The notes under the pieces are model-generated. The model worked only from the letters and a program-made list of their open reading frames with translations, did no database searches and was not told the origin of the DNA. A stretch of DNA of 64,000 nt from Salisaeta longa DSM 21114 (GTDB lineage Bacteria > Bacteroidota > Rhodothermia > Rhodothermales > Salinibacteraceae). The position numbers and the translations under genes are program-made. Within the stretch, counting starts at the first letter, position 1, and each line of letters starts with the position of its first letter. This document shows positions 1-64,000 of this stretch, one piece after another. The stretch is taken from positions 2,395,001-2,459,000 of the forward strand of contig NZ_ATTH01000001.1 in NCBI RefSeq assembly GCF_000419585.1, in the 5' to 3' direction.

Positions 1-225
1 CGCGTCATCACGAAACGGGGTGACATCGAGCGGGGCCGCCTGCACGTCGGCCCCCGTAATGTCGCGGATGTGTGCGGCTACGGCCTCGGCGAGCGGAATC
101 CCGCTCCTGGCGATGCCAAAAATCACCAGCGTGCGCGCACCCTCGTTCCGCTCAATGATTTCGTAGGCCAGCCGCCGCAGCGTGCGCTGCACTTGTTCAG
201 ACGATAAGATGAGCGTGCGCGTCAT
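1..225 (-). CDS. pyrR: PyrR, bifunctional pyrimidine regulator / uracil phosphoribosyltransferase (partial)
   Basis: The first 75 codons of a gene that runs off the left edge. The translation starts MTRTLILSSEQVQRTLRRLA and continues with YEIIERNEG, a VIFGIARSGIPLAEAVA segment and LDVTPFRDD. This matches the N-terminal half of the PyrR family, where the same elements form the start of the phosphoribosyltransferase fold (family knowledge). PyrR proteins bind pyr mRNA or act as a weak uracil phosphoribosyltransferase to tune pyrimidine synthesis. The PRPP-binding loop lies outside the window, so activity cannot be judged. The ATG is the only early start in frame. Transcription points away from the window, and a repeat element lies just upstream. 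Confidence 0.85.
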   Translation of the reverse strand, partial: MTRTLILSSEQVQRTLRRLAYEIIERNEGARTLVIFGIARSGIPLAEAVAAHIRDITGADVQAAPLDVTPFRDDA

Positions 226-262
226 GTCAACCATCGGGCGTACGGAATCAGATGGACTATTT

Positions 263-424
263 TAGGCTGTGTTTAAAACACCTCGCGGACTGCGCCCGGT
301 TGGAGAGCCGCTGCTGCTGTGTTGTTCTGCATCGCGGTAGACCCGCTACCCCTGCTTCGAACGCCGTGCAGCTCCGGCTTCCCCCTCGGGCGCGCGCTCA
401 CGCTTATTTTTCAAACACAGCCTA
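263..424. repeat. TA-flanked inverted-repeat element, copy 1 (MITE-like)
   Basis: The element starts with TA-GGCTGTGTTTAAAA and ends with AAACACAGCC-TA, so it has about 10-bp terminal inverted repeats framed by TA on both sides. It is about 162 bp long and has no credible coding capacity. Its left 37 bp recur at 52784-52820, and the reverse complement of its right 37 bp recurs at 62328-62364. The terminal TA at 423-424 is part of the TAG stop codon (complement of 422-424) of the Fur gene. The structure suggests a non-autonomous element mobilised by a transposase that targets TA; this origin is inferred. Confidence 0.7.
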
Positions 425-913
425 GGCTTCGGCGGCCGGGGCCTCCTCGGTGCGGTTGGGGCAATTCTCGCGCTGGCACCGCCCGTACATATTCAGCGAG
501 TGGTGCTTGATATCAAAGTCGTAGATCTCGGCCACCATCTCCTGCACGCTCTGCAGGCGCGGATCGCAGAACTCAAACAGCTCATTGCAATCCATGCAAA
601 TCAGGTGGTCGTGCTGCCAGTAGCTGTAGGCCCGCTCGTAGCGCGCCTGGTTCTTGCCAAACTGATGGCGCACGACGAGGTCGCACTCCATCAAAAGCTC
701 CAGCGTGTTGTACACGGTGGCCCGGCTCACGCGTGTGCCGTCCTGCTTCAGGCGCACAAAGAGCTCGTCGGCGTCTACATGATCATCGGTGCTGTAGATG
801 GCCTCCAGTACGGCAAAGCGCTCGGGCGTCTGCCGCTTGTTGCGCTTCTTCAGGAAGGCCTTAAAGATAGTGCGGACTTCGTCTAGGCGTTGCTGCTGTG
901 GGAGCGTCGACAT
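422..913 (-). CDS. Fur-family metal-responsive transcriptional regulator
   Basis: A 163-aa protein of usual Fur length. The N-terminal half has the winged-helix part (KRQTPERFAVLEAIY and VSRATVYNTLELL, about residues 27-80). The C-terminal half has the dimerisation and metal part, with HDHLICMDC near residues 100-108 and a second cysteine pair in CQRENCPN near residues 147-154, which together form the structural zinc site of the family. Fur-type repressors bind operators when loaded with metal or, in the PerR branch, respond to peroxide. The sequence alone does not separate Fur, PerR and Zur. The stop codon TAG is contributed by the end of the repeat element at 263-424. The gene reads away from the carboxylase gene at 1081 and is probably monocistronic. 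Confidence 0.9.
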   Translation of the reverse strand: MSTLPQQQRLDEVRTIFKAFLKKRNKRQTPERFAVLEAIYSTDDHVDADELFVRLKQDGTRVSRATVYNTLELLMECDLVVRHQFGKNQARYERAYSYWQHDHLICMDCNELFEFCDPRLQSVQEMVAEIYDFDIKHHSLNMYGRCQRENCPNRTEEAPAAEA

Positions 914-1080
914 GCCGGGGCGACCTGATTGGAATCCATCGTGGAGGCAGCGGGCGCTGCATGCGCGGATGCGGTGCGGCCTGCTGTCACTTCAGCAAAC
1001 CCGGGCGCTCAACGGGCAGTTCCGCCGCACGATTGCCTCCCGACATCTGCCCCACCCGGCGCCCGCGCGCCCTTGAAGCG

Positions 1081-2631
1081 CTACAGCGGAATGTTGCCGT
1101 GCTTCTTCTTCGGCGGATTCACCACCTTGTTTTCGAGCATATCGTAGCCCCGAATCAGGCGCGCCCGCGTCTCGCTCGGCTTAATCACATCGTCTACGTA
1201 CCCGTACTCGGCGGCCACGTACGGATGCGCGAACTTCTCGCGGTACTCCTCGACAAACGCGTCTTTCGCCGCTTCGGGGTCGTCGGCCGCGGCCAGCTGC
1301 TTCCGGTAGATGATTTCCACCGCGCCCTTGGGCCCCATCACGGCAATCTCGGCGGTGGGCCAGGCAAAGTTGAGGTCGCCGCCAATGTGCTTCGAGTTCA
1401 TCACGTCGTAGGCGCCGCCGTATGCCTTGCGCGTAATGACGGTGCACTTGGGCACGGTGGCCTCGCACAGGGCATAGAGCAGCTTTGCGCCGTGCTTGAT
1501 GATGCCGTTCCACTCTTGATCGGTGCCCGGCAGGAAGCCCGGCACGTCTTCCAGCACCAGCAGCGGGACGTTAAACGCGTCGCAGAAGCGCACGAAGCGC
1601 GCGCCCTTCAGCGAGGCGTCGATGTTGAGCACGCCCGCCAGCACCGCCGGCTGATTGGCCACGATGCCCACCGGACGCCCGCCCAGCCGGGTAAAGCCGG
1701 TGATCAGGTTCTCGGCGTAGTCGGGCATAATCTCAAAGAAGTCGCCGTCATCGGCCAGCGCCGTAATCACGCCGTGCATGTCGTACGGCTTGTTGGGCTC
1801 CGGCGGCACCAGCGTGTTCAGCGTCTCCGGATCGGTGGTGTGCTGCACCTCGGCACGCGGCACGCGGGGCGGGTCTTCCTCGCAGTTCAGCGGCAGATAG
1901 CTCATGAGCTCGCGGATGCGCAGCAGGCAGTCGACGTCGTTGCTGCACGTGACATGGCTGACGCCGCTTTTGCTTGCGTGCGTGCGCGCACCGCCCAGCT
2001 CGTCGCTCGTCACCTCTTCCTGGGTGACGGTCTTCACCACGTTGGGCCCCGTCACAAACATATAGCTGCTGCCCTCCACCATAAAGGTGAAGTCGGTGAT
2101 GGCGGGGCTGTACACCGCGCCGCCGGCGCACGGGCCCATGATGGCCGAAATTTGCGGAATGACGCCGGAGGCATCCGTGTTGAGCTTGAAGATGTCGGCA
2201 TAGCCGCCCAGGGATACCACGCCCTCCTGGATGCGCGCGCCCCCCGAGTCGTTCAGCCCAATGACCGGCGCGCCGTTTTGCAGCGCCTTCTCCATCACGT
2301 TCACGATTTTGTCGGCATGCGCCCGGCCCAGCGAGCCGCCAAACACCGTAAAGTCCTGACTGAAGACGTACACGAGGCGCCCGTCGATGGTGCCGTAGCC
2401 GGTGACCACGCCATCGCCGTAGGGCCGCTTGTCCTCCAGCCCAAAGTCGGTGGACTGATGCCGCACGAACGTGCCAAGCTCCTCAAACGAACCGTCGTCG
2501 AGTAAAATGTCGATGCGCTCGCGGGCGGTGAGCTTATCCTTGTCGTGTTGCCGTTGGATGCGCGCCTCGCCCCCGCTTTTGGCAGCGGCAGCGCGGCGGC
2601 GGTCGAGGTCTTGCAGACGATCATCGGACAT
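1081..2631 (-). CDS. Acyl-CoA carboxylase carboxyltransferase (beta) subunit, propionyl-CoA carboxylase type
   Basis: The 516-aa protein belongs to the carboxyltransferase family that moves CO2 from carboxybiotin to propionyl- or acetyl-CoA. The N-terminal half shows [13 protein letters not shown] and [12 protein letters not shown], the C-terminal half shows [20 protein letters not shown] and [11 protein letters not shown], and the protein ends in KKKHGNIPL, as is usual for PccB-like subunits. I chose the ATG that gives [13 protein letters not shown] because the residues before it (19 in the longest ORF) do not look conserved and this start gives the usual length. The biotin carboxylase/carrier subunit is not in the window. 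Likely role: propionyl-CoA to methylmalonyl-CoA. Substrate preference is not provable here. Confidence 0.9.
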
Positions 2632-2778
2632 AAGCGCGGGGGCGGTCGGCGAAAAGCGGTAGCGAAGCATCGGCGGATGCGCTTCCAAAAGTAGGGGAAC
2701 GCGCCGCGCCCTTCAATGAAGATCCCGTAGAGCCGCGCACGCGTCCGAGCGCGCACCAATCATATTTTGCAGCTCAAA

Positions 2779-2919
2779 TCAGCGGTGCACAGTTGCCCGT
2801 CGCTCCAACGGATCGAGCAGCTGTGCCTCAAGCGAGTCCGCATACACGCGGCAGATGGTGCGGGGGCGCCCTTCGTTCTGGCGCACCAGTTGTAGAAAGT
2901 CATCGTCCCGCTCCGGCAT
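2779..2919 (-). pseudogene. Truncated ECF RNA polymerase sigma factor, N-terminal remnant
   Basis: A 46-codon ORF that translates as MPERDDDFLQLVRQNEGRPR followed by TICRVYADSLEAQ and a short unrelated tail. The FLxLVRxNEGxxxxICRVYADxxEA pattern is what I know from region 2 at the very start of ECF sigma factors, where it is normally followed by an EDLxQEI segment and about 130 more residues. Here the homology stops abruptly and a stop codon follows. I read it as the left end of a deleted gene. The identification rests on a short stretch and is moderate. Confidence 0.45.
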
Positions 2920-3108
2920 GACGCAAGGGAAGCCATTCGTTCCAGGATCAGCGGCGTCGGCGCATCTTCTATTTTTAGGAGAGCAAGCCCACGATCTTCA
3001 TCAACGAATCGGGGGCGACTCAGAAAGTCCGCTTCGGCTCTTCAACCTACTATCCTGACTAACGGATTTGCCCCGGAACAGCAAATTTTCCCGATATCCG
3101 TAATACAC

Positions 3109-3657
3109 ATGGCACCGCTCGATACACCTTTCTTCCACAGGCATGGTGAGGGGCTACTTCAGTTTCCAAGCGGCGTTTTCATCCACCATCAACTTTGGAT
3201 ACCCGGCGGACTCGCGACCGACTTCGATAAGTCCGCACTCTTCGACCGTCTCATTCGCTCACGTGTCTACAAACATCAGCGGTTGGGCCACTCGTTCGAG
3301 GACTCGCATGGCCCGTTTGCCGTCGCCAAGATTCGCCCCGACCACTACGAGGCGCTTACTGCCGAGGCTGTGCAGCAGGTTCTCCACACGCGGCTGGTCC
3401 CAACTTCAGCGGAGGAATTGTCGCGCTACCGCGATCCGTGGCCCAGCGTCGAGGCGCTGCACCGTCGGCTATCAGCACCCCTGAACTACATCGATGCCGA
3501 ACGGCTGCACTGGTACCGGTTGGCCATCGATCTGGACGATGAGCAGCACTGGTCAAAGGCGTACTAGCAGGCACCCATTCTGGATCACTTTGAGGAATGG
3601 GTGGGCGTCGACCCCGAGGCGGCGATGGTCCACATGCTGCAGGTGATTCGGGATTAA
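3109..3657 (+). pseudogene. Hypothetical ORF interrupted by an in-frame TAG
   Basis: The reading frame from ATG 3109 is open for 152 codons, meets TAG at 3565-3567, and then stays open for 29 more sensible codons (QAPILDHFEEW, then AAMVHMLQVIRD) before TAA at 3655. The residues after TAG look like the natural C-terminus, so a single C-to-T change from CAG would explain the break. The product would be about 182 aa, acidic and soluble, with many aromatic residues (for example RLHWYRLAIDLDDEQHWSKAY). I do not recognise the family. It follows the sigma-factor remnant, and the region looks like decaying accessory DNA. Confidence 0.45.
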
Positions 3658-3733
3658 CAGCTGACGACTACCTCGGAATAGGAAATTGGGAGCCACGCGC
3701 CGTTACCCCTAGCATTGAACAGCGGGTATCGCA

Positions 3734-4096
3734 ATGCCAATGAAAACGGTGGGCAGTATGCAGAGTTATCTGATTGCAAAGTGGACAGCGGGCATCGTAC
3801 TTCTACTGCTCTTGCTTGTGGGCTGTACATCAGGGGAGACCGAGGTCACGATAGAAAACCGGGGCGATGTGCCACTTCACTCGGTCGTGCTGCACGTGAC
3901 GGGCAACAAATACGTGTTGGGCGACTTGCACCCCAGCGCATCACGAACAGTAGATGTGACCGTAACCGGAGCGTCAGACATTGCCCTGACTCATGCAGGG
4001 GGCCATCGGCTCGTTATCGAAGCCTATCTTGAGCCTGGATACGGTGGATTCGTCCGGGCAGCCGTAACACCTGATACTGTGGTGAGCGTCGTTTAG
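3734..4096 (+). CDS. Small predicted lipoprotein
   Basis: A 120-aa protein with a hydrophobic leader (IVLLLLLLVGC) and a lipobox LVGC, so it is likely exported and anchored by a lipid on cysteine about 31. The mature part (ETEVTIENRGDVPLHSVVLH, then NKYVLGDLHPSASRTVDV and a beta-rich remainder) resembles a small immunoglobulin-like beta fold, but no family is recognised. The start may be the ATG at 3734 or a later one (MKTVGSMQSYL at 3740). It stands alone between the interrupted ORF and a hairpin at 4191-4212. Confidence 0.65.
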   Translation: MPMKTVGSMQSYLIAKWTAGIVLLLLLLVGCTSGETEVTIENRGDVPLHSVVLHVTGNKYVLGDLHPSASRTVDVTVTGASDIALTHAGGHRLVIEAYLEPGYGGFVRAAVTPDTVVSVV

Positions 4097-4190
4097 GAGA
4101 CCCACGTTGGCTTATAAAACGGCGCAGCCACTTCGAGCTTGTACAATTGGACGGATAGCAACGCGCCAAGCTGTGCTAGAGAGCGCTAAC

Positions 4191-4212
4191 ACAAACCCGC
4201 AGGCGGGTTTGT
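4191..4212. terminator. Hairpin between convergent genes
   Basis: ACAAACCCG and CGGGTTTGT form a perfect 9-bp stem with a 4-nt loop. It lies between the 3' ends of the lipoprotein gene (+) and the large acidic gene (-), where a two-way terminator would be expected. No long T run follows, so it may be weak. Confidence 0.45.
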
Positions 4213-4292
4213 CGACGAGGTGGTGGCCAACCTGAAAGTGCACGAATCTATTTCATCCGGCGCAGCGCCCCCTGCTGTATTCGCTTGCGCTT

Positions 4293-6107
4293 CTACTCGT
4301 ACCGCGCTTCAACGGCATCGGTGAAGCTGACGGCCGCGTCGCTGTAGATGTTGACCTTGTGCTTCCGGAAGACCTCCTGCGCGATAAACTGTGAGGCTTC
4401 GCTCCACGTCTCGATCGTGCGCAACCGCCGCAGCACGCGCTCATACGCGTCGATGTTGCCGCTAAACAACTGGCGCACATACATCGCCCGGTTGGCCTCG
4501 GCATTGGCCCCCAGCACGTCTTCCTCCAGCACGCTCACCGGCTCGCCGGTATCCGCTGGGGCGCTGGGCGCGGGCGCCGACGGTTCTGCTGGCTCTGCTG
4601 CCGACGCGCGCTGCGAGGCGTCAGCATCAGGCGTGCGCGGCGCGTCGGGCGCGTCTGTATCGGCGGCGGGCGCAGCGGCTTGGTCCGCAGGGGCCTCCGG
4701 GGAGGACTCGTCGGCGGCCAGGCGGCGGGCGGCTTTCTGGTTTTTCTCGGACTGAAACCGGGCCCACAGCGGCGTCTTCTCCTCTTCGGCCGCGCTGGAG
4801 GCGTCGGCGGGCTCCGTACGCGCCTTGGCGTTTTCGTCGTCGCTGCTTTGAAATCGTTTCCACAACGGCGCGGGCTCGTCGTCAGCGGAGGCGCCGGCGC
4901 GCGTGTCGTCCGTACCGGCGCTGTCGGGCGCGGAGGCGTCGGCGGAAGGTGCGCCGGGAGCGGCATCGGCGGCAGACGCTTCGTCGTCTTCATACGACGG
5001 CCACTCGGTACCGGGCGGCGGCCAGGGGCTCGGTTCCTCGTCGGCTGCTGTGTCGTCGGCTGCCGTGTCGTCGGCTGTTGCCGGTTCGTCGACCGCCGGG
5101 GCGTCTGGTGCGGCGTCGCCTTCGGACGTATCGCTCGCTTCAGGAGCGTCACTCGTTTCGGAGGGGGCGGCTGCCGGTTCGCTGGGCGCGGGCGGCGCGT
5201 CGTCGTCCTCGGCAGAGGTCTCGTCCGCGGGCGCTGACCCTGTGGAGGCGTCGTCGGCTGCGTCGTCGGCCGCAGCGCGGCGAAAGATGGAGCCGCTCGG
5301 GGCGTCGTCGGTGCGCTGCACCTCGTTCACAAACCAGTCGGGCGGCGCGGCGCTCGTTGCGGCCTCGCTGGGGGCCAGGTGCTCCATCAGCGCGTCGGGG
5401 GTGAGCGCCTGGGCGTCGTCGGCGGGCAGGGCCTGGGCGCACGCCTCCGCCTCACGTGCTTCAAAAAATTGCCGGAGCACCCCCGCACGCAGCGCGCGCG
5501 TCCCCGTGGCGTAGGCGGCCAAATCAAACAGCGGGCGCAACAGCTTCTGCCACGCGGCGGCCGCGTAATCGCTGGTGTACTGGGCGTCTACGTACGCAAT
5601 GAACGTCGTCAGCTTTTGGGCCGTCAGCGTGTCCAGCCCGCGCTTTTCGATGTAGCCGCTCAGGGCCCGCGCCAGGTAGCCGTAGGGCTGAAAGAAGTCG
5701 AGGTGGCGCTCGACGCGGGCGGTGGGCACGGCGCCATCCACATCGGCGTAGGTAAACGCGGCCAGCGTCTGCGCCGGGTCCACCAGGTACTGCACCACGT
5801 AGCGCGCGGCCTGCGTGCAGGCATCGGCCCAGGCGTCGGCCGGAATTTGTGGATGGGCCTGCACCGCGTTCCAGAACTGCTGGGCGGCGTCCTGGAGCGC
5901 CGGCGCGTCGTAGTTGACCCACCCCGAGGTGGCGGCTTCCAGCCGGTCGGCTTCGCGGATGCTTTGGTGCCGCGCCAGCGCCTTCAAGAAGTGTTCTACC
6001 GGCGGCGGCACGCGGCCCGCCCAGTCTTCGGGCCGGTAGGCTTGGGTGGCAGGCAACGACTGATGCAACTGCGCCGTGAGCGCAGCAATGAGCGTATCGG
6101 TTGGCAT
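4293..6107 (-). CDS. Large acidic protein with Asp/Glu/Ala/Pro/Ser-rich middle
   Basis: The 604-aa product has three parts. Residues 1-240 form an ordered, alanine-rich domain (PTDTLIAALTAQLHQ; VERHLDFFQPYGYLARALSG; KLTTFIAYVDAQYTSDYAAA). Residues about 240-510 are a low-complexity acidic linker of Asp, Glu, Ala, Pro, Ser and Thr, with two spaced motifs PLWKRFQSSDDE and PLWARFQSEKNQ plus a shorter SPWPPPGTEWPSYEDDE. The last 80 residues are ordered (ANRAMYVRQLFSGNIDAYER, ending in AVSFTDAVEARYE). I do not recognise a family. The ATG at 6107 was preferred over the longest frame because the 49 extra residues are low-grade and lie over the intergenic region. The repeated PLW[KA]RFQS motifs look like short docking sites. 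Acidic linkers are common in salt-in halophiles. Confidence 0.75.
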   Translation of the reverse strand: MPTDTLIAALTAQLHQSLPATQAYRPEDWAGRVPPPVEHFLKALARHQSIREADRLEAATSGWVNYDAPALQDAAQQFWNAVQAHPQIPADAWADACTQAARYVVQYLVDPAQTLAAFTYADVDGAVPTARVERHLDFFQPYGYLARALSGYIEKRGLDTLTAQKLTTFIAYVDAQYTSDYAAAAWQKLLRPLFDLAAYATGTRALRAGVLRQFFEAREAEACAQALPADDAQALTPDALMEHLAPSEAATSAAPPDWFVNEVQRTDDAPSGSIFRRAAADDAADDASTGSAPADETSAEDDDAPPAPSEPAAAPSETSDAPEASDTSEGDAAPDAPAVDEPATADDTAADDTAADEEPSPWPPPGTEWPSYEDDEASAADAAPGAPSADASAPDSAGTDDTRAGASADDEPAPLWKRFQSSDDENAKARTEPADASSAAEEEKTPLWARFQSEKNQKAARRLAADESSPEAPADQAAAPAADTDAPDAPRTPDADASQRASAAEPAEPSAPAPSAPADTGEPVSVLEEDVLGANAEANRAMYVRQLFSGNIDAYERVLRRLRTIETWSEASQFIAQEVFRKHKVNIYSDAAVSFTDAVEARYE

Positions 6108-6281
6108 AAGCACAGGGGAACGGGCCCAACAGGCGCGGATGAGCGGATGCGCACGACCACTGCCCGGCCGCTGACCGGTGCAGGGGCTGTATGATACGCA
6201 CCACGTGCGCCTTTTTCCATTCTTCAACCCGTCAGGTGTTGCCACCGCCCCCAAAGCGGCACGCGGGCCCCTGGCACGGCG

Positions 6282-7472
6282 CTACGACAGCACGCCGTGC
6301 GCCTCGGCCACATCGGTGAAGGCGTCGAGCGCGCGGTCGAGGTGGGCGCGCGTGTGGGCAGCCGACATCTGTACGCGGATGCGGGCTTCGCCTTTGGGCA
6401 CCACCGGGTAGCTAAAGCTGATCACGTAGATGCCGCGGTCGAGCAGGTCATCGGCCATCTGCGCCGACACCTTGGCATCGTACAGCATGATCGGGATGAT
6501 GGGATGGTTGCCGGGCTTGAGGTCGAAGCCGCGCGCCTCCAACGTATTGCGGAAATAGGTCGCATTGTCCCAGAGCTGCGCGCGCCGCTGATCGCTCGAT
6601 TGCAGCAGCCGCAGCACCTGCAGGCTTGCGTTCGCAATCATGGGCGCTACGGCATTGGAGAACAGGTACGGGCGCGACTTCTGCCGCAGCAGGTCGATGA
6701 TTTCTTGCGGGCCGGTCGCAAAGCCGCCGGTGGCGCCGCCCAGCGCCTTGCCCAAGGTGGAGGTGATAACGTCCACGCGGTCCAGCACGCCCTTGGCCTC
6801 GCTCGCGCCGCGCCCGCCATCTCCCATAAAGCCCGTGGCGTGGCACTCATCCACCATCACCAGCGCGTCGTACTGCTCGGCCAGGTCGCAGATTTCGTCG
6901 AGCTTGGCCACGTCGCCGTCCATCGAGAAGACGCCGTCGGTGGCAATCACCCGTACGCGGGCATCCTGCGCATCTTGCAGCTGCTCCTCCAGGCTTGCCA
7001 TGTCGGAGTGATCGTACACGTAACGGTCGGCCTTGCACAACCGCACGCCGTCGATGATGGAAGCGTGGTTGAGGCGGTCGCTGATGATGGCATCCTCGCG
7101 GCCCAAAATCGACTCAAAGAAGCCGGTGTTGGCATCGAAGGCCGAGTTGTAGAGAATCGTGTCGTCTTTTTCGTGGAAGGCCGACAGCTCATCCTCCAGC
7201 TGCTTGTGCACCGTTTGGGTGCCGCAGATAAAGCGCACGCTGGCCACGCCAAAGCCAAATTCGTCGACGCCGTCTTTGGCGGCCTGCATCACCTCGGCAT
7301 TGTTGGCGAGCCCCAGGTAGTTGTTCGCGCAAAAGTTAATGACATGATCGCCCGAGGCCACCTCAATGTCGGCATCTTGCTGCGAGGTAATCACCCGTTC
7401 CTCTTTGTAGGTGCCGGCCTCTTTGATGGCGTCGAGTTCGTCGCGGAAATGAGCCGTTGCGGTATCAGGCAT
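6282..7472 (-). CDS. kbl: 2-amino-3-ketobutyrate CoA ligase (glycine C-acetyltransferase)
   Basis: The 396-aa PLP enzyme has the usual family length. It cleaves 2-amino-3-ketobutyrate with CoA into glycine and acetyl-CoA. Visible marks are [14 protein letters not shown] near residue 45, [15 protein letters not shown] near 134, [13 protein letters not shown] near 180, [16 protein letters not shown] near 207 and the PLP lysine in [13 protein letters not shown] near residue 240. It lies 51 bp downstream of a threonine dehydrogenase gene on the same strand, so the two form a threonine-to-glycine operon. The closely related KAPA synthase (BioF) is less likely given this partner. Confidence 0.92.
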
Positions 7473-7523
7473 AGCGTAGGGGCACGTAGAGCGTGAGAGG
7501 GTATGAGGCAGGGCGCGGCAGCG

Positions 7524-8468
7524 TCAGGCTTCGACGCGGTCGCGCAGGTGCGCCAGCATGTCGTCGGTCATGGCCGCCAGGTCGTACCGCGGCGCCCACC
7601 CCCAATCGGCACGGGCGGCGCTGTCGTCGATGGTGGCAGGCCAGTTGTCGGCAATGTGCTGGCGCTCGTCGGGGCGGTACGTCACGGAGAAGCCGTCAAC
7701 CCGTTCCTGCAGGTGCGCGGCCAGCTCTTCCGCCGAGAAGCTGAAGGCCGTCAGGTTATAGCTGTCGCGCACCGAAAGGGCAGCGGCGGGGGCATCCATC
7801 AGGTCGAGCGTGGCGCGCAGGGCGTCGGGCATGTACATCATGGGAAGGCGCGTGCCGGCGGAGAGGAAGCACACGTACGGTTCGGAGCGGGCCGCGGCGC
7901 GGTACATGTCGATGGCATAATCGGTGGTGCCGCCGCCGGGCACCGTCTGGTAGCTGATGAGCCCCGGGTAGCGCAGGCTGCGCACGTCAACGCCATATCG
8001 CCGATGGTAGTACTGGCACAGCAGCTCGCCGCTGCGCTTGGTGACGCCGTACATGGTCGCCGGATCGAGCACGGTGCGCTGCGGCGTATCGGTGCGTGGC
8101 GTGGAGGGGCCAAAGACGGCAATGGAGCTCGGCCAAAACACCCGCAGCCCGCGCTCCTTTGCAAGGTCTAGCACGTGCTTCAGGCCCGTCATGTTTACGT
8201 CCCAGGCCCGGTTGGGGTGCTGCTCGCCCGTGGCCGAGAGCAAGCTCGCCAGGTGGTACACCACGTCGATGTCGTGCGTGGCCATGGTGTCTTCGAGCAG
8301 CGCGCGATCGCGCACGTCGCCCACCACCGACGGCGCGTCGACGCCGTTTTGGCGCGGCGCCTCCAGATCGAGCGCCACCACCGCCCGGTGGCCGTGCCGC
8401 GCCCGCAGCGCCGCCACAAGTTCACTTCCAATCTGACCGTTAGCTCCTGTGACGAGTATCCGAGGCAT
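7524..8468 (-). CDS. L-threonine 3-dehydrogenase, epimerase (SDR) type
   Basis: A 314-aa extended short-chain dehydrogenase. The NAD-binding motif is TGANGQIGSEL at residues 7-17, and the catalytic tyrosine and lysine are in YGVTKRSGELLCQYY near residue 140, with a serine in WPSSIAVFGPS upstream. SDR-type threonine dehydrogenases oxidise L-threonine to 2-amino-3-ketobutyrate, the substrate of the downstream kbl product, and this context separates it from nucleotide-sugar epimerases. It is divergent from an Lrp/AsnC gene across a 310-bp AT-rich region with a palindrome, so amino-acid-responsive control is plausible but inferred. Confidence 0.88.
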   Translation of the reverse strand: MPRILVTGANGQIGSELVAALRARHGHRAVVALDLEAPRQNGVDAPSVVGDVRDRALLEDTMATHDIDVVYHLASLLSATGEQHPNRAWDVNMTGLKHVLDLAKERGLRVFWPSSIAVFGPSTPRTDTPQRTVLDPATMYGVTKRSGELLCQYYHRRYGVDVRSLRYPGLISYQTVPGGGTTDYAIDMYRAAARSEPYVCFLSAGTRLPMMYMPDALRATLDLMDAPAAALSVRDSYNLTAFSFSAEELAAHLQERVDGFSVTYRPDERQHIADNWPATIDDSAARADWGWAPRYDLAAMTDDMLAHLRDRVEA

Positions 8469-8778
8469 GCCGTGCGTGGCGCTGTGAGGGTGAGCATCCG
8501 CAAAGGCACACGGGCGGTGCGCTTCTCGGATTCATACGAACGGTGAAGTCCCACGTTCGGAACCGCTTCCATAAACGAAAACACATCGCAGCATGTCCAC
8601 CCCCCTCGGTGAAAGCCCTGCAGAGCAGCGATGAAGATCAGGAAAGCACCCGCGCGCCGACCCGGCCCCACGCCATACGCAGGTTCTGTGAAATAAATAC
8701 CGCCAGCCTATTTTTCGAAACACAAAATATTTTGCGGCTTTATGCGACTGTGACAAAAATAAATCAGGCAAGACGCAC
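8469..8778. promoter_or_regulatory. Divergent regulatory region between tdh-kbl and the Lrp gene
   Basis: This 310-bp gene-free stretch separates two genes that read away from each other. The half next to the Lrp-family gene (about 8690-8770) is markedly AT-rich in a GC-rich genome and holds the perfect palindrome CAAAATATTTTG at 8723-8734. The other half is GC-rich, with a weak hairpin CGAACG/CGTTCG near 8537-8560. Lrp/AsnC proteins commonly bind AT-centred palindromes in divergent regions like this one. No promoter hexamers can be assigned with confidence. Confidence 0.5.
8723..8734. promoter_or_regulatory. Candidate Lrp/AsnC operator palindrome
   Basis: CAAAATATTTTG is a perfect 12-bp palindrome, 45 bp upstream of the GTG start of the Lrp-family gene, inside the AT-rich divergent region. 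It is consistent with autoregulation and control of the divergent tdh-kbl operon. The assignment is inferred from position and symmetry only. Confidence 0.4.
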
Positions 8779-9267
8779 GTGCCACACCAGATTGACGAGA
8801 TCGACGCGCAAATTCTTCGGCTGTTGCAGCGCGAGGGCCGCATGAACCGCAGCACCGTGGCCGAGCACGTGAACCTGTCGGTTTCGGCCGTCAGCGAGCG
8901 CATGCGCAAGCTCGAAGATCGGGGCGTTATTGCGAGCTATCATGCCGTGGTAGATGCCAAGCGGCTGCACCTCGACATCACCGGCTTTATTCGCGTGTCG
9001 GTGGATGGCTCGGAGCACTACCCGAACTTTATCGAGACCGTAAGCGGCATGGAAGAGGTGCTGGAGCTGCATTCCATTACCGGCGACGGCTCGCACGTCC
9101 TCAAAATTCGCACGCGCAACACCACCACCCTCGAGCGCCTGCTCTCTGACCTGCAGGCCTTGCCGGGGGTGAGCGGCACGTCCACCAGCATCGTCTTGAG
9201 CACCTTCAAGGAAACCCGCACCGTCCCCGTGACGCCGGGTGAACTCTACGAAGAGCGCTCGGCCTGA
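8779..9267 (+). CDS. Lrp/AsnC-family transcriptional regulator
   Basis: The 162-aa protein has the two-domain structure of the family: an N-terminal helix-turn-helix (IDEIDAQILRLLQREGRMNR, then VAEHVNLSVSAVSERMRKLEDRG, residues 5-52) and a C-terminal ligand and assembly domain (ITGFIRVSV; VLELHSITGDGSHVLKIRTRN; LLSDLQALPGVSGTSTSIVL). The start is GTG at 8779, which fits the family's N-terminus. It lies 39 bp upstream of glnA on the same strand and opposite the tdh-kbl operon, so it probably senses an amino acid and controls glycine/threonine or glutamine metabolism. The ligand cannot be read from the sequence. Confidence 0.9.
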   Translation: MPHQIDEIDAQILRLLQREGRMNRSTVAEHVNLSVSAVSERMRKLEDRGVIASYHAVVDAKRLHLDITGFIRVSVDGSEHYPNFIETVSGMEEVLELHSITGDGSHVLKIRTRNTTTLERLLSDLQALPGVSGTSTSIVLSTFKETRTVPVTPGELYEERSA

Positions 9268-9306
9268 TGTCCGCTGCTTCCTTCACTTTACGCCACCTTC
9301 TGCACT

Positions 9307-10647
9307 ATGGCTACCGCTACAGACGTTCTGAACGCCATTGAGGCGAACGACGTCGACTTTCTTCGCTTGCAGTTTACCGACATTCTGGGCACCGTCAAGA
9401 ACGTATCGATCCCGGCGCATCAGGCCGAGAAGGCGTTCGACGAGGGCATTTACTTCGACGGCTCGTCGATTGAGGGCTTTGTGCGCATTCAGGAATCGGA
9501 CATGCGCCTGGAGCCCGACCCCGATACGTTTGCGCTGTTGCCCTGGCGCAGCCGCCGCGGCGACGACACCGTGTCGGCCCGGCTCATTTGCGACGTGATG
9601 AATACGACGACCGGCGCGCCGTTTGCCGGCGATCCGCGGTTTGTTTTGAAGCGCGCCATTGCGCGGGCTGAGGAGATGGGCTTCGAGATGAACGCGGGCC
9701 CCGAGCCGGAATTTTTCATCTTCGAGAAGGACGAGAAGGGCCGCGCCACGACCAAAACGCACGACGCCGGCGGCTACTTCGACCTTGGCCCCAAGGACCT
9801 GGCGCAAGAAATCCGGGCCGAGATTATCTACATGCTTGAGTCGATGGGCTTCGAGGTAGAGGCGAGTCACCATGAGGTGGCGGCCGGCCAGCACGAAATC
9901 GACTTCAAGTACGACGACGCCCTCACCACCGCCGATAACATCGCCACGTTTCGGGCGGTAGTGCGCGCCGTGGCGGAGCTGCATGGCGTCCACGCCACGT
10001 TTATGCCCAAGCCCATCGCTGGCATCAACGGCTCGGGGATGCACACGCACATCTCCCTGTTCTCCGACGGCGAGAATGCATTCCACGAAGACAGCGACGA
10101 GTTTGGCCTGAGCGACACGGCCTACGCCTTTTTGGGCGGCATCTTGGAGCACGCCCCGGCGCTCACCGCCATCTGCAACCCCACGGTTAACTCGTACAAG
10201 CGACTGGTGCCGGGCTACGAAGCGCCCATTTACGTGGCCTGGAGCGACGTCAACCGCTCGGCGCTTGTGCGTAAGCCCGCCGCGCGCGGCCCGGCCTCCT
10301 CGCGCATCGAGTTGCGCTCGCCCGATCCCTCCTGCAACCCGTACCTCGCCCTGGCCGTGATGCTGCATGCCGGCCTCGACGGTATCGAACGCGGACTGGA
10401 GGCCCCGGCACCCGTTCGCGAAAACATCTACGAGTTCACCGAAGCCGATCGCGTAGAGCGCGGCATCGAGACGCTGCCCAGCACGCTGGGCCAGGCCATC
10501 ACCGCGCTCCAGGCCGACGACGTCGTCCTCGACGCCCTCGGTGCACACGTCAGCGAGAAGTTTATCCAGGCCAAAACGCAAGAATACACCGGCTACCTAG
10601 CGTCGGTCTCGCCGTGGGAGCTGGAGCGCTACCTGGAAACGTTCTAA
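9307..10647 (+). CDS. glnA: Glutamine synthetase type I (alpha subtype)
   Basis: A 446-aa protein, the length of the GSI-alpha subtype. It makes glutamine from glutamate, ammonia and ATP as a dodecamer. Seen in order: [16 protein letters not shown] near residue 19, [10 protein letters not shown] near 49, the metal-binding [10 protein letters not shown] near 133, [17 protein letters not shown] near 185, the [11 protein letters not shown] histidine motif near 240, and the phosphate-binding [17 protein letters not shown] near 290. The adenylylation loop tyrosine motif of the GSI-beta type is absent; the matching region reads [13 protein letters not shown]. This suggests control by feedback inhibition or a regulator rather than by adenylylation. 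Probably cotranscribed with the Lrp-family gene and followed by a strong hairpin. Confidence 0.95.
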
Positions 10648-10683
10648 CACATTCGCCAAACAACTTCTGAGGTTTGCACACGC

Positions 10684-10718
10684 AAAGGGCCGTTCCGGAC
10701 ATGCCGGAGCGGCCCTTT
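10684..10718. terminator. Strong two-way terminator after glnA
   Basis: AAAGGGCCG-TCCGG pairs with CCGGA-CGGCCCTTT, leaving a small internal mismatch and a short loop. The A-run on one side and the T-run on the other make it usable from both directions. It lies between glnA (+) and the outer-membrane protein gene (-). Confidence 0.8.
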
Positions 10719-10748
10719 GGTGCATCCTTGCGCACACGTATCCAGTAC

Positions 10749-11261
10749 TTAGAACGCGTACCCAAGACTCAGTCCGGCCCATGGCAGAAAGCCAAATTGC
10801 GAGAAGGACGGCGTGAAGCCGATCCGAAACAGGAATCCGCCATCCATCGGCTGGTAGCGATAGCCAATGGTCGCCGTACCGGCAATAGCCGTACCCTCTT
10901 CGTCAAATCCGGCAAGGTCTCCGCTACCTCCGTCAATTGACACGAGGAAGATCTGCGGACCTAAGCCCAGCTCCAACCGATGACTGCCTGAGCCGAGCAG
11001 GTAGTTGCCCATCAGCGGGAAAGCGGTGAGGCTGACGCCGCTAGCACCGGCTGTCATCACGCCAAGGCGACCGCTTATTTTATCGGAAAAGCGCCGGTCA
11101 TAGTTTACAGAGTACAGGAGGGAGTTACCAGCGACCTCGGTATAGATGGCGTTCTTGGCCGACTGGGCCTGGGCCGTTGGGGCCGCGCTGCTTCCCAACC
11201 CGCCGATGAGAAATAGAAACGCGATGAGCGTTTGAAAGAACGTCGTACGTGCTTGTGTCAT
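10749..11261 (-). CDS. Predicted outer-membrane beta-barrel protein
   Basis: A 170-aa protein with a signal peptide (FFQTLIAFLFLIGGLGSSAA, then a likely cleavage after AQA near residue 33). The mature part alternates polar and hydrophobic residues in repeated strands (LLYSVNYDRRF; GRLGVMTAGASGVSL; HRLELGLGPQIFLV; ATIGYRYQPMDGGFLFRIGF) and ends in LGYAF, with the terminal phenylalanine typical of outer-membrane barrels. About eight strands fit. The function is unknown. It is the last of a run of exported proteins on the minus strand. Confidence 0.7.
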   Translation of the reverse strand: MTQARTTFFQTLIAFLFLIGGLGSSAAPTAQAQSAKNAIYTEVAGNSLLYSVNYDRRFSDKISGRLGVMTAGASGVSLTAFPLMGNYLLGSGSHRLELGLGPQIFLVSIDGGSGDLAGFDEEGTAIAGTATIGYRYQPMDGGFLFRIGFTPSFSQFGFLPWAGLSLGYAF

Positions 11262-11417
11262 GAGACTGCGTGGTGTGATTAGCGTTCAATGAACCCACTG
11301 CCGCGCGAGTGACTGCAAGACGTGCCCGGGACAGTGGGGGCCTACCGTCCGGCATAAGCGCCGGAGCGACTCGATACTCTTTTCGATGCTGATGGCGGAC
11401 GCAGCCGCCCGGCTACC

Positions 11418-12266
11418 TTACGAGCCCGCAAGTGCTTTCTTGGTGGCTACGTCGATGGCGGCAACCGCTTTTTTTGTGGCTTCGCTGCACAGCCCCTGAA
11501 TTTTTTCAGGCTCCATGCTAATGCCGCCTACGGTATTGAGGTGATTGTTGGAACGCGCCGTGCGGCTCATTTCCAGAATGGTCTCTCCGTTGCGGTTAAT
11601 CATCTCCATGCGCACCGTTGCTTCCACATAGGCGCGATCGGGACTGATGGGCAAGAACCAGTACCAGAACGGATTGTCTTCGACCATCGCGTAGTTTGCT
11701 GATACAAACAGCAGTGCATCGACGCCTTCCGGAACGGCTGCAAACATCTTCTGCTGCCGATCGGCGAGCAGTGCATCTTGGCCCAGGTTGTACTTTTTGT
11801 AGTTCTTGGGCACCAGCAATCTGTTTACACGCTGCAGGCGCGCATCGCTGGAGGCGTCGTCGAGGAGCTGAAACTGCTGATAGCGCGTGCTGCCAATCAC
11901 CTCATCTTCGGGCAAGAACCGCACGGGCAGGCGCTCTGCATACACGTTGTAGGTTTTCTCGTGCAGCAGATCGACCATGGGGCGCAGACCGAAGCTCTCG
12001 TCATCCAGCAAGCGTTGCATGAACGCACCCGCCCCGCTGCCCGACGCGAGCCCGCCACTTTCCTGCATGCCGGACATGTCGATGTACTGATCGACGGTGA
12101 TGATGGGCACAGCGGCCTCCTCGGCCTGCTTTACTTTCGACGCGTCAAGAGACGACGCGGCCGACCCACACCCGCCGACGTATAGGGCGACGGCGAGCAT
12201 GGCGACGACACGCCATGAGATGCGGGGCCAAGAGATGCGAGATGGTGTGGATTGCTGTGTGTACAT
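11418..12266 (-). CDS. Predicted lipoprotein of unknown function
   Basis: The 282-aa protein has a leader with a hydrophobic core (VVAMLAVALYVGGC) and a lipobox YVGGC, so cysteine 33 is the likely lipid anchor. The mature domain contains VNRLLVPKNYKKYNLGQDAL and DALLFVSANYAMVEDNPFWY, then RAYVEATVRMEMINRNGETI and a C-terminal helix with EATKKAVAAIDVATKKALAG. I do not recognise the family; the layout recalls small periplasmic accessory lipoproteins. Start: ATG at 12266; an internal ATG just before the hydrophobic core is possible. It is separate from the FG-GAP gene upstream by about 190 bp. Confidence 0.7.
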   Translation of the reverse strand: MYTQQSTPSRISWPRISWRVVAMLAVALYVGGCGSAASSLDASKVKQAEEAAVPIITVDQYIDMSGMQESGGLASGSGAGAFMQRLLDDESFGLRPMVDLLHEKTYNVYAERLPVRFLPEDEVIGSTRYQQFQLLDDASSDARLQRVNRLLVPKNYKKYNLGQDALLADRQQKMFAAVPEGVDALLFVSANYAMVEDNPFWYWFLPISPDRAYVEATVRMEMINRNGETILEMSRTARSNNHLNTVGGISMEPEKIQGLCSEATKKAVAAIDVATKKALAGS

Positions 12267-12457
12267 GACTTGAGAAGAATGCTGTGCGAGATTGATCGAG
12301 TTGTGACGCGACGGTTAGGTTGCGGGCCTGAAGCAGCAATATCAAGCCCTGAGAGCGCCTGCACCCCGATTTGTCGGACGCGGCACAGGGTTTGTCGCAA
12401 CGCGCACACCGGGGCCCGCTCCAATCGTTTGGGAATTGGCGCGTCCCGGCAACGCCC

Positions 12458-14863
12458 TCAGCGAAGCACCGTGATTTTTCGCGTGCGCACCACCGATCCC
12501 GCCGTTAGCCGAAGGATGTATAGCCCGCTTGCCAGTCCCTGCAGATCTACCCGCTGCATGTTGCGCCCCCGTGCAGACGTGTGGGCCACGGTACGCACGG
12601 TGCGCCCCAGAACGTCATAGAGCACGAGCGTTACCGGGCGGCGCGTGGGCACGGCGTATCGCACAACAAGCTGTTCGCGTGCTGGATTTGGATACGGAGC
12701 GCGTAACTCAACCGCCGATGCATTCCGCTGTACCGTCACCACCTCAGAAAACGCGACCGATCCATCGGTGTCGACCTGCTGAATGCGGTACGCCAACCGG
12801 TCGGCCGCATACGGAGCGCTCCCGTCGGTGAACCGATAGGATTGCATCTGCTGGCTCGTCCCCCGGCCCTCTACGTGCCCGATGGTGGTCCATGCCAACG
12901 CCTCGCCGGCACGGCGCTGCACATTGAACCCGGCATTGCCCGTTTCGCTCGCCGTGGCCCACGTAAGGCGAACCACCGGACCATCGACCTTCGCATTGAC
13001 CGTTGCCCATTCAACAGGCAGGGGCTCCGTCTCGCTGGCAAACACAAACGCACTGAAGCTGCCGGTGGTGGCCACGAGCTCGTTCGAGGCGCCATCGTAC
13101 GTGGTTGCTACCTCGGCAAATGAGCCCACGCCGGGCGCCTCTCGCTTATACGCCGTTACAGCCGCAGGATCGCTGATTCCCGAGAGATCCGCTACATCGA
13201 AGCGCACGGCGGCGGCATCGCCGAACGTCAGTCCGCTGCTGGCCGTGATGACGAACCGGTACGCACTCACGTTGCGCTCGCTGATGCCCCCCGTGCCAAC
13301 CGGGCCGTAGCCAAAACGCTCTACCGTCACCGTCCCGCTGCCGCTTACGCTGGCAAAATCGATGGCGACGCCGGTGGCGCCAAAGGGATGGATGCCATCT
13401 GAGGTAACGGAGGCCGTTGCGCGCGCCGTCGGGCTGAACAGATACGCGCGGCCCGCGCCTACTGTGGCGCCGATGTCTTCTTGCGGCGCTCCAATGAGCA
13501 CGTCCGGCCGGCCGTCGGCGTTAAAGTCAGCGACGCCGGCTGTTGCCGTGCCAAACGCGTGATCGATACCGGCATTGGGGGAGCGCAGCTGGTACAGCAT
13601 GGCCCCGCTTGCTCCGCTCATGATGTACACGCGCCCGGCATCGTCGACGCCTCCGGCGGTTTCCCCTACGGCATTTACCAACAGGTCGGGCGTGCCGTCG
13701 CCATCGATGTCGCCTGCGCCGTCCACCGCCCAGCCAAAGTTGCCAAACTGCTCGGGGTTCGGTGTTTCGATTCGACGGACGACGGTTCGCTGACCTGCTG
13801 CAAGCTGCGCACCATCGAGGATGTACGCCCGGCCCGCATTGTACGTGCCTCCTCCATCTTCCCCCACGGCGCCCACAAGCACCTCGGGCACGGCGTCGCC
13901 GGTACGATCGCCGACTGCTGCCACAGACTGCCCAAACCGCCCGAAATTTTCGGCGCGCGGCGAGTAGACCTCGGCGAGCACCTGCCCGGTGCGTCCGCTG
14001 TACACGTACACCGCTCCTTCTTGCGAGCGCGCCGCCGTGCTTTGCTGATTGGCCCCCACGGCCAGATCGGGCGTCCCATCGCCGTCGAGGTCGCCCAGCG
14101 ACGCCACGGCAATGCCGTACTGTGCCATCACCAAGTTGGCCAGCGACCCAAGCGGCTCCAGGGTACGCACCACGCTTCCGTCTGCTCCGCTGAAGATGTA
14201 GACGCGCCCCTGATCGTCCTGGGCAAAGGAATCGCCGTCGGTGTCTTCACGGATCGCCGACACAAGCAGATCGGGCATCTGGTCGCCGCTTACGTCTCCA
14301 ACACCCGCAACTTGTAGCCCGAAAAATCCGTTCTTTTCGGGATTGGGGGAGGTGACGGTGTGCAGGTGGGCGCCCGTAGAGCCATCGAAGACGTGCACCC
14401 GTCCGGCCCGCTCAAATCCGTTGGCGCGTTCTTGCCAGGCACCCACAGCCATCTCTGGAACGCCGTCCCCGTTGATGTCGCCGAGGCCCGTCACACGACG
14501 CCCAAAGAAGCCGTCGGCCATCGGCGTAGGAGGCACCAGCGTGTGAATGACGCGCTGGGTGGCCCCGCTCACGGCGTATGCACGCCCGGCGCCCGACACG
14601 CCCTGCACGGTGGATCCGGAGGCCCCCACCAGCAGATCTGGCGTGGCATCGCCGTTAAGGTCGCCCACGGATGCTACGTCAATGCCGTATCCGCCGCTTG
14701 TGGGCACCGTAGGAGACGCCAACAGCTGCTGGGCCCGCACCGTTGCGCCCGTGTGACTCCACACCGCGGCCCACCCGAATAGAATGAGAACGGCCGTTCG
14801 AAACGAGAAAACATGGCGTACCAACGCGCGCGGCGCTGGCGGTAGCATTGCGTATTGCATCAC
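12458..14863 (-). CDS. Secreted FG-GAP repeat protein with C-terminal type IX sorting domain
   Basis: An 801-aa exported protein. After a signal peptide (VLILFGWAAVWSHTGATVRA) come about seven FG-GAP (integrin-alpha-like) repeats over residues 50-470. Each carries a variant of VGDLNGDATPDLLVGA, a calcium-binding DxDxDGxxD-type loop, followed by GRAYAVSGATQ-like strands. A beta-sandwich region follows (about 475-620), then a fibronectin-like part with TVNAKVDGPVVRLTWATASE. The last 75 residues (PYPNPAREQLVVRYAVP to GLYILRLTAGSVVRTRKITV) are a typical T9SS type A sorting domain, which directs secretion across the outer membrane and surface attachment in Bacteroidota-like bacteria. Role inferred: surface-displayed, calcium-stabilised propeller. 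Confidence 0.88.
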   Translation of the reverse strand: MMQYAMLPPAPRALVRHVFSFRTAVLILFGWAAVWSHTGATVRAQQLLASPTVPTSGGYGIDVASVGDLNGDATPDLLVGASGSTVQGVSGAGRAYAVSGATQRVIHTLVPPTPMADGFFGRRVTGLGDINGDGVPEMAVGAWQERANGFERAGRVHVFDGSTGAHLHTVTSPNPEKNGFFGLQVAGVGDVSGDQMPDLLVSAIREDTDGDSFAQDDQGRVYIFSGADGSVVRTLEPLGSLANLVMAQYGIAVASLGDLDGDGTPDLAVGANQQSTAARSQEGAVYVYSGRTGQVLAEVYSPRAENFGRFGQSVAAVGDRTGDAVPEVLVGAVGEDGGGTYNAGRAYILDGAQLAAGQRTVVRRIETPNPEQFGNFGWAVDGAGDIDGDGTPDLLVNAVGETAGGVDDAGRVYIMSGASGAMLYQLRSPNAGIDHAFGTATAGVADFNADGRPDVLIGAPQEDIGATVGAGRAYLFSPTARATASVTSDGIHPFGATGVAIDFASVSGSGTVTVERFGYGPVGTGGISERNVSAYRFVITASSGLTFGDAAAVRFDVADLSGISDPAAVTAYKREAPGVGSFAEVATTYDGASNELVATTGSFSAFVFASETEPLPVEWATVNAKVDGPVVRLTWATASETGNAGFNVQRRAGEALAWTTIGHVEGRGTSQQMQSYRFTDGSAPYAADRLAYRIQQVDTDGSVAFSEVVTVQRNASAVELRAPYPNPAREQLVVRYAVPTRRPVTLVLYDVLGRTVRTVAHTSARGRNMQRVDLQGLASGLYILRLTAGSVVRTRKITVLR

Positions 14864-14972
14864 TAAATCTCGGTTGATTGTAGCTACGATATGAACAATC
14901 CCCCCGCGGTTCTATCTGCCGAGACGACAGACCGAGCCGCAGGAGGAATCGTTGTCCCGTGCGCTATTGGGC

Positions 14973-15407
14973 TTATTGCAGGTTGACGTCGCGCGTCTCG
15001 CCCCCTTCCACGACAAACGTCGTGAGCCCAAACTCGCCGGTCGTTCCCTCGCTGTCCGTATCGACGGTCGCCCCGTCGCTTGTAAGGGTGAGCGTAAGAT
15101 CGGCGGTTGTGGGGTTCGGGCTCGCCGTTACGCGGTAGCCCGCATGCCCGTCTTCGAGGTCGCGCGTGATGGGCGTTCCGGTAAGGGTGACGTTCTCGGC
15201 CGTTGTGCTTAGCCCTTGCGCATCGAAATAGGTTACGCTAAGCCCAACACGCGTATCAGGAGGGCCCTCCAGGGTTACCTTTACATCACCATCCACAGAG
15301 GCGGTATCGTTGGAGCCGCCCGAATCGCAGGCGGACAGTGCGGCGAGTAGACCACACGCGAGAACAATGACGATTGATGAATGCAGCTTCGTTCGTAGAT
15401 GTGTCAT
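14973..15407 (-). CDS. Small predicted lipoprotein
   Basis: A 144-aa protein starting MTHLRTKLHSSIVIVLACGL with lipobox LSAC and a Gly/Ser-rich stretch after the cysteine (DSGGSNDTASVDG), as is common in outer-membrane lipoproteins. The rest is beta-rich (VKVTLEGPPDTRVGLSVTYF; GYRVTASPNPTTADLTLTLT) and resembles a single Ig-like domain. I preferred this ATG because it directly precedes the leader; the longer frame adds 38 unlikely residues. It lies between the FG-GAP gene and the hybrid regulator on the same strand, and may be part of the set they control (inference). Confidence 0.7.
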   Translation of the reverse strand: MTHLRTKLHSSIVIVLACGLLAALSACDSGGSNDTASVDGDVKVTLEGPPDTRVGLSVTYFDAQGLSTTAENVTLTGTPITRDLEDGHAGYRVTASPNPTTADLTLTLTSDGATVDTDSEGTTGEFGLTTFVVEGGETRDVNLQ

Positions 15408-15593
15408 GACGAGGTTGGCGTCTATGCGATGAATGATTGGCGGCCGACGCGTACAGCGCGGGCCGGTGTCATGCAGCCAAACAACTCCCTCGCCCAATGT
15501 CCAACCAAATCCTGTGCGCAATCGGCCGATTCGTGTGCAGCAGCGGCCATATCCGCAGTCAGCGGTCTTTTTTGGGCGCCCGGCCGCCCGCTC

Positions 15594-18500
15594 TCATGCC
15601 TGCTCCATGTACTCGGTGGGCGACAGGCCCGTAGCTTTTCGGAAGGAGCGCGAAAATGAAGAGGTGGATTTGAACCCGACGGCGTAGGCGACTTCGGCCA
15701 CCGTTTCGGGGGTTTGGTCCAGCAACTGCTGGGCTTGCTCAAGGCGATATGTGCGCAGGAAGGTCGCTGGGGGTTCGCCGGTGGCTTCTTTCACGCGGCG
15801 CGTAAACTGCCGACGGCTCAGCGCCGTTTCTTCGGCCAGCTGCCCGACGGTTAGGTCGGGGTTGCTGATGTGCTTGTTGATGGTTTCTAGCAGTTGCTCG
15901 GCGAAGGGCGCGTCTTGCGCATCCACCACCGTTGCGCCAACCTTGACCTCGCTGCGGTACTGCGCTTCGAGGTGCGCGCGGGCCGCCAGGTGGTTGGCAA
16001 TGCGCTGCCGGAGCTCTTCGATGTCGAAGGGTTTCTGGATGTAATCGTCGGCCCCGCACGATAGCCCCTCCACGGTGGCGTCTGTACTGGCGCGCGCCGT
16101 GAGCAAGAGCACAGGGATGGTGCGCAGGTCGTCGTCGGCCTTTATCCGGCGGCAGAGTTCAAAGCCGTCGAAGGTGGGCATCATCACGTCGCTCAACACA
16201 AGTGCCGGCGGCTGGTCTTGCACGGCAGACCAGCCCTCCGCCCCGCCTTCGGCCACGCGCACCTCCCATTGGTTTGCGAGCTTATCGCGCAGGTACGCCC
16301 GCATCTCGGCGTTGTCCTCTACCACCAGGATGCGCTCCGCAGCAGATTCCGCCGCCCCGTCGCCCGCGGCGGGTCGTTCGGCGACGTGGGGAGCCGGGGC
16401 GTCAAGGGCAGGCGCTACGTCTTCGCACGCTGCGTCCGGCGATACCTCCACCGGAAGTTCTACGGTAAACGTGGCCCCATGGCCCGGCGTGCTCTCCACC
16501 GCAATCTGCCCGCCGTGCAGCGCCACGAGCTGTTTGCAGAGCGTAAGGCCCAGCCCGGTTCCTGCCGGCGGATCGGCGGCCGACGCGTGGGCTTGCGCAA
16601 ACCGCTCGAAGATGTGGTGCTGGGCCTCGGGCGCGATGCCCGGTCCGGTATCTGCCACCTTGAGCTGTACGCGCGGTTCTGCCCCGTGCATCTCGCGGGC
16701 AACGTGCACCGTAATGCGCCCCCCTTCGGGGGTGTACTTCAGGGCATTCGAGAGAAGGTTCGTCACGATCTTCTCTATCTTGTCGACATCCACCGAGGCC
16801 GGCACGGCTTCTGACGGCTGGTGCACCTGCAAATCGATTGATTGCCGCTCTGCCATGGATGCGAAGGCCTCGGCGGTACGGGCCACAAGCGACGCAACAT
16901 CCACCACCTGGCAGTCGAGGGTCATCTCGTCGGCATCGAGCTTCGCCAGGTCAAGCAGCTGGTCGACGAGGCGCTCCAGCCGATAGGCGTTGTCGATGAT
17001 CGGACGCAGCTCCTTCACGGGCAGGGTGGCCGTCTCGTGCGTGGCGGCTCGGAAGGCGTCGCGCAGCGGGTTGAGGATAAGCGTTAGCGGCGTGCGAAAT
17101 TCGTGGCTGATGTAGGCAAAGAAACGATTTTTGGCCTCATCGAGGGCCGCAAGCCGCTCGGCTTGTGCTTCCGTTTTCTCTTTTTCGTAGGCCAGCTCGC
17201 GCGTGCGCTCCTCAACGACGCGACGCAAATGGGTTTGCCGGCGCTCGTACCGGCGAATGCGCCAGCGGTACCCGCCAAGCGCCACGCCCAACAGCAGAAG
17301 GACGATGACGCCCTGAACCCACCACCGCTCGTACAGGTGCGGCGGCATGGTAAACACGTACGATGCCACCGGACCGGCGGCCCGATGGCCCAGGCGTGCC
17401 CGTACCTGAAAGCGGTAGGTGCCGGGCGGCAGGTCCGTAAAACGCGTAAACGACCGTTGGGTGGCGCGCCACGTGGTGTCTCGTGGCATCAACCGCACCT
17501 CGTACTGCACCCGGTGGGCATACGCCAGGCTAACGCCCGTGTACGAGAAGCCGATGGTGCGGTCGCCCACAGCCAACGTTTCCGATGCAGCAAGCGGGCG
17601 GTTGTGCAGGCCCACCTCCAACCCAGTGAGTAGGGCGGTGGGGCGTGCAGGATACCGAGCAAATCGCTGGTACGGGATCAGCGTAACGCCCGTTTGGTGC
17701 CCAACGTACAGCGTGTCACGCAGCAATCGGCTGCCGTTTACGTCGTTTGCAAGCAGCCCATCGGCTCGCGTCAAATGCCGGACGACCGCCCCCGTGGCGG
17801 GATCCATGACGTACAGGCCGTTGTTGGTGTTGGCCATGATGAGGCTATCGCCCGCGGCCGTCATCTTCTCCACGACGGTTCCCTCCAGCAAGGTTTCGGC
17901 CGTGCCGGTAGATGGATCAACCCGCAGCACGCCACTTCCACGGAACGGGCACCAGATGCGCCCGGCGCTGTCAACATGCAACCGGCGCCCTTGCGAGGTT
18001 GCGTGTTCGGGCACCCACGCGAGGGTATCGACAACGGCGCCGTCGGGGCGCTGTAGCCGGAGAAGATATCCTTCGTCGAACAGAATAATATCGCCGGTGG
18101 GCGAGGGGCCCATCAGGTGATGCTGTGAGTCATCGACCGACCAGGCGCGCAGGCGCAAACCCCGCACCGTATCGGCCGTTGGCACGTGGCGGTACAAGCC
18201 GTTGTTGTGCCAGAAGTACCCTACGCCCGCGCTGTCCACGTACCCGCGCACGGCCCCGCGGGCAACGCCTTGCCGCACCCATCCGGCGTCTGGCGTCCAC
18301 CGGTACCAGTCCCGCCGGGGCGAGGCCAGCGCGTGCAGCGCCTCCTCGGCGCTATGCGCAAACACCCACCGGATGTGGCCGCCCGGCGTAACGCGCCTGC
18401 GGGTAGGACGTAATTGCAACAGCCCCTCGCCCCACGTATTCGCCCATAGCGCGGTCCCCATCGTCCGGAATCCTGTACCCGTGCGGATGCGCGTGCCCTC

Positions 18501-19484
18501 CACCGAGCGGATGTACCGGATGCCGCCACCCACGTGCTGCACCAATCCGCGCCGGGTCCCAATCCACAGGTGGTTGTTGGCATCGCGCTGCAGGGCCGTC
18601 GGCTCGGCGTCGAGCGCGGCCACGCGCTGCACGGTCTGGTGCGCGTGGCTGTAGTACGCAACGGCCCCGCCTTGAAATACATAAACTCCTTCTTCTCCGC
18701 AGGCGAGCGTTGCTCTTGCGGGCAGCCCTTGTGCTTTTTCTTTGAGCGTGCGGATGGCCGGGGCCTCGGCATTGAATGCCAACAGCTGGCTTCCCCGCAC
18801 CACCCACCCGCGGCGCCCACTACAAATCTGCAGGTCGCCGTATTCTGCAGCCCCCTCCGAGGCGTCCGGAATGGCAGGATGCACGAATGAAACGCGGCCC
18901 GCGCGACTGACCCGGCCCAGCCCCTCCCCGCTGTTCAAGATCCAGAGGCGTTGCCGGGTATCCACCGCCGCGCCCCACACATTCGTCACGCCGCGCAGCG
19001 TTTTGTATCGAAACCGGGTGCGCGCCGGCTGGCCCGCACCGCGCGGCAGCGTCCACACGGCAAAGTCGGTTACGAAGCGCAACCGCTCGTTCTGAACGAC
19101 AATGTCGGTCACCGAGTGCTCGTCGAGCACCACGTAGCGCTGAACGCCCTGCAGGCGCACCTGCACGGCATCGTGGCCGATGCCGGCCCATACCGAACCG
19201 TCCGGCATCGGCCGCAATGCTGTTACGACATCCTTAGAAATAGCAGCAGGGAGCGCGACGGACCGAAAGCGGTGCCCATCGTACACCGCCAGCCCGTCGG
19301 CCGTCCCAATCCACAGCAGCCCGTTGCCTGTGCGGGCCAGGGCCGTGATGTGATTGTTGGGCAGCCCATCCTCGACCGTGTAGCGCTGTTGTGGGGGCTG
19401 TGCACGACTGCTAGGCCCCATCAGCGGAAAGCCAACGACGACGAGGCCCACGGCGGCAAGAAGGAAACGGCTCAAAAACTGCAT
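15594..19484 (-). CDS. Hybrid two-component system regulator (propeller sensor, kinase, receiver, AraC output)
   Basis: A 1296-aa single-chain signalling protein. In order: signal peptide (residues 1-29); a 14-bladed-type regulator propeller (about 32-620; blades marked by GLLWIGTADGLAVYDG and NHLWIGTRRGLVQHVGG); a Y_Y_Y domain (about 645-712); one membrane helix (722-741); a HisKA domain with the phospho-accepting histidine in FFAYISHEFRTPL at about 794; a HATPase with NLLSNALKYTPEGG and GTGLGLTLCKQLV; a receiver with Asp about 1099 in LVLSDVMMP; and an AraC helix-turn-helix at the end (LSRRQFTRRVKEATGEPP; VAEVAYAVGFKS). Such proteins sense a periplasmic ligand, often a glycan, and act on DNA directly. 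No polysaccharide locus is nearby, so its target set is open. Confidence 0.93.
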   Translation of the reverse strand: MQFLSRFLLAAVGLVVVGFPLMGPSSRAQPPQQRYTVEDGLPNNHITALARTGNGLLWIGTADGLAVYDGHRFRSVALPAAISKDVVTALRPMPDGSVWAGIGHDAVQVRLQGVQRYVVLDEHSVTDIVVQNERLRFVTDFAVWTLPRGAGQPARTRFRYKTLRGVTNVWGAAVDTRQRLWILNSGEGLGRVSRAGRVSFVHPAIPDASEGAAEYGDLQICSGRRGWVVRGSQLLAFNAEAPAIRTLKEKAQGLPARATLACGEEGVYVFQGGAVAYYSHAHQTVQRVAALDAEPTALQRDANNHLWIGTRRGLVQHVGGGIRYIRSVEGTRIRTGTGFRTMGTALWANTWGEGLLQLRPTRRRVTPGGHIRWVFAHSAEEALHALASPRRDWYRWTPDAGWVRQGVARGAVRGYVDSAGVGYFWHNNGLYRHVPTADTVRGLRLRAWSVDDSQHHLMGPSPTGDIILFDEGYLLRLQRPDGAVVDTLAWVPEHATSQGRRLHVDSAGRIWCPFRGSGVLRVDPSTGTAETLLEGTVVEKMTAAGDSLIMANTNNGLYVMDPATGAVVRHLTRADGLLANDVNGSRLLRDTLYVGHQTGVTLIPYQRFARYPARPTALLTGLEVGLHNRPLAASETLAVGDRTIGFSYTGVSLAYAHRVQYEVRLMPRDTTWRATQRSFTRFTDLPPGTYRFQVRARLGHRAAGPVASYVFTMPPHLYERWWVQGVIVLLLLGVALGGYRWRIRRYERRQTHLRRVVEERTRELAYEKEKTEAQAERLAALDEAKNRFFAYISHEFRTPLTLILNPLRDAFRAATHETATLPVKELRPIIDNAYRLERLVDQLLDLAKLDADEMTLDCQVVDVASLVARTAEAFASMAERQSIDLQVHQPSEAVPASVDVDKIEKIVTNLLSNALKYTPEGGRITVHVAREMHGAEPRVQLKVADTGPGIAPEAQHHIFERFAQAHASAADPPAGTGLGLTLCKQLVALHGGQIAVESTPGHGATFTVELPVEVSPDAACEDVAPALDAPAPHVAERPAAGDGAAESAAERILVVEDNAEMRAYLRDKLANQWEVRVAEGGAEGWSAVQDQPPALVLSDVMMPTFDGFELCRRIKADDDLRTIPVLLLTARASTDATVEGLSCGADDYIQKPFDIEELRQRIANHLAARAHLEAQYRSEVKVGATVVDAQDAPFAEQLLETINKHISNPDLTVGQLAEETALSRRQFTRRVKEATGEPPATFLRTYRLEQAQQLLDQTPETVAEVAYAVGFKSTSSFSRSFRKATGLSPTEYMEQA

Positions 19485-19687
19485 AGGAGCAATGCCAACC
19501 CGTCCATCAAGGAGAAAAAGCACCAAGCGCACTCGAACCTGGGCTGCGTGAAGCGAGCCGACCTAGCACGCGCTACCTTCGCGGTCTGGTGTTTTGACAC
19601 ATAGGACGCTGCAACATGGCGTGTCGTAACCACAGTTGCAAGTCGGAAGGGCTAGACTCGGTGTGGCGTGCACGTGTGCGCCGCGGA

Positions 19688-22600
19688 TTAGTCAGCGGGC
19701 ACACCTTCTTCGCAGGGCAGCTGCACCGTTACCGTGGTCCCTTCGCCTTTGGTGCTTTCGATGGCAATGGTTCCGTCGTGGGCCTCTACCAAGCGCTTGG
19801 TAATGGAAAGCCCCAGCCCTGTGCCTTCATACGTCCGGTTGGTGCCTTCCGACTCTTGCGTGAAGGCCTCGAAAATCGTTTCCATGAAGGCCTTGCTGAT
19901 GCCAATGCCGGTATCTTCCACCGCTATCGTCGCCCACCCATCGGTTCGCTCGGCGCGTACCTGCACGGTGCCGCCCGGCGGCGTAAACTTGATGGCGTTG
20001 CCCAGCAGGTTGGTAAGCACGCGTTCAATGGCATTTTTGTCGTAGGTCCCCTGTAGGGGCGCATCGGGAAGGTGGACGGTAAGGGTCACGTTGTTTTCAT
20101 CAGCCTGTGCCTCTAACATGGCCACGGTGTCGCGAATCAGCTCGCGGATGTCGAGGCGCTCGGTGTGCATGGCGTAGGCCTGCGCATCGAGGCGCGCTAA
20201 ATCGAGCACCGCATTCAGGGTGCGCAGCAGGCGGTTGCTGCTTTGGTGGATGAGGCGCGCAAAGCGTTCGTGCTCGGCCGCAAGCTCATCGGCGAGCACT
20301 TCCGAGAAGCCCAAAATGGCGGTGAGGGGCGTACGCACCTCGTGGCTCATGTTGGCCAGCATGGCGTTTTTGAGGCGCGCGGCTTCTTCGGCCTTGGTCT
20401 TGGCCTCTTGCAGCCCGCGCTCGTACGCCACGCGGTCGCTGATGTCGACGTAGGTGGCGTACACCTCGGGGCTGCGCCCCGACGACGTGCGTACGACGGC
20501 TTGTACTTCAAAATCGCGGTACCCCTCAACGGTCTTGCGGCGCACCTCTGCGCGCACCGCCCCTTCCTCCAGCAAGGTGCGGTTTAGGGCGCGGGCCTCG
20601 TCCATGGCCTCGGGTGCCAGCCTGCTGCACAGCTCAGGAGCCTCGGGAGCGTCGAACGTGCCAAAGGTTTCGCGGAAGGCCGGGTTGGCCGAATGAAACC
20701 GCATCCGATCCTCGTGCAGGCGCCCCTGCACCAGCGGAATGGGGAGCGCGTTAAAGAGGGTCGCCAGCCGGTCGCGCTCGTTGCGGAGCGCCTGGCTTGC
20801 TTCTTTTTGCTCCGTGATGTTGGGCCCGTGCCCTATGACGTATTCCACCGAGCCGTCCAGCCCAATGATGGGGCTGTGGGTGCGCCGGTAATAGCGCGGG
20901 CCGTCGGGGCCGGGAATCACCTCCTCAAACGTTTCCGCCTCTTGCGTGCGCGCGACCGATCGAATGGCAGCGTCGCGGCGCTTGCCTATCGCTTCCGGAA
21001 GTCCTCTACGCTGGCAGTACTCGGTGTTTGTACACCCTATGATCCAGTCGCGCACCTCGGGGTTGGAGACGCCGCTCTTGTTGACGTACACGAACCGCGC
21101 GTCTCGATCAAACACGGCGAGCTCTGTCGGAAGCGCGTCCAGGATCTGCTCGTAAAAGTTTTTGGTTTCTTTGACTTCTTGCTCGGCCACGCGCCGGCTT
21201 GTGATGTCTAGCAAGAGGCCGTTGTACACGGACACATCACTGTCGGCGTCGGGGGTTGAAGCTCCTTGCAGCCAGATGCGCTCTCCGTTCGGGTGGTCGT
21301 ACGGTATTTCAAAGGACCAGGGCTTCGGGTTGCGCACGCGGTCGGCAATGGAGGAAAGCAGCGTCGCGCGATGATCGGAGGGAACGCGCTCTATGAACGT
21401 CCCCAGCAAGTTTGGGCCGTTGGGGTCGAGGCCCAAAATGTCTTCGGCTGCTTCGCTCACATAGGGCAACGTGTAGGGCAGTGCCTCCACGCGATCAGGC
21501 GCTTCATGGTCGGTGGCTGGCACCTCCTCTGTGGCCTGGAACTGAAAGATGACGCCCGGCAGGCTGTTGGCCAGACCGCGCAGGCGGGCTTCGCTGCGGC
21601 GCAGCGCGCGCTCGGTGCGGCGCTGCTCGGTGATGTCGATGATGATGCCCTGATACGCCAGCACGTCGCCCTTCCACTGCGGGTTGGAGCGGCACTCCAG
21701 CCAGATCTTACGCCCGTCGGGCCGCACAAAGGGCGTCTCGTAGGTCCACGACTTTTGCATCTCCAGTGCCTGTTCGATGGACGTCTTCATCTGCTTCGGG
21801 TGCGGCGCCGGGAGGCAATCGACAAATCGCTCAAAAAATGTTTCGTACGGTTTAGGCGCGATGCCCAGGACCGACTCGGTCTGCGCGCTCACAAAGTCGG
21901 CCACGTACGAGCCATCGCGCGCAACTCGAAAATCGTACAACACGCCGGGCGTAGCTTCTGCCATGCCCCGCAACGTCGCCTTCGAACGGGTGTTGGTCTT
22001 CGGCGCTGCGTCGCCCGCCGCCCGGCGGGCGATGCCCATAACCGCCGGGTAGCCCAGGTAGGTGGTGGACTGCAGGCGCGCTTCGGTTTCTACGGGTGCT
22101 CCATCGGCACGGCGCAAGGTAAGCGTGCACCGGCGCGACCGGCCGTTGTGCACCGTCTTGATCATGCGGCGCACATCTGCCGTGGTGTGGGTTCCAGTAT
22201 CGAGAACTTGATAGAGCGAACGGTTCAAAAGCTTCGTGATGCGCTGTTGCAGCAAGGTGGCCAGCGACGCATTCACATCCACAAACCGTCCATCACGAGA
22301 CACGACAAACACGGCATCGCCCGCATCGTCGATCATCTTGCGATAGGTGCTCGTACGGATGTCTTCGCCACCCCGCGACATGTGCGCGGTAAAGGCATCA
22401 CTCACGGTACGCGCTACATCACGCAACCGCCGCTGGCGCTTTTCATCTGAAGACGAGCGGGCATGCCCCCAGAGCGACAGCGCGCCAAAGCACCGCCCCG
22501 TGTCGTCTTTCAGTGCGATGCCCCCCACACACCGGAGCTGCGAGGTTGAACGCAGAAACATAGGCCGCCCGGTGTCTTCTTGCTGCGCCGCAGACTTAAG

Positions 22601-22834
22601 CGCGTCTGGCCCCACCGCGTCGCCCGATGCGGCAATGCGCGCGCACAGCTCGGCACTGGGGTCTACGTCCTCGCCGGCATGGGCCACGGTGTACCATGCG
22701 GCATCGGCCATATGAACGGAAATGGCGACCCCCCTGCACGAAAATGAACGATGTGCTAAGCGCGCAATGCGTGCCGCCGCTTCTTGAAAACCGAAGCTCA
22801 GCGCATCAATGCTGCGCGTGTTGGCGCGACCCAT
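19688..22834 (-). CDS. Soluble multi-PAS sensor histidine kinase
   Basis: The 1048-aa protein has an N-terminal GAF-like domain (residues 1-150), five PAS/PAC modules (about 161-270, 285-403, 410-547, 556-675, 685-802), a HisKA domain with the histidine in LANMSHEVRTPLTAILG at 831, and a HATPase with NLLGNAIKFTPPGG, VEDTGIGISKAFM and GTGLGLSITKRLVEAHDG. There is no clear membrane helix, so it should act in the cytoplasm on internal cues such as redox, light or small ligands. It carries no receiver or output domain and no partner regulator gene is adjacent, so it is an orphan kinase. It is separated by about 200 bp from the hybrid regulator gene downstream. Confidence 0.92.
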   Translation of the reverse strand: MGRANTRSIDALSFGFQEAAARIARLAHRSFSCRGVAISVHMADAAWYTVAHAGEDVDPSAELCARIAASGDAVGPDALKSAAQQEDTGRPMFLRSTSQLRCVGGIALKDDTGRCFGALSLWGHARSSSDEKRQRRLRDVARTVSDAFTAHMSRGGEDIRTSTYRKMIDDAGDAVFVVSRDGRFVDVNASLATLLQQRITKLLNRSLYQVLDTGTHTTADVRRMIKTVHNGRSRRCTLTLRRADGAPVETEARLQSTTYLGYPAVMGIARRAAGDAAPKTNTRSKATLRGMAEATPGVLYDFRVARDGSYVADFVSAQTESVLGIAPKPYETFFERFVDCLPAPHPKQMKTSIEQALEMQKSWTYETPFVRPDGRKIWLECRSNPQWKGDVLAYQGIIIDITEQRRTERALRRSEARLRGLANSLPGVIFQFQATEEVPATDHEAPDRVEALPYTLPYVSEAAEDILGLDPNGPNLLGTFIERVPSDHRATLLSSIADRVRNPKPWSFEIPYDHPNGERIWLQGASTPDADSDVSVYNGLLLDITSRRVAEQEVKETKNFYEQILDALPTELAVFDRDARFVYVNKSGVSNPEVRDWIIGCTNTEYCQRRGLPEAIGKRRDAAIRSVARTQEAETFEEVIPGPDGPRYYRRTHSPIIGLDGSVEYVIGHGPNITEQKEASQALRNERDRLATLFNALPIPLVQGRLHEDRMRFHSANPAFRETFGTFDAPEAPELCSRLAPEAMDEARALNRTLLEEGAVRAEVRRKTVEGYRDFEVQAVVRTSSGRSPEVYATYVDISDRVAYERGLQEAKTKAEEAARLKNAMLANMSHEVRTPLTAILGFSEVLADELAAEHERFARLIHQSSNRLLRTLNAVLDLARLDAQAYAMHTERLDIRELIRDTVAMLEAQADENNVTLTVHLPDAPLQGTYDKNAIERVLTNLLGNAIKFTPPGGTVQVRAERTDGWATIAVEDTGIGISKAFMETIFEAFTQESEGTNRTYEGTGLGLSITKRLVEAHDGTIAIESTKGEGTTVTVQLPCEEGVPAD

Positions 22835-23128
22835 GGTTGTTCATGAAGAGCCAAGAAAAGACATCGGAAAAGCATCAAACGTCCGCCCAGGCAGACGTGC
22901 GTTGCAGCCACGTCTACGGCATGCCCCGCCTGCCGAGTGGTCCCATCCGGAGCCTGATGCGCGCCGCAGCCCGGCACGCAGAAAAGTGGACGATGCGATT
23001 TTTTATACTATGTTCGGCGTCAATAAACTACACAATAATTTCGATATGAGGCCAGGTGATAATACCAAGTTTGGATGAAGCTTTCGGCGGTATCCGGCCT
23101 TTCAGGAAATGGGCTGCGCCTTTTGGCT
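22835..23128. promoter_or_regulatory. Upstream region of the multi-PAS kinase gene
   Basis: A 294-bp gene-free stretch between the 3' end of the sugar dehydrogenase gene and the start of the kinase gene, both on the minus strand. The part at 22995-23060 is strongly AT-rich and is the likely promoter-bearing segment. I see no repeat or hairpin that can be named. Confidence 0.3.
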
Positions 23129-24328
23129 TTATTGCACGGGCTCAAGGCGGTAGAGGGCACCATTTTCAGCGTCTTCAAGCAGGTACAAGTACCCATCGGG
23201 GCCGGTCGCTACGTCCCGGATGCGGCCAAGCTCGGCGAACAGGAGGCGTTCTTGATGGGCAACCTCGGTGCTGTCCAGCACAATGCGCCGCACCTGCTGA
23301 CGGGCTAGGGCGCCCAAGAAGATCTGATTTTTCCAGTTCGGAAATTTGTCACCGGTGTAAAAGGCCATGCCCGACGGGGCAATCGAGGGATCCCAAAACA
23401 CAACAGGCTGCACAACTCCCGGTGCTTCGGTTTGCCCGATGGGGCGATGCGGTGAGGTGTACGTTTCGCCGTAACTCACCTTCGGCCACCCGTAATTATT
23501 GCCCGGCTCAATCAGGTTGAGCTCGTCTCCACCGTAGGGCCCATGCTCGTGCTGCCACACGTCGCCGGTTTCGGGATGAATGGCCATGCCCTGCTGGTTG
23601 CGATGGCCGTAGGTGTACACCTCGGGGCGCGCGTTGGGCTGCCCCACGAACGGGTTGTCTTGCGGAACGCTGCCGTCTAGGTTGAGGCGTACGGTGGTGC
23701 CGATGGAGTGGTGGTTGCCCGGTATCTCGACGGTTTCCTCCCGCCGCTGCCCGCGCTCACCAAGCGTTACGAGGAGCGTTCCATCGCCAGGAAAAACAAT
23801 GCGCGATCCAAAGTGGTAATCGGGCGCCAGAAACGGCGTTTGCTTGTACAGTACCTCGCGGTTCGTCAGGCGGGCCCCGTCAAGCTTTGCGCGTGCCAGC
23901 ACCGTGCCGCCCACGTCGCCCTCGCGGGCCGAGTAGGTCATGTACATCCAGCCGTCCGTCGCGTAGTTGGGGCCGACCGCAATGTCGAGCAGCCCGCCCT
24001 GGTTTTCATCCCACACGTCGGGCACGTTGGCCACCGATTGGAGCGTCCCGTTGGTAACCAGTTGCAGGCGGCCGGTGCGCTCGGTGATGAGCATGCGCCC
24101 GTCCGGCAGCCAGTCGATCGCCCAGGGATGCACAAGGCCTTCCAGCACGCGCACCACCCGGAACGTCTCCTCTTCTGATGTGACACGCGCCAGCACAACC
24201 TCCGGATCGGACGGCGCGGCCACCGGATCGGCGGTTGCCTGCGACGACGGCGCGCCCGATTCACTTGCGCACCCGGTACTCAAGAGAACCAGGACGAGGG
24301 CGAAGCAAAGGGAACCAGCGTAGCGCAT
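23129..24328 (-). CDS. PQQ-dependent sugar dehydrogenase (aldose/sorbosone type), lipoprotein
   Basis: A 399-aa protein with a lipobox leader (LCFALVLVLLSTGC). The mature part is a six-bladed beta-propeller of the GSDH family. It has LVHPWAIDWLPDGRMLITER near residue 65, DENQGGLLDIAVGPN near 107, a DYHFGSRIVFPGDGTLLVTLGER block near 167, the calcium/PQQ-site NHHSIGTTVRLNLDGSVPQDNPF near 205, YTYGHRNQQGMAIHP near 239, HEHGPYGGDELNLI near 260 and NYGWPKVSYGETY near 278. Family members oxidise aldoses in the periplasm using PQQ. No PQQ synthesis genes are in the window. The substrate cannot be told from sequence. Confidence 0.9.
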   Translation of the reverse strand: MRYAGSLCFALVLVLLSTGCASESGAPSSQATADPVAAPSDPEVVLARVTSEEETFRVVRVLEGLVHPWAIDWLPDGRMLITERTGRLQLVTNGTLQSVANVPDVWDENQGGLLDIAVGPNYATDGWMYMTYSAREGDVGGTVLARAKLDGARLTNREVLYKQTPFLAPDYHFGSRIVFPGDGTLLVTLGERGQRREETVEIPGNHHSIGTTVRLNLDGSVPQDNPFVGQPNARPEVYTYGHRNQQGMAIHPETGDVWQHEHGPYGGDELNLIEPGNNYGWPKVSYGETYTSPHRPIGQTEAPGVVQPVVFWDPSIAPSGMAFYTGDKFPNWKNQIFLGALARQQVRRIVLDSTEVAHQERLLFAELGRIRDVATGPDGYLYLLEDAENGALYRLEPVQ

Positions 24329-24445
24329 GACATACGGGCAGTTAAACCAGCAGGACGGATGGATTGCGCAACATACGAGGCAGCGCGGCGGCCGTCAATA
24401 GCGCGCGCGCCGGGCGGGCATCGGTCACAAAGGAATTACGACCCG

Positions 24446-24919
24446 CTACGTCCCATCTGCAAAGAGCGCCGCGATAACGGCCAGAAGCCCCGTGTACACC
24501 GCCGAGCCCAACCACACGCTGTTGACGAGCACAGCGTTGCTGCTTTCTGTTTGCAGCGCCAGCAGAATAACCACGAGTCCGTTATGAAAGAGCGCAATCA
24601 CAAGCCCTCCCAAAAAGGCCTGCTGCACCTGAATGCGCAGTGCCTCGCGGTCGTCTAGGGCAACGGCGCCCAACAAAAATCCGATGAGCGTCTTCACCAG
24701 CGCATAGATGCCCCAGGTGCCGTAGATGACGTCCATCGCCAGGCCCAGCGCAAACCCCATGACGGCGCCCGCCCGCCGGTTGGTGCGCAGGGCATACCAC
24801 GCCAAGAAGAGAAGGGGCGCATCCGGTACGCTATTCCAAATCGCCAACCGCCCCAGCACCAGCCATTGGGCCAGCATCACAGCAACAGCAGCCAGCAGAC
24901 GACGGGGCGAAAGGGCCAT
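24446..24919 (-). CDS. mreD: Rod shape-determining protein MreD
   Basis: A 157-aa integral membrane protein with about five helices (LLAAVAVMLAQWLVLGRLAI; APLLFLAWYAL; AVMGFALGLAMDVIYGTWGI; LIGFLLGAVAL; FLGGLVIALFHNGLVVILLAL and a last one). The GFALGLAMDVIYGTWGIYAL segment near residues 55-75 is the characteristic part of MreD. MreD works with MreB and MreC in the elongasome that inserts wall material along the cell side. MreC is not upstream here; instead the gene follows a DacB-type carboxypeptidase by 15 bp, which supports a cell-wall role and a common transcript. Confidence 0.78.
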   Translation of the reverse strand: MALSPRRLLAAVAVMLAQWLVLGRLAIWNSVPDAPLLFLAWYALRTNRRAGAVMGFALGLAMDVIYGTWGIYALVKTLIGFLLGAVALDDREALRIQVQQAFLGGLVIALFHNGLVVILLALQTESSNAVLVNSVWLGSAVYTGLLAVIAALFADGT

Positions 24920-24934
24920 GCAAGCGTGGCGGAA

Positions 24935-26386
24935 TTAGCGGGTGGTTGTGGTGGCGAGGGTGCGCACGATGTCGTCGATGGTACGCGTGACAAGGTACGA
25001 GCCGCCCACATAGTTATTGGCGATGATGCAAAAGACCACGCGGTTGTCGTTGGGGCGGGTGACGTACCCGCTGAGGGCTCGCACGAAGCGAAGCGACCCC
25101 GTTTTGGCCCGGATGGGAATGTGGGCGAGCCGATAATCGAGCGTGGTGTTCCGCTCGCCGCCCGCGGGCAACGAAGCCATAAAGGCTTCGCGCTCGCTGT
25201 CCCGCGCCATGTGCACGAGCAGCTTGCCCATAGCCTGCGGCGTAACCATGTTTTTGCGCGATAGCCCCGACCCGTCGTACACCTCCACGCGCCCGGGCGG
25301 AACCCCGGCACGGCGCAGCAGCGCCTCGGTGCGCGCCGCCCCGCCACGCGCCGATCCGCCCCACCCGTACGTGCGCATCAGCTGCTCGGCGTAAAAGTTG
25401 TTGCTCTCTTTGTTGGTTGCTTCAATGATGTCGCGCAGGGGAGGCGATACCGATACAAACAACGGATCGGCCGTCGGGGGCTCGTCTGCCAGGTCATCGA
25501 TGTCAATGAGGGTGAGCGCCGTCTCGATGCCCGCATCGTGCAGGCGGTCTACGAAGCTCTGCAGCGTGAAGGTGGTCGGGTTGGTAACGGGCACATTTGT
25601 TATGCCACGGTAAGAGCGGGCCACGGTGCCGGTCAGGCGAATGGTGTTGCCCCGAAACGTGCGCTCAACCTGCACGGTGCTTCCGCGCCAGCGGCGGCTT
25701 GTGGTGGCGTCATTGCGGATCGTTACAGCGCCTTCGGGGCGCACGGACACGGCGGGCGGGCGGCCGGGCCGCGTGGCCGCGATGCGCACGGCCACCACGT
25801 TGTCGCGGTACGACAGCCCCCCGGCAGGCACGCCCATGTACCGGCCGGCCTGCTCGGTGACGTAATCAATATCCCAGCCCTCGGGGTACGCGCGGTCATC
25901 GAAGACGTCGTCGTCGCCGATGAGGCGCCCCTCAAGCCGCGTAACGCCCATGCGTGCCAAACGCTCTGCCCAGGCTTCGAGCGGGTCGCCACCGCCCATC
26001 TCGTAGCTTCCAAAGGTCGGATCGCCCGACCCGTCAATCACAAAATCGCCGCGCATCACCGTGCCCGCAACGCGCCCGTCAAACCGAAGCTCGGTTTGGT
26101 ACCGATAGGTACTGCCCAGCGTGCTGAGCGCGGTGGCGGTTGTGAGCACTTTTTGGTTTGAGGCTGGCAGAAAGGCTTTCTGGGCATTGTGACCATACAG
26201 CATGCGCCCGGTGGTGGCGTCGGCTATGTACACGCCCCAAAAGGTATCTTCGGCGTTCCAGCGCGTAAGCAGGCGATTCACTTGTTCGGCCAATGGAGCG
26301 ACCGGCGGGCGGGCACCCAACACCAAACTTCCACCCACCAGTACCAACAGCGCGAGGGCGCGTCGCCCCATCCAATGCCCCATCAT
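24935..26386 (-). CDS. dacB: D-alanyl-D-alanine carboxypeptidase/endopeptidase (DacB/PBP4 type)
   Basis: A 483-aa periplasmic enzyme of peptidase family S13. After a signal peptide (RRALALLVLVGGSLVLGARP) come the three penicillin-binding motifs: SxxK as SNQK in FLPASNQKVLTTATAL near residue 80, SxN as SNN in ATNKESNNFYAEQLMR near 327 and KTG in IRAKTGSLRFVRALSGY near 434. The long insert between the first two motifs is typical of class C PBP4 enzymes. It trims or cleaves peptidoglycan cross-links. The mreD gene follows 15 bp downstream, so the pair likely forms a wall-growth operon. Confidence 0.92.
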   Translation of the reverse strand: MMGHWMGRRALALLVLVGGSLVLGARPPVAPLAEQVNRLLTRWNAEDTFWGVYIADATTGRMLYGHNAQKAFLPASNQKVLTTATALSTLGSTYRYQTELRFDGRVAGTVMRGDFVIDGSGDPTFGSYEMGGGDPLEAWAERLARMGVTRLEGRLIGDDDVFDDRAYPEGWDIDYVTEQAGRYMGVPAGGLSYRDNVVAVRIAATRPGRPPAVSVRPEGAVTIRNDATTSRRWRGSTVQVERTFRGNTIRLTGTVARSYRGITNVPVTNPTTFTLQSFVDRLHDAGIETALTLIDIDDLADEPPTADPLFVSVSPPLRDIIEATNKESNNFYAEQLMRTYGWGGSARGGAARTEALLRRAGVPPGRVEVYDGSGLSRKNMVTPQAMGKLLVHMARDSEREAFMASLPAGGERNTTLDYRLAHIPIRAKTGSLRFVRALSGYVTRPNDNRVVFCIIANNYVGGSYLVTRTIDDIVRTLATTTTR

Positions 26387-26428
26387 GCCCCACTCTGTCC
26401 GTTCATTGCCTTGCTGGAACCTGCCAAA

Positions 26429-26447
26429 CGCCCTCTGGTAGAGGGCG
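26429..26447. other. Small hairpin between divergent dacB and DUF3098 genes
   Basis: CGCCCTC and GAGGGCG form a perfect 7-bp stem with a 5-nt loop. It sits between two genes that read away from each other, so it is not placed as a terminator. It may be in a 5' untranslated leader. No function can be assigned. Confidence 0.3.
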
Positions 26448-26515
26448 CACGTGAGTCGTGCGGCTCACGGTCTGCATGGTTGGCTCTTTCAAGCAGTACT
26501 TGATCTCCAGGTTTC

Positions 26516-26770
26516 ATGGCTCAATCGCCCAGTGGCTCGCGCAGCCGACGCTCGCGCAGCAACACCCCCGTCTTTCAGCAGCGCAACTACACGCTCCTGC
26601 TCGTTGGGCTGGTGTGCATTGTCCTGGGCTTCGGGCTGATGCGCCTGGAGAATGAGTTTTTGGGCGTGATTTCGCTCTACGTAGCCCCTCTCATCATCCT
26701 CTTTGGCTACCTCGAAATCATCTACGCCATTTTGTGGCGCCCGGCCCGGCCCGACGACGCCGAAGCATAG
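26516..26770 (+). CDS. DUF3098 family small membrane protein
   Basis: The 84-aa protein begins with a basic Ser/Arg-rich tail (SGSRSRRSRSNTP), then FQQRNYTLLLVGLVCIVLGF as a first membrane helix and LYVAPLIILFGYLEIIYAIL as a second. The NYxLLLxGLxxIxxGF start and the VAPxxxLxGxxxEIYAI end are the DUF3098 pattern known from Bacteroidota-type genomes. The function is not known; in many relatives it lies close to cell-division genes. Here it is alone, divergent from dacB and convergent with ndk. Confidence 0.75.
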   Translation: MAQSPSGSRSRRSRSNTPVFQQRNYTLLLVGLVCIVLGFGLMRLENEFLGVISLYVAPLIILFGYLEIIYAILWRPARPDDAEA

Positions 26771-26800
26771 CGCCGCCGAGCCGTGCACGCGCGGTTGCGC

Positions 26801-27229
26801 TTACCCGTTGGCCACGATTTCGTGCTCCGGGAAGAAGTAGGCGGCTTCCTTCTTGCCGTTTGCTACCGAGTCGGAGCCGTGCACGATGTTTTCCCCAATC
26901 GAGTCGGCAAAGTCGCTCCGGATGGTTCCGTCGTCTGCCTCCGATGGATCGGTGGCACCGATGAGCGTGCGGAAGTCGGCAATGGCGTTTTCTTTCTCTA
27001 GCACCACCGGCACGCAGGGCCCGCTCGACATGAAGTCGGTCAGGCTGTCAAAGAACGGTTTGCCTTCGTGTACGGCGTAGAAGCCCTCCGCCTCTTTCTT
27101 GGTAAGCTGCATCATCTTGAGCGCGCGCAGCGTGAAGCCGGCATCTTGAATGCGCCGCAGCACTTCGCCCACGAGCGCCTTGCGTACGCAGTCGGGCTTG
27201 AGAATGGCGAGCGTTCGTTCGGTAGCCAT
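26801..27229 (-). CDS. ndk: Nucleoside diphosphate kinase
   Basis: A 142-aa protein of standard Ndk length. It begins [20 protein letters not shown], shows [20 protein letters not shown] with the nucleotide-binding segment, and has the active-site histidine in [20 protein letters not shown] near residue 118. It transfers the gamma-phosphate between nucleoside triphosphates and diphosphates through a phosphohistidine. It is monocistronic in appearance. A 7-bp inverted repeat and the gene for a FadL-like protein lie upstream on the other strand. Confidence 0.97.
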
Positions 27230-27330
27230 CGTTCGGTTTGCTTATTGGTTCGTAAAAGAGTCGTTGGTTCCTGTACGACAGCTGCAACACGAAGGTGACG
27301 GCGCGGTGTTAGGCATCCGTGAATCTTTTT

Positions 27331-27356
27331 CACAGGTGACGGTAATACGACCTGTG
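27331..27356. promoter_or_regulatory. Inverted repeat upstream of the FadL-like gene
   Basis: CACAGGT and ACCTGTG form perfect 7-bp arms around a 12-nt spacer in the divergent region between ndk and the FadL-like gene, about 90 bp before the latter's start. The spacing of about two helical turns between arm centres fits an operator for a dimeric regulator. The regulator is unknown. Confidence 0.35.
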
Positions 27357-27444
27357 TGTTACCCCACGCGCACCCCGTGCGGCTTCTGAAATGCCTTGCG
27401 ATGTATCCAAGCGGCTCGTCGTTTTCAAACCTCTGGTGATCCCC

Positions 27445-29004
27445 ATGAATCGCTCCTCTCTCGGTTTTGCACTTGCCGTTTTGCTCTGCGCAATGGCTGT
27501 TCCAACGGCCCACGGGCAGTCTGTAGCCGACGTGCTGCGCTACTCGACGCCGCTACCGGCCACCGGGGCGCAGCTTACGGGCATGGCCGGGGCGGGCGGG
27601 CTCGCGGGCCGCGCGAGCTACACGGCGTTGCATGAAAACCCGGCCGGCCTTGGCTGGCTCCCGCAGTCGGTGCTGGGCGGCAGCTTCACCGGACAATTCC
27701 TGAGCGACGATCTGCGCTACACCTCGCCCACCCACACCACAAGCGCTTCGCTCAGTCGTAGCAGCTACCGCTTGGGGGATGTGGGCGGCGCGTATGTCTT
27801 TCCCACCAGCCGGGGCGCGCTCACCATTGGCGCCGCGTTCTCGCAAACGTACAGCTTTCAGGGCGGCGTATCGTACAGCGGCCGCAACGGGGCCAACTCC
27901 ATCACCGATACGTTTTTGCCGGCACGTGGCGACTTTACGGTCGACAGCGGCGATCTTGTGTTCTTCGATACGGGGCTGCCCCTTACGGCCTTCGACGCCG
28001 GGGCCATTGAGTTCTTCTCGGGCGACTACCAGGCCGGGCGCTATCCCTTCGATCAAGCCGTGGCGCCGGGGCGCTCGTTTGGCACCACCATCCGGCAGGC
28101 CGAAGACCTGGACAAAACGGGCGGCCTTACCGAAGGCAGCCTGGGCGGGGCGTGGGCCGTGGCGCCGCGCGTGATGGTGGGCCTGAGCCTCAACGTCACG
28201 TTCGGCTCGTACACGTTCGACCGGTTCTATCAGGAGTTTGACGTCAACAATTCCAACGATGCCAGCCTCTACAACGTCATCCGCAACGGCCGCCAGTTCT
28301 TTGGCTTCGATCAGTTGAATGTGCTGGAGCGCATTGAGGCCAACATCACCGGATTCAACGCCCGGGCGGGCCTCTCGGCCGAGGTGGTGAAGGGCCTGCG
28401 CGCCGGATTTACCATCGAGACGCCCACGTACCAATCCATTGAAGAGACGTTTGGAAGGCGCATCGAGACGTTCTTCGATGACGGCGGATCGCTGGCCGCG
28501 GGCAACGTAGCGGCCAATGTGTTCAGCTACCGGGTGCAAACCCCGTGGCGCTTTGGCGCGGGCTTCACCGTCGAGCGCGGGCGCTACCTCCTGGCCGCCG
28601 ACGCCGAGCTGGTCGACTGGTCGCAGGCCCGGCTGGAGAGCGACGATGTGTCCTTCGCGGATGACAACCGCGTGCTTGAGGATCTTGGCACCACGCTGGA
28701 TGTGCGTGTGGGCGGCGCGGTGGAACTTGCACCGGTAACGCTGCGGGCCGGATTTGCGCTTCAGCCCGATCCGGTGGAGACGGGCGTCGACCGGACGCGG
28801 CGCTTCTATTCCGCAGGCGTGAGTTACGCACTGGAGCCCAACACGATGCTCGACATCGGCTACATGCGCCTCAGCAGCGCCAATGCCTACGCGCCGTACG
28901 GCAACGCCTTTGTACCCGGCGAAGACATCACGATTGATGCCCCCGAGGTGTCACAGGACATTCGCCACAACCGCGTGCTGGTAGGCCTCCGTGTGGCCTT
29001 CTAG
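27445..29004 (+). CDS. FadL/OmpP1-like outer-membrane protein
   Basis: A 519-aa protein starting MNRSSLGFALAVLLCAMAVP with cleavage expected after AHG. The mature N-terminus runs through LTGMAGAGGLAGRASYTALH and ENPAGLGWLPQSVLGGSFTG, the pattern of the FadL/Toluene_X-type family, where NPAGL marks the hatch. The rest alternates in beta strands and ends RHNRVLVGLRVAF with the terminal phenylalanine. Such barrels take up hydrophobic molecules such as long-chain fatty acids, or serve as general T9SS-lineage outer-membrane proteins. I chose the ATG before the signal peptide; the longer frame adds 18 residues without purpose. A strong terminator follows. Confidence 0.8.
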   Translation: MNRSSLGFALAVLLCAMAVPTAHGQSVADVLRYSTPLPATGAQLTGMAGAGGLAGRASYTALHENPAGLGWLPQSVLGGSFTGQFLSDDLRYTSPTHTTSASLSRSSYRLGDVGGAYVFPTSRGALTIGAAFSQTYSFQGGVSYSGRNGANSITDTFLPARGDFTVDSGDLVFFDTGLPLTAFDAGAIEFFSGDYQAGRYPFDQAVAPGRSFGTTIRQAEDLDKTGGLTEGSLGGAWAVAPRVMVGLSLNVTFGSYTFDRFYQEFDVNNSNDASLYNVIRNGRQFFGFDQLNVLERIEANITGFNARAGLSAEVVKGLRAGFTIETPTYQSIEETFGRRIETFFDDGGSLAAGNVAANVFSYRVQTPWRFGAGFTVERGRYLLAADAELVDWSQARLESDDVSFADDNRVLEDLGTTLDVRVGGAVELAPVTLRAGFALQPDPVETGVDRTRRFYSAGVSYALEPNTMLDIGYMRLSSANAYAPYGNAFVPGEDITIDAPEVSQDIRHNRVLVGLRVAF

Positions 29005-29090
29005 AAGGCGGTTGCCGGCCATTGCAACGCCACGCAGCACGGCTATCTGCTTCGAAGCGGCCGTGCAGCACAAACGTGCGGTACAAACCA

Positions 29091-29124
29091 ACGCGCCTCC
29101 GTCGGTTCGTCGACGGAGGCGCGT
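29091..29124. terminator. Perfect 14-bp two-way terminator hairpin
   Basis: ACGCGCCTCCGTCG pairs perfectly with CGACGGAGGCGCGT across a 6-nt loop. It lies between the convergent ends of the FadL-like gene and clpP and would stop transcripts from both sides. No long T run is seen. Confidence 0.75.
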
Positions 29125-29150
29125 GTGCTGCTAGAGACGTCGCGGCATCG

Positions 29151-29876
29151 TTAGTCGTCGTCACCGTCGTCATCATCGCCTTCGTCGTCGCCGCTCACTT
29201 TTTTGAGGTTGCCGGGATTGAGCACCTTATCGACGACGCCATACTCGGCGGCTTCCTGGGCGCTCATCCAGTAGTTGCGGTCGGCATCGTCCTCAATTTT
29301 TTCGGTCGTTTTGCCGGTGTGGTGGGCCAGGATCTGGTACAGCCGATCCTTCAGCCACAAAATCTCCTTGGCCTGGATCTCGATGTCGGAGGCTTGCCCT
29401 TCGGCGCCGCCCAACGGCTGGTGGATCATCACGCGGGAGTTGGGGAGGCATGCCCGCCGGCCCGCTTCGCCGGCCGCGAGTAGCACCGACCCCATGGACG
29501 CGGCTAGCCCCACACAGATAGTGGCCACCGGGGCGTCCACGTACTGCATGGTATCGTACACGCCCAGGCCGCTGTAAATGACACCGCCCGGCGAGTTGAT
29601 GTACAGGTTGATGTCGCGGTCGGCATCTTCGCTGGCCAGGTACAGCAGCTGGGCCACCGTAAGGTTCGCGATCTGATCGTTAATCGGCGTGCCGATAAAC
29701 ACGATACGCTCCTTTAGCAGGCGGCTAAAGATGTCGTAGGCCCGCTCGCCGCGCGTGGTTTGCTCAACCACCATGGGCACAAGGCCCGACATGGGTTGAT
29801 CGCCCATGCCCCCGCTGTAGATGCTGCTGGGCAGCGACGTAAGGCTCTTACTGAATTTGATAAAGTCGTCGACCAT
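29151..29876 (-). CDS. clpP: ATP-dependent Clp protease proteolytic subunit
   Basis: The 241-aa serine protease subunit shows the family motifs [20 protein letters not shown], the catalytic serine in [16 protein letters not shown] near residue 127, and the histidine in [20 protein letters not shown] near 152. ClpP forms a tetradecameric chamber that degrades proteins fed by ClpX or ClpA. The C-terminus carries an unusual tail of about 15 residues dominated by Asp and Gly ([12 protein letters not shown]), which I read as a salt-adaptation feature. The start [20 protein letters not shown] is preferred; the longer frame runs into the upstream region. No clpX lies next to it. Confidence 0.95.
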
Positions 29877-30014
29877 TGCAGGACCTGATCGTAGGTGGCG
29901 GAAGACAATGCGGCGTGTGCAACCTGTCCGAAAATACGATGGTTCCTCTGCACACGCGGCGCAGCTGTAACGATACCGGCGTAGCCTGGTCTTGGGCAAC
30001 GCACCCGGCGGCCA

Positions 30015-30671
30015 CTATCCGGTGTAGTCGACGCTTACAAACTCGCGCTCCGGCAAGTGAACGGCCGTGAGCGTGCCCATCTCGGGCTGCATGTGGTACA
30101 CGCAGCCGGTGTCAATCATGAGCAGCTTCTCCTTGTTGATGGGCTTCGGCCGTGGCGTGTGGCCGCACACCACCGTCTTTTCCCAGGCGTACTCTGGGGC
30201 TTCGAGGTGGGCCCGCTCCCACAAGAACACCTTTTCGTTGGATTCCTCCAGGTTTTCGGCGATGGTGAGGTTCGGCTGCAAGCCCGCATGCACAAAAAAG
30301 AAGTCGTCGGTTTCGTAATGCATTTTCGTCTCGCGGACGAACTCGATGTGCGCATCTGGAAATTCAATTTCAGAGCTGCCATCCACGTAGCTGTGCATCG
30401 TTGAGAGGCCGCCGTTGATGCGCCACAGGTTGAAGGCGCCTTCGTTGAAGTAGCCGAGCATAAGGGCCTCGTGGTTGCCGCGCAGGAAGGTGCACTGCAC
30501 CTCGTCGCGCAGCTTTAGCAGGCGCTCAATGACGCCCCGCGAGTCGGGGCCACGATCGATGTAGTCGCCGATGAACACCAAGTGGTCGTCGGACGTGGGC
30601 CCGAGCCGGTCGAGAAGTGCATCCAGCGAGGCGGCACACCCGTGAATATCACCGATTGCGATAAGCCCCAT
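30015..30671 (-). CDS. Metallophosphatase (calcineurin-like, PP2A/ApaH-like)
   Basis: A 218-aa protein with the three blocks of the phosphoprotein phosphatase family near the N-terminus: GDIHGCAASLDALLDRL at residue 7, FIGDYIDRGPDSRGVIERLL at about 34 and CTFLRGNHEALMLGYF at about 60, plus the later VHAG (DDFFFVHAGLQPN) and VCGHTPRPKP. These ligate two metal ions. Relatives include serine/threonine phosphatases and diadenosine tetraphosphate hydrolases. The length fits the small bacterial PrpA/PrpB type. The substrate is undecided. It is about 150 bp downstream of nusB on the same strand. Confidence 0.88.
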   Translation of the reverse strand: MGLIAIGDIHGCAASLDALLDRLGPTSDDHLVFIGDYIDRGPDSRGVIERLLKLRDEVQCTFLRGNHEALMLGYFNEGAFNLWRINGGLSTMHSYVDGSSEIEFPDAHIEFVRETKMHYETDDFFFVHAGLQPNLTIAENLEESNEKVFLWERAHLEAPEYAWEKTVVCGHTPRPKPINKEKLLMIDTGCVYHMQPEMGTLTAVHLPEREFVSVDYTG

Positions 30672-30821
30672 TGCAGTTGGCCGCTTGATGCGGCTGTCAA
30701 AAAAGTGGATACGAGAACGTGTACTGCATCTGCAGTACCGTTAATGTTGCGAAGCTGTTAACAAAAAGGCAACTGCGGGCTGTTTCAACGCTGTAAAGGG
30801 GTCGTAGGCCACAATCAGCGC

Positions 30822-31277
30822 TCAGGCTTCAAAACCCACCAACCCGCGGCCCGTCTTGTGCACACGGCCTTGTGCTTTCAGATCCTCCAGCACGGCATCC
30901 AACACGCCGTTGATGAAGCGCCCGCTGCTGGGCGTGCTGTACTGCTTGGCAATCTCGATGGCCTCGTCAATGCTCACCTTCGGCGGCACATCCTCAAGGG
31001 CCAGCAGCTCGCACGTCGCCATGCGCAGCAGCACCCGGTCGATCGGCGCAATGCGATCGAGATCCCAGTTGTTTACGTGCTTCGCCAGCACCCGGTCGAT
31101 CTCCGAGCGGCGCTCCGCCGTCGTGGCGAGCAGCGTGTCGGCAAAGGCTTCCTGGCTCGGATCGTCAGACAGCTCTGGAAGCACGATATGACGCCACACC
31201 GACGACAGCTCCTCCCCCGATAGCTCGTGGGCAAAGAGGGCTTTCATAACGCTCTCGCGAGTAGTACGGCGGCTCAT
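30822..31277 (-). CDS. nusB: Transcription antitermination protein NusB
   Basis: The 151-aa protein starts MSRRTTRESVMKALFAHELS, the usual NusB beginning, and carries the core motifs WDLDRIAPIDRVLLRMATCE and KVSIDEAIEIAKQYSTPSSGRFINGVL near the C-terminus. NusB binds the boxA of rRNA leader transcripts with NusE and aids antitermination. Family members are all-helical and about 140-160 aa, as here. I preferred this ATG over an in-frame start 13 codons earlier because it matches the family N-terminus. Confidence 0.93.
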   Translation of the reverse strand: MSRRTTRESVMKALFAHELSGEELSSVWRHIVLPELSDDPSQEAFADTLLATTAERRSEIDRVLAKHVNNWDLDRIAPIDRVLLRMATCELLALEDVPPKVSIDEAIEIAKQYSTPSSGRFINGVLDAVLEDLKAQGRVHKTGRGLVGFEA

Positions 31278-31483
31278 AACGCGTAGCAATCTATCGGGAA
31301 GGGGCGTGACGCGCAACAGGCGACACGCGGTCTAAACAGCTTGTGTACTATCTCTCATCCTTGGAAAGGGTTCGGGGCGGACGCTGGTTTCATGCCCTCT
31401 GCAAATAGATGCGGGCATGTTGCGTGATGCAATTCAACGTGTCTTTGCTATCCCGTTGGCCCATCACACAATCCTTCAAAAGT

Positions 31484-33955
31484 ATGCCTGTTTCTGCTAC
31501 GCCGCGTTGGATGGCCTACCCCGCCCTCTGGCTGGCAGGGGCGCTTGCTGCTAGCGTGGCTGCTTCAAATGTTTCTTTTACCGTCTCGGTGTGGCACTGG
31601 GGCGCGCTTGCGCTTGTGGGCGGTGCCGTGGCCGGGGCAGCGCAGTGGATCGACCGGCAGCGGCTGGTATCACTCGCTCCGCTGCTTCGGTTTTGCGTCG
31701 CCTTGCTGCTGTTTTTTACGATGGGCGGCGCACGCATGGCCATCTACCAACGCCCGGCGCCACACGCGCTCCGTTCCTACGTTCCAGACCGTGGCCCGGA
31801 ACGCAGCATTCAGCTTCGCGGCGTGGTCGATGCCCCGCCGTCCCGATCGTCGCGGGCGTTTCGGTTTACCATGCGAGCGACGGCGTGGCAAGGACCGCTG
31901 GATACCCTGGCCGTCACGGGGCGCGTTCAGGTGACGCGGTGGGTCGATGATCGCGCGGCTCATCCCGATGTGCGGGATGGGACCTGCGTAGTGGTCACAG
32001 GACGCCTTCAGCGGCCGCCTACGCGCCGCAACCCAGGGGCCTTTGACTACCGGGCCTATCTGGCGCGGCGTGGCGTGTACTGGACGATGACGCTTGAGCG
32101 GGCGTCTCTGCTGCAGACCTGCGGCACTGCGGCTACGTGGCTCGACGCTGCAGCGTACGCGGCCCGCGCCCATGTACGCGGCGCGATCGACGCCTTTGGG
32201 CAGCGCCCCACCACGCAAAGCGTCCTCCGTGCGCTTCTCCTTGGCGACCGCTCGGGGCTCTCGGCACAACGAGAGGCCCAATTTGCAGCAACCGGGCTCA
32301 TGCACCTGCTGGCCGTGTCGGGGTTGCACGTGCTGCTGGTGGGCATGGTTATCTTTTTGCTGCTCAAGCCGCTCCTGGTGCGCGCGTCCATGCCGTGGGT
32401 CACCATGCAGTGGGTGCGGGCTGTGAGTACCATTGTGCTGCTGGGCACCTACTTGCTTCTCACGGGCATGCAGGCCTCGGTGGTGCGTGCCGTGGTCATG
32501 GCCATTATTTTCATTGGCGGCGCCATCATTCAGCGATCCTCCACCGCGCTGAACAGCCTTGGCCTTGCCATGATCGTTTTGCTCGTGCTACGGCCTCCAA
32601 TGCTGTTCGACGTGGGATTTCAGCTGTCTGTTGCAGCCGTAGCGGGCATCGTGGTGTTGAACCCGGTACTGGTGGATGCACTGCCTACACGCTGGACGGA
32701 GGGCTGGTGGGGGCCGCACATCGTTACGGTCGTTACAACGTCTGTGGCTGCAACGCTGGCCACCGCGCCGGTACTGGCGGTGCACTTCGGACGCGTTGCG
32801 TTTGCAGGGCTGCTGCTCAATGTTCTTGCCATTCCCCTCACGGCGCTCGTCCTCTTAAGCGGCCTGTTGGTGGTGTGCTGCGCACCGGTGCCTCTGGCGG
32901 CGGGCGCGTTTGGCAGCACGGCCGATGCAAGCGTGCAGGGGCTGCTGTGGATTGTTGCGCGTGGGGCCACGTGGCTGCGATGGACCCTCTGGGAAACGCC
33001 GGCCTGGTCGTGGGTGCATATCCTCGCTTTTGGAGCAGGCCTCGGGGCGCTCGCGCAATGGCGACGGCCGCGCTGGCGCTGGGGGCTGGCCGTTGCATCC
33101 ATTGGCATCCTGGCTTGTGGAGCTCTCGCATCTGCTGTCAGGGTGGGAGACAATCCGCGCATGGATGCGGTGATGCTCGATGTGGGGCAGGGCGATGCGA
33201 TGTTATTCTCGTTCCCGAACGAACAGCACGTGCTTGTGGATGCCGGTCCCAAGACGCGCTTTACCAATGCGGGGGCCGCGGTGGTTGTCCCGTTCTTGAA
33301 GCGCCAAGGCATCACGTCGTTGGACGCACTGGTCATCACACACCCCGATGCCGATCACCTCGGTGGCGCGTTGTCGGTGCTTCGTAGCGTTGGCGTTCAG
33401 CGTGTCGTTCGCACGGAGTGGGCGTCGCGTAATCGTTTGATCGCGTCGTTTGAACGACTCGTCGATAGTTTGAAGGTGCCGGTGCGGTATGTAGAAGCTG
33501 GAGATACGCTGGATATCTCGTCTGCAATGGTGGAAGTGCTGGGGCCGCCACCGCGACGTCACACGTACGCGATGTCTGGGGACAATGAGCGCTCGGTGGT
33601 TCTGCGCATTGCATACGGCACCACGCAGTGGGTATTGCTAGGAGATGTGGAGCACCGGGGCGAGGGATGGTTGGTGTACCGGTACGGGGATGCACTGAAC
33701 GCTGATGTTGTGAAGGTTGCGCACCACGGCTCTTCAACAAGCAGTCGACTGCCACTGGTACGTGCTATCTCCGATGATTCGTCGCAGGTACGTGCACTGA
33801 TCTCTGCCGGTGTAGATAACCGATTTGATTTTCCAGCACCAACGGTCGTCAACCGTTGGGAGGAGCACGGCGCCGTCATTCGATCGACGAAGCACAGCGG
33901 AGCAATTTGGCTGCGAAGTGACGGGCGCAAGATTTGGCGTCGCCGGTGGCGCTGA
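31484..33955 (+). CDS. comEC: ComEC/Rec2-type DNA-uptake channel protein
   Basis: An 823-aa membrane protein with the ComEC architecture. After a two- to three-helix start (YPALWLAGALAASVAASNVS) come an OB-like segment (RSIQLRGVVDAPPSRSSRAF), the competence domain with AQFAATGLMHLLAVSGLHVL near residue 262 and about eight further helices. The C-terminal domain is metallo-beta-lactamase-like: MLDVGQGDAMLFSF near 566, THPDADHLGGALSV near 620 and KVAHHGSSTSSRLP near 745. It should form the inner-membrane channel for single-stranded DNA in natural transformation. All metal-binding motifs of the C-terminal domain are present. The gene ends 63 bp before the first DnaA box of the presumed origin. 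Confidence 0.93.
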   Translation: MPVSATPRWMAYPALWLAGALAASVAASNVSFTVSVWHWGALALVGGAVAGAAQWIDRQRLVSLAPLLRFCVALLLFFTMGGARMAIYQRPAPHALRSYVPDRGPERSIQLRGVVDAPPSRSSRAFRFTMRATAWQGPLDTLAVTGRVQVTRWVDDRAAHPDVRDGTCVVVTGRLQRPPTRRNPGAFDYRAYLARRGVYWTMTLERASLLQTCGTAATWLDAAAYAARAHVRGAIDAFGQRPTTQSVLRALLLGDRSGLSAQREAQFAATGLMHLLAVSGLHVLLVGMVIFLLLKPLLVRASMPWVTMQWVRAVSTIVLLGTYLLLTGMQASVVRAVVMAIIFIGGAIIQRSSTALNSLGLAMIVLLVLRPPMLFDVGFQLSVAAVAGIVVLNPVLVDALPTRWTEGWWGPHIVTVVTTSVAATLATAPVLAVHFGRVAFAGLLLNVLAIPLTALVLLSGLLVVCCAPVPLAAGAFGSTADASVQGLLWIVARGATWLRWTLWETPAWSWVHILAFGAGLGALAQWRRPRWRWGLAVASIGILACGALASAVRVGDNPRMDAVMLDVGQGDAMLFSFPNEQHVLVDAGPKTRFTNAGAAVVVPFLKRQGITSLDALVITHPDADHLGGALSVLRSVGVQRVVRTEWASRNRLIASFERLVDSLKVPVRYVEAGDTLDISSAMVEVLGPPPRRHTYAMSGDNERSVVLRIAYGTTQWVLLGDVEHRGEGWLVYRYGDALNADVVKVAHHGSSTSSRLPLVRAISDDSSQVRALISAGVDNRFDFPAPTVVNRWEEHGAVIRSTKHSGAIWLRSDGRKIWRRRWR

Positions 33956-34030
33956 AGCGATGCGGTATACGATGCTATACCGGTTGTATATCGTGTGGGC
34001 TGCCGAAGGATTTGGCAGTTATCCACAGCC

Positions 34031-34076
34031 CTAGGTGCTAGTCTAGGTCTCTAGAGAAGCTAGGTTGTTGTTGTTG
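34031..34076. repeat. CTAG cluster and GTT triplet run inside oriC
   Basis: CTAG occurs five times in 33 bp (34031, 34038, 34043, 34051, 34060), directly followed by GTTGTTGTTGTTG at 34064-34076. CTAG is strongly under-represented in most bacterial genomes, so the cluster is unlikely by chance. It lies just after the first perfect DnaA box. It may be part of the unwinding element or a protein-binding site; TAG repeats recall the DnaA-trio idea known from Bacillus origins, but the spacing here is not strictly triplet. Confidence 0.5.
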
Positions 34077-34435
34077 TAGGGGCTGTGGATATGTTGATAA
34101 CTTAGTTTTCCACAAGAGCGTGGCGTCATCTGACCCGTCTCACCAAAGTTATTAACAGAGTTATCCACAAAATCGAAGCGGTAGACCCCCGCTCTGCAGA
34201 TATAAACGGCGATTTGAGGTGAGTTATCCACATTTCGGTCGCAGCGGCTCCATAGCCCCGAAATAGCACTCACAAGTTATCCACATCGGGCGAAATGTTA
34301 ATAACTGTTAGTAAAGTGTGGATAACTTCGGACTTATCAACAGTCCGCTTCTGGGGGATGAGCGGATCGGAGTTATCCACACGTTATCCACAAGTTACCC
34401 ACAATTTGTCCACGCGTTATCCACATCGGGTGGGA

Positions 34436-34451
34436 GGTCGGTTTGCCGACC
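34436..34451. other. Hairpin between two phased DnaA-box arrays
   Basis: GGTCGG-TTTG-CCGACC is a perfect 6-bp stem with a 4-nt loop lying between the array that ends at 34425 and the one that starts at 34462. It may divide two DnaA-filament segments. The role is inferred. Confidence 0.4.
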
Positions 34452-34562
34452 ATGGGGCGAGTTATCCACACATTATCGACAGGTTATCCACACGGATCTG
34501 TCGGCGCGTGGTGCGGTTCATCGTACCCGTTGCTCTCTTGCACTCACGAATTTCTTCGCTCC

Positions 34563-35312
34563 ATGACCTTTGATTTGTCGGATCAGTCCGTTCTCATCAC
34601 CGGCGGCACGCGTGGCATCGGCCGCTCCATTGTAACTGCGGCCGCCGAGGCCGGCGCGCGCGTGGCGTTTACGTACCGGTCGTCGCACGAGGCGGCAGAA
34701 GAGCTCGTTGCATCGTTGGAGGCGCAGGGCGTCGAGGCGATGGCCCTGCAGGGCGACGTGGCAGAATTGGAGGCCGCCGAGGCGGCGGTGGCGTCGGTCA
34801 CGGACGCGTGGGGATCGCTGGATGTGCTCGTGAACAACGCGGGCATCACGCGCGACGGCCTGATGCTCCGGTTGAAGGAAGCGGATTGGGACGACGTGCT
34901 GGATACAAACTTGAAGGGGGTGTTTAACTTCTGCAAGGCCGCTTACCGCCCCATGATGAGCCAGCGGGCCGGCGCCATCGTCAACATTTCGTCGGTTGTC
35001 GGCGTGATGGGGAACCCGGGCCAAACGAACTACGCGGCTTCGAAGGCCGGGATCATTGGTTTTTCGAAGAGCCTCGCCAAGGAGCTTGCGCGCCGTAGCG
35101 TTACGGTAAACGTGGTAGCGCCCGGCTACGTGGCCACCGACATGACCGATGAGCTCAGCGACGACGCCCGCGAGGCGATGTTGGGCGCCGTGCCCCTCGG
35201 ACGTCCAGCCACGCCCGAGGAGGTCGCGCGCGCCGTGCTCTTCCTGGCCGACCCCGAGGCCCGCTACATCACCGGCCACGTGCTGCACGTAGACGGCGGC
35301 CTTGCGATGTAG
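34563..35312 (+). CDS. fabG: 3-oxoacyl-[acyl-carrier-protein] reductase
   Basis: A 249-aa classical short-chain dehydrogenase. The cofactor motif is TGGTRGIGRSI near residue 13, NNAGITRDGLMLRLKEADWD follows near 89, the catalytic serine is in IVNISSVVGVMGNPGQ and the tyrosine and lysine in NYAASKAGIIGF near residue 155; PGYVATDMTDEL is also typical. NNAGITRD with MxRMKxxxWD-like continuation is characteristic of FabG, the reductase of fatty-acid elongation. The ATG at 34563 starts right after the oriC region; the longer open frame runs through DnaA boxes and is not coding. No acpP or fabF is adjacent. Confidence 0.92.
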   Translation: MTFDLSDQSVLITGGTRGIGRSIVTAAAEAGARVAFTYRSSHEAAEELVASLEAQGVEAMALQGDVAELEAAEAAVASVTDAWGSLDVLVNNAGITRDGLMLRLKEADWDDVLDTNLKGVFNFCKAAYRPMMSQRAGAIVNISSVVGVMGNPGQTNYAASKAGIIGFSKSLAKELARRSVTVNVVAPGYVATDMTDELSDDAREAMLGAVPLGRPATPEEVARAVLFLADPEARYITGHVLHVDGGLAM

Positions 35313-35336
35313 GCAACCGGCGGGTGCGCAAGCGCG

Positions 35337-36197
35337 CTACGAGCGGAACAGGTTCTTGAGCACAAACCACACGTTTTCCTTCCGCTCGCGCAGGCGCCGC
35401 GAAAAGTACGGAAACCACTCGGTGCCGTAGGGCACGTACACCATCATGTTGTATCCGTCCTGCGCGAGTTGGACTTGCGTTTCGTGGCGCAGGCCGTACA
35501 GCATTTGAAACTCGAAGCGGTCGGGGCCCATGCCCTCCCCGTCCGCAAAGGCTTTTGTTGCATCAATCAAGCGGTCGTCGTGCGTGGCAATGCCCGAGTA
35601 CGGCGTGTGCCGCAGCAGGCGCTCCATGTATTCGATGTAGTGGGCGCGGATCTCATCCATCTGCTGATACGCCAGCGATTTGGGTTCGCCGTACGCCCCC
35701 TTGCACAGGCGCACGCTAACCCCCAGCTCGCACATCCGATCGATGTCGCGGGCGGTGCGCTTGAGCATGGCCTGCAGCACCGGCCCCACGTAGCCCTCAA
35801 AGTCGGGGTAGACCGTCTCGAACAGGTCCAGGGTGGATTGCGTGAGGTCGCTGCCTTCCATGTCGAGGCGCACAAACATATCGTGGCGCGCCGCGTGCTC
35901 CAACACCGTCCGCAGGTTGTCGAGGCAAAAATCGGTATCGATGAGCTGGCCCAGCATCGAGCACTTGATCGAGATGCGGTTGCGCCGGTTGGGAGGCGCG
36001 TGCTCCGCCAGCGCATCAATGAGCTCCAGATAGGCGTCGCGCGAGGCTTCGGCCACGTCGCGCTTGTGCACATGTTCGCCCAGCAGATCGAGCGCAACAT
36101 GGAGGCCCTTGCGGTTGAGGGCATCAACGGTGGGGAGTGCAGCATCGAGCGTCTCGCCCGCAACGAAACGCTGTGCAAGAACGAACGGCAACTTCAT
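35337..36197 (-). CDS. Proline dehydrogenase (monofunctional)
   Basis: A 286-aa flavoenzyme with a TIM-barrel sequence. It starts MKLPFVLAQRFVAGETLDAA and shows IKCSMLGQLIDTDFCLDNL, MFVRLDMEGSDLTQSTLDLF near residue 128, VSVRLCKGAYGEPKSLAY near 180, and FEFQMLYGLRHETQ near 240, with a YVPYGTEWFPYFSRRLRER C-terminus in which the two arginines contact proline's carboxylate. It oxidises proline to pyrroline-5-carboxylate and passes electrons to quinone. The length fits monofunctional PRODH; the partner P5C dehydrogenase is not in the window. Confidence 0.92.
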   Translation of the reverse strand: MKLPFVLAQRFVAGETLDAALPTVDALNRKGLHVALDLLGEHVHKRDVAEASRDAYLELIDALAEHAPPNRRNRISIKCSMLGQLIDTDFCLDNLRTVLEHAARHDMFVRLDMEGSDLTQSTLDLFETVYPDFEGYVGPVLQAMLKRTARDIDRMCELGVSVRLCKGAYGEPKSLAYQQMDEIRAHYIEYMERLLRHTPYSGIATHDDRLIDATKAFADGEGMGPDRFEFQMLYGLRHETQVQLAQDGYNMMVYVPYGTEWFPYFSRRLRERKENVWFVLKNLFRS

Positions 36198-36270
36198 AGG
36201 CAGTAGAGATAAGTGGGGGCGCGAAGCGCTTCCAAAACGTAACCGAGAGGCACAAAAGAAGTTGGGGAAA

Positions 36271-37002
36271 ATGCTTGAAACTACGAGCGATGCGGTATGG
36301 GTTGCGGGCGTGGATGGGTGCCCGGGGGGATGGTTGGTGGTGGGGTGGCAGCCGTCCACGGGCATCGTCGCGCGGCGGGTGGCATCCACCTTTGAGGCTG
36401 TGCTGCGCGCCACGCAGGACGCGGCCTACGTGGGGGTCGACATGGTGATTGGGCTGCCCGACGTTGCCCAGCCGGGCGGTCGCACGTGCGATCGGGACGC
36501 CCGGGCGCTGCTTGGGCATCCGCGAAGCAGCAGTGTCTTCTCGCCGCCGGTAGCGGAGGCGCTTGCGGCACAAAGCCACAAAGAAGCCAGCGCCATCAAC
36601 CGGGCCAGTGGGCCGGATGCTCCGGGGCTTACGATTCAGGCCTGGCACCTCATCCCCAAGATGCGCGCGGTGCAGCGCGCGATGTCGCCCGCGCGGCAGG
36701 AACGGATACGGGAGGTGCATCCGGAGTGTGCGTTTTACGCGCTCAACGATGACGCCCCGATGGCCGCGAGTAAACATACCGCAGATGGGCGATCGGCGCG
36801 TGCGCGCCTACTGCGGGCGTTGTTTCCGTCCATCGAAGATGCGATGCGCCAGTACCCCACGCGCGTGGCAGCAGCGACCGATGTGCTCGATGCGCATGCG
36901 GTGTGCGCTGTGGCCGGCGCCATGCACGAAGGCGATGCCCGCCGCGTGCCGCGCAACCCCTCCCGCAACAACCGCGGGCTGCGGATGGAGATCTGGTACT
37001 GA
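36271..37002 (+). CDS. DUF429 family protein
   Basis: The 243-aa protein has an RNase H-like start WVAGVDGCPGGWLVVGW and a second acidic strand VGVDMVIGLPDVAQPGGRTC, followed by DRDARALLGHPRSSSVFSPP. The latter half has REVHPECAFYALNDDAPM and ATDVLDAHAVCAVAGAMHEG. These are the marks of the DUF429 family, a predicted nuclease-like fold of unknown activity that occurs widely in prokaryotes. It is divergent from the proline dehydrogenase gene across a short spacer and convergent with plsX. No partner suggests a role. Confidence 0.82.
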   Translation: MLETTSDAVWVAGVDGCPGGWLVVGWQPSTGIVARRVASTFEAVLRATQDAAYVGVDMVIGLPDVAQPGGRTCDRDARALLGHPRSSSVFSPPVAEALAAQSHKEASAINRASGPDAPGLTIQAWHLIPKMRAVQRAMSPARQERIREVHPECAFYALNDDAPMAASKHTADGRSARARLLRALFPSIEDAMRQYPTRVAAATDVLDAHAVCAVAGAMHEGDARRVPRNPSRNNRGLRMEIWY

Positions 37003-37115
37003 TGCCGTGTGCCGCGCGTCGTTCGCTGATCCTCCAGAGGCTGGTACTGCAGAAATGCGTGCACATGCACCTGCACGGCGCGTGACAGTCGACGGGCGTA
37101 GTCTTTGGCCGCGTG

Positions 37116-38120
37116 TCAATCGCCAAACGACTGCGTCAGGGCCTTCGTAACGTCGCTGGCTTGAAGGTCCGCCGCAGCGCGAATCATCTGCTCGATGGTG
37201 CCCGCGGTGGCGCGTCCATGCCCAATCATAACCTCGCCGTTTACGCCAAGCAGCGGAGCCCCCCCGCGTGTGTCGTGGTCAAACGACTTCTTGACTTCCC
37301 CCAGCACGCCGGCCACGAGCTGCTGTTCATCGGGGGCCAGCTGTTGGCGCTCCATCTCCTGACGGGTCAGCTCCGAGAGAACCGTCGTCATCGTTTCGCC
37401 AAACTTCAGCAAGATGTTGCCCACGAAGCCGTCGCAAATGATGATGTCAGCGGCATAGTGGAGCAGGTCGCTCCCTTCCACATTCCCGATGAAGTGAATG
37501 CGGTCTTCGTCTTTGAGAAGCGTGTAGGCCGCTTTGGCTTGCTCGTTGCCCTTGCCCGGTTCCTCGCCAATGTTGAGCAGCCCCACCGAGGGCCGCTCGT
37601 CGCCCATCATGTGCGTGCGGTACACGCTGGCCATGCGGGCAAACTGCACGAGATGCTCGGGACGGCAGTCTACGTTGGTGCCAATGTCCACCACTACCGA
37701 GGTGCCCCGCAGATTCGGAAAAAACCCGATGATGGCGGGCCGCTCAATGCCGGCAATGCGCCCCAGGATAAACATGGAGGCGGCCATGACGGCGCCGGTG
37801 TTGCCCGCGCTCACGAACGCATCGGCAGCGCCTTCTTTGTGTGCCTGCAGCCCGCGATGGATGGAGGACTGCCGCTTGGTTTTGATCGCCGTGGCAGGCG
37901 CATCATTCATCGTGATGACATCCGGGGCATCCACCACATGAAGCGGGAGATCGCTTATGTCGCCGTACGCGTCGAGCGCGCCTTGCACCGTGTCTTGAGG
38001 GCCAAAGAGGCTAACAGCGAGCGCACCATCGGCAGCGCGAACGGCATTGAGGGCACCTTCAACGGCAGCCGCAGGGGCGTGATCGCCTCCCATGGCGTCA
38101 ACGGCGATATGGGCGGACAT
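37116..38120 (-). CDS. plsX: Phosphate acyltransferase PlsX
   Basis: A 334-aa protein of typical length. It starts SAHIAVDAMGGDHAPAAAVE, contains SAGNTGAVMAASMFILGRIA and GFFPNLRGTSVVVDIGTNVD in the middle, then VGLLNIGEEPGKGNEQAKAA and DIIICDGFVGNILLKFGE near residue 230. PlsX makes acyl-phosphate from acyl-ACP for phospholipid synthesis. It follows rpmF and the DUF177 gene, the well-known conserved cluster yceD-rpmF-plsX. Confidence 0.95.
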   Translation of the reverse strand: MSAHIAVDAMGGDHAPAAAVEGALNAVRAADGALAVSLFGPQDTVQGALDAYGDISDLPLHVVDAPDVITMNDAPATAIKTKRQSSIHRGLQAHKEGAADAFVSAGNTGAVMAASMFILGRIAGIERPAIIGFFPNLRGTSVVVDIGTNVDCRPEHLVQFARMASVYRTHMMGDERPSVGLLNIGEEPGKGNEQAKAAYTLLKDEDRIHFIGNVEGSDLLHYAADIIICDGFVGNILLKFGETMTTVLSELTRQEMERQQLAPDEQQLVAGVLGEVKKSFDHDTRGGAPLLGVNGEVMIGHGRATAGTIEQMIRAAADLQASDVTKALTQSFGD

Positions 38121-38225
38121 GTGGGCTACAAGAACCTATGAGAGAAGACCGATGCGCCGCTTAACATAGGGTACCGCGGCAATAAAATCATACGGTACCA
38201 CGAAGCTGGGCGCCATACGGCAACG

Positions 38226-38420
38226 CTAGTAGATTTCTTCAGGCACTTCAACCACTTGGCGGCCGCGGTAATACCCGCATTCGGGGCAGGCACGGTGCAT
38301 GACCTTTGGGTGGCCGCAGTTGTTGCATTCCATGAGCTGCGGTGCCTTCAGCTCGTTGTAGTATTGCGAACGGCGTTTACGGGAACGCGATTTCGAGTGG
38401 CGTCTCTTGGGTACGGCCAT
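38226..38420 (-). CDS. rpmF: 50S ribosomal protein L32
   Basis: A 64-aa basic protein starting AVPKRRHSKSRSRKRRSQYY. Two CxxC pairs, CNNCG and CPECG, separated by HPKVMHRA, form the zinc ribbon of the Zn-binding L32 type. It is a component of the large ribosomal subunit near the peptidyl-transferase region. It lies 105 bp upstream of plsX and downstream of the DUF177 gene, the usual order. Confidence 0.97.
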   Translation of the reverse strand: MAVPKRRHSKSRSRKRRSQYYNELKAPQLMECNNCGHPKVMHRACPECGYYRGRQVVEVPEEIY

Positions 38421-38600
38421 GACAGGTTGGTCGGGCTACGATACGGTGCGTGACAATCGGTGAAGCAGAATGTATGTAAGCACGGCGCCCGCGTGCAGTT
38501 CGGACGGCAGATGTATTTTGCGCAGAATTAGCACGCGCCCATCGTCCAGGCTGTGGTTGATAAATCAACGGGCGCACGCTGCGAGGGGGGCAGCCACAGC

Positions 38601-39113
38601 CTAGTCGTCGTCCTGAAGACGTTGCAGCTTTTGCTTCCACTCGGGGGTGGCGCGCGCCGGCGCTTCGTCGTCTGCATCGGCCGGGCCAAAGTTGAGGTCG
38701 ATGGCCTCGTCTTCGGCCCCGGGGGCCACTTTGCGCTGAGGGATGTCGAGGAGCAGCGTGTCGCGCACCACCGTGGTGAGGTCGATGAAGCGGTCGCCGC
38801 GCTGCAGCAAGCGCACCTCGTCGTACGTCTCGGTGGCGCCGGTGCCCACAAGCCGTTCGGGCCCAAAGAGTACGCTGTACTGGCCGCTTAAGGGCTGGTC
38901 GAAGGGGCGCAGCGTGCGGTCGCACGTCAACTCGGCCAGCGCCTCGGTGACAAGGTGAACAAGGATGCGGTCGCGGCGCACATCCAGCGTGAGGTCGACG
39001 GAGACGTCACGCAGCGGTGCAGCCTCCTCCGGGAGATCAAGCGCCTCGGCCTCGGGCGTAAGCGCAAGGCGATGCACCCCGTCGTTGTATGGCGTAATGT
39101 CTACACGAAGCAT
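38601..39113 (-). CDS. DUF177 (YceD-like) protein
   Basis: A 170-aa protein with the pattern of the DUF177 family: an N-terminal beta-rich part (LRVDITPYNDGVHRLALTPE), a middle with VSVDLTLDVRRDRILVHLVT, the conserved cysteine in ELTCDRTLRPFDQPLSGQYS, and IDLTTVVRDTLLLDIPQR followed by an acidic tail. Family members are encoded next to rpmF and are linked with 23S rRNA or ribosome assembly. Its second expected cysteine pair is not present, as in many Bacteroidota-type members. I chose ATG 39113 over an in-frame start four codons earlier. Confidence 0.85.
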   Translation of the reverse strand: MLRVDITPYNDGVHRLALTPEAEALDLPEEAAPLRDVSVDLTLDVRRDRILVHLVTEALAELTCDRTLRPFDQPLSGQYSVLFGPERLVGTGATETYDEVRLLQRGDRFIDLTTVVRDTLLLDIPQRKVAPGAEDEAIDLNFGPADADDEAPARATPEWKQKLQRLQDDD

Positions 39114-39202
39114 AGCAAGGTCCAAAGCTTCAGAACCAGTGGATCAGGTTGTACGCCGCATGTGGGGCGGATATGTTCCCGTGGCGGGCCCGTGATGCGG
39201 CG

Positions 39203-39412
39203 CTACAAGTCGGTCCACTGTGCATCGCGTACGTCGCAGCCCCAATACTCGGGGCGCGCGCGCTCTTCGCCGGTGTAGTCGCTGGGCGAGGGGCCGCGCC
39301 AGTTGTGGTTGGGCGGCGGTTGGGGCTGCCCAGCCCCGCGCAGGGCCATCACCAAATTGCTGGAGGCCTGCAAGATGAAATAGAAGATGAAAGCGAAAAC
39401 AACATACTCCAT
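39203..39412 (-). CDS. Small single-span membrane protein
   Basis: A 69-aa protein. The first 25 residues form one hydrophobic helix (EYVVFAFIFYFILQASSNLV), followed by a proline-rich and aromatic cytoplasmic tail (GQPQPPPNHNWRGPSPSDYT, ending DVRDAQWTDL). The tail resembles small Bacteroidota-type membrane proteins of unknown function that end in Tyr/Asp motifs. It is placed between the DUF177 gene and the nucleoside kinase gene, 27 bp after the kinase's stop, and is probably cotranscribed with the latter. Confidence 0.6.
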   Translation of the reverse strand: MEYVVFAFIFYFILQASSNLVMALRGAGQPQPPPNHNWRGPSPSDYTGEERARPEYWGCDVRDAQWTDL

Positions 39413-39439
39413 GCCCGCACAGCGAGAGAAACGAAAAGG

Positions 39440-40114
39440 TTAAGCGGTCGACGACGACGCGTGCAGGTTCACGTATGTGGTGCCCTGGGGGGCGGCATCC
39501 ATAATGTGAGACAGCAGCTCTTCGCGTTCGTCGGCATGGTCTACAAAGTCGATGGCGGCTGCGTTGAGGATGAGCAGCGGGCTCTTCTGGTAGTGAAAGA
39601 AGTATTGGTTGTACGCCTCATGCAGCGAAGCGATGTAGGCCGGATCCATGTCTTGCTCGTACGGGCGGCCGCGCTGCTTGATGTTTTGCATCAGCCGCTC
39701 GGGTGTCGACTGCAAGTAGACCACGAGGTCGGGCGTGGGTACGTTGGGCTCCATGATGCGAAACATCGTCTCGTAGAGCTGAAGTTCGTCGCCCGACAAG
39801 TTCTGGTGCGCAAAGATCCGATCTTTGTCGAACGCATAATCGCTCACCACGGCGCGGTGAAACAGATCGGGCGCGCCCATGTCCTTTTGCTGCCGAAAGC
39901 GGCTCGCCAAAAAGGCCAGTTGGGTTTGGAAGGCCCAGCGGGCGCGGTTCTCGTAAAAGCGCTCCAGGAAGGGGTTGTCGTCAAACTGCTCCAGTACGAG
40001 GCGCGCGTTGTACCGACGCGAGAGTAGGCGTGCGAGCGTGGTCTTTCCGGCGCCAATGACGCCTTCGATGACGATGTAGTTGAGGTGATCGGGCAGCGCG
40101 GAGGAATCGGGCAT
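39440..40114 (-). CDS. Deoxynucleoside kinase family protein
   Basis: The 224-aa enzyme has a P-loop GVIGAGKTTLARLL at residues 18-31, the substrate motif VLEQFDDNPFLERFYENRAR near 44, a Q and R-bearing stretch RWAFQTQLAFLASRFRQQKD near 62, and the lid segment NIKQRGRPYEQDMD near 160. This is the deoxyadenosine/deoxyguanosine kinase family, which salvages purine deoxynucleosides. The base preference cannot be told. The stop of folK is 9 bp upstream of this start, so the two share a transcript with the LmbE-type gene. Confidence 0.9.
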   Translation of the reverse strand: MPDSSALPDHLNYIVIEGVIGAGKTTLARLLSRRYNARLVLEQFDDNPFLERFYENRARWAFQTQLAFLASRFRQQKDMGAPDLFHRAVVSDYAFDKDRIFAHQNLSGDELQLYETMFRIMEPNVPTPDLVVYLQSTPERLMQNIKQRGRPYEQDMDPAYIASLHEAYNQYFFHYQKSPLLILNAAAIDFVDHADEREELLSHIMDAAPQGTTYVNLHASSSTA

Positions 40115-40123
40115 GCGCGGCGG

Positions 40124-40669
40124 TTAAGCGTCAGACGGCCAGGTGAGCGTACAGGAAACCGCAGGCCGGCAAGCACTGCGGTCGGGGCATTGATGAAGCA
40201 ACGCGTGTACCGTCGTTTCGAACGGTGCGGGCACGTGGAAGTTCGGGGCGCAGTCGGCCCACGGGCGCAATACAAACCGCCGGTCGGCCAGCCGCGGGTG
40301 CGGGAGCGTGAGCCGCGCGGTACTGCACGTGTGCGGCCCCACGGCCAGCCAGTCGATGTCGAGCGGGCGCGGCTGCCACCGCGGGGCATCGGGCGAGCGC
40401 TTGCGGCCCGCCTGCTGCTCGATGCGCTGCGATGCGTCCAGCAGCGCTTCGGGCGACTGGGCGGTGCGAAGCGCCACGACAGCGTTGAGGTAATCGGGCT
40501 GCGTGTCCGTTGGGCTGCGGGTGTGCGCCTCGGTTTCGTACACGTCCGATAGGTTGACGATGCGGGTGTGGGCCAGCGCGGCGAGGGCATCAACGGCCTG
40601 TTGCAGGCGCGCGCACCGATCGCCCAGGTTCGCGCCGAGGGCCGCAAAGGCAAGCACGGGGTCAGGCAT
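40124..40669 (-). CDS. folK: 2-amino-4-hydroxy-6-hydroxymethyldihydropteridine diphosphokinase
   Basis: A 181-aa protein. It begins with the FolK hallmark ALGANLGDRCARLQQAVDAL, and has SDVYETEAHTRSP near residue 41, DYLNAVVAL near 60, and the metal-binding PRWQPRPLDIDWL near 98 and LTLPHPRLADRRFVLRPWAD near 120. It pyrophosphorylates the pterin alcohol in folate synthesis. Its ATG overlaps the stop of the LmbE-like gene by 8 bp, showing translational coupling in the order LmbE-folK-nucleoside kinase. Confidence 0.95.
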   Translation of the reverse strand: MPDPVLAFAALGANLGDRCARLQQAVDALAALAHTRIVNLSDVYETEAHTRSPTDTQPDYLNAVVALRTAQSPEALLDASQRIEQQAGRKRSPDAPRWQPRPLDIDWLAVGPHTCSTARLTLPHPRLADRRFVLRPWADCAPNFHVPAPFETTVHALLHQCPDRSACRPAVSCTLTWPSDA

Positions 40670-41396
40670 ACGCGGGCGCCGACACGGTCACGGGCAGCTG
40701 CTCCAGGAGATGGGTGCGGCGGGGCCCTGCCGCTTCACCCCACAGCTGAAAGCACACGCCGTCGGTTACTTGCTGTAGCGGCTGCTGGGCTTCGATCACC
40801 GGTGCGTACGTTTCATAGCACGCGAGGGCCGCGTGGCCGCGCGCCAGGTCGTCATCGGTGACGGCCATGCACGCCCCAATGGCCGCTTCGGGCGTAGATT
40901 GCAGGTGCTCGGGGCGGTCGCCGTCGGTCGGCGGAAGGACAAAAAAGGCCAGCCGCCGCGGCACGGCGCGGCCGTCGCGCCAGCGCTTGGCGACCACGCG
41001 CTTCACCACCGCGTGCGTCACCAGGTGGTCGGGGTGCCCGCTGATGCCATGCACCGGGTAAGTGACCACCACGTCGGGACGGCGCGCTTCCACGTGCTCC
41101 TCGATGGTGGCTTCCAGCGCGAGCGGGTCGCCCGCGGCCAGCTCCCCATCGGGGTATTGCAGCACGGTGAGCGACGAGAGGTCGAGCGCCCCGGCAACGG
41201 CTTCCATCTCGCGGGCACGCACCGCGCCCATTTCCTCTTTCGAATAGCCGAGCCGCTCGCGTTGCGACGTGGCTTCGCCGCGCGTGAGGGTCAGCAGATG
41301 CACGGCGTGGCCTTCGCGGCGCAGCCGGGCCAGCGCGGGCCCCGGACCGAACGATTCGTCGTCGGGGTGCGGAAAGACAAACAGAACCGAAGCCAT
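40662..41396 (-). CDS. PIG-L/LmbE-family zinc deacetylase
   Basis: The 244-aa protein starts MASVLFVFPHPDDESFGPGP with the family's zinc-binding HPDDE, then LLTLTRGEATSQRERLG near residue 37, and the third zinc ligand in VHGISGHPDHLVTHAVVKRV near 120. Family members remove acetyl groups from GlcNAc-linked substrates, for example in mycothiol or bacillithiol synthesis (BshB) or GPI-like lipids. Which substrate applies is not evident; no BshA or BshC gene is next to it. The in-frame GTG four codons earlier is less likely than this ATG. Confidence 0.85.
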   Translation of the reverse strand: MASVLFVFPHPDDESFGPGPALARLRREGHAVHLLTLTRGEATSQRERLGYSKEEMGAVRAREMEAVAGALDLSSLTVLQYPDGELAAGDPLALEATIEEHVEARRPDVVVTYPVHGISGHPDHLVTHAVVKRVVAKRWRDGRAVPRRLAFFVLPPTDGDRPEHLQSTPEAAIGACMAVTDDDLARGHAALACYETYAPVIEAQQPLQQVTDGVCFQLWGEAAGPRRTHLLEQLPVTVSAPAYA

Positions 41397-41440
41397 AAAA
41401 TCAGACACTAATCACGAGAAAGCGGCCGCTGGCCCACGGA

Positions 41441-42982
41441 TTACGCCTCTGATGGCTGCACGAAGGAGAGCCACGAGGCGCCCTCTTCGTAGTCTTCGGC
41501 CACCTCAGCCGTCGGGCGGTGGTGAAGGCTGGCGATGCGTCCCGCAACGTCGCGTTGGAAGCTGTGCAGCGCATTCGAGATCAAGTCGCTGCGGAAGCCG
41601 CGGTCGCCGAGCTCAATGATGAACTCCATAGAGACGACGCGCCCCAGGATTTTGCCAAGTTCGACCAGTTTGCGCTGCGGGAGCGACAGGTCGGCCGAAA
41701 AGCTGAGCGTGTCCTTGAAGTAGTCCGCGGCGCGCTCAGTCGGCGCGAAGTCCGCGAGAAAGCGCTGCAGGTTCGATTCTTTCGCGCGGCGCATCTTTTT
41801 GAGCACCCCTTCAGCGATTTGCTGATAGAGCACGTCGTTGGAGCCCTCGAAGATCTGGAACGGACGGCTGTCGACCACCGAGCGGCCGGCGATGTTGTCC
41901 AGCTTGTAGCCCTTCGCGCCCATGAGCTGAAGGAGCGATTGCGAGGCGTCCTGCATCAGGTCGGTGATGACGGCTTTGGTGGAGTTGGCCACCACCGTTT
42001 CGCTGGCCATGTTGTGCGCCAAGCCGGCGGTTTCGCTGGTGTGCAGGCACATCGCCGAGCAGGCCGTAAACGCCGCCTGCATGCGCGCGAGCCGCGCACG
42101 GACCTGGTCGTATGCGGTGAGCGGCTTTTTGCCCACGTAGCGCTCCCTGCAATGCGCGATCCCCTCGTCGAGCAGGCGCTTCAAAAAGCCCATGCCCATG
42201 CCCGGAAACTCAATCCGGCTGCGGTGCAGCACGTCGAGCATCATCTTAATGCCCGTGCTTTCGGGCTCCAGGCGGTGCGCCGTGGGCACGCGAATGTCCA
42301 CGTTATTGCGCCCGTACGGAATCATGTAGAGGCCCAGGTTTTCGTAGAGCTCCTCAACCTCAATGAGCTGCTCGGGGCGGTTGGTGTCGGCCACGAAGAA
42401 GTCGATGTCGCGTCCCAGCGATCCGCTGTCGTGCTGGCGGCGCGCCGTTACAAGCCAGAAGTCGGCCCAACCCGTGAGCCCGGCCCAATGCTTGGTGCCC
42501 TGGATGTGGTAGCCGTCGTCGGTTTCGGTGTACGACGTTTGCATGCTCAGCGCATCGGTGCCATAATCGGGCTCGGTAATCATGAGCCCGCCCATGTTTT
42601 TGTCTTCAATAAACCGCTTAAAGACGGGTGCCTTTACGGCCTCGTTGCCGTACTTGGCCAGGGGCTGAAGAAAGAGCGCGCCGTTAATGCCCAGCGTGAG
42701 CGAGAGCGCGAGCGATTCGTACGATGCGGCGGCCAGGATGGCCTGGCATTCGTGCACGTGCCCGCCGCGCCCGCCATAGGCCGACGGAATGAACACCGAG
42801 AGGGGCGTGCACGATTGGATTTCCCGCATCATGAATGGCGGCAATCCGCGCTGCAGGCTTGCAGCATCGAGGTCACCGCGCATGTTAAACACGCGATCAA
42901 TCTTACTGCGGAAGTTCTCGTGGAAGGTCTCGAAGTCGACGGAGGCCCCGAGGTCTTCTGACAGGTAAGAGGCTATTTGCAT
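41441..42982 (-). CDS. Acyl-CoA dehydrogenase family protein
   Basis: A 513-aa flavoenzyme. Typical parts are SVFIPSAYGGRGGHVHEC near residue 62, LTLGINGALFLQPLAKYGNE near 95, MGGLMITEPDYGTDALSM near 127 (FAD and substrate contact), YHIQGTKHWAGLTGWADFWL near 150, and FQIFEGSNDVLYQQIAEGVL near 384 with the likely catalytic glutamate. The last 120 residues extend beyond the usual 380-aa core as a helical domain. It oxidises acyl-CoA thioesters with transfer to ETF; the chain-length preference is unknown. It stands alone between the LmbE-type operon and the DUF445 gene. Confidence 0.9.
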   Translation of the reverse strand: MQIASYLSEDLGASVDFETFHENFRSKIDRVFNMRGDLDAASLQRGLPPFMMREIQSCTPLSVFIPSAYGGRGGHVHECQAILAAASYESLALSLTLGINGALFLQPLAKYGNEAVKAPVFKRFIEDKNMGGLMITEPDYGTDALSMQTSYTETDDGYHIQGTKHWAGLTGWADFWLVTARRQHDSGSLGRDIDFFVADTNRPEQLIEVEELYENLGLYMIPYGRNNVDIRVPTAHRLEPESTGIKMMLDVLHRSRIEFPGMGMGFLKRLLDEGIAHCRERYVGKKPLTAYDQVRARLARMQAAFTACSAMCLHTSETAGLAHNMASETVVANSTKAVITDLMQDASQSLLQLMGAKGYKLDNIAGRSVVDSRPFQIFEGSNDVLYQQIAEGVLKKMRRAKESNLQRFLADFAPTERAADYFKDTLSFSADLSLPQRKLVELGKILGRVVSMEFIIELGDRGFRSDLISNALHSFQRDVAGRIASLHHRPTAEVAEDYEEGASWLSFVQPSEA

Positions 42983-43104
42983 GAAAAAGGGGAACGTCAG
43001 TGAACGACTGGCGGATGGCGGGTGCTTATTACCGCATTACGTTTGTGTAACGGGCCACAGGATCAAAAGATCGCATGCGTCTGCAATCGCTTCCAACGAA
43101 GATG

Positions 43105-44229
43105 CTACGAATCGCGGCGGTAGCGGTAAAGGGCTTCGTCGATGAGGTACAGCACGAGGCCGCTGCCGCCCAGCACCCCGAGCGCGGGCCCCGGGGCCCA
43201 TATGATAAAGCCGCCCACCACGCCCAGTACGGCGCCCAGATATTTGATGTAGTTGAGTTGCTCGTTGGTGGTGCGTTTGAGTAGTCGTTCGAGCTGCTGC
43301 TCATCGTAGGCTGCCACGTTGTCGCGGATGATGCGCTGCACGTTGAGCGAACGCACAAATTGCACCACCGCGCGTGTGAGGGCGGCCTCGATGGCCGGGC
43401 CGCGCAGGCGCACGTGCGCCGGGAGGCGGTCGATGAGCGGGTCGAGCTCGTCGAGCAGCGGGTCGACCGATGCGGGCAAGTGGGCTACGGCCTCGCGCAG
43501 GCGTTCCTGAAAGTCGTCCTCCCGCAGCGCGCGATAGGCGCGGAGCGCCAAGCCGGGCACGCCCTGCTGCGCATGTGCCTCCAGCTGTTCTTCGGTAAAT
43601 TGCACGATGCGTTCCTGTACGTGCGGGGCCGCGAGGGCGTCGCGCAGGGCATCGCGGGCCGCCTGTTTCAGCGCGCCGCGCACGTCAGGATCGGCCACGA
43701 GGTCGGCGGTGAGCGCAACCGCCTTGTCACGGTAGCGCGCGGCGAGGCCGCTCTGCTCCAGCTTTTCCAAAATGATGCGCTCGTTGATGAGCTCGTCGCT
43801 CACCGCGTCGGCGAGGCGCCAGGCCACCCGCTCGCGCTGCTCAGGGATGAGCCCCTGCCCAAAGATGGGCCGCGGCGTGCGCGGCTGAAAGAGCATGGTG
43901 ATGGCCAGCCAGTTGGTGCCAAACCCAATGAGTCCGCTGACCGTGAGGATGCGCAGCAGCCCTTTGGTAGACCACGTATGGCCCGCCACCGACAGCGTGG
44001 CTGCGGGCACGTCCCACACAAACGAGACGACAAACAAAAGGGCCAAGCCCCACGGCACAAGCCGCAGAAGGGGCAGCCACTGGGCATAGCTCCCCACGCG
44101 CCGCGGCGGTTCTTCGTGGGCGTCGGGGGCTGATGGCGGTTGCGGACGATGTCGGCGCCACACGCGGCGCACAGCGGCCCGCAGGCGCCGGCCGGGGGCC
44201 GGGGAGCGTGAGGAAGAAGGAGCGTCCAT
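43105..44229 (-). CDS. DUF445 family membrane protein
   Basis: The 374-aa protein has a basic, proline-rich N-terminus (about 50 residues), a hydrophobic helix LVPWGLALLFVVSFVWDVPA and a second region LIGFGTNWLAITMLFQPRTP followed by IFGQGLIPEQRERVAWRLAD, the marks of DUF445. A long amphipathic helical section follows, with repeated DALRDALAAPHVQERI-type units, and a final helical hairpin VLGVVGGFIIWAPGPALGVL. Family members are widely distributed with unknown function. A downstream-facing stop at 43105 is followed by a 120-bp spacer. Confidence 0.8.
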   Translation of the reverse strand: MDAPSSSRSPAPGRRLRAAVRRVWRRHRPQPPSAPDAHEEPPRRVGSYAQWLPLLRLVPWGLALLFVVSFVWDVPAATLSVAGHTWSTKGLLRILTVSGLIGFGTNWLAITMLFQPRTPRPIFGQGLIPEQRERVAWRLADAVSDELINERIILEKLEQSGLAARYRDKAVALTADLVADPDVRGALKQAARDALRDALAAPHVQERIVQFTEEQLEAHAQQGVPGLALRAYRALREDDFQERLREAVAHLPASVDPLLDELDPLIDRLPAHVRLRGPAIEAALTRAVVQFVRSLNVQRIIRDNVAAYDEQQLERLLKRTTNEQLNYIKYLGAVLGVVGGFIIWAPGPALGVLGGSGLVLYLIDEALYRYRRDS

Positions 44230-45117
44230 TCAGATTGATGCCGTCGGGGAGGGGAGCGCATCGTGCTAACGCATGCGCCATTTCTTTCGTTACGCCTTTC
44301 GATTCAGGGCAACAGCATGAGCAATTGTGAATCCGTCCTGGGCCCTTCAAAGATGGCTCTTCCTTCCAAGGTATGCTGTCGTCATTTTGTAAAGGACTCA
44401 TGAGGGGTGTTAGTGGGAACCCCAAAGATTGATGCAACGATCCTGGATGCCTTGGAAGGGGGGCGTCAGGTCATACTGAAAGTGAGACCCTTTAGGTCAT
44501 CCCAGATGGGAGGCCGAAGGTCAAGCCTGTGATGCAATCTCTGCAGTCGTGCGTATCCTTTCGTACATGGAGATCGTACCACGGGCATGACCTCTGGCCC
44601 CCGCGTGCCTCGCGTCCGCACCAGTGGCATGACCAAGGCCTCTCAGTCCTCGCGATGACAAGGCGTATACTGCTTTTTGGTGTTGGCCGTGCAGTTGGTC
44701 AAACCCGTCTGAACAGCCATCTGAACCATTCATATATCGTTTCCGCATTTAACCCATCTTGTCATTGCGAGGAGCGAAGCGACGTGGCAATCTCCACAAA
44801 CGAGCAAAAACCTGCCGTACATTGCAATCAGCGAGACGTGCTGACAGAGCCATTGCATGATTCATCGTGAATTCGCCTTGAACGAATCGAAGTCAACTCC
44901 TGTTTTCAGGGCATGTCATCGTCATTTTGTAAATCACTCCTGATCTCCGTCAGCACGACCCCCAAATTTATGCGATCGCCCCGCCTTTCGATTATGCTGC
45001 GCGACCGCTACCTTCTCTGACAGGCTTTGTTTGAAAAGTCATCGTGACAGCACGTCCACGAGGGGTTTTCGGGCAACGTCCATCAAACTGAACGCTCATC
45101 GAACATCCGGTGGTTCT
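44230..45117. repeat. Repeat-rich gene-free region
   Basis: This 888-bp stretch has no convincing gene. It holds two diverged direct copies of about 125-135 bp, 44315-44440 and 44855-44990. Both contain GTCATTTTGTAAA (44381, 44921) and similar flanks, including GTGAAT-CGxCxTG before and CCCCAAA-TT-ATGC after. The word CGCCTTTCGATT occurs at both margins (44294 and 44983). Between them lies the palindromic repeat ATTGC...GCAAT at 44764-44791, plus degraded relatives near 44565-44660. Base composition is lower in GC than the neighbouring genes. Confidence 0.6.
44761..44794. repeat. ATTGCGAGGAGCGAAGCGAC-type palindromic repeat
   Basis: The 34-bp unit begins GTCATTGCGAGGAGCGAAGC and ends GACGTGGCAATCTC. 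ATTGC and GCAAT at its ends can pair. The same kind of sequence is known as a dispersed palindromic repeat in many unrelated bacteria. Here one good copy is seen in the gene-free region between DUF445 and the 158-aa membrane protein. Confidence 0.55.
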
Positions 45118-45594
45118 ATGACTCCCAAGCAAACGTCTATTCTTGTGGGCGGTGTCGTTGTTGGCATCTTCAGCACGTCATTCCTGAGCCTGGTTAATGT
45201 GCTGTGTTGTGCGGGCGTCATCGGTGGGGCGATGGCGGCGGTTTGGCACTACACCAACACGCAACAGGTGACCATCGAAGGCGGCGAGGGGGCGCTGATT
45301 GGTGCGGCTGCGGCTATCGTCGGGCTTATCGTGGGCTCGGTGCTCAACTTTGCGGTGATGATGCCGCTGGGGCTGGGCATGCAGCAGGCCATGCAGTCAT
45401 TTATGATGGAGTACATGGGCGACCAGATGAGCGCCGAGCAGCGTCGTCAAATGATGCAACAGATGCAGCAAGGGCCCAGCGTTATGGGACTGCTGCTCAA
45501 TTTCGTCATTGGAGGCGTTGTGTACGCGATCTTCGGGGCCATTGGAGGTGCCATTGGAGCGGCGGCCTTCAAGAAAGGATCGCCCGAGGCCTGA
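45118..45594 (+). CDS. Small integral membrane protein of unknown function
   Basis: A 158-aa protein with three to four membrane segments (ILVGGVVVGIFSTSFLSLVN; CCAGVIGGAMAAVWHY; GALIGAAAAIVGLIVGSVLN and GLLLNFVIGGVVYAIFGAIG). A Met/Gln-rich amphipathic stretch in the middle (MMEYMGDQMSAEQRRQMMQQ) precedes the last helices. The layout is found in small Bacteroidota-type proteins without assigned function. I chose ATG 45118 since the longer frame runs over the repeat region. A strong hairpin follows 27 bp after the stop. Confidence 0.7.
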   Translation: MTPKQTSILVGGVVVGIFSTSFLSLVNVLCCAGVIGGAMAAVWHYTNTQQVTIEGGEGALIGAAAAIVGLIVGSVLNFAVMMPLGLGMQQAMQSFMMEYMGDQMSAEQRRQMMQQMQQGPSVMGLLLNFVIGGVVYAIFGAIGGAIGAAAFKKGSPEA

Positions 45595-45620
45595 CGCCAT
45601 CGCGCGGACCCATCCAACCG

Positions 45621-45654
45621 ATGGGCGTTGCCCTACGCTCGGAGCAACGCCCAT
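45621..45654. terminator. Two-way terminator between the membrane protein gene and dnaN
   Basis: ATGGGCGTTGC and GCAACGCCCAT form a perfect 11-bp stem with a 12-nt loop. The hairpin lies between two convergent genes, the + strand membrane protein and the - strand dnaN. No long T run is present. Confidence 0.65.
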
Positions 45655-45748
45655 TGCAAGGTTTCTTGATGCGTCCGCCCGAGGCCGCGCGCGCCGTTGG
45701 GTCAGCACAGCGCGCGGGGCCATTACCGCTTTGAGGTAGCTGCAGCCT

Positions 45749-46882
45749 CTACGCGTAGGTGTTGAGCATCACCGGCATGATGAGCATCAGGATGTCTTCG
45801 CCGTCTTTTTGCTTTTGCGGCACCACAATGCCGGCGCGGTTGGGGGTGCTCAGGTGCATCACCACTTCCTCGGCATCCACGTTGCCCAGCACCTCCGTGA
45901 GATATTCCGAGTTAAACCCGATTTCCATGGGCTCGCCGTCAAAGTCGGCGGTCACGACCTCTTCCGCCTCGCTGGAGCGCTCCACGTCTTCCGCCGAGAT
46001 GGTGACCTGATCGGGGGCGATGTCCAGGCGAATCTGGTTGGTCATGCTGGAGGAGTAGAGCCCCACCCGCTCGACCGCGCTGAGGAACTGCTCGCGCTCG
46101 ACGGTAAGCAGTTGTTCGTTGTTGTCGGGGATGACCGACTGGTAGTTGGGGTAGGTTTCGTCGATGAGGCGCGCCAGGACGCGGGCGTCGTCGGCGGTGA
46201 TGCTGGCATGGCCGTCGTCGACCGTGATGGTGCACAGGTCGTCGTCATCGAACACCTTGCCCACCAGCTTGGCCGCCTTCTGCGGAAGGATGAAGTTGGT
46301 TTCGGTGTCTACCGTGAGATCGGCAAGCTCCAGGCGCACGAGGCGATGGCCGTCGGTGGCCACCACGCGGGTTTCGCTGGGACCGAGCTGGAAGTAGACG
46401 CCCATCATGGCCGGGCGCAGGGCGTCTTTGCTCACGGCGAAGCTGGTTTGGTCGATGGCCCGCTTGAGCACGGCGCCCTCGACAGACACCTCGCGGCCGC
46501 CGGAGAGGTCGGGCAGGTCGGGGAAGTCGGCCCCGTCGTAGCCCGCCATTTTGTAGTGGCCGGCGTCGGTCTCCAGCGTAATCTCGAAGTCCGCATCGGC
46601 GGCAAACGAGATGGGGAGCTCGGGGAGCGCGCGCAGCGTGTCGATGAGGCGCTTGGCCGGCACGGCGATGGGCGTTGCGCCGGGCGTGCCGTTGGTTTCA
46701 AACTGAACGGGCACGCGCTGCACGATCGAGATCTCAAGATCGGTGGCGCTGAGCCGCAGCACGTCGCCGTCGCGCTCAAAGAGCACGCATTCCAGCACCG
46801 GTAGGGTGCTTTTGGAGGGCACGGCCCCGCGCACGGTGTTCAGGGCATCAAGCAGATCTTGGCTGGAGGCGGTAAATTTCAT
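45749..46882 (-). CDS. dnaN: DNA polymerase III beta subunit (sliding clamp)
   Basis: The 377-aa protein is of usual length and starts MKFTASSQDLLDALNTVRGA. Domain marks are VPSKSTLPVLECVLFERDGD near residue 21, LELSATDLEISI-like LRLSATDLEISIVQRVPVQF near 42, RPAMMGVYFQLGPSETRVVA near 151, LIDETYPNYQSVIPDN near 232, and YLTEVLGNVDAEEVVMHLST toward the end, with the clamp C-terminus VMLNTYA (usual pattern: LMPMRL). It forms the ring that tethers DNA polymerase III. It lies 118 bp downstream of dnaA on the same strand, as in many genomes; recF is absent. Confidence 0.95.
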   Translation of the reverse strand: MKFTASSQDLLDALNTVRGAVPSKSTLPVLECVLFERDGDVLRLSATDLEISIVQRVPVQFETNGTPGATPIAVPAKRLIDTLRALPELPISFAADADFEITLETDAGHYKMAGYDGADFPDLPDLSGGREVSVEGAVLKRAIDQTSFAVSKDALRPAMMGVYFQLGPSETRVVATDGHRLVRLELADLTVDTETNFILPQKAAKLVGKVFDDDDLCTITVDDGHASITADDARVLARLIDETYPNYQSVIPDNNEQLLTVEREQFLSAVERVGLYSSSMTNQIRLDIAPDQVTISAEDVERSSEAEEVVTADFDGEPMEIGFNSEYLTEVLGNVDAEEVVMHLSTPNRAGIVVPQKQKDGEDILMLIMPVMLNTYA

Positions 46883-47000
46883 GGCGTTCGGTCGCTAAGC
46901 ACAGGGCGCAAATAGAGGCTATTACGTTACGAAAGCGGCCGGGCGGAGATCCGCTGCGGCGGTGGTGAAGGCGGCGTGAGGATGCCGCTTCGGGTGGGCG

Positions 47001-48590
47001 TTATCGGGCGCGGAGTTCAATCTTGCGCTGAAGGTCTTCCACCATGTTGCGAAACTGCGTGTCGGTTTCGATCTGGTCTTCTACGGTGTTGTTGGCGTAG
47101 ATGACGGTGGAATGGTCGCGGCCGCCGAAGTGCAATCCGATGGTTTTGAGGGAGTGCTGGGTAAGCTGCTTGCAAAAGTACATGGCAATCTGCCGCGCGC
47201 GCACCACCTCACGCTTGCGTGTCTTGGCACGAATCAGGTCCTCCTCCACGTCCAGGTAGTCGCATACGATACGCTGAATCTCCTCGACGGAGAGGTTCAC
47301 CTGGCGGTCCTGAATCAGATCGCGCAGCACGTCTTTGGCCAGGTCGATGTCGAGCTCCCGCTGGTGCAGCGTGGAGTGGGCGAGCAGGCGGATGAGCGAG
47401 CCCTCCAGCTCCCGAATGTTGCTCTTGATGTTGTGGGCAATGAATTCGATGACTTCCTGATCGAGCTCGATGCCGTCGTCTTCGGCCTTGCGCTGCAAAA
47501 TGGCAATGCGCGTCTCCAGCCCGGGCGGCTGCACGTCGGCCGAGAGGCCCCACTGAAAGCGCGATAGCAGGCGCTCCTCGATGCCCTCAATGTCGCGCGG
47601 GGGGCGATCGGCCGAGAGGACGAGCTGCTTGCCGTTTTGGTGCAGGGCGTTAAAGATGTGAAAGAACTCCTCCTGCGTCTTCTCCTTCCCGCTAAAGAAC
47701 TGCACATCATCGACGATGAGCACGTCGATCTGGCGGTAAAACATCGAGAAGTCGCTCACGCGGTTGCGCTGAATGGCCTGCACAAACTCGCTAGTGAAGC
47801 GCTCGCTGGAGACGTAGAGGACGTTTTTTTCGGTGTAGTGGCTGTTTACGTAGTTGCCAATGGCTTGGATGAGGTGGGTTTTGCCCAACCCGACGCCGCC
47901 ATAAATAAGAAACGGGTTAAAGTTGGTGCCGCCCGGTTCCTGGGCAATGGCCCACGAGGCGCTGCGGGCGAGGCGGTTGCAGTCGCCCTGAATGAAGCGC
48001 TCGAAGACGTAGCTTTCGTTGAGCTGGCTGTCGATGTTGTTCTCCTGGATGCCGGGAATAGCAAAGGGGTTGCTCACCGGCGGCGCATCGGCCTTGGCAG
48101 CAGAGGCTTCAGCGTCATTGGTCGACCGCGCCGCCGAGGCGGTTTGGGGCGGCGTGGGCGTGGCGCGCGCATCGAGCGAGGCGTCGGACGATTCGTCGTT
48201 GGGCGCCGATGCGCCGGCGCCCTCGGACCACGGGACCTGCTCGTCGGCGGGGGGCTGCTCGTCCGAACGCCGCGCGGGCAGTTGCATCGACGCGCCATCG
48301 TGCGAGGGGTCGTCGGGGTTGTCTTGCTCAATGACCACGTCGTAAAAGAGGCGCCCCTGCGTGCCCAACACCTCGGTGACGGCCTTGCGCAGCATCGAGA
48401 AGTAGTGGTCTTCGAGCCACTCGTAGTAGAACCGACTGGGCAGCTGAATGGTGAGCTTCTGGAGGCCTTCCTCCTCACGCAGCGACTGCGCCTTCAGCGG
48501 CTTGAACCACGTCTTGTAGCTCTGCTCGCTGATCTGCGGGCGAATATGCGTGAGGCATTCCTTCCAAACCGATTCAGCCGAAGCATCCAT
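47001..48590 (-). CDS. dnaA: Chromosomal replication initiator DnaA
   Basis: A 529-aa protein with all four DnaA domains. Domain I covers residues 1-85 (VWKECLTHIRPQISEQSYKT; WFKPLKAQSLREEEGLQKLT). The domain II linker is Ala/Ser/Asp-rich, about 90-185. Domain III is the AAA+ core with Walker A GGVGLGKTHLIQAIG near 230 and Walker B VDVLIVDDVQFF near 292, followed by sensor residues in LLSRFQWGLSADVQPPGLET. Domain IV is the DNA-binding part with the signature GLHFGGRDHSTVIYANNTVE. It binds TTATCCACA boxes and opens the origin. The 386-bp upstream region has no perfect DnaA box, so classical autoregulation is not evident. The box-rich region lies 12.5 kb downstream. Confidence 0.97.
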   Translation of the reverse strand: MDASAESVWKECLTHIRPQISEQSYKTWFKPLKAQSLREEEGLQKLTIQLPSRFYYEWLEDHYFSMLRKAVTEVLGTQGRLFYDVVIEQDNPDDPSHDGASMQLPARRSDEQPPADEQVPWSEGAGASAPNDESSDASLDARATPTPPQTASAARSTNDAEASAAKADAPPVSNPFAIPGIQENNIDSQLNESYVFERFIQGDCNRLARSASWAIAQEPGGTNFNPFLIYGGVGLGKTHLIQAIGNYVNSHYTEKNVLYVSSERFTSEFVQAIQRNRVSDFSMFYRQIDVLIVDDVQFFSGKEKTQEEFFHIFNALHQNGKQLVLSADRPPRDIEGIEERLLSRFQWGLSADVQPPGLETRIAILQRKAEDDGIELDQEVIEFIAHNIKSNIRELEGSLIRLLAHSTLHQRELDIDLAKDVLRDLIQDRQVNLSVEEIQRIVCDYLDVEEDLIRAKTRKREVVRARQIAMYFCKQLTQHSLKTIGLHFGGRDHSTVIYANNTVEDQIETDTQFRNMVEDLQRKIELRAR

Positions 48591-48976
48591 ACGCTACACA
48601 GCAAGCAAGCCCGTGCGTACTGTCGCGCACCGGCGATGACGGAGATCAGTGAACTATGAGGCGTGGGGCACGACCCGATGGCGCAATCTTCCCCGAAGCA
48701 CAGGCGGGCCGCGTGCGGGAGACTCCTGAGAAACCGCTTCGTGCTGGCGACCGCTTGTTTTTGTAGCACCCTGGACGTCCCACGGTAACCATTGCACGGG
48801 CGAACGTCAAGATGCGTTCGTGCAGAAATAGTACAATCAAGAAAGACGTTGGAGCGGGCACTGCCTACCGTGCGTGAGGGCGCGCAGCGGTGCCGCGGCA
48901 AAGGCCGGGGCGAGTAGGCGGGAGCCGTGCGTCGGCCTTACGTTGTGTGCCGGACGCGTCCCACGAATTGCGTCGG
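48591..48976. promoter_or_regulatory. Upstream region of dnaA
   Basis: A 386-bp gene-free stretch. It holds an imperfect hairpin at 48793-48824 (TGCACG-CGAACG against CGTTCGTGCA) and an AT-enriched segment at 48825-48850 that could carry the dnaA promoter. No TTATCCACA box occurs on either strand, unlike the oriC region. I see nothing else in it. Confidence 0.4.
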
Positions 48977-49546
48977 TTAGGCCGTGTTGGCAGCCCGCTG
49001 GCGGGCAACCCCCAAAAGGAGGACGGCCGCGGCGCCGTACAGCGCAGCGTATAATCCGGTGAGGGCCAGGGCCTCAACGAGCGAGACGTGGACGTTGGGC
49101 ACGTACCCGGCGGCCCACGCTCCGGCACAGGTCCCTGCCAGGGCGCCGCACGTTGCGAGGAGCACGCGCCCCCCGGCGGTCGGCCGCCAGATCGCGACGA
49201 TACTCCCAACAAGCCCCAGCAACGCAGCCCCGCTGTACAGCGCATCGGCTGCGCTGTCGGTGACGTGCACGGCGGCGTTGGTCCACAGCAGAACGACCGT
49301 AGCGAGCAGCCCGAGCGCGATGCCCGCGCGATGCACACCGCGGTGCACGCGTCGCGCCGCGGCCTCGTACAGTGCCAACGGCCCAAACAGCAGCACACCG
49401 GCACAGACGAAGTCGCCGGCGGTCCAGTGGACCGCATCGGTGAAGGGCATCGCCGCAAGCGGCAGGAGCACGAGCAGCGTTGCTGTAATCCATGCGCCCA
49501 AGCGCCAAGACCAGGCGCGCGAGGCAGAGGGCATTATTGCGTTCAT
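48977..49546 (-). CDS. Predicted six-helix membrane protein
   Basis: The 189-aa protein has six hydrophobic segments, among them LGAWITATLLVLLPLAAMPF, DFVCAGVLLFGPLALYEA, ALGLLATVVLLWTNAAVHV, ALYSGAALLGLVGSIVAI, VLLATCGALAGTCAGAWAAG and ALTGLYAALYGAAAVLLLGV. No motif beyond hydrophobicity is seen and no family is recognised. It is unlike a transporter in lacking charged residues in its helices. The start ATG at 49546 precedes the first helix directly. Confidence 0.65.
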   Translation of the reverse strand: MNAIMPSASRAWSWRLGAWITATLLVLLPLAAMPFTDAVHWTAGDFVCAGVLLFGPLALYEAAARRVHRGVHRAGIALGLLATVVLLWTNAAVHVTDSAADALYSGAALLGLVGSIVAIWRPTAGGRVLLATCGALAGTCAGAWAAGYVPNVHVSLVEALALTGLYAALYGAAAVLLLGVARQRAANTA

Positions 49547-49750
49547 TCACCTGTTCGCGTTAGGGAGAAAAAGCCACCGGAGCAACGGCCCGCGGCTGTG
49601 GTGTGGCGTCAATGTAAACTCAAAATCATTGAAGTGCCGTGGGGCGCTCCAGGATTCTAACGCCCGGCTGGATCAGCAGAATTCATGCACGCGGAGGCGC
49701 CGGCCCCCTCGCCTCAACTTTTTTGACGCCACCGGGAACGCGCATCGGAC

Positions 49751-49790
49751 GTACGAATATCTTCGTACAAACATACGAAAAACATCGTAC
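49751..49790. promoter_or_regulatory. Tandem palindromes upstream of blaI-like gene (operator)
   Basis: Two adjacent inverted repeats lie 17-56 bp before the BlaI-like start: GTACGAA-TATC-TTCGTAC at 49751-49768 (perfect) and ATACGA-AAAACA-TCGTAC at 49773-49790 (one mismatch in the outer pair). BlaI/MecI/CopY repressors bind palindromes of about this size with TACA/TGTA cores; here the core is TACGA/TCGTA. The two sites are 22 bp apart, about two helical turns. They probably mediate autorepression. Confidence 0.65.
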
Positions 49791-49806
49791 TTTATCCGAG
49801 ACGCCT

Positions 49807-50202
49807 ATGGCTTCGTCCGATCCGCCCATGCCCACCGACGCCGAGCTGTCGATTTTGCGCGTGCTCTGGCAGCGCGGCCCGTCCACTGTGCGCGCCGTGC
49901 AAGAGCACCTGGGCGCCGAGGCGGGCTACACCACGGTGCTCAAGCTGCTGCAAATTATGCTGGACAAGGGCCTCGTCACGCGCGACGAGTCGCAACGGGC
50001 GCATGTGTACGAAGCTGCGGTCTCGGAGCCGGCCACGCAGCGCCGCCTGATCGATGACTTGCTGGATCGCGCATTTGGCGGGTCGCTGCGGGCCCTTGTG
50101 ATGCGCGCGCTGGGCCGCGACCGCGTCTCGGATGACGACCTGAACGAAATTCGTGCCCTCGTAGACGACTTGGAGGCTTCCGATGATCGATCTGATACCT
50201 AA
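49807..50202 (+). CDS. BlaI/MecI/CopY-family transcriptional repressor
   Basis: A 131-aa winged-helix protein starting MASSDPPMPTDAELSILRVL with WQRGPSTVRAVQEHLGAEAG and YTTVLKLLQIMLDKGLVTRD, the core of the family. The C-terminal part (RRLIDDLLDRAFGGSLRALV) is the dimerisation helix region. Such repressors are cut or displaced when a membrane peptidase receives a signal. The gene overlaps the start of the M56 peptidase gene by 20 bp, giving the classical BlaI-BlaR1 arrangement. The start was chosen as the ATG right after the palindromic operator. Confidence 0.92.
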   Translation: MASSDPPMPTDAELSILRVLWQRGPSTVRAVQEHLGAEAGYTTVLKLLQIMLDKGLVTRDESQRAHVYEAAVSEPATQRRLIDDLLDRAFGGSLRALVMRALGRDRVSDDDLNEIRALVDDLEASDDRSDT

Positions 50203-52063
50203 CGTAGCGGATAGCGTGCGTGCGCTGCTGCAGCATCCCATGGCCGCCCGCGCGGGCTGGGTGATTGTGCATTCGCTGTGGCAGGGCGTGCTTGTCGCGG
50301 CTCTTCTGAAGCTGGCATGCGCATGGCGCCGGCCGTCGGCGCGGGCACGCTACGGGTGGAGCTTGGGCGCGCTGGGGCTTGTGGGCGTCGCTCCGCTGGT
50401 TACGTGGAGTGTCCTGGGCCCGGTGGCATCCCCGATGGCTGCGGCGCCCGCTGCCCCTGATGCCGTGGTGGTAGTGCGCGCGCTGCCGCCCATGACGCCC
50501 GATCCGGCGCCGTGGCCCGCGCTGGTACAGGCGTGGGTGCAGCCCTGGGTGCCCTGGCTGGCTGCGGGCTGGTTTGTGGGCGCCACCGTGCTTCTGCTGC
50601 GGCTCAGCGGCGGCATTGCCTATGCGGCATGGCTGCGGCGCCGCGACACGCAGCCGCTGCCCTCCGCGTGGATACGCCGGGTGTGCCGGCTGTGCGCCCG
50701 CGCCGAGCTGCCATGGCCCGTTACCGTGCGCCAGTCGCCGCACGTCGACAGCCCGCTGCTCATGGGCTGGTGGCGTCCGCTCATTCTGGTGCCCACCGGG
50801 CTGCTCACCGGCCTGCCCACGAATCAGGTGGAGGCGCTGTTGCTGCATGAGCTGATGCACGTGCGCCGCCACGATGTGCTGGTGAGCTGGGTGCAACGCG
50901 CAGCCGAAACAATCTTCTTCTACCATCCCGGGGTCTGGTGGATCTCGCATCAGGTGGATGTGGCCCGTGAGCACTGCTGCGACGACGGCACGGTGGCGTT
51001 GGGGGCGCCGCGCCAGGCGTATGTGCAAGCGCTGGCCGCGCTGGTTGAGCGGTCTGCACCGGTCCGGCCCCATGCCGCGGCGCTAGCGGCTACCGACGGC
51101 TCGGTGCTGGGGCGCATCCGGCGGTTGGTGGGCGCAGCCCATCCGGCGCAGCCCGCGCGGGCGTCGGTGGTAACGGCCAGCATCGCCGCGCTCCTGCTGG
51201 TAGCCATTGGCGGGGCGTGCGCCTCGCAGGAAGCCACACAGGCGAACCGCCCGGCACCCGTGGCCGCTGCAAAACCATCGGCGCCACCCGCGCCGCCTCA
51301 GGCCGCGGTGCCCCCGCCCGCAGTCCCGACGCCGTCGCCGGCCCCCGCCGCGCGCCCCGATTCGGTACAGATCAGACGCGACGTCACCGTCACGCAGGAT
51401 TCCACGCAGCGGGTTATCGTCATCAAGACCGGCCGCCGACCGGCCGATACCCTCATCATCGGCGCTGAGGGCCGCATCGCGTACAGCACCCTGCCCGATT
51501 CGGTTACGCAGCAGTGGGCGGACGGCATCGTGGCGGGCCGCGGCCTTGTAACGGGCCTCCGGGGCTTTGTGATGGGCATTCGAGGACTCACCGAGGGCCT
51601 CCAGGCGCTTTTTCTTGGCCATCACGATAGCCTCCAGGTGTACCGCGACTCGTTGCTGCAGACGATGAAACGGCTCGACGCGGATTCGCTGTTCGGCGCG
51701 TCCACGGCTATCGATTCGCTCTTGGATGCTTCCGTCGACGTCGACTCGTTGTTAGATGCTTCAACGGACACGCTCGATATTCGAACAGACGAGGAGTATG
51801 AGCTTTTGTGGCCGCCGAAGGGCCTATCGCGCGACAGCCTCCGGGCGTTTGTGGAGCGTGTGGAGCAGGCCCGCGAGGAGGCGCTGCGTAAGTGGTCGCG
51901 GCATACGGAGACGATGCAGCAGTACCGGCTCGACGCCCTGCGCGAGCAAGCCGAAAGGCTGCGTCGTCAGGCCGAGCGCATGGAGCAGCAGGCCAAGCGA
52001 TTGGAGCGCCGCCTGGAGCGTTTGGAACGCGATTCGACCCGCACCCCCGGCGGCCGCGAGTAA
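50183..52063 (+). CDS. M56-family membrane metallopeptidase (BlaR1-like) with non-penicillin-binding C-terminus
   Basis: A 626-aa membrane protein. The M56 domain spans residues 1-340, with helices near 15-40, 55-75 and 115-140, the zinc motif HELMH in LLLHELMHVRRHDVLVSWVQ near 228 and FYHPGVWWISHQVDVAREHC near 252, and a last helix SIAALLLVAIGGAC. Then come a Pro/Ala linker (about 355-390), a beta-rich part (RDVTVTQDSTQRVIVIKTGR), two tandem SLLDAS repeats (about 513-530) and a long coiled coil (RQAERMEQQAKRLERRLERL). There is no penicillin-binding SxxK/SxN/KTG set, so it is not a classical beta-lactam sensor. The likely signal acts through the unusual periplasmic tail. It should cleave the BlaI-like partner. 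Confidence 0.85.
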   Translation: MIDLIPNVADSVRALLQHPMAARAGWVIVHSLWQGVLVAALLKLACAWRRPSARARYGWSLGALGLVGVAPLVTWSVLGPVASPMAAAPAAPDAVVVVRALPPMTPDPAPWPALVQAWVQPWVPWLAAGWFVGATVLLLRLSGGIAYAAWLRRRDTQPLPSAWIRRVCRLCARAELPWPVTVRQSPHVDSPLLMGWWRPLILVPTGLLTGLPTNQVEALLLHELMHVRRHDVLVSWVQRAAETIFFYHPGVWWISHQVDVAREHCCDDGTVALGAPRQAYVQALAALVERSAPVRPHAAALAATDGSVLGRIRRLVGAAHPAQPARASVVTASIAALLLVAIGGACASQEATQANRPAPVAAAKPSAPPAPPQAAVPPPAVPTPSPAPAARPDSVQIRRDVTVTQDSTQRVIVIKTGRRPADTLIIGAEGRIAYSTLPDSVTQQWADGIVAGRGLVTGLRGFVMGIRGLTEGLQALFLGHHDSLQVYRDSLLQTMKRLDADSLFGASTAIDSLLDASVDVDSLLDASTDTLDIRTDEEYELLWPPKGLSRDSLRAFVERVEQAREEALRKWSRHTETMQQYRLDALREQAERLRRQAERMEQQAKRLERRLERLERDSTRTPGGRE

Positions 52064-52093
52064 CCGAACCGCGGCCCGCGCTACCCGTCAGAT

Positions 52094-52121
52094 ACAGGGC
52101 GGCCCCCGACGGCCGTCCTGT
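52094..52121. terminator. Hairpin after the M56 peptidase gene
   Basis: ACAGGGCGGCC and GGCCGTCCTGT pair over 11 bp with one G-T position and a 6-nt loop, followed by a short T-rich stretch (CGTTTCTCC). It lies between the blaI-M56 pair and the next gene on the same strand and may end the pair's transcript. Confidence 0.6.
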
Positions 52122-52147
52122 CGTTTCTCCGACCCGATGCTCCCGTA

Positions 52148-52786
52148 ATGGCTGCCCCTGCTCCCACCGTCGACGAATGGACCGACCGGCTCGCGCCGCT
52201 CTTTCCGGAGTCCTTGCATGCCGTGCGCGAGGCCATCACCAGCACACCGGCCATCCAGCAGTGGCTCAACAAGGCGTCGTTTGAGGCGGCCGAAGGGTTG
52301 GCGCAAGTGCCGCCCATGCAGGCCGAAATGGAGGGCTACGGCCGCATGATGGACGGTCTGGAGGACCACTTTCCGGAATTGCTGACGGCCGTCGAGCGCC
52401 TCACGGAAGGGCACGGCCGCATCGATTTGCACTGGCGGCCGCTTGCCCCCAACTTCACCTATTTGTTTGTCAACTTTGGCCGCTCGTATAGCGTGGATCT
52501 GTACTGTGCGTTGCCGGATGCGTCCATCGAAGGGGCCGGGAAGGTGTTGGCCACCGTGCGCGCAGCCTTGCCGTCCAGCACGCCCTTTCCGGGACGCCCG
52601 CACACGGCTACGGCGGTTACGAGCCATGGCGAGCGCAGCGCGGGGGTGCGGCTGGCCCAGCACCGGAACGCATCGGGCGATAGCTGGCTCACGGTGACGC
52701 TGCTTCCCGACACCGGCGAGCCGGTAGAGGACCTGAAGCCCGGCGTGGCCCCCGCCCGTCTTCTCGCGTGCCTGCAAGCTGACTAG
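52148..52786 (+). CDS. Hypothetical soluble protein
   Basis: A 212-aa protein with no membrane segment. Parts look conserved in style (WTDRLAPLFPESLHAVREAI; GYGRMMDGLEDHFPELLTAV; LHWRPLAPNFTYLFVNFGRS) but I do not recognise the family. The composition is acidic-neutral and globular. The stop codon TAG at 52784-52786 forms the first bases of the repeat element copy 2. It follows the M56 peptidase gene after a hairpin and may be independent of it. Confidence 0.6.
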   Translation: MAAPAPTVDEWTDRLAPLFPESLHAVREAITSTPAIQQWLNKASFEAAEGLAQVPPMQAEMEGYGRMMDGLEDHFPELLTAVERLTEGHGRIDLHWRPLAPNFTYLFVNFGRSYSVDLYCALPDASIEGAGKVLATVRAALPSSTPFPGRPHTATAVTSHGERSAGVRLAQHRNASGDSWLTVTLLPDTGEPVEDLKPGVAPARLLACLQAD

Positions 52787-52820
52787 GCTGTGTTTAAAAA
52801 CGCCTCGCGGACTGCGCCCG
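52784..52820. repeat. TA-flanked inverted-repeat element, copy 2 (one end only)
   Basis: The 37-bp segment starts TAGGCTGTGTTTAAAAACGC and is nearly identical to the left end of copy 1 (263-299). The other terminus is missing, so this is a truncated copy. Its TAG supplies the stop codon of the hypothetical gene at 52148-52786. The minus-strand gene at 52826 ends just beside it. Confidence 0.65.
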
Positions 52821-52825
52821 CGTGT

Positions 52826-54196
52826 CTATTCGATTTCGTCGAGCACGTCCTCAAAGACGGAAGCGCTAAGCGCGGCGGCGAAGCGGTCGATGGCCTGGTT
52901 GGTCCAGCCGCGCTGGGCCGTGCCGTTAAAGAGCGGGCGCTGGGCGGGCGGAAGCACGAGCTGGCGCCAGTTGCCGGCAAACCGGGCCCGTTGCACAGGG
53001 GCCTCGTGCCGGAGCCAGGTAGTGCCGCGTTCCAACACCCATCCGTTGTCCACGTCGATGATACGGTAGTGCGCGGTGGCCGCTAGCTCCTTCTCAACCG
53101 TTTGGACGACGTAGCTGGTATCTCGTGCGGTACTGGGCGCGCGGTCGGACGTCGCGTGGCGGCCCTTCGACGGCGGGCGCCACGGCACGCGGTGGGACGT
53201 CTGCTCGGTGACCTCCTCGGTCTGTTCGATATCGGTGAGGGTTGCCGCCACCACCCAATCGGCATCCACGCGTCGTCCCACGGTTACCGCCTGTTCATCG
53301 GAGAGCGGGCGGGCGAAAAAGCCATAGCGCCGCAGGGCCCGCCGCAGGCGCACCGGATTGACGGGGGCAACAAACAGCGGCGCAGCGGTCCAGTAGTCGA
53401 ACGCCAGGACGTGGTTCAGGTCGGGCAGAAAGATGTCGGGCAGCCGCGTCGCGGCGCGCCCGTCTTGGGTGACCGGAAGAAAGGCCACGCGGCGCGTACC
53501 GCGCGCTACGGCGTCGGCTTGTAGTTTTCGGCTCGTTTCGGCAAGCGGATGGCCGGATTTCACGAACTGCGTCACCTGGCCCAGCCGCTTGTAGGCCGTT
53601 TGGAAGCGGCCCTTCTGTATGTTCTGTTGTCCCCAGTGCACCAGCACGCGGGCCTGGGCTTGATTGAGGGCGGTTCGGCGCGCCTCGGTGGCGATGTAGG
53701 AGCGGGCCTCGGTGTACGCCGCGTGGGCGTCGGGCCAGTCGCCGGCGTCCTCAGCGCGTTGCGCCCGTGCGATGAGGGCATCGGCCGCGGCCCGCCGCAT
53801 CTCGGCGCGGTAGCGTTGGTAGTTGGAGGGAACGGTGAGCGACACGTCGACGCCCCGAGCCGCCGCGCGCAGGTCGTCCACCGTGCGGAGCGACGCGACC
53901 GCCGCTTGGTACCGCTCGGCCGCCGCGTGGCGTTCCGTCGTCTGCAGCAGCCGATCCACCGCGCGCTGGCCCACCGCCCGCAACTCAGCGCGGGCGTCGG
54001 TCCATGACGGCTCTTCGGTCAGCACCCGCACGTAGTAGCGCGTAGCCTCCACGTAGCGCCCTTCCGCCGTGAGGGCTTGCGCCTCCTCGTAGCGGTCTTG
54101 CGTGCTCACGCACCCGGCGGCGCTAAACACGGCAACCAGGACAACACCGAGACGCAGAGCGCCCCGCAGACGTGAATAAAACGCGGTTAGCGTCAT
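52826..54196 (-). CDS. Predicted lipoprotein with TPR-like helical repeats
   Basis: The 456-aa protein has a leader ending in lipobox SAAGC (VLVAVFSAAGC) near residue 28. Then come helical repeat segments of TPR style (YEEAQALTAEGRYVEATRYY; RYQAAVASLRTVDDLRAAAR; IARAQRAEDAGDWPDAHAAY). The second half is beta-rich with VAFLPVTQDGRAATRLPDIF and VDADWVVAATLTDIEQTEEV. The arrangement recalls outer-membrane lipoproteins that assemble with multi-protein complexes. No family is assigned. The ATG just before the leader is preferred over a TTG 9 codons upstream. Confidence 0.75.
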   Translation of the reverse strand: MTLTAFYSRLRGALRLGVVLVAVFSAAGCVSTQDRYEEAQALTAEGRYVEATRYYVRVLTEEPSWTDARAELRAVGQRAVDRLLQTTERHAAAERYQAAVASLRTVDDLRAAARGVDVSLTVPSNYQRYRAEMRRAAADALIARAQRAEDAGDWPDAHAAYTEARSYIATEARRTALNQAQARVLVHWGQQNIQKGRFQTAYKRLGQVTQFVKSGHPLAETSRKLQADAVARGTRRVAFLPVTQDGRAATRLPDIFLPDLNHVLAFDYWTAAPLFVAPVNPVRLRRALRRYGFFARPLSDEQAVTVGRRVDADWVVAATLTDIEQTEEVTEQTSHRVPWRPPSKGRHATSDRAPSTARDTSYVVQTVEKELAATAHYRIIDVDNGWVLERGTTWLRHEAPVQRARFAGNWRQLVLPPAQRPLFNGTAQRGWTNQAIDRFAAALSASVFEDVLDEIE

Positions 54197-54327
54197 AGCA
54201 GGCACCTGTAATTTGGTCGGCAAAGGGTCCGCAGGTACTTTTCCATCGGTGAAGTCGAGAGGACTTCCTTTTCACGCTTGGCTGATGCGGTAACCGTGGC
54301 TTTGTGGCTCCAAAGGGCGAGGTCAGT

Positions 54328-54969
54328 TTACGGCGCGAGGCGCTCTATTCTCCAGCCGTCGTCGGTGCGCCGGTAGCGCAGGCGATCGTGCAAACGGTTG
54401 GGGCGCCCCTGCCAAAACTCCACGCTGTGCGGCTGCACCACGTAGCCGCCCCAGTGCGGCGGCCGCGGAATCTCCGAGGCGTCGCCAAACCGCTCCTGTG
54501 CCGCCTCCAACTGCGCCGACAGCACCGAGCGGTCGGCAATCACGTCGCTCTGCGGCGAGGCCCACGCGCCCAACTGACTCCCCCGCGGGCGGCGGTGAAA
54601 GTACGCGGTCGATTCGTCGTCCGGCAGCTGAGCCACCGCGCCCTCAACGCGCACCTGGCGCTCCAGCGCTTCCCACCAAAACACAAGCGCGGCCTTCGGC
54701 GTGTGGGCCAGCTCGGCCCCCTTCCGGCTGCGGTAGTTGGTGTAAAAGATGAACCCGCGGGCGTCGACGCCCTTCAGCAGCACCATGCGCGCCGAGGGTT
54801 GGCCGTTGGCGCCCACCGTGGCGAGCGTCATCGCGTTGGGTTCCTCAATTTCAGCAGTCGTCGCTTCCGCAAACCACTGCTCAAACTGCTCATGCGGCGT
54901 GGCCGCTAGCGTGTCGCGGTCGAGCGTCTGTTGTGCGTATTCTTCGCGGAGGTCGGCAAGGTCAGCCAT
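54328..54969 (-). CDS. pdxH: Pyridoxamine 5'-phosphate oxidase
   Basis: A 213-aa FMN enzyme of usual length. It shows [20 protein letters not shown] and [20 protein letters not shown] with the FMN-binding stretch, then [38 protein letters not shown] near residue 130 and the C-terminal [20 protein letters not shown] and [16 protein letters not shown], the strongest signature. It makes pyridoxal phosphate, needed for instance by the kbl product. The ATG eight codons into the longest frame fits family alignments better. Confidence 0.95.
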
Positions 54970-55094
54970 AAGCCCGGTTAGATCAGTAAGCAAAGCACAC
55001 CGCCCAAACGACTGGACAACAACGGGCGTTTCTGCGCATGGCCCCCCTCAGGGACTTCGCATGATTTATGACGGAAATGCCAGGAATGTATATT

Positions 55095-55247
55095 TCTTGT
55101 TAACCCGAACAAATCCTGTACGAATGTTGGCTGCTCATACGTATCGCTCATACATCAACGAGCAGTGTTCGCATGATGCTTGCTCTGATGTAACCGAACG
55201 AGTGATGGAAAGGCACGGCAGGCTGTGGGAACCTGCGGTGCCTTTTC
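55095..55247 (+). ncRNA. Candidate small RNA ending in an intrinsic terminator
   Basis: A strong hairpin followed by TTTT ends an otherwise gene-free + strand stretch, with no + strand protein gene upstream for it to serve. An AT-rich start (TATATTTCTTGTTAACCCG around 55090-55108) could be a promoter. Inside, TGCTC (55132) and GAGCA (55160) can pair. The length of about 150 nt would suit a regulatory RNA, possibly 6S-like, but I see no diagnostic motif and give no family. Confidence 0.3.
55209..55245 (+). terminator. Intrinsic terminator with 14-bp stem
   Basis: AAAGGCACGGCAGG pairs with CCTGCGGTGCCTTT over 14 bp with one mismatch around a 9-nt loop, followed by TTTT and a CATTT tail on the + strand. 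It also has A-run symmetry, so it might act in both directions. The served transcript is unknown; see the candidate small RNA. Confidence 0.75.
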
Positions 55248-55321
55248 ATTTGTCCACCGGCCGATCGCCCTGGCACCCGCCAACCGACGTACCGGGCAGC
55301 CCTTTCTTAGCCTCTATCCGG

Positions 55322-55550
55322 TGTGGATAACTTGTGGATAAGTGTGGGTAATGTATCGGGCACCGTCGCCTGTCCACGTAAGACGCCGCAGATCCGCGAT
55401 TCCGTGAAGATTCGTCATGATGAGCTAACTCTATTGTTTCCAGGGGTTTAGGTTGTAACCGTAGTGTTCCTTGCGGCTAGTGGTCGGGGCTTGCATTGGG
55501 CGGTGCCTCATGCGCAATTGTTTACGCAGCCCCACGGCCGGTGTGGATAA
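55322..55550 (-). other. Second DnaA-box group
   Basis: Three perfect boxes (TGTGGATAA on the + strand, TTATCCACA on the minus) start at 55322, 55333 and 55542; a near-box TGTGGGTAA starts at 55343. The first three are spaced 11 and 10 bp. All have the opposite orientation to the majority at oriC. The site could titrate DnaA, reactivate it, or serve as a secondary origin element. No CTAG cluster or long AT tract is next to it. Confidence 0.65.
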
Positions 55551-55574
55551 CATGGGTTGTGCCTCTACCGGCCT

Positions 55575-57176
55575 CTACCAAAAGATGACAAGCATAATCG
55601 CCGTAAGGGTCAGCACGGCCCCGCCGTGCACCCGCCAATCCTTGTACCAGGGCAGCGCGTCGGGCGTCTCCAGCGCGCGGCCCGCCCACGTCAGATCGTC
55701 CACGTTTTCCTCGGCCGGCGCATCGCCCAACGCCCGCGACGCTACGTACATGAGCACGCAGCACAGCGCGGTAAGAATGCCCGCAATGATGGTAAAGTGA
55801 ATCGTGATGAAGCCGTTGAGGACCAGCAGGAAGGTGACAAACGAGAGCGCGTGTCCGCCCAGCAGCGTAGCAAACGCGCCGTTGCCATTGGCGCGCGGAT
55901 CAAACACGCCAAACAGAAAGACCGCCACCACCGGCGGCACAAGGTACGAAAGCATCTGCTGAATGTAGCTCCACAGCCCCTGAAACTCCAAAATCGCAGG
56001 AGCCCACGCGGCGGCCACCAGCATGAGGACGAGCGTTGTGATGCGCCCAATGCGCCCCACTTGCTTGGGCGTCAACTCCGGACGGTTGGGCTTGATGAAG
56101 TCGATGGTGATGAGGGTGGAGGCGGAGTTGAGCGTCGAGTCGATGCTCGACATAATTGCGGCCACCAAGCCCGCCATCACGAGGCCCAGCACGCCCACAG
56201 GCAGCAGGTCGGTTACCAGGGTTGGAAACACCTGATCCGGCTGGCTGAGGTTGGGGTACAGCTCCAGCGCAAACGCGCCCGGCAGCACCATGATGAACAG
56301 CGGCAAGATCTTGAGCGCGCCGCCCAGCATGGCCCCCCAGCGCGCGTTGTCGAGGTCTTTGGCCCCCAGCACGCGCTGAATGATGTATTGGTTGAGGCCC
56401 CAGTAGTAAAAGCCCAGCACCGGCACGCCAATGAGGGTGCCCAGCCAGGGCACGCCTTCAGCGTCCATGGGCCGAATAAGCGACAGGTGGCCTTCAGGCA
56501 GTTGGGCGGTGGCGGCCTCCCACGAAAAATTAAACTGCGCGAAGGTCTCGTACGCCACAAACGTCGACCCGATAATTAGGATGACGGCCTGCAGCACATC
56601 CGTATACACGACGGCCGCGAGGCCCCCGGCGGCGGTGTACAGCCCCGCCACGAGCGCCAGCAGAAAGCACGTCGCAATGAAGTCCGTGGTGCCCTCCAGG
56701 CCCGGCAGCAGCTCCGGAAAGAACACCTTGAGCACCAGCGCCCCCGCGTAAATGCCGCCGGCGGTGTCAATCATGATGCTGGTGAAGATGGAGAGCCCGG
56801 AGAAGTACTTGCGCGAGCGCACATCGAATCGCTTCTCCAGGTATTCCGGGATGGTGGTGAGCCCGGAACGAATGAAGAACGGGATGAAGAAGATGGAGAT
56901 GAACACGAGCACCACGCCCGCCATCCACTCGTAGTTGGACACCGCAATGCCGGTGCGGTACGCGTCGCCCGCGAGGCCGATGAGGGTGGTGCTGGAGATG
57001 TTGGAGGCAAACAGCGAAAAGCCAATGGCCCCCCAGGCCAAGCTGCGCCCGGCCAAAAAGAGGTCGTCACCGCTCTCGGTGCGCTTGGCAATGATGTAGC
57101 CAATGCCAAAAACGATGAGGAAGTACCCGGCAATGATCGAGAGATCAATGGCACCAATGGGAGCGTTTCCGTCCAT
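55575..57176 (-). CDS. Sodium:solute symporter (SSF/SGLT family)
   Basis: A 533-aa membrane protein with about 14 helices. Typical parts are DDLFLAGRSLAWGAIGFSLF near residue 36 and SNISSTTLIGLAGDAYRTGI near 58, then LEKRFDVRSRKYFSGLSIFT near 115, GFYYWGLNQYIIQRVLGAKD near 255, and the SSF signature-like AGLVAAIMSSIDSTLNSAST near 338. SGLT-type members couple sodium to sugar or inositol uptake. The substrate is not decided by the sequence. Sodium coupling fits a saline habitat. It lies upstream of the DnaA-box group and is not in an operon with dut. Confidence 0.9.
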   Translation of the reverse strand: MDGNAPIGAIDLSIIAGYFLIVFGIGYIIAKRTESGDDLFLAGRSLAWGAIGFSLFASNISSTTLIGLAGDAYRTGIAVSNYEWMAGVVLVFISIFFIPFFIRSGLTTIPEYLEKRFDVRSRKYFSGLSIFTSIMIDTAGGIYAGALVLKVFFPELLPGLEGTTDFIATCFLLALVAGLYTAAGGLAAVVYTDVLQAVILIIGSTFVAYETFAQFNFSWEAATAQLPEGHLSLIRPMDAEGVPWLGTLIGVPVLGFYYWGLNQYIIQRVLGAKDLDNARWGAMLGGALKILPLFIMVLPGAFALELYPNLSQPDQVFPTLVTDLLPVGVLGLVMAGLVAAIMSSIDSTLNSASTLITIDFIKPNRPELTPKQVGRIGRITTLVLMLVAAAWAPAILEFQGLWSYIQQMLSYLVPPVVAVFLFGVFDPRANGNGAFATLLGGHALSFVTFLLVLNGFITIHFTIIAGILTALCCVLMYVASRALGDAPAEENVDDLTWAGRALETPDALPWYKDWRVHGGAVLTLTAIMLVIFW

Positions 57177-57273
57177 GATGAGCGACAGGTTGGGTGAATA
57201 GGGGCCGAAGGCAACGCCAGAGCGCTGCCAAGTTAATCAAGTGCGCCGCACGCGTGCAACGCGCTGGGCGCCA

Positions 57274-57744
57274 TTAGGCGGTTCCGGTCGATCCAAAGCC
57301 GCCCGCGCCCCGGGTGGAGGCGGGCAGCTCGTCGGTGGGGCGCCACTCCACGCGCCGGTGTTGGGCAACCACGAGCTGAGCGATGCGCGCGCCGCGTTCA
57401 ATCGTGAACGCCTCCGCGCCGTGGTTAATGAGCAGCACCTGTACCTCGCCGCGGTAATCGGCGTCGATGGTGCCGGGGCTGTTAAGCACCGTGATGCCGT
57501 GTCTGTGCGCCCAGCCGCTCCGCGGACGAATTTGCCCTTCGTAGCCTGTGGGCAGCGCGAGGGCGAGGCCGGTGGGCACGAGCGCGCGGGCGCCGGGGGC
57601 CAGGGTAACGGGATCATCTGTTGGAACGGCCGCTCGCAAATCGAGGCCCGCGCTGTGCTCGGTGGCATGACGAGGCAACGCAAGCCCCTCGGCATGGGGC
57701 AGCCGGCGCAGCGGGATAACAGCGGCCGTGGAGGAAGAAGACAT
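57274..57744 (-). CDS. dut: Deoxyuridine 5'-triphosphate nucleotidohydrolase
   Basis: A 156-aa trimeric dUTPase with its five motifs: HSAGLDLRA near residue 30, [12 protein letters not shown] near 72, [19 protein letters not shown] near 86, [12 protein letters not shown] near 116 and the flexible end motif [10 protein letters not shown] near 144. It hydrolyses dUTP to dUMP and pyrophosphate, keeping uracil out of DNA. Motif 2 has tryptophan where most enzymes have Leu (RSGLA), a small change near the phosphate site. The chosen start [16 protein letters not shown] omits 13 upstream residues from the longest frame. Confidence 0.94.
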
Positions 57745-57828
57745 CAGAAGCAAGAGGTTGGGGACAAATAGCGTCCACCGCACAGGCGGGGTCGTGCCTG
57801 CGCGGTGGGTGGCAATGGGCCAGCAGAT

Positions 57829-59337
57829 CTACTCTACGTCGCCCATGAGCTTCTGCACGAACGGCGACATGAGGAGCGCCACAATACCGCCGCCGCCCAC
57901 AATCATGGCCACCGTCCAGAAGAGCGGGCTGGGCGCCATCGTCTCCAGCTGTCCGGCCACGAGGCCCGCAAACAGGTTGCCCAGCGCCGCAGCTACAAAC
58001 CACACGCCCATCATCTGGCTGACGCGGTTTTCAGGCGCGAGCTTCGTCATCGACGAGAGGCCCACCGGCGACAGCGCAAGCTCGCCGCACGTGTGCAAGA
58101 AGTACGTGACGATAAGCCAGGCCGGCGTCACGGGGTTGGCCGCCGAGGCGTTGGCCGCGCCCCACGAAAGGACAAAGAAACCCGCCGAAAGGCCGAGCAG
58201 GCCCAGACCAAACTTCACCGGAATCGAGGGATTCGCGTTGCGGTTGGCCAGCCACGTCCACAGCCAGCCAAACACCGGTGCCATAATCACAATGAACGTG
58301 GGGTTGATGAGCTGCAGCGTGCTCGCCGGAATCGTAAGGTCAAAGATCGTACGGTCCGTCAGGTTTTTGGCAAACAGGTTCATCGACGAACCGGCCTGCT
58401 CGAAGCCCGCCCAAAAGAGCGCCGCCAGCACAAAGAGCCACAGGATGACCCACAGGCGTTGCCGTTCGGTTTTGGTGTGGCCGCCAAAGAAGATGATGTA
58501 GCCAAAGAAGCCCAGCGTAATGGCCACGGCGCCGTAGCCCAGGTAGCCCGCCAGCGCTTCTAGCGTAATGGCAAGGATACCGCTCTGCATGAGCCACGTG
58601 ACCGTAAGAAAGATCGCGGCCGCCGCCGAGGCCAGGGCGTAGAACGTGCGCGAGCGTTTGGCCAGCGTGGCCTCATCGGCATCAGTTGTTAGAAGGCCCG
58701 CATCGCCCAGGTAATCGGCCGTGAACTTGTACCACAGCAGTCCCACGAGCATGCCGAAGCCCGCCAGCGAAAAGCCCCAGTGCCAGTTGTAGCCTTCGCC
58801 CAGCAGGCCGCACAGCAGCGGCCCCAAGATGGCACCCAGGTTGATGCCCATGTAAAAGATGGAAAAGCCCGCATCGCGCCGCGCGCCGCCCTCGGGGTAC
58901 AGGTCGCCCACCATTGAGCTCACGTTGGGCTTCAGGAAGCCCGTCCCAATCACGATAAGGGCCAGCCCAATGTAGAAGAACGTGACCGTGGGCACGGCCA
59001 TGCTAAAGTGCCCGGCGGCAATGATACAGCCGCCCACAAACACCGCCTTGCGCTGTCCCCACAAGTTATCGGCCACCCAGCCGCCCGGGAGCGACAGCAC
59101 GTACACAAAGAAGGTGTACAGCCCGTAGATGGCCGTGGCCTTGCCCACGCTAAAGCCCAGGCCCGGATTGGCGCCGGTGGCGGCAGCGGTCATAAAAAGC
59201 ACGAGCAGCGCCCGCATGCCGTAGTAGCTGAAGCGCTCCCAGAGCTCCGTAAAAAAGAGGGTGGAGAGGCCGCGCGGGTGGCCAAAGAACGAGCGGTCGG
59301 TGACGGCCGATGCGCCAGAAGAAGATGCCTGAGCCAT
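57829..59337 (-). CDS. POT-family proton-coupled peptide transporter
   Basis: A 502-aa MFS transporter with about 14 helices. It shows FFGHPRGLSTLFFTELWERF and SYYGMRALLVLFM near residue 30 (the ExxERFxYYG motif for proton coupling and substrate), VGGCIIAAGHF, GTGFLKPNVSSMVGDLYPEG with the second signature near residue 133, and GINLGAILGPLLCGLLGEGY near 164. Members import di- and tripeptides with protons. There are no peptidases nearby. It is divergent from aspS. Confidence 0.93.
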   Translation of the reverse strand: MAQASSSGASAVTDRSFFGHPRGLSTLFFTELWERFSYYGMRALLVLFMTAAATGANPGLGFSVGKATAIYGLYTFFVYVLSLPGGWVADNLWGQRKAVFVGGCIIAAGHFSMAVPTVTFFYIGLALIVIGTGFLKPNVSSMVGDLYPEGGARRDAGFSIFYMGINLGAILGPLLCGLLGEGYNWHWGFSLAGFGMLVGLLWYKFTADYLGDAGLLTTDADEATLAKRSRTFYALASAAAAIFLTVTWLMQSGILAITLEALAGYLGYGAVAITLGFFGYIIFFGGHTKTERQRLWVILWLFVLAALFWAGFEQAGSSMNLFAKNLTDRTIFDLTIPASTLQLINPTFIVIMAPVFGWLWTWLANRNANPSIPVKFGLGLLGLSAGFFVLSWGAANASAANPVTPAWLIVTYFLHTCGELALSPVGLSSMTKLAPENRVSQMMGVWFVAAALGNLFAGLVAGQLETMAPSPLFWTVAMIVGGGGIVALLMSPFVQKLMGDVE

Positions 59338-59558
59338 GAACAGTTGCAAGTAATGGAACGAACGCGAGGCGGCAGCGCCGCAAAACGGCGATGGTGCGCC
59401 GTCATGGTTTCATAATCGCTACCCAAAAGTAACGAATTGTACACCGGATGTTCAATAGCCCGGTGCAAAAGCTGCGCGAAAGTGCCGTCTGGGCTGAACC
59501 CGGCCCGCCGCCCGCGGTAAACATCCCCCGATAATTGCTCACGACGCCCCCGCTCTTC

Positions 59559-61436
59559 ATGTCCAACCAGCCGCGCGCCGACCTCATCAGCCCCGACACG
59601 CACGGCCCCCGCACGCATACCTGCGGCGCCCTTCGCCCCGACGACGTCGATGCCTCGGTCGTCGTGAAGGGATGGGTGGACACGCGCCGCGACCTGGGCG
59701 GTCTGATGTTTGTCGACGTGCGCGACCGCTACGGCCTTACGCAGGTCGTCTTTTCGCCACAGGCCAACGAGGAGGCCTACGCGGCGGCGCAGCAGCTGCG
59801 CAGCGAAGACGTCATCTCGGTGCGCGGGTCGGTGCAGGAGCGCTCGGGCGGCATCAACGAGGAGCTGGCCACCGGCGCCGTAGAGGTGCTGGCGAGCGAC
59901 CTGTGCGTGCTGAATACCAGCGAGACGCCGCCGTTTGTGGTGAGCGCCCACGAGGAGCGCGGCAAAGATGCCAACGAGGCCCTGCGCCTGAAGCACCGCT
60001 ACCTCGACCTCCGGCGCCCGCAGTTGCAACGCACGCTGGCGCTGCGGCACCGCTTCTACCAGACCACGCGGCGCTACTTCGACCAAAACGAGTTTCTGGA
60101 GGTCGAAACGCCCGTCCTCATGAAATCGACGCCCGAGGGCGCGCGCGACTTCCTGGTGCCCAGCCGCCTGCACCCGGGGCGCTTTTACGCGCTGCCGCAA
60201 AGTCCGCAAACCTACAAGCAGCTCCTCATGGTGGGCGGACTCGACCGCTACGTGCAAATCGTGAAGTGCTTTCGCGACGAGGACTTCCGCGCCGACCGGC
60301 AGCCGGAGTTTACGCAGATCGACGTGGAGATGAGCTTTGCCACCGAGGAGCAGGTGTACGCCCTCACCGAAGGGCTTATGGCGGCGCTGTGGCGCGACCT
60401 GAAGGAGACAGCCCTTGAGACGCCGTTCCCGCGCATGACGTACGACGAAGCGCTGCGCACCTACGGCACCGACAAGCCCGACCTGCGCTTCGACCTGAAG
60501 CTCCACGACGTAAGCGATGCGTTTGCCAACTGTGGCTTTCGCGTCTTTGAAGGCATCATCGCCGATGGCGGGGCGGTGGTGGCCCTGTGTGTGCCCGGCG
60601 GAGCCGAGCGCGGGCGCGGCGCAATGGATCGCTTGGAGGACCACGTGACGCAAGAGATCGGCGCGGCCGGGCTCATCTACTTTAAGCACACCGGCGAAGG
60701 CATCGATCAGAACATCAGCACGAACGCGCTGCCGGCCGAGTACGTGCGCGAGGCGCTGGCGGCTACGGGCGCCGAACCCGGCGACCTGGTGCTGACGCTC
60801 GCGGGCGACGTGCCCACCGTGTACCAACAGGCCGGGCAGCTGCGTTTGCATATGGCCGCGCAAGAAGGTCTCATTCCGGAGGCGGGCACCGGCGACGACG
60901 CCTTCGTGTGGGTGACCGACTTCCCGCTGATGGAGTACAACGAAGACGCCGAACGCTACGTGTCGCTGCATCACCCCTTCACGGCGCCGCGGGCGGACGA
61001 GGTGGACCAAATTGCCGACGACCCGACGGCCGTGACCGCTCGGGCCTACGACCTCGTACTGAACGGCAACGAAATTGGGGGCGGCTCCATCCGTATTCAT
61101 AACCGCGCGGTGCAGCAGCGCGTGTTTGACGCCCTCGGCATCGACCGGGCCGAGGCCGAAGACCGCTTCGGATTTCTGCTGGACGCCCTTCGCTACGGCG
61201 CGCCGCCCCACGGCGGCATTGCCTTTGGCGTCGATCGCCTCGTGATGCTGCTGGCCGGCGTCAGCTCGCTGCGCGATGTGATTGCGTTCCCCAAAACGCA
61301 AAGCGGCCAGGAGCTCATGGCCGGCTCGCCCGACTGGGTCGATCCGCAGCAGCTCCGCGACCTCTTCCTGACGCTCGACCTGCCCGCCGACGTGGAGCCG
61401 CCCGCCGACCGCACGCGCTCGCAACTGGCCTCGTAG
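59559..61436 (+). CDS. aspS: Aspartyl-tRNA synthetase
   Basis: A 625-aa class II synthetase. The N-terminal OB domain has VVVKGWVDTRRDLGGLMFVD near residue 35. Class II motif 1 is in FLEVETPVLMKSTPEGARDF, motif 2 in FRDEDFRADRQPEFTQIDVE near 235 and motif 3 in GIAFGVDRLVMLLAGVSSLR near 557. The bacterial insertion (GAD-type) domain lies about 290-430. The flexible AGR loop segment and the RPxxFxQ pattern are as in other bacterial enzymes. The start MSNQPRADLI is preferred by family alignment. It is likely cotranscribed with lipB, 85 bp downstream. Confidence 0.96.
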   Translation: MSNQPRADLISPDTHGPRTHTCGALRPDDVDASVVVKGWVDTRRDLGGLMFVDVRDRYGLTQVVFSPQANEEAYAAAQQLRSEDVISVRGSVQERSGGINEELATGAVEVLASDLCVLNTSETPPFVVSAHEERGKDANEALRLKHRYLDLRRPQLQRTLALRHRFYQTTRRYFDQNEFLEVETPVLMKSTPEGARDFLVPSRLHPGRFYALPQSPQTYKQLLMVGGLDRYVQIVKCFRDEDFRADRQPEFTQIDVEMSFATEEQVYALTEGLMAALWRDLKETALETPFPRMTYDEALRTYGTDKPDLRFDLKLHDVSDAFANCGFRVFEGIIADGGAVVALCVPGGAERGRGAMDRLEDHVTQEIGAAGLIYFKHTGEGIDQNISTNALPAEYVREALAATGAEPGDLVLTLAGDVPTVYQQAGQLRLHMAAQEGLIPEAGTGDDAFVWVTDFPLMEYNEDAERYVSLHHPFTAPRADEVDQIADDPTAVTARAYDLVLNGNEIGGGSIRIHNRAVQQRVFDALGIDRAEAEDRFGFLLDALRYGAPPHGGIAFGVDRLVMLLAGVSSLRDVIAFPKTQSGQELMAGSPDWVDPQQLRDLFLTLDLPADVEPPADRTRSQLAS

Positions 61437-61521
61437 CCCGCGCCGTGGGCCCTGCACCGAACTTCTGCTGTGGCCCCAAAGTTGACGCATGCCCTGCTGC
61501 ACGTGTCTACCGGAGGCTGCT

Positions 61522-62310
61522 ATGTCTACGTCATCATCGCGCGAACCGCTTGTCGTCTGTCACCTGGGGCGTGTGCCCTACCGCGAGGCGTGGCGCCTGC
61601 AGCAGGCCGTGCAGCAGCGTCTCGTGCAAGCGCAGCAGGCCGGCGACGCGTCGGTGCCCCACGTGCTGTTGCTGCTGGAGCATCCGCACGTGTACACGCT
61701 GGGCAAGAGCGGCGACCCCACCAATCTCTTGCTCTCCGACGATCGGCTGGCAGATATTGGCGCTACGTTTGTGCCCATTGGGCGCGGCGGCGACATCACG
61801 TACCACGGCCCCGGGCAGCTGGTGGGCTACCCGCTCTTCGACCTCGACCGCTTTTTTACCGACCTGGGGCGCTACCTGCGCACGCTGGAGGAAGTCATCA
61901 TTCGCACCTGTGCCGACTTCGGCGTGACCGGTACGCGGGTGGAGGGGCGCACCGGCACCTGGGTGGGGCCGGACGCGCGCGGGCCGGAGCGGAAGATCTG
62001 CGCGATGGGGGTGCGCTGCAGCCGCTGGGTGACCATGCACGGCTTTGCGTTTAACGTGACCACCGACCTCGACTACTTCGGCCACATCGTGCCGTGTGGC
62101 ATTCGCGATCGGGGCGTTACCTCGCTGGCGCACGAGCTGCAGGCCTCGGTGGACGCTGACGCGGTGCGCCGGCGCGTGGTGCATCATCTGGTGGATCTTT
62201 TCGATGCCGCGCCGCTGTATCTCGCGGGCGCCGATGCGTTCGACTTTTTGCACGCGTTTACGCAGGCCGAGGCCGTACGCACCCTCCGCGCGGCCTCGGT
62301 TGCCGCGTAG
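61522..62310 (+). CDS. lipB: Octanoyltransferase LipB
   Basis: The 262-aa protein transfers octanoyl groups from ACP to lipoyl domains. Motifs: [20 protein letters not shown] near residue 48, the core [20 protein letters not shown] near 88, the catalytic lysine in [20 protein letters not shown] near 155 and the cysteine in [18 protein letters not shown] near 190. A GGAGG Shine-Dalgarno-like sequence (61512-61516) six bases before ATG 61522 decides the start against an upstream in-frame ATG at 61489. It follows aspS closely. Confidence 0.95.
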
Positions 62311-62327
62311 CCCTGCTGTGCACGCTT

Positions 62328-62388
62328 TAGGCTATATTTGAAAAATTAGCGTGAGCGCGCGCCCGTGGGGGGATTCAAACACAGCCTA
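62328..62388. repeat. TA-flanked inverted-repeat element, copy 3 (short form)
   Basis: The 61-bp unit is TA-GGCTATATTTG to CAAACACAGCC-TA. Its left 37 bp match the reverse complement of the right end of copy 1, with three or so differences, while its right end has the same terminal inverted repeat. It thus looks like a deletion derivative that retained both ends. It lies between lipB and the next + strand gene, and as RNA could fold into a hairpin. Confidence 0.7.
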
Positions 62389-62417
62389 GCTCTTCATTCA
62401 TCAACCGCCTATGCCAC

Positions 62418-62777
62418 ATGCCAGACTTTAGCCTTTCGTTGTTTACCAAGCACCTCCTGGCCGAAACGCTGCTGTATGACGAAGAATACGGCCTGGCCGG
62501 CGCCGTGAGTCTGGTGGACGCGGCCGGCGAGAAGGAGCGCTACCTGGCATCGTTTATGCCCGATGACGGCACGTTCCTCATCGAACGAGCGACCGCCTGG
62601 GAAGACCCCGTGGAGCTGGACGACCCCGAAGACGTCGCCTACCGCCTCGCCACCGACAGCACGGTTGAGAGCACGCATGACCTCCCCGAAGAGGCCGCCC
62701 ACGCCCTGCTGGAGCTGGCCGAGGCGTACGACCTCATGCCGAGCTTTACGCTCTTGTTTGAGGACGACGAGCTGTAG
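62418..62777 (+). CDS. Small acidic hypothetical protein
   Basis: A 119-aa protein with a large excess of Asp and Glu, especially in the end (LPEEAAHALLELAEAYDLMP and SFTLLFEDDEL). It has no cysteine, signal or membrane helix. I do not recognise the family. The reading frame has good coding character and a clean start shortly after repeat copy 3. Such very acidic small proteins are common in salt-adapted bacteria. Confidence 0.65.
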   Translation: MPDFSLSLFTKHLLAETLLYDEEYGLAGAVSLVDAAGEKERYLASFMPDDGTFLIERATAWEDPVELDDPEDVAYRLATDSTVESTHDLPEEAAHALLELAEAYDLMPSFTLLFEDDEL

Positions 62778-62884
62778 ATATAAAAGCCTCAAATGGCATT
62801 CGCTGAAAGAAACCAATTGAACAGCGTACATGCCAGCGAGGCCGCTACAGCCGTCGTGTTGCCATGCACCGGTCAAAGCAACCA

Positions 62885-62911
62885 CGGGGGCTTCTCTCAC
62901 AACAGCCCCCG
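62885..62911 (-). terminator. Hairpin after the DUF2892 gene
   Basis: CGGGGGCT and AGCCCCCG form an 8-bp stem with an 11-nt loop just past the stop codon of the minus-strand DUF2892 gene, and also downstream of the small acidic gene on the + strand. There is no clear T run. Confidence 0.5.
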
Positions 62912-62914
62912 CAA

Positions 62915-63124
62915 TTACGCGCCCTGATCTCGCCGTGTTGATAAACCAAATGGCAGGTAGAGTGGGCAGGTGCCTACCAAACTGGTTAGCAGGAAGACGC
63001 CCGCAAGGATGGAAAGGATAATAGCTACCGTTCCTCCAATGACATCAGTAACGTAGAGCACGGCCACCGTCAGGGCGACGAGCGTGCGAACGACTTTGTC
63101 AAGAGTACCCATATTTTTTTTCAT
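62915..63124 (-). CDS. DUF2892 (YgaP-like) small membrane protein
   Basis: A 69-aa protein: MKKNMGTLDKVVRTLVALTV, then VLYVTDVIGGTVAIILSILA, then GVFLLTSLVGTCPLYLPFGL and a short charged tail. Two helices with the CPLYLPFGLST end are the DUF2892 signature. In other genomes these proteins are often fused to or encoded beside rhodanese or sulfur-handling enzymes. Here a sulfide:quinone-oxidoreductase-like gene lies upstream on the same strand, with two tiny membrane proteins between. Confidence 0.85.
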   Translation of the reverse strand: MKKNMGTLDKVVRTLVALTVAVLYVTDVIGGTVAIILSILAGVFLLTSLVGTCPLYLPFGLSTRRDQGA

Positions 63125-63307
63125 CTCAACTCACCAGCTCTTGTGCGAAAAATAGGTCGATGCTTGTGTTCTGTCTGAAAAGCGCCCTGCCAGAAAATAA
63201 TGCTTCGAATGCCGCACGGTACAGACGGCCCGGCTCGGCGCAGGCCTCAAAGAGGTTGTTAGCACTCAATGCGGCTACAGCATGAAGTTGCAGTACGCGT
63301 GATGCAG

Positions 63308-63406
63308 CTACAGCGCAGCATCTAGAATCCACCCTGCCACGGCAACAGTGGCTAAGCAGATCAGGCAAACGATCAGTAGCTTTTGTACCTTAGATAGCCG
63401 TTCCAT
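63308..63406 (-). CDS. Very short single-span membrane protein (32 aa)
   Basis: The frame starts at ATG 63406 and reads MERLSKVQKLLIVCLICLAT followed by VAVAGWILDAAL and TAG. The charged start, single hydrophobic helix and short polar end make it plausible as a small membrane protein, and it sits 35 bp after the stop of the preceding small gene. No family is known to me. It could also be chance. Confidence 0.35.
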   Translation of the reverse strand: MERLSKVQKLLIVCLICLATVAVAGWILDAAL

Positions 63407-63441
63407 GATACGAGGAATGCAGGCCGGTTCAGCTGCAGGCC

Positions 63442-63633
63442 TTAGTTTTCACTTGGATTACCGTCATCCTTAGAAGGCCAGAGGATAAGTGTACCCAACG
63501 TAACAACGGAGAGAACGGCGGCCAGAGGGCGTTCGAATACGAAGCGCACCAGTCGGCCCAGCAGGCCGTGCCCCTCCATTTTTCGCTGTTCAGCTGGCGA
63601 TAGGGGGGACGAGCGATTCTGTTGAGGATGCAT
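63442..63633 (-). CDS. Small membrane protein of the oxidoreductase cluster
   Basis: A 63-aa protein with a polar N-terminus (HPQQNRSSPLSPAEQRKMEG), one hydrophobic segment LAAVLSVVTLGTLILW and a short charged tail. It lies 50 bp downstream of the partial oxidoreductase gene on the same strand and probably belongs to its transcript. The family is not recognised; the DUF2892 gene follows further on. Confidence 0.5.
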   Translation of the reverse strand: MHPQQNRSSPLSPAEQRKMEGHGLLGRLVRFVFERPLAAVLSVVTLGTLILWPSKDDGNPSEN

Positions 63634-63683
63634 AGAAACAGGTGGTTAGTGCGTAAGAAGAACGATTTATGCGTAGTACGTGC

Positions 63684-64000
63684 TTACGCCAAGCCCTTAA
63701 GCATTAGGTTCCAGTACATGGAAGGTAAACCGTAGCGTTTGAACTGATACATCGAGTAGCGTTCTTTCGTTGTATCAATGGGAAACGACGGGTCAGGGTT
63801 ATTGTCATAGTCAAATTCAGCCAATATGAGCTTTCCATAACCCGTAACGAGGGGGCAGGACGCGTATCCGTTGTACGTTTTCGGACGGTTGATGTGGCCT
63901 GTCTGCCGATGCTGCAAGAGATTTTCGACCAGCACGGGGGCTTGCTTACGGATCGCAGCGCCGGTTTTTGCATTTGGAAGGCCGGACGCATCTCCAAGAC
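63684..64000 (-). CDS. FAD/NAD(P)-dependent oxidoreductase, sulfide:quinone oxidoreductase-like (C-terminal part)
   Basis: The last 105 codons of a gene that enters from the right edge. The frame reads [20 protein letters not shown] and [10 protein letters not shown], then [20 protein letters not shown] and [14 protein letters not shown], ending [14 protein letters not shown]. The GDAS with [12 protein letters not shown] is the second FAD-binding motif of the SQR family, and [21 protein letters not shown] is its C-terminal signature, with the cysteine used in sulfide oxidation. Family members oxidise sulfide to polysulfide and feed quinones. The frame stays open to the window edge, so no start is visible. 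Confidence 0.85.

Follow-up and report, generated by a model that had tools for sequence, protein, structure and literature searches.

In E. coli oriC, as described in PMC6070618 (citing Rozgaja 2011), two clusters of four low-affinity DnaA sites occur with a 2-bp separation between sites, and E. coli DnaA also binds pairs lying 2 or 3 bp apart at ChIP sites in vivo (PMC11317965). For DnaA dimers of T. maritima, the optimal gap is 2 bp between direct boxes and 4 bp between inverted ones (PMC10316083). The bacterial basal origin unwinding system, in turn, is composed of a DnaA-box pair, a spacer, and DnaA-trios (PMC8287927). No fitting origin study for Salinibacter or Bacteroidetes was found in the literature searched.

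In the stretch of DNA analysed here (the window; 64,000 nucleotides, positions 2,395,001 to 2,459,000 of a 3.19-Mb contig), two runs of DnaA boxes, arrays 1 and 2, make up the fabG-side end of the box cluster at 34019 to 34492 (Table 1). Rematching in the window reproduced to the base the box positions, mismatch counts, and 11-bp steps reported by the first-pass annotation, as well as the hairpin that it had placed between the two sets: exact copies of TTATCCACA on the plus strand start at 34373, 34384, 34417, 34462, and 34484, units with one mismatch at 34395 (TTACCCACA) and 34473 (TTATCGACA), and a unit with two mismatches at 34406 (TTGTCCACG). The step from array 1 to array 2 is 45 bp, which is no multiple of 11.

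Similarly to the E. coli arrays of the published site map, the sites share one orientation with 2-bp gaps (an 11-bp period), and a strong site ends a run of weaker ones, the middle units being weak in the relatives. On the other hand, the E. coli units are far from consensus whereas those of the window are near it, and E. coli has two oppositely oriented arrays, while both arrays of the window lie on the same strand. The published map is the basis of this comparison; a consensus search of E. coli oriC over all periods showed no 11-bp signal, as the sites diverge strongly from the consensus and the annotated interval ends before R4. The DnaA-oligomerising region of T. maritima resembles the window in its direct boxes at 2-bp gaps, and the likeness extends further in the relatives, where an inverted box follows the array at a 4-bp gap (in 13 of the 18 relatives that carry the array), which is the measured optimum and sets both geometries side by side. 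It differs in its box consensus; moreover, the array of the window has no inverted box 4 bp beyond it and is located ~300 bp from the probable unwinding element. The comEC side shares with the basal unwinding system a box pair, a 4-bp GC spacer, and a trinucleotide repeat, but the repeat of the window past its first triplet is CAA (3'-GTT-5'), and the 11-bp array is a separate module. The array is a long, clear case of the common 2-bp rule, that is, of an arrangement already known.

Table 1. Features of the window around the DnaA-box cluster; boxes, unit starts, and steps are from box matching
Feature	Coordinates	Strand	Remarks
comEC	31433..33955	+	Conserved origin neighbour in the family
DnaA-box cluster of the probable oriC	34019..34492	.	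Flanked by comEC and fabG; includes 10 perfect boxes; lies in the interval of a skew switch
Perfect DnaA box	34019..34027	+	To the left of the repeats
GC spacer (gccc) followed by trinucleotide repeat CTACAACAACAACAA, reading away from the box pair	34065..34083	-	DnaA-trio-like
Minus-strand box pair	34084..34100	-	ATATCCACA at 34084, TTATCAACA at 34092; 8-bp step; family-conserved; belongs to the probable unwinding element
One-mismatch DnaA box TTTTCCACA	34106..34114	+	
Perfect DnaA box	34161..34169	+	
Perfect DnaA box	34224..34232	+	In relatives, start of a conserved 8-bp/10-bp triplet
Perfect DnaA box	34277..34285	+	In relatives, another box 10 bp on
Perfect DnaA box, inverted	34317..34325	-	
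One-mismatch DnaA box TTATCAACA	34334..34342	+	
Array 1, five units, 11 bp	34373..34425	+	TTATCCACA cg TTATCCACA ag TTACCCACA at TTGTCCACG cg TTATCCACA; starts 34373, 34384, 34395, 34406, 34417; step exactly 11 bp
Hairpin GGTCGG-TTTG-CCGACC	34436..34451	.	Between the arrays; own lineage only
Array 2, three units, 11 bp	34462..34492	+	TTATCCACA ca TTATCGACA gg TTATCCACA; starts 34462, 34473, 34484; step exactly 11 bp
fabG-like short-chain dehydrogenase	34563..35312	+	Not a neighbour in two relatives checked
dnaA	47019..48566	-	Only full-length copy in the genome; ~13 kb from the cluster

The box cluster and the replication origin

The first-pass annotation had presumed that the cluster is the replication origin of the chromosome, and at the level of sequence this assignment is supported by several observations: (i) GC skew, obtained from 40 samples of 20 kb across the genome (resolution, ~40 kb), changes sign twice, at 2.42 to 2.46 Mb and at 0.82 to 0.88 Mb, about half the contig apart, and the cluster, at 2.429 Mb, falls inside the former interval, with the opposite switch, half a chromosome away, as the terminus; (ii) boxes are far above chance, with 25 carrying at most one mismatch in the whole window compared to 4.9 expected; and (iii) 10 of the 19 perfect DnaA boxes of the genome are concentrated in the cluster. 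At this resolution, the skew by itself leaves two candidate places, the cluster and dnaA, whose product has its N-terminal, ATPase, and DNA-binding domains. The cluster is preferred as the origin site because the boxes lie there, while none was found upstream of dnaA (window positions 48567 to 49100).

As for the flanking genes pointed out previously, comEC has held up as a neighbour across the family but fabG has not: the gene beyond the array is ribBA-like or pgi-like in the two relatives checked, and the relevance of fabG adjacency was dropped for this reason. The hairpin, for its part, shows no sign of a function: it is confined to the own lineage, and 5 of 200 shuffles fold equally well (z = -2.34).

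Several relatives have, in addition to the comEC cluster, 11-bp box pairs within ~400 bp upstream of dnaA (e.g., G054:C7:49454, G056:C2:229264, and G065:C35:15767), the two sites being ~10 to 35 kb apart where they share one contig (G056, G057, and G054). Many relatives in family f1 possess at least two DnaA-like matches, often two full-length DnaA proteins; the window genome has one.

Spacing of the boxes and its maintenance in the family

When the boxes of the cluster with at most one mismatch were kept and the free bases between them redistributed, the four adjacent 2-bp gaps had a probability of 0.0008, or of 0.008 if any single gap value was accepted. Random placement of the plus-strand boxes gave P = 0.0002 for four 11-bp pairs at up to one mismatch, and six 11-bp pairs at up to two mismatches were reached in 0 of 20000 trials. 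Under the same random placement, perfect boxes only, which form one 11-bp pair, gave no significance (P = 0.15), so the regularity depends on including units with one or two mismatches; their inclusion is justified by their conservation in relatives. Scoring the best four units at every period from 8 to 16 bp (maximum, 36 matches) resulted in 33 of 36 at 11 bp in the window.

Among 114 genomes of the order, comEC could be placed in 89; within the family, the 760 bp after it were examined, and almost every genome read has a DnaA-box cluster there. Reading the comEC flank of 23 family relatives revealed in 18 of them, spanning genera g2, g3, g4, g5, g8, and g9, a four-unit array with 11 bp as its sole strong period, scoring 27 to 32 of 36, with any other period at 24 or less; its counterpart in the window is the last four units (units 2 to 5) of array 1. 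Three relatives (G064, G065, and G058) have comEC and a box cluster but no recognisable 11-bp array, G061 has no box cluster after comEC, and G076 has two good units only at the array place. In units 2 to 5 of nine representatives, the mean column entropy is 0.40 bits for the box and 1.01 bits for the linker. Unit positions 1 and 2 do not vary and position 4 hardly varies, even in poor boxes such as TTATGCCCC and TTATCCAGA, and the identical unit 4 of the window and of G054 (TTGTCCACG) supports the register assignment. These comparisons show that the 11-bp period is maintained within the family; the first-pass annotation had looked to related genomes for a period that is kept while the intervening bases vary, and this is what the relatives display. 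They retain weak array units, whereas the units of the window are mostly near consensus, and array 2 has no counterpart among them in the family origin alignment.

In the same alignment, the origin is made up of several conserved modules. Starting at comEC, a perfect box is followed by a region of high AT content in relatives, the trinucleotide repeat, the 4-bp GC spacer, and two minus-strand boxes; in relatives, the middle contains boxes at 8 and 10 bp and the far end the 11-bp array. Counting pairs with up to two mismatches in 15 aligned origins yielded 26 at 8 bp, 26 at 10 bp, and 32 at 11 bp, and since these steps are about equally common, the 11-bp phasing does not extend to the entire origin. 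Compared to its relatives, the window is missing several of the 8- and 10-bp partners and has stronger array units plus an extra three-unit array past the hairpin. Its comEC-side element (34065 to 34100) combines a box pair and a short spacer adjoining the trinucleotide repeat, which reads GAT and then four times GTT (3' to 5'); the first triplet alone fits the DnaA-trio rule (middle adenine), and the window has no run of three or more trios of this kind. Canonical trios (CTACTACTA) are found in G057, G058, and G035. The box triplets at 8 and 10 bp (TTTTCCACGTTTCCACAgCTATCCACA), in which boxes at the 8-bp step overlap, are conserved in relatives and degenerate in the window (34224 to 34285).

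Outside the family, spacing was surveyed in a cross-bacteria sample of species genomes with three perfect boxes at free gaps of 0 to 14 bp (at least 80 loci). Among the 80 loci listed, same-strand gaps up to 300 bp from the triples were most often 3 bp (73) or 2 bp (51), followed by 11 to 15 bp, with few of 4 to 10 bp; 10 of these 80 have a perfect triple with two successive 2-bp gaps, and 11-bp runs of at least four units are rarer, occurring in 4 of them. Within the phylum (296 genomes, own excluded), the commonest gaps between perfect-box pairs are 2 bp (13), 3 bp (10), and 11 bp (9).

Readings of the phased array

Considering the above, the phased boxes are very probably the module on which DnaA oligomerises, at the comEC-distal end of an ordinary oriC that depends on DnaA. 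A 9-bp site followed by 2 bp would accommodate one DnaA molecule per 11 bp, all in the same orientation, and adjacent ATP-DnaA molecules may join head to tail on the array, with DnaA anchored at the strong sites and the weaker in-register units at 34395, 34406, and 34473 probably filled cooperatively thereafter. Strand opening would probably occur ~300 bp away, at the comEC-side element with its box pair and trinucleotide repeat; it is placed there because the layout resembles the basal unwinding system (PMC8287927), although just one triplet of the own repeat obeys the trio rule. This misfit, like the missing 11-bp array in G064, G065, and G058, speaks against the reading. The array could then aid opening through a larger complex or help helicase loading at that site.

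The first-pass annotation had suggested both a DnaA filament laid down in register and a distinct origin design. The former, taken as a head-to-tail oligomer, appears to be the best reading of the array, but the latter is not supported. The idea that a strictly one-turn-phased array of strong boxes nucleates a DnaA filament alone, unlike known origins, draws on the five units of the own array, three of them perfect, on the conserved period, and on the rarity of 11-bp runs of at least four units, seen in only 4 of the 80 loci listed. It is nevertheless very improbable: 2-bp gaps are reported for E. coli oriC (PMC6070618) and are the optimum in T. maritima (PMC10316083), gaps of 2 to 3 bp are the commonest in the cross-bacteria sample, the array constitutes one end of the origin, the remainder is not 11-bp phased, with the two sets 45 bp apart, and relatives hold conserved 8- and 10-bp steps.

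A titration or regulatory task of the array outside origin function, for example in fabG transcription, is in our view very improbable, for the array persists while the downstream gene changes (fabG, ribBA-like, or pgi-like) and lies within a few hundred base pairs of other origin boxes in all array-bearing relatives, even though it forms the last part of the cluster, immediately upstream of fabG, and short box arrays also occur off the origin in the window genome. Slippage could in principle copy an 11-bp unit, and array 2 is limited to the own lineage, which would agree with regularity as a byproduct of tandem duplication; such an origin of the array is extremely improbable, given that the own linkers mostly differ, that the box columns are more conserved than the linkers across genera, and that units 2 to 5 keep one register.

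With these arrays, the 2-bp spacing rule of DnaA in E. coli and T. maritima is seen to be kept across genera in a third lineage, and a conserved origin architecture becomes available for the family, on whose origins the literature searched contained no study. The units form a natural gradation from weak to near consensus, all in one register, on which the role of site strength in timing could be tested. It is conceivable, although unlikely, that in the own lineage an ancestral weak, regulated array was converted into a near-consensus one and gained a second array, and that the boxes on the dnaA side, the inverted box, and the 8- and 10-bp modules were lost. In that case, initiation would take place on a filament platform of high affinity, with less influence of the ATP state of DnaA. 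If true, the near-consensus conversion would amount to re-wired origin control.

DnaA-box elements outside the origin

Two further box clusters, at window positions 55322 to 55550 (minus strand) and at G000:C1:2205202-2205432 (locus L278), are situated ~21 kb and 224 kb from the origin, respectively. Each consists of a double box at 11 bp and, 209 or 211 bp to its 5' side, a perfect box on the same strand; the genome has no other off-origin double boxes (up to one mismatch). The 209/211-bp arrangement was not found in 26 family relatives.

A satellite element, consisting of a DnaA box (often an 11-bp double) followed ~30 to 60 bp on by ATAAC(G/A)GA and, in several copies, by a downstream TC(C/T)GTTATT plus a further box, is present at L278, L280, L274, L276, L277, L283, L284, and other loci. 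The pattern TATCCACA-N28..58-ATAACNGA, drawn from G056, G063, G066, G074, and the own genome, matched 52 times in the order, where 40 of 113 genomes carry it (21 of the 27 that belong to the family); the reversed control gave 2 matches. The element is possibly a titration or DnaA-reactivation locus (datA/DARS-like) that would act with some partner protein. Shared neighbour genes tie the own copy to that of G054, and the copy of G054 to those of G066 and G068; in G066 and G067, the copies lie ~18 and 194 to 217 kb from the origin.
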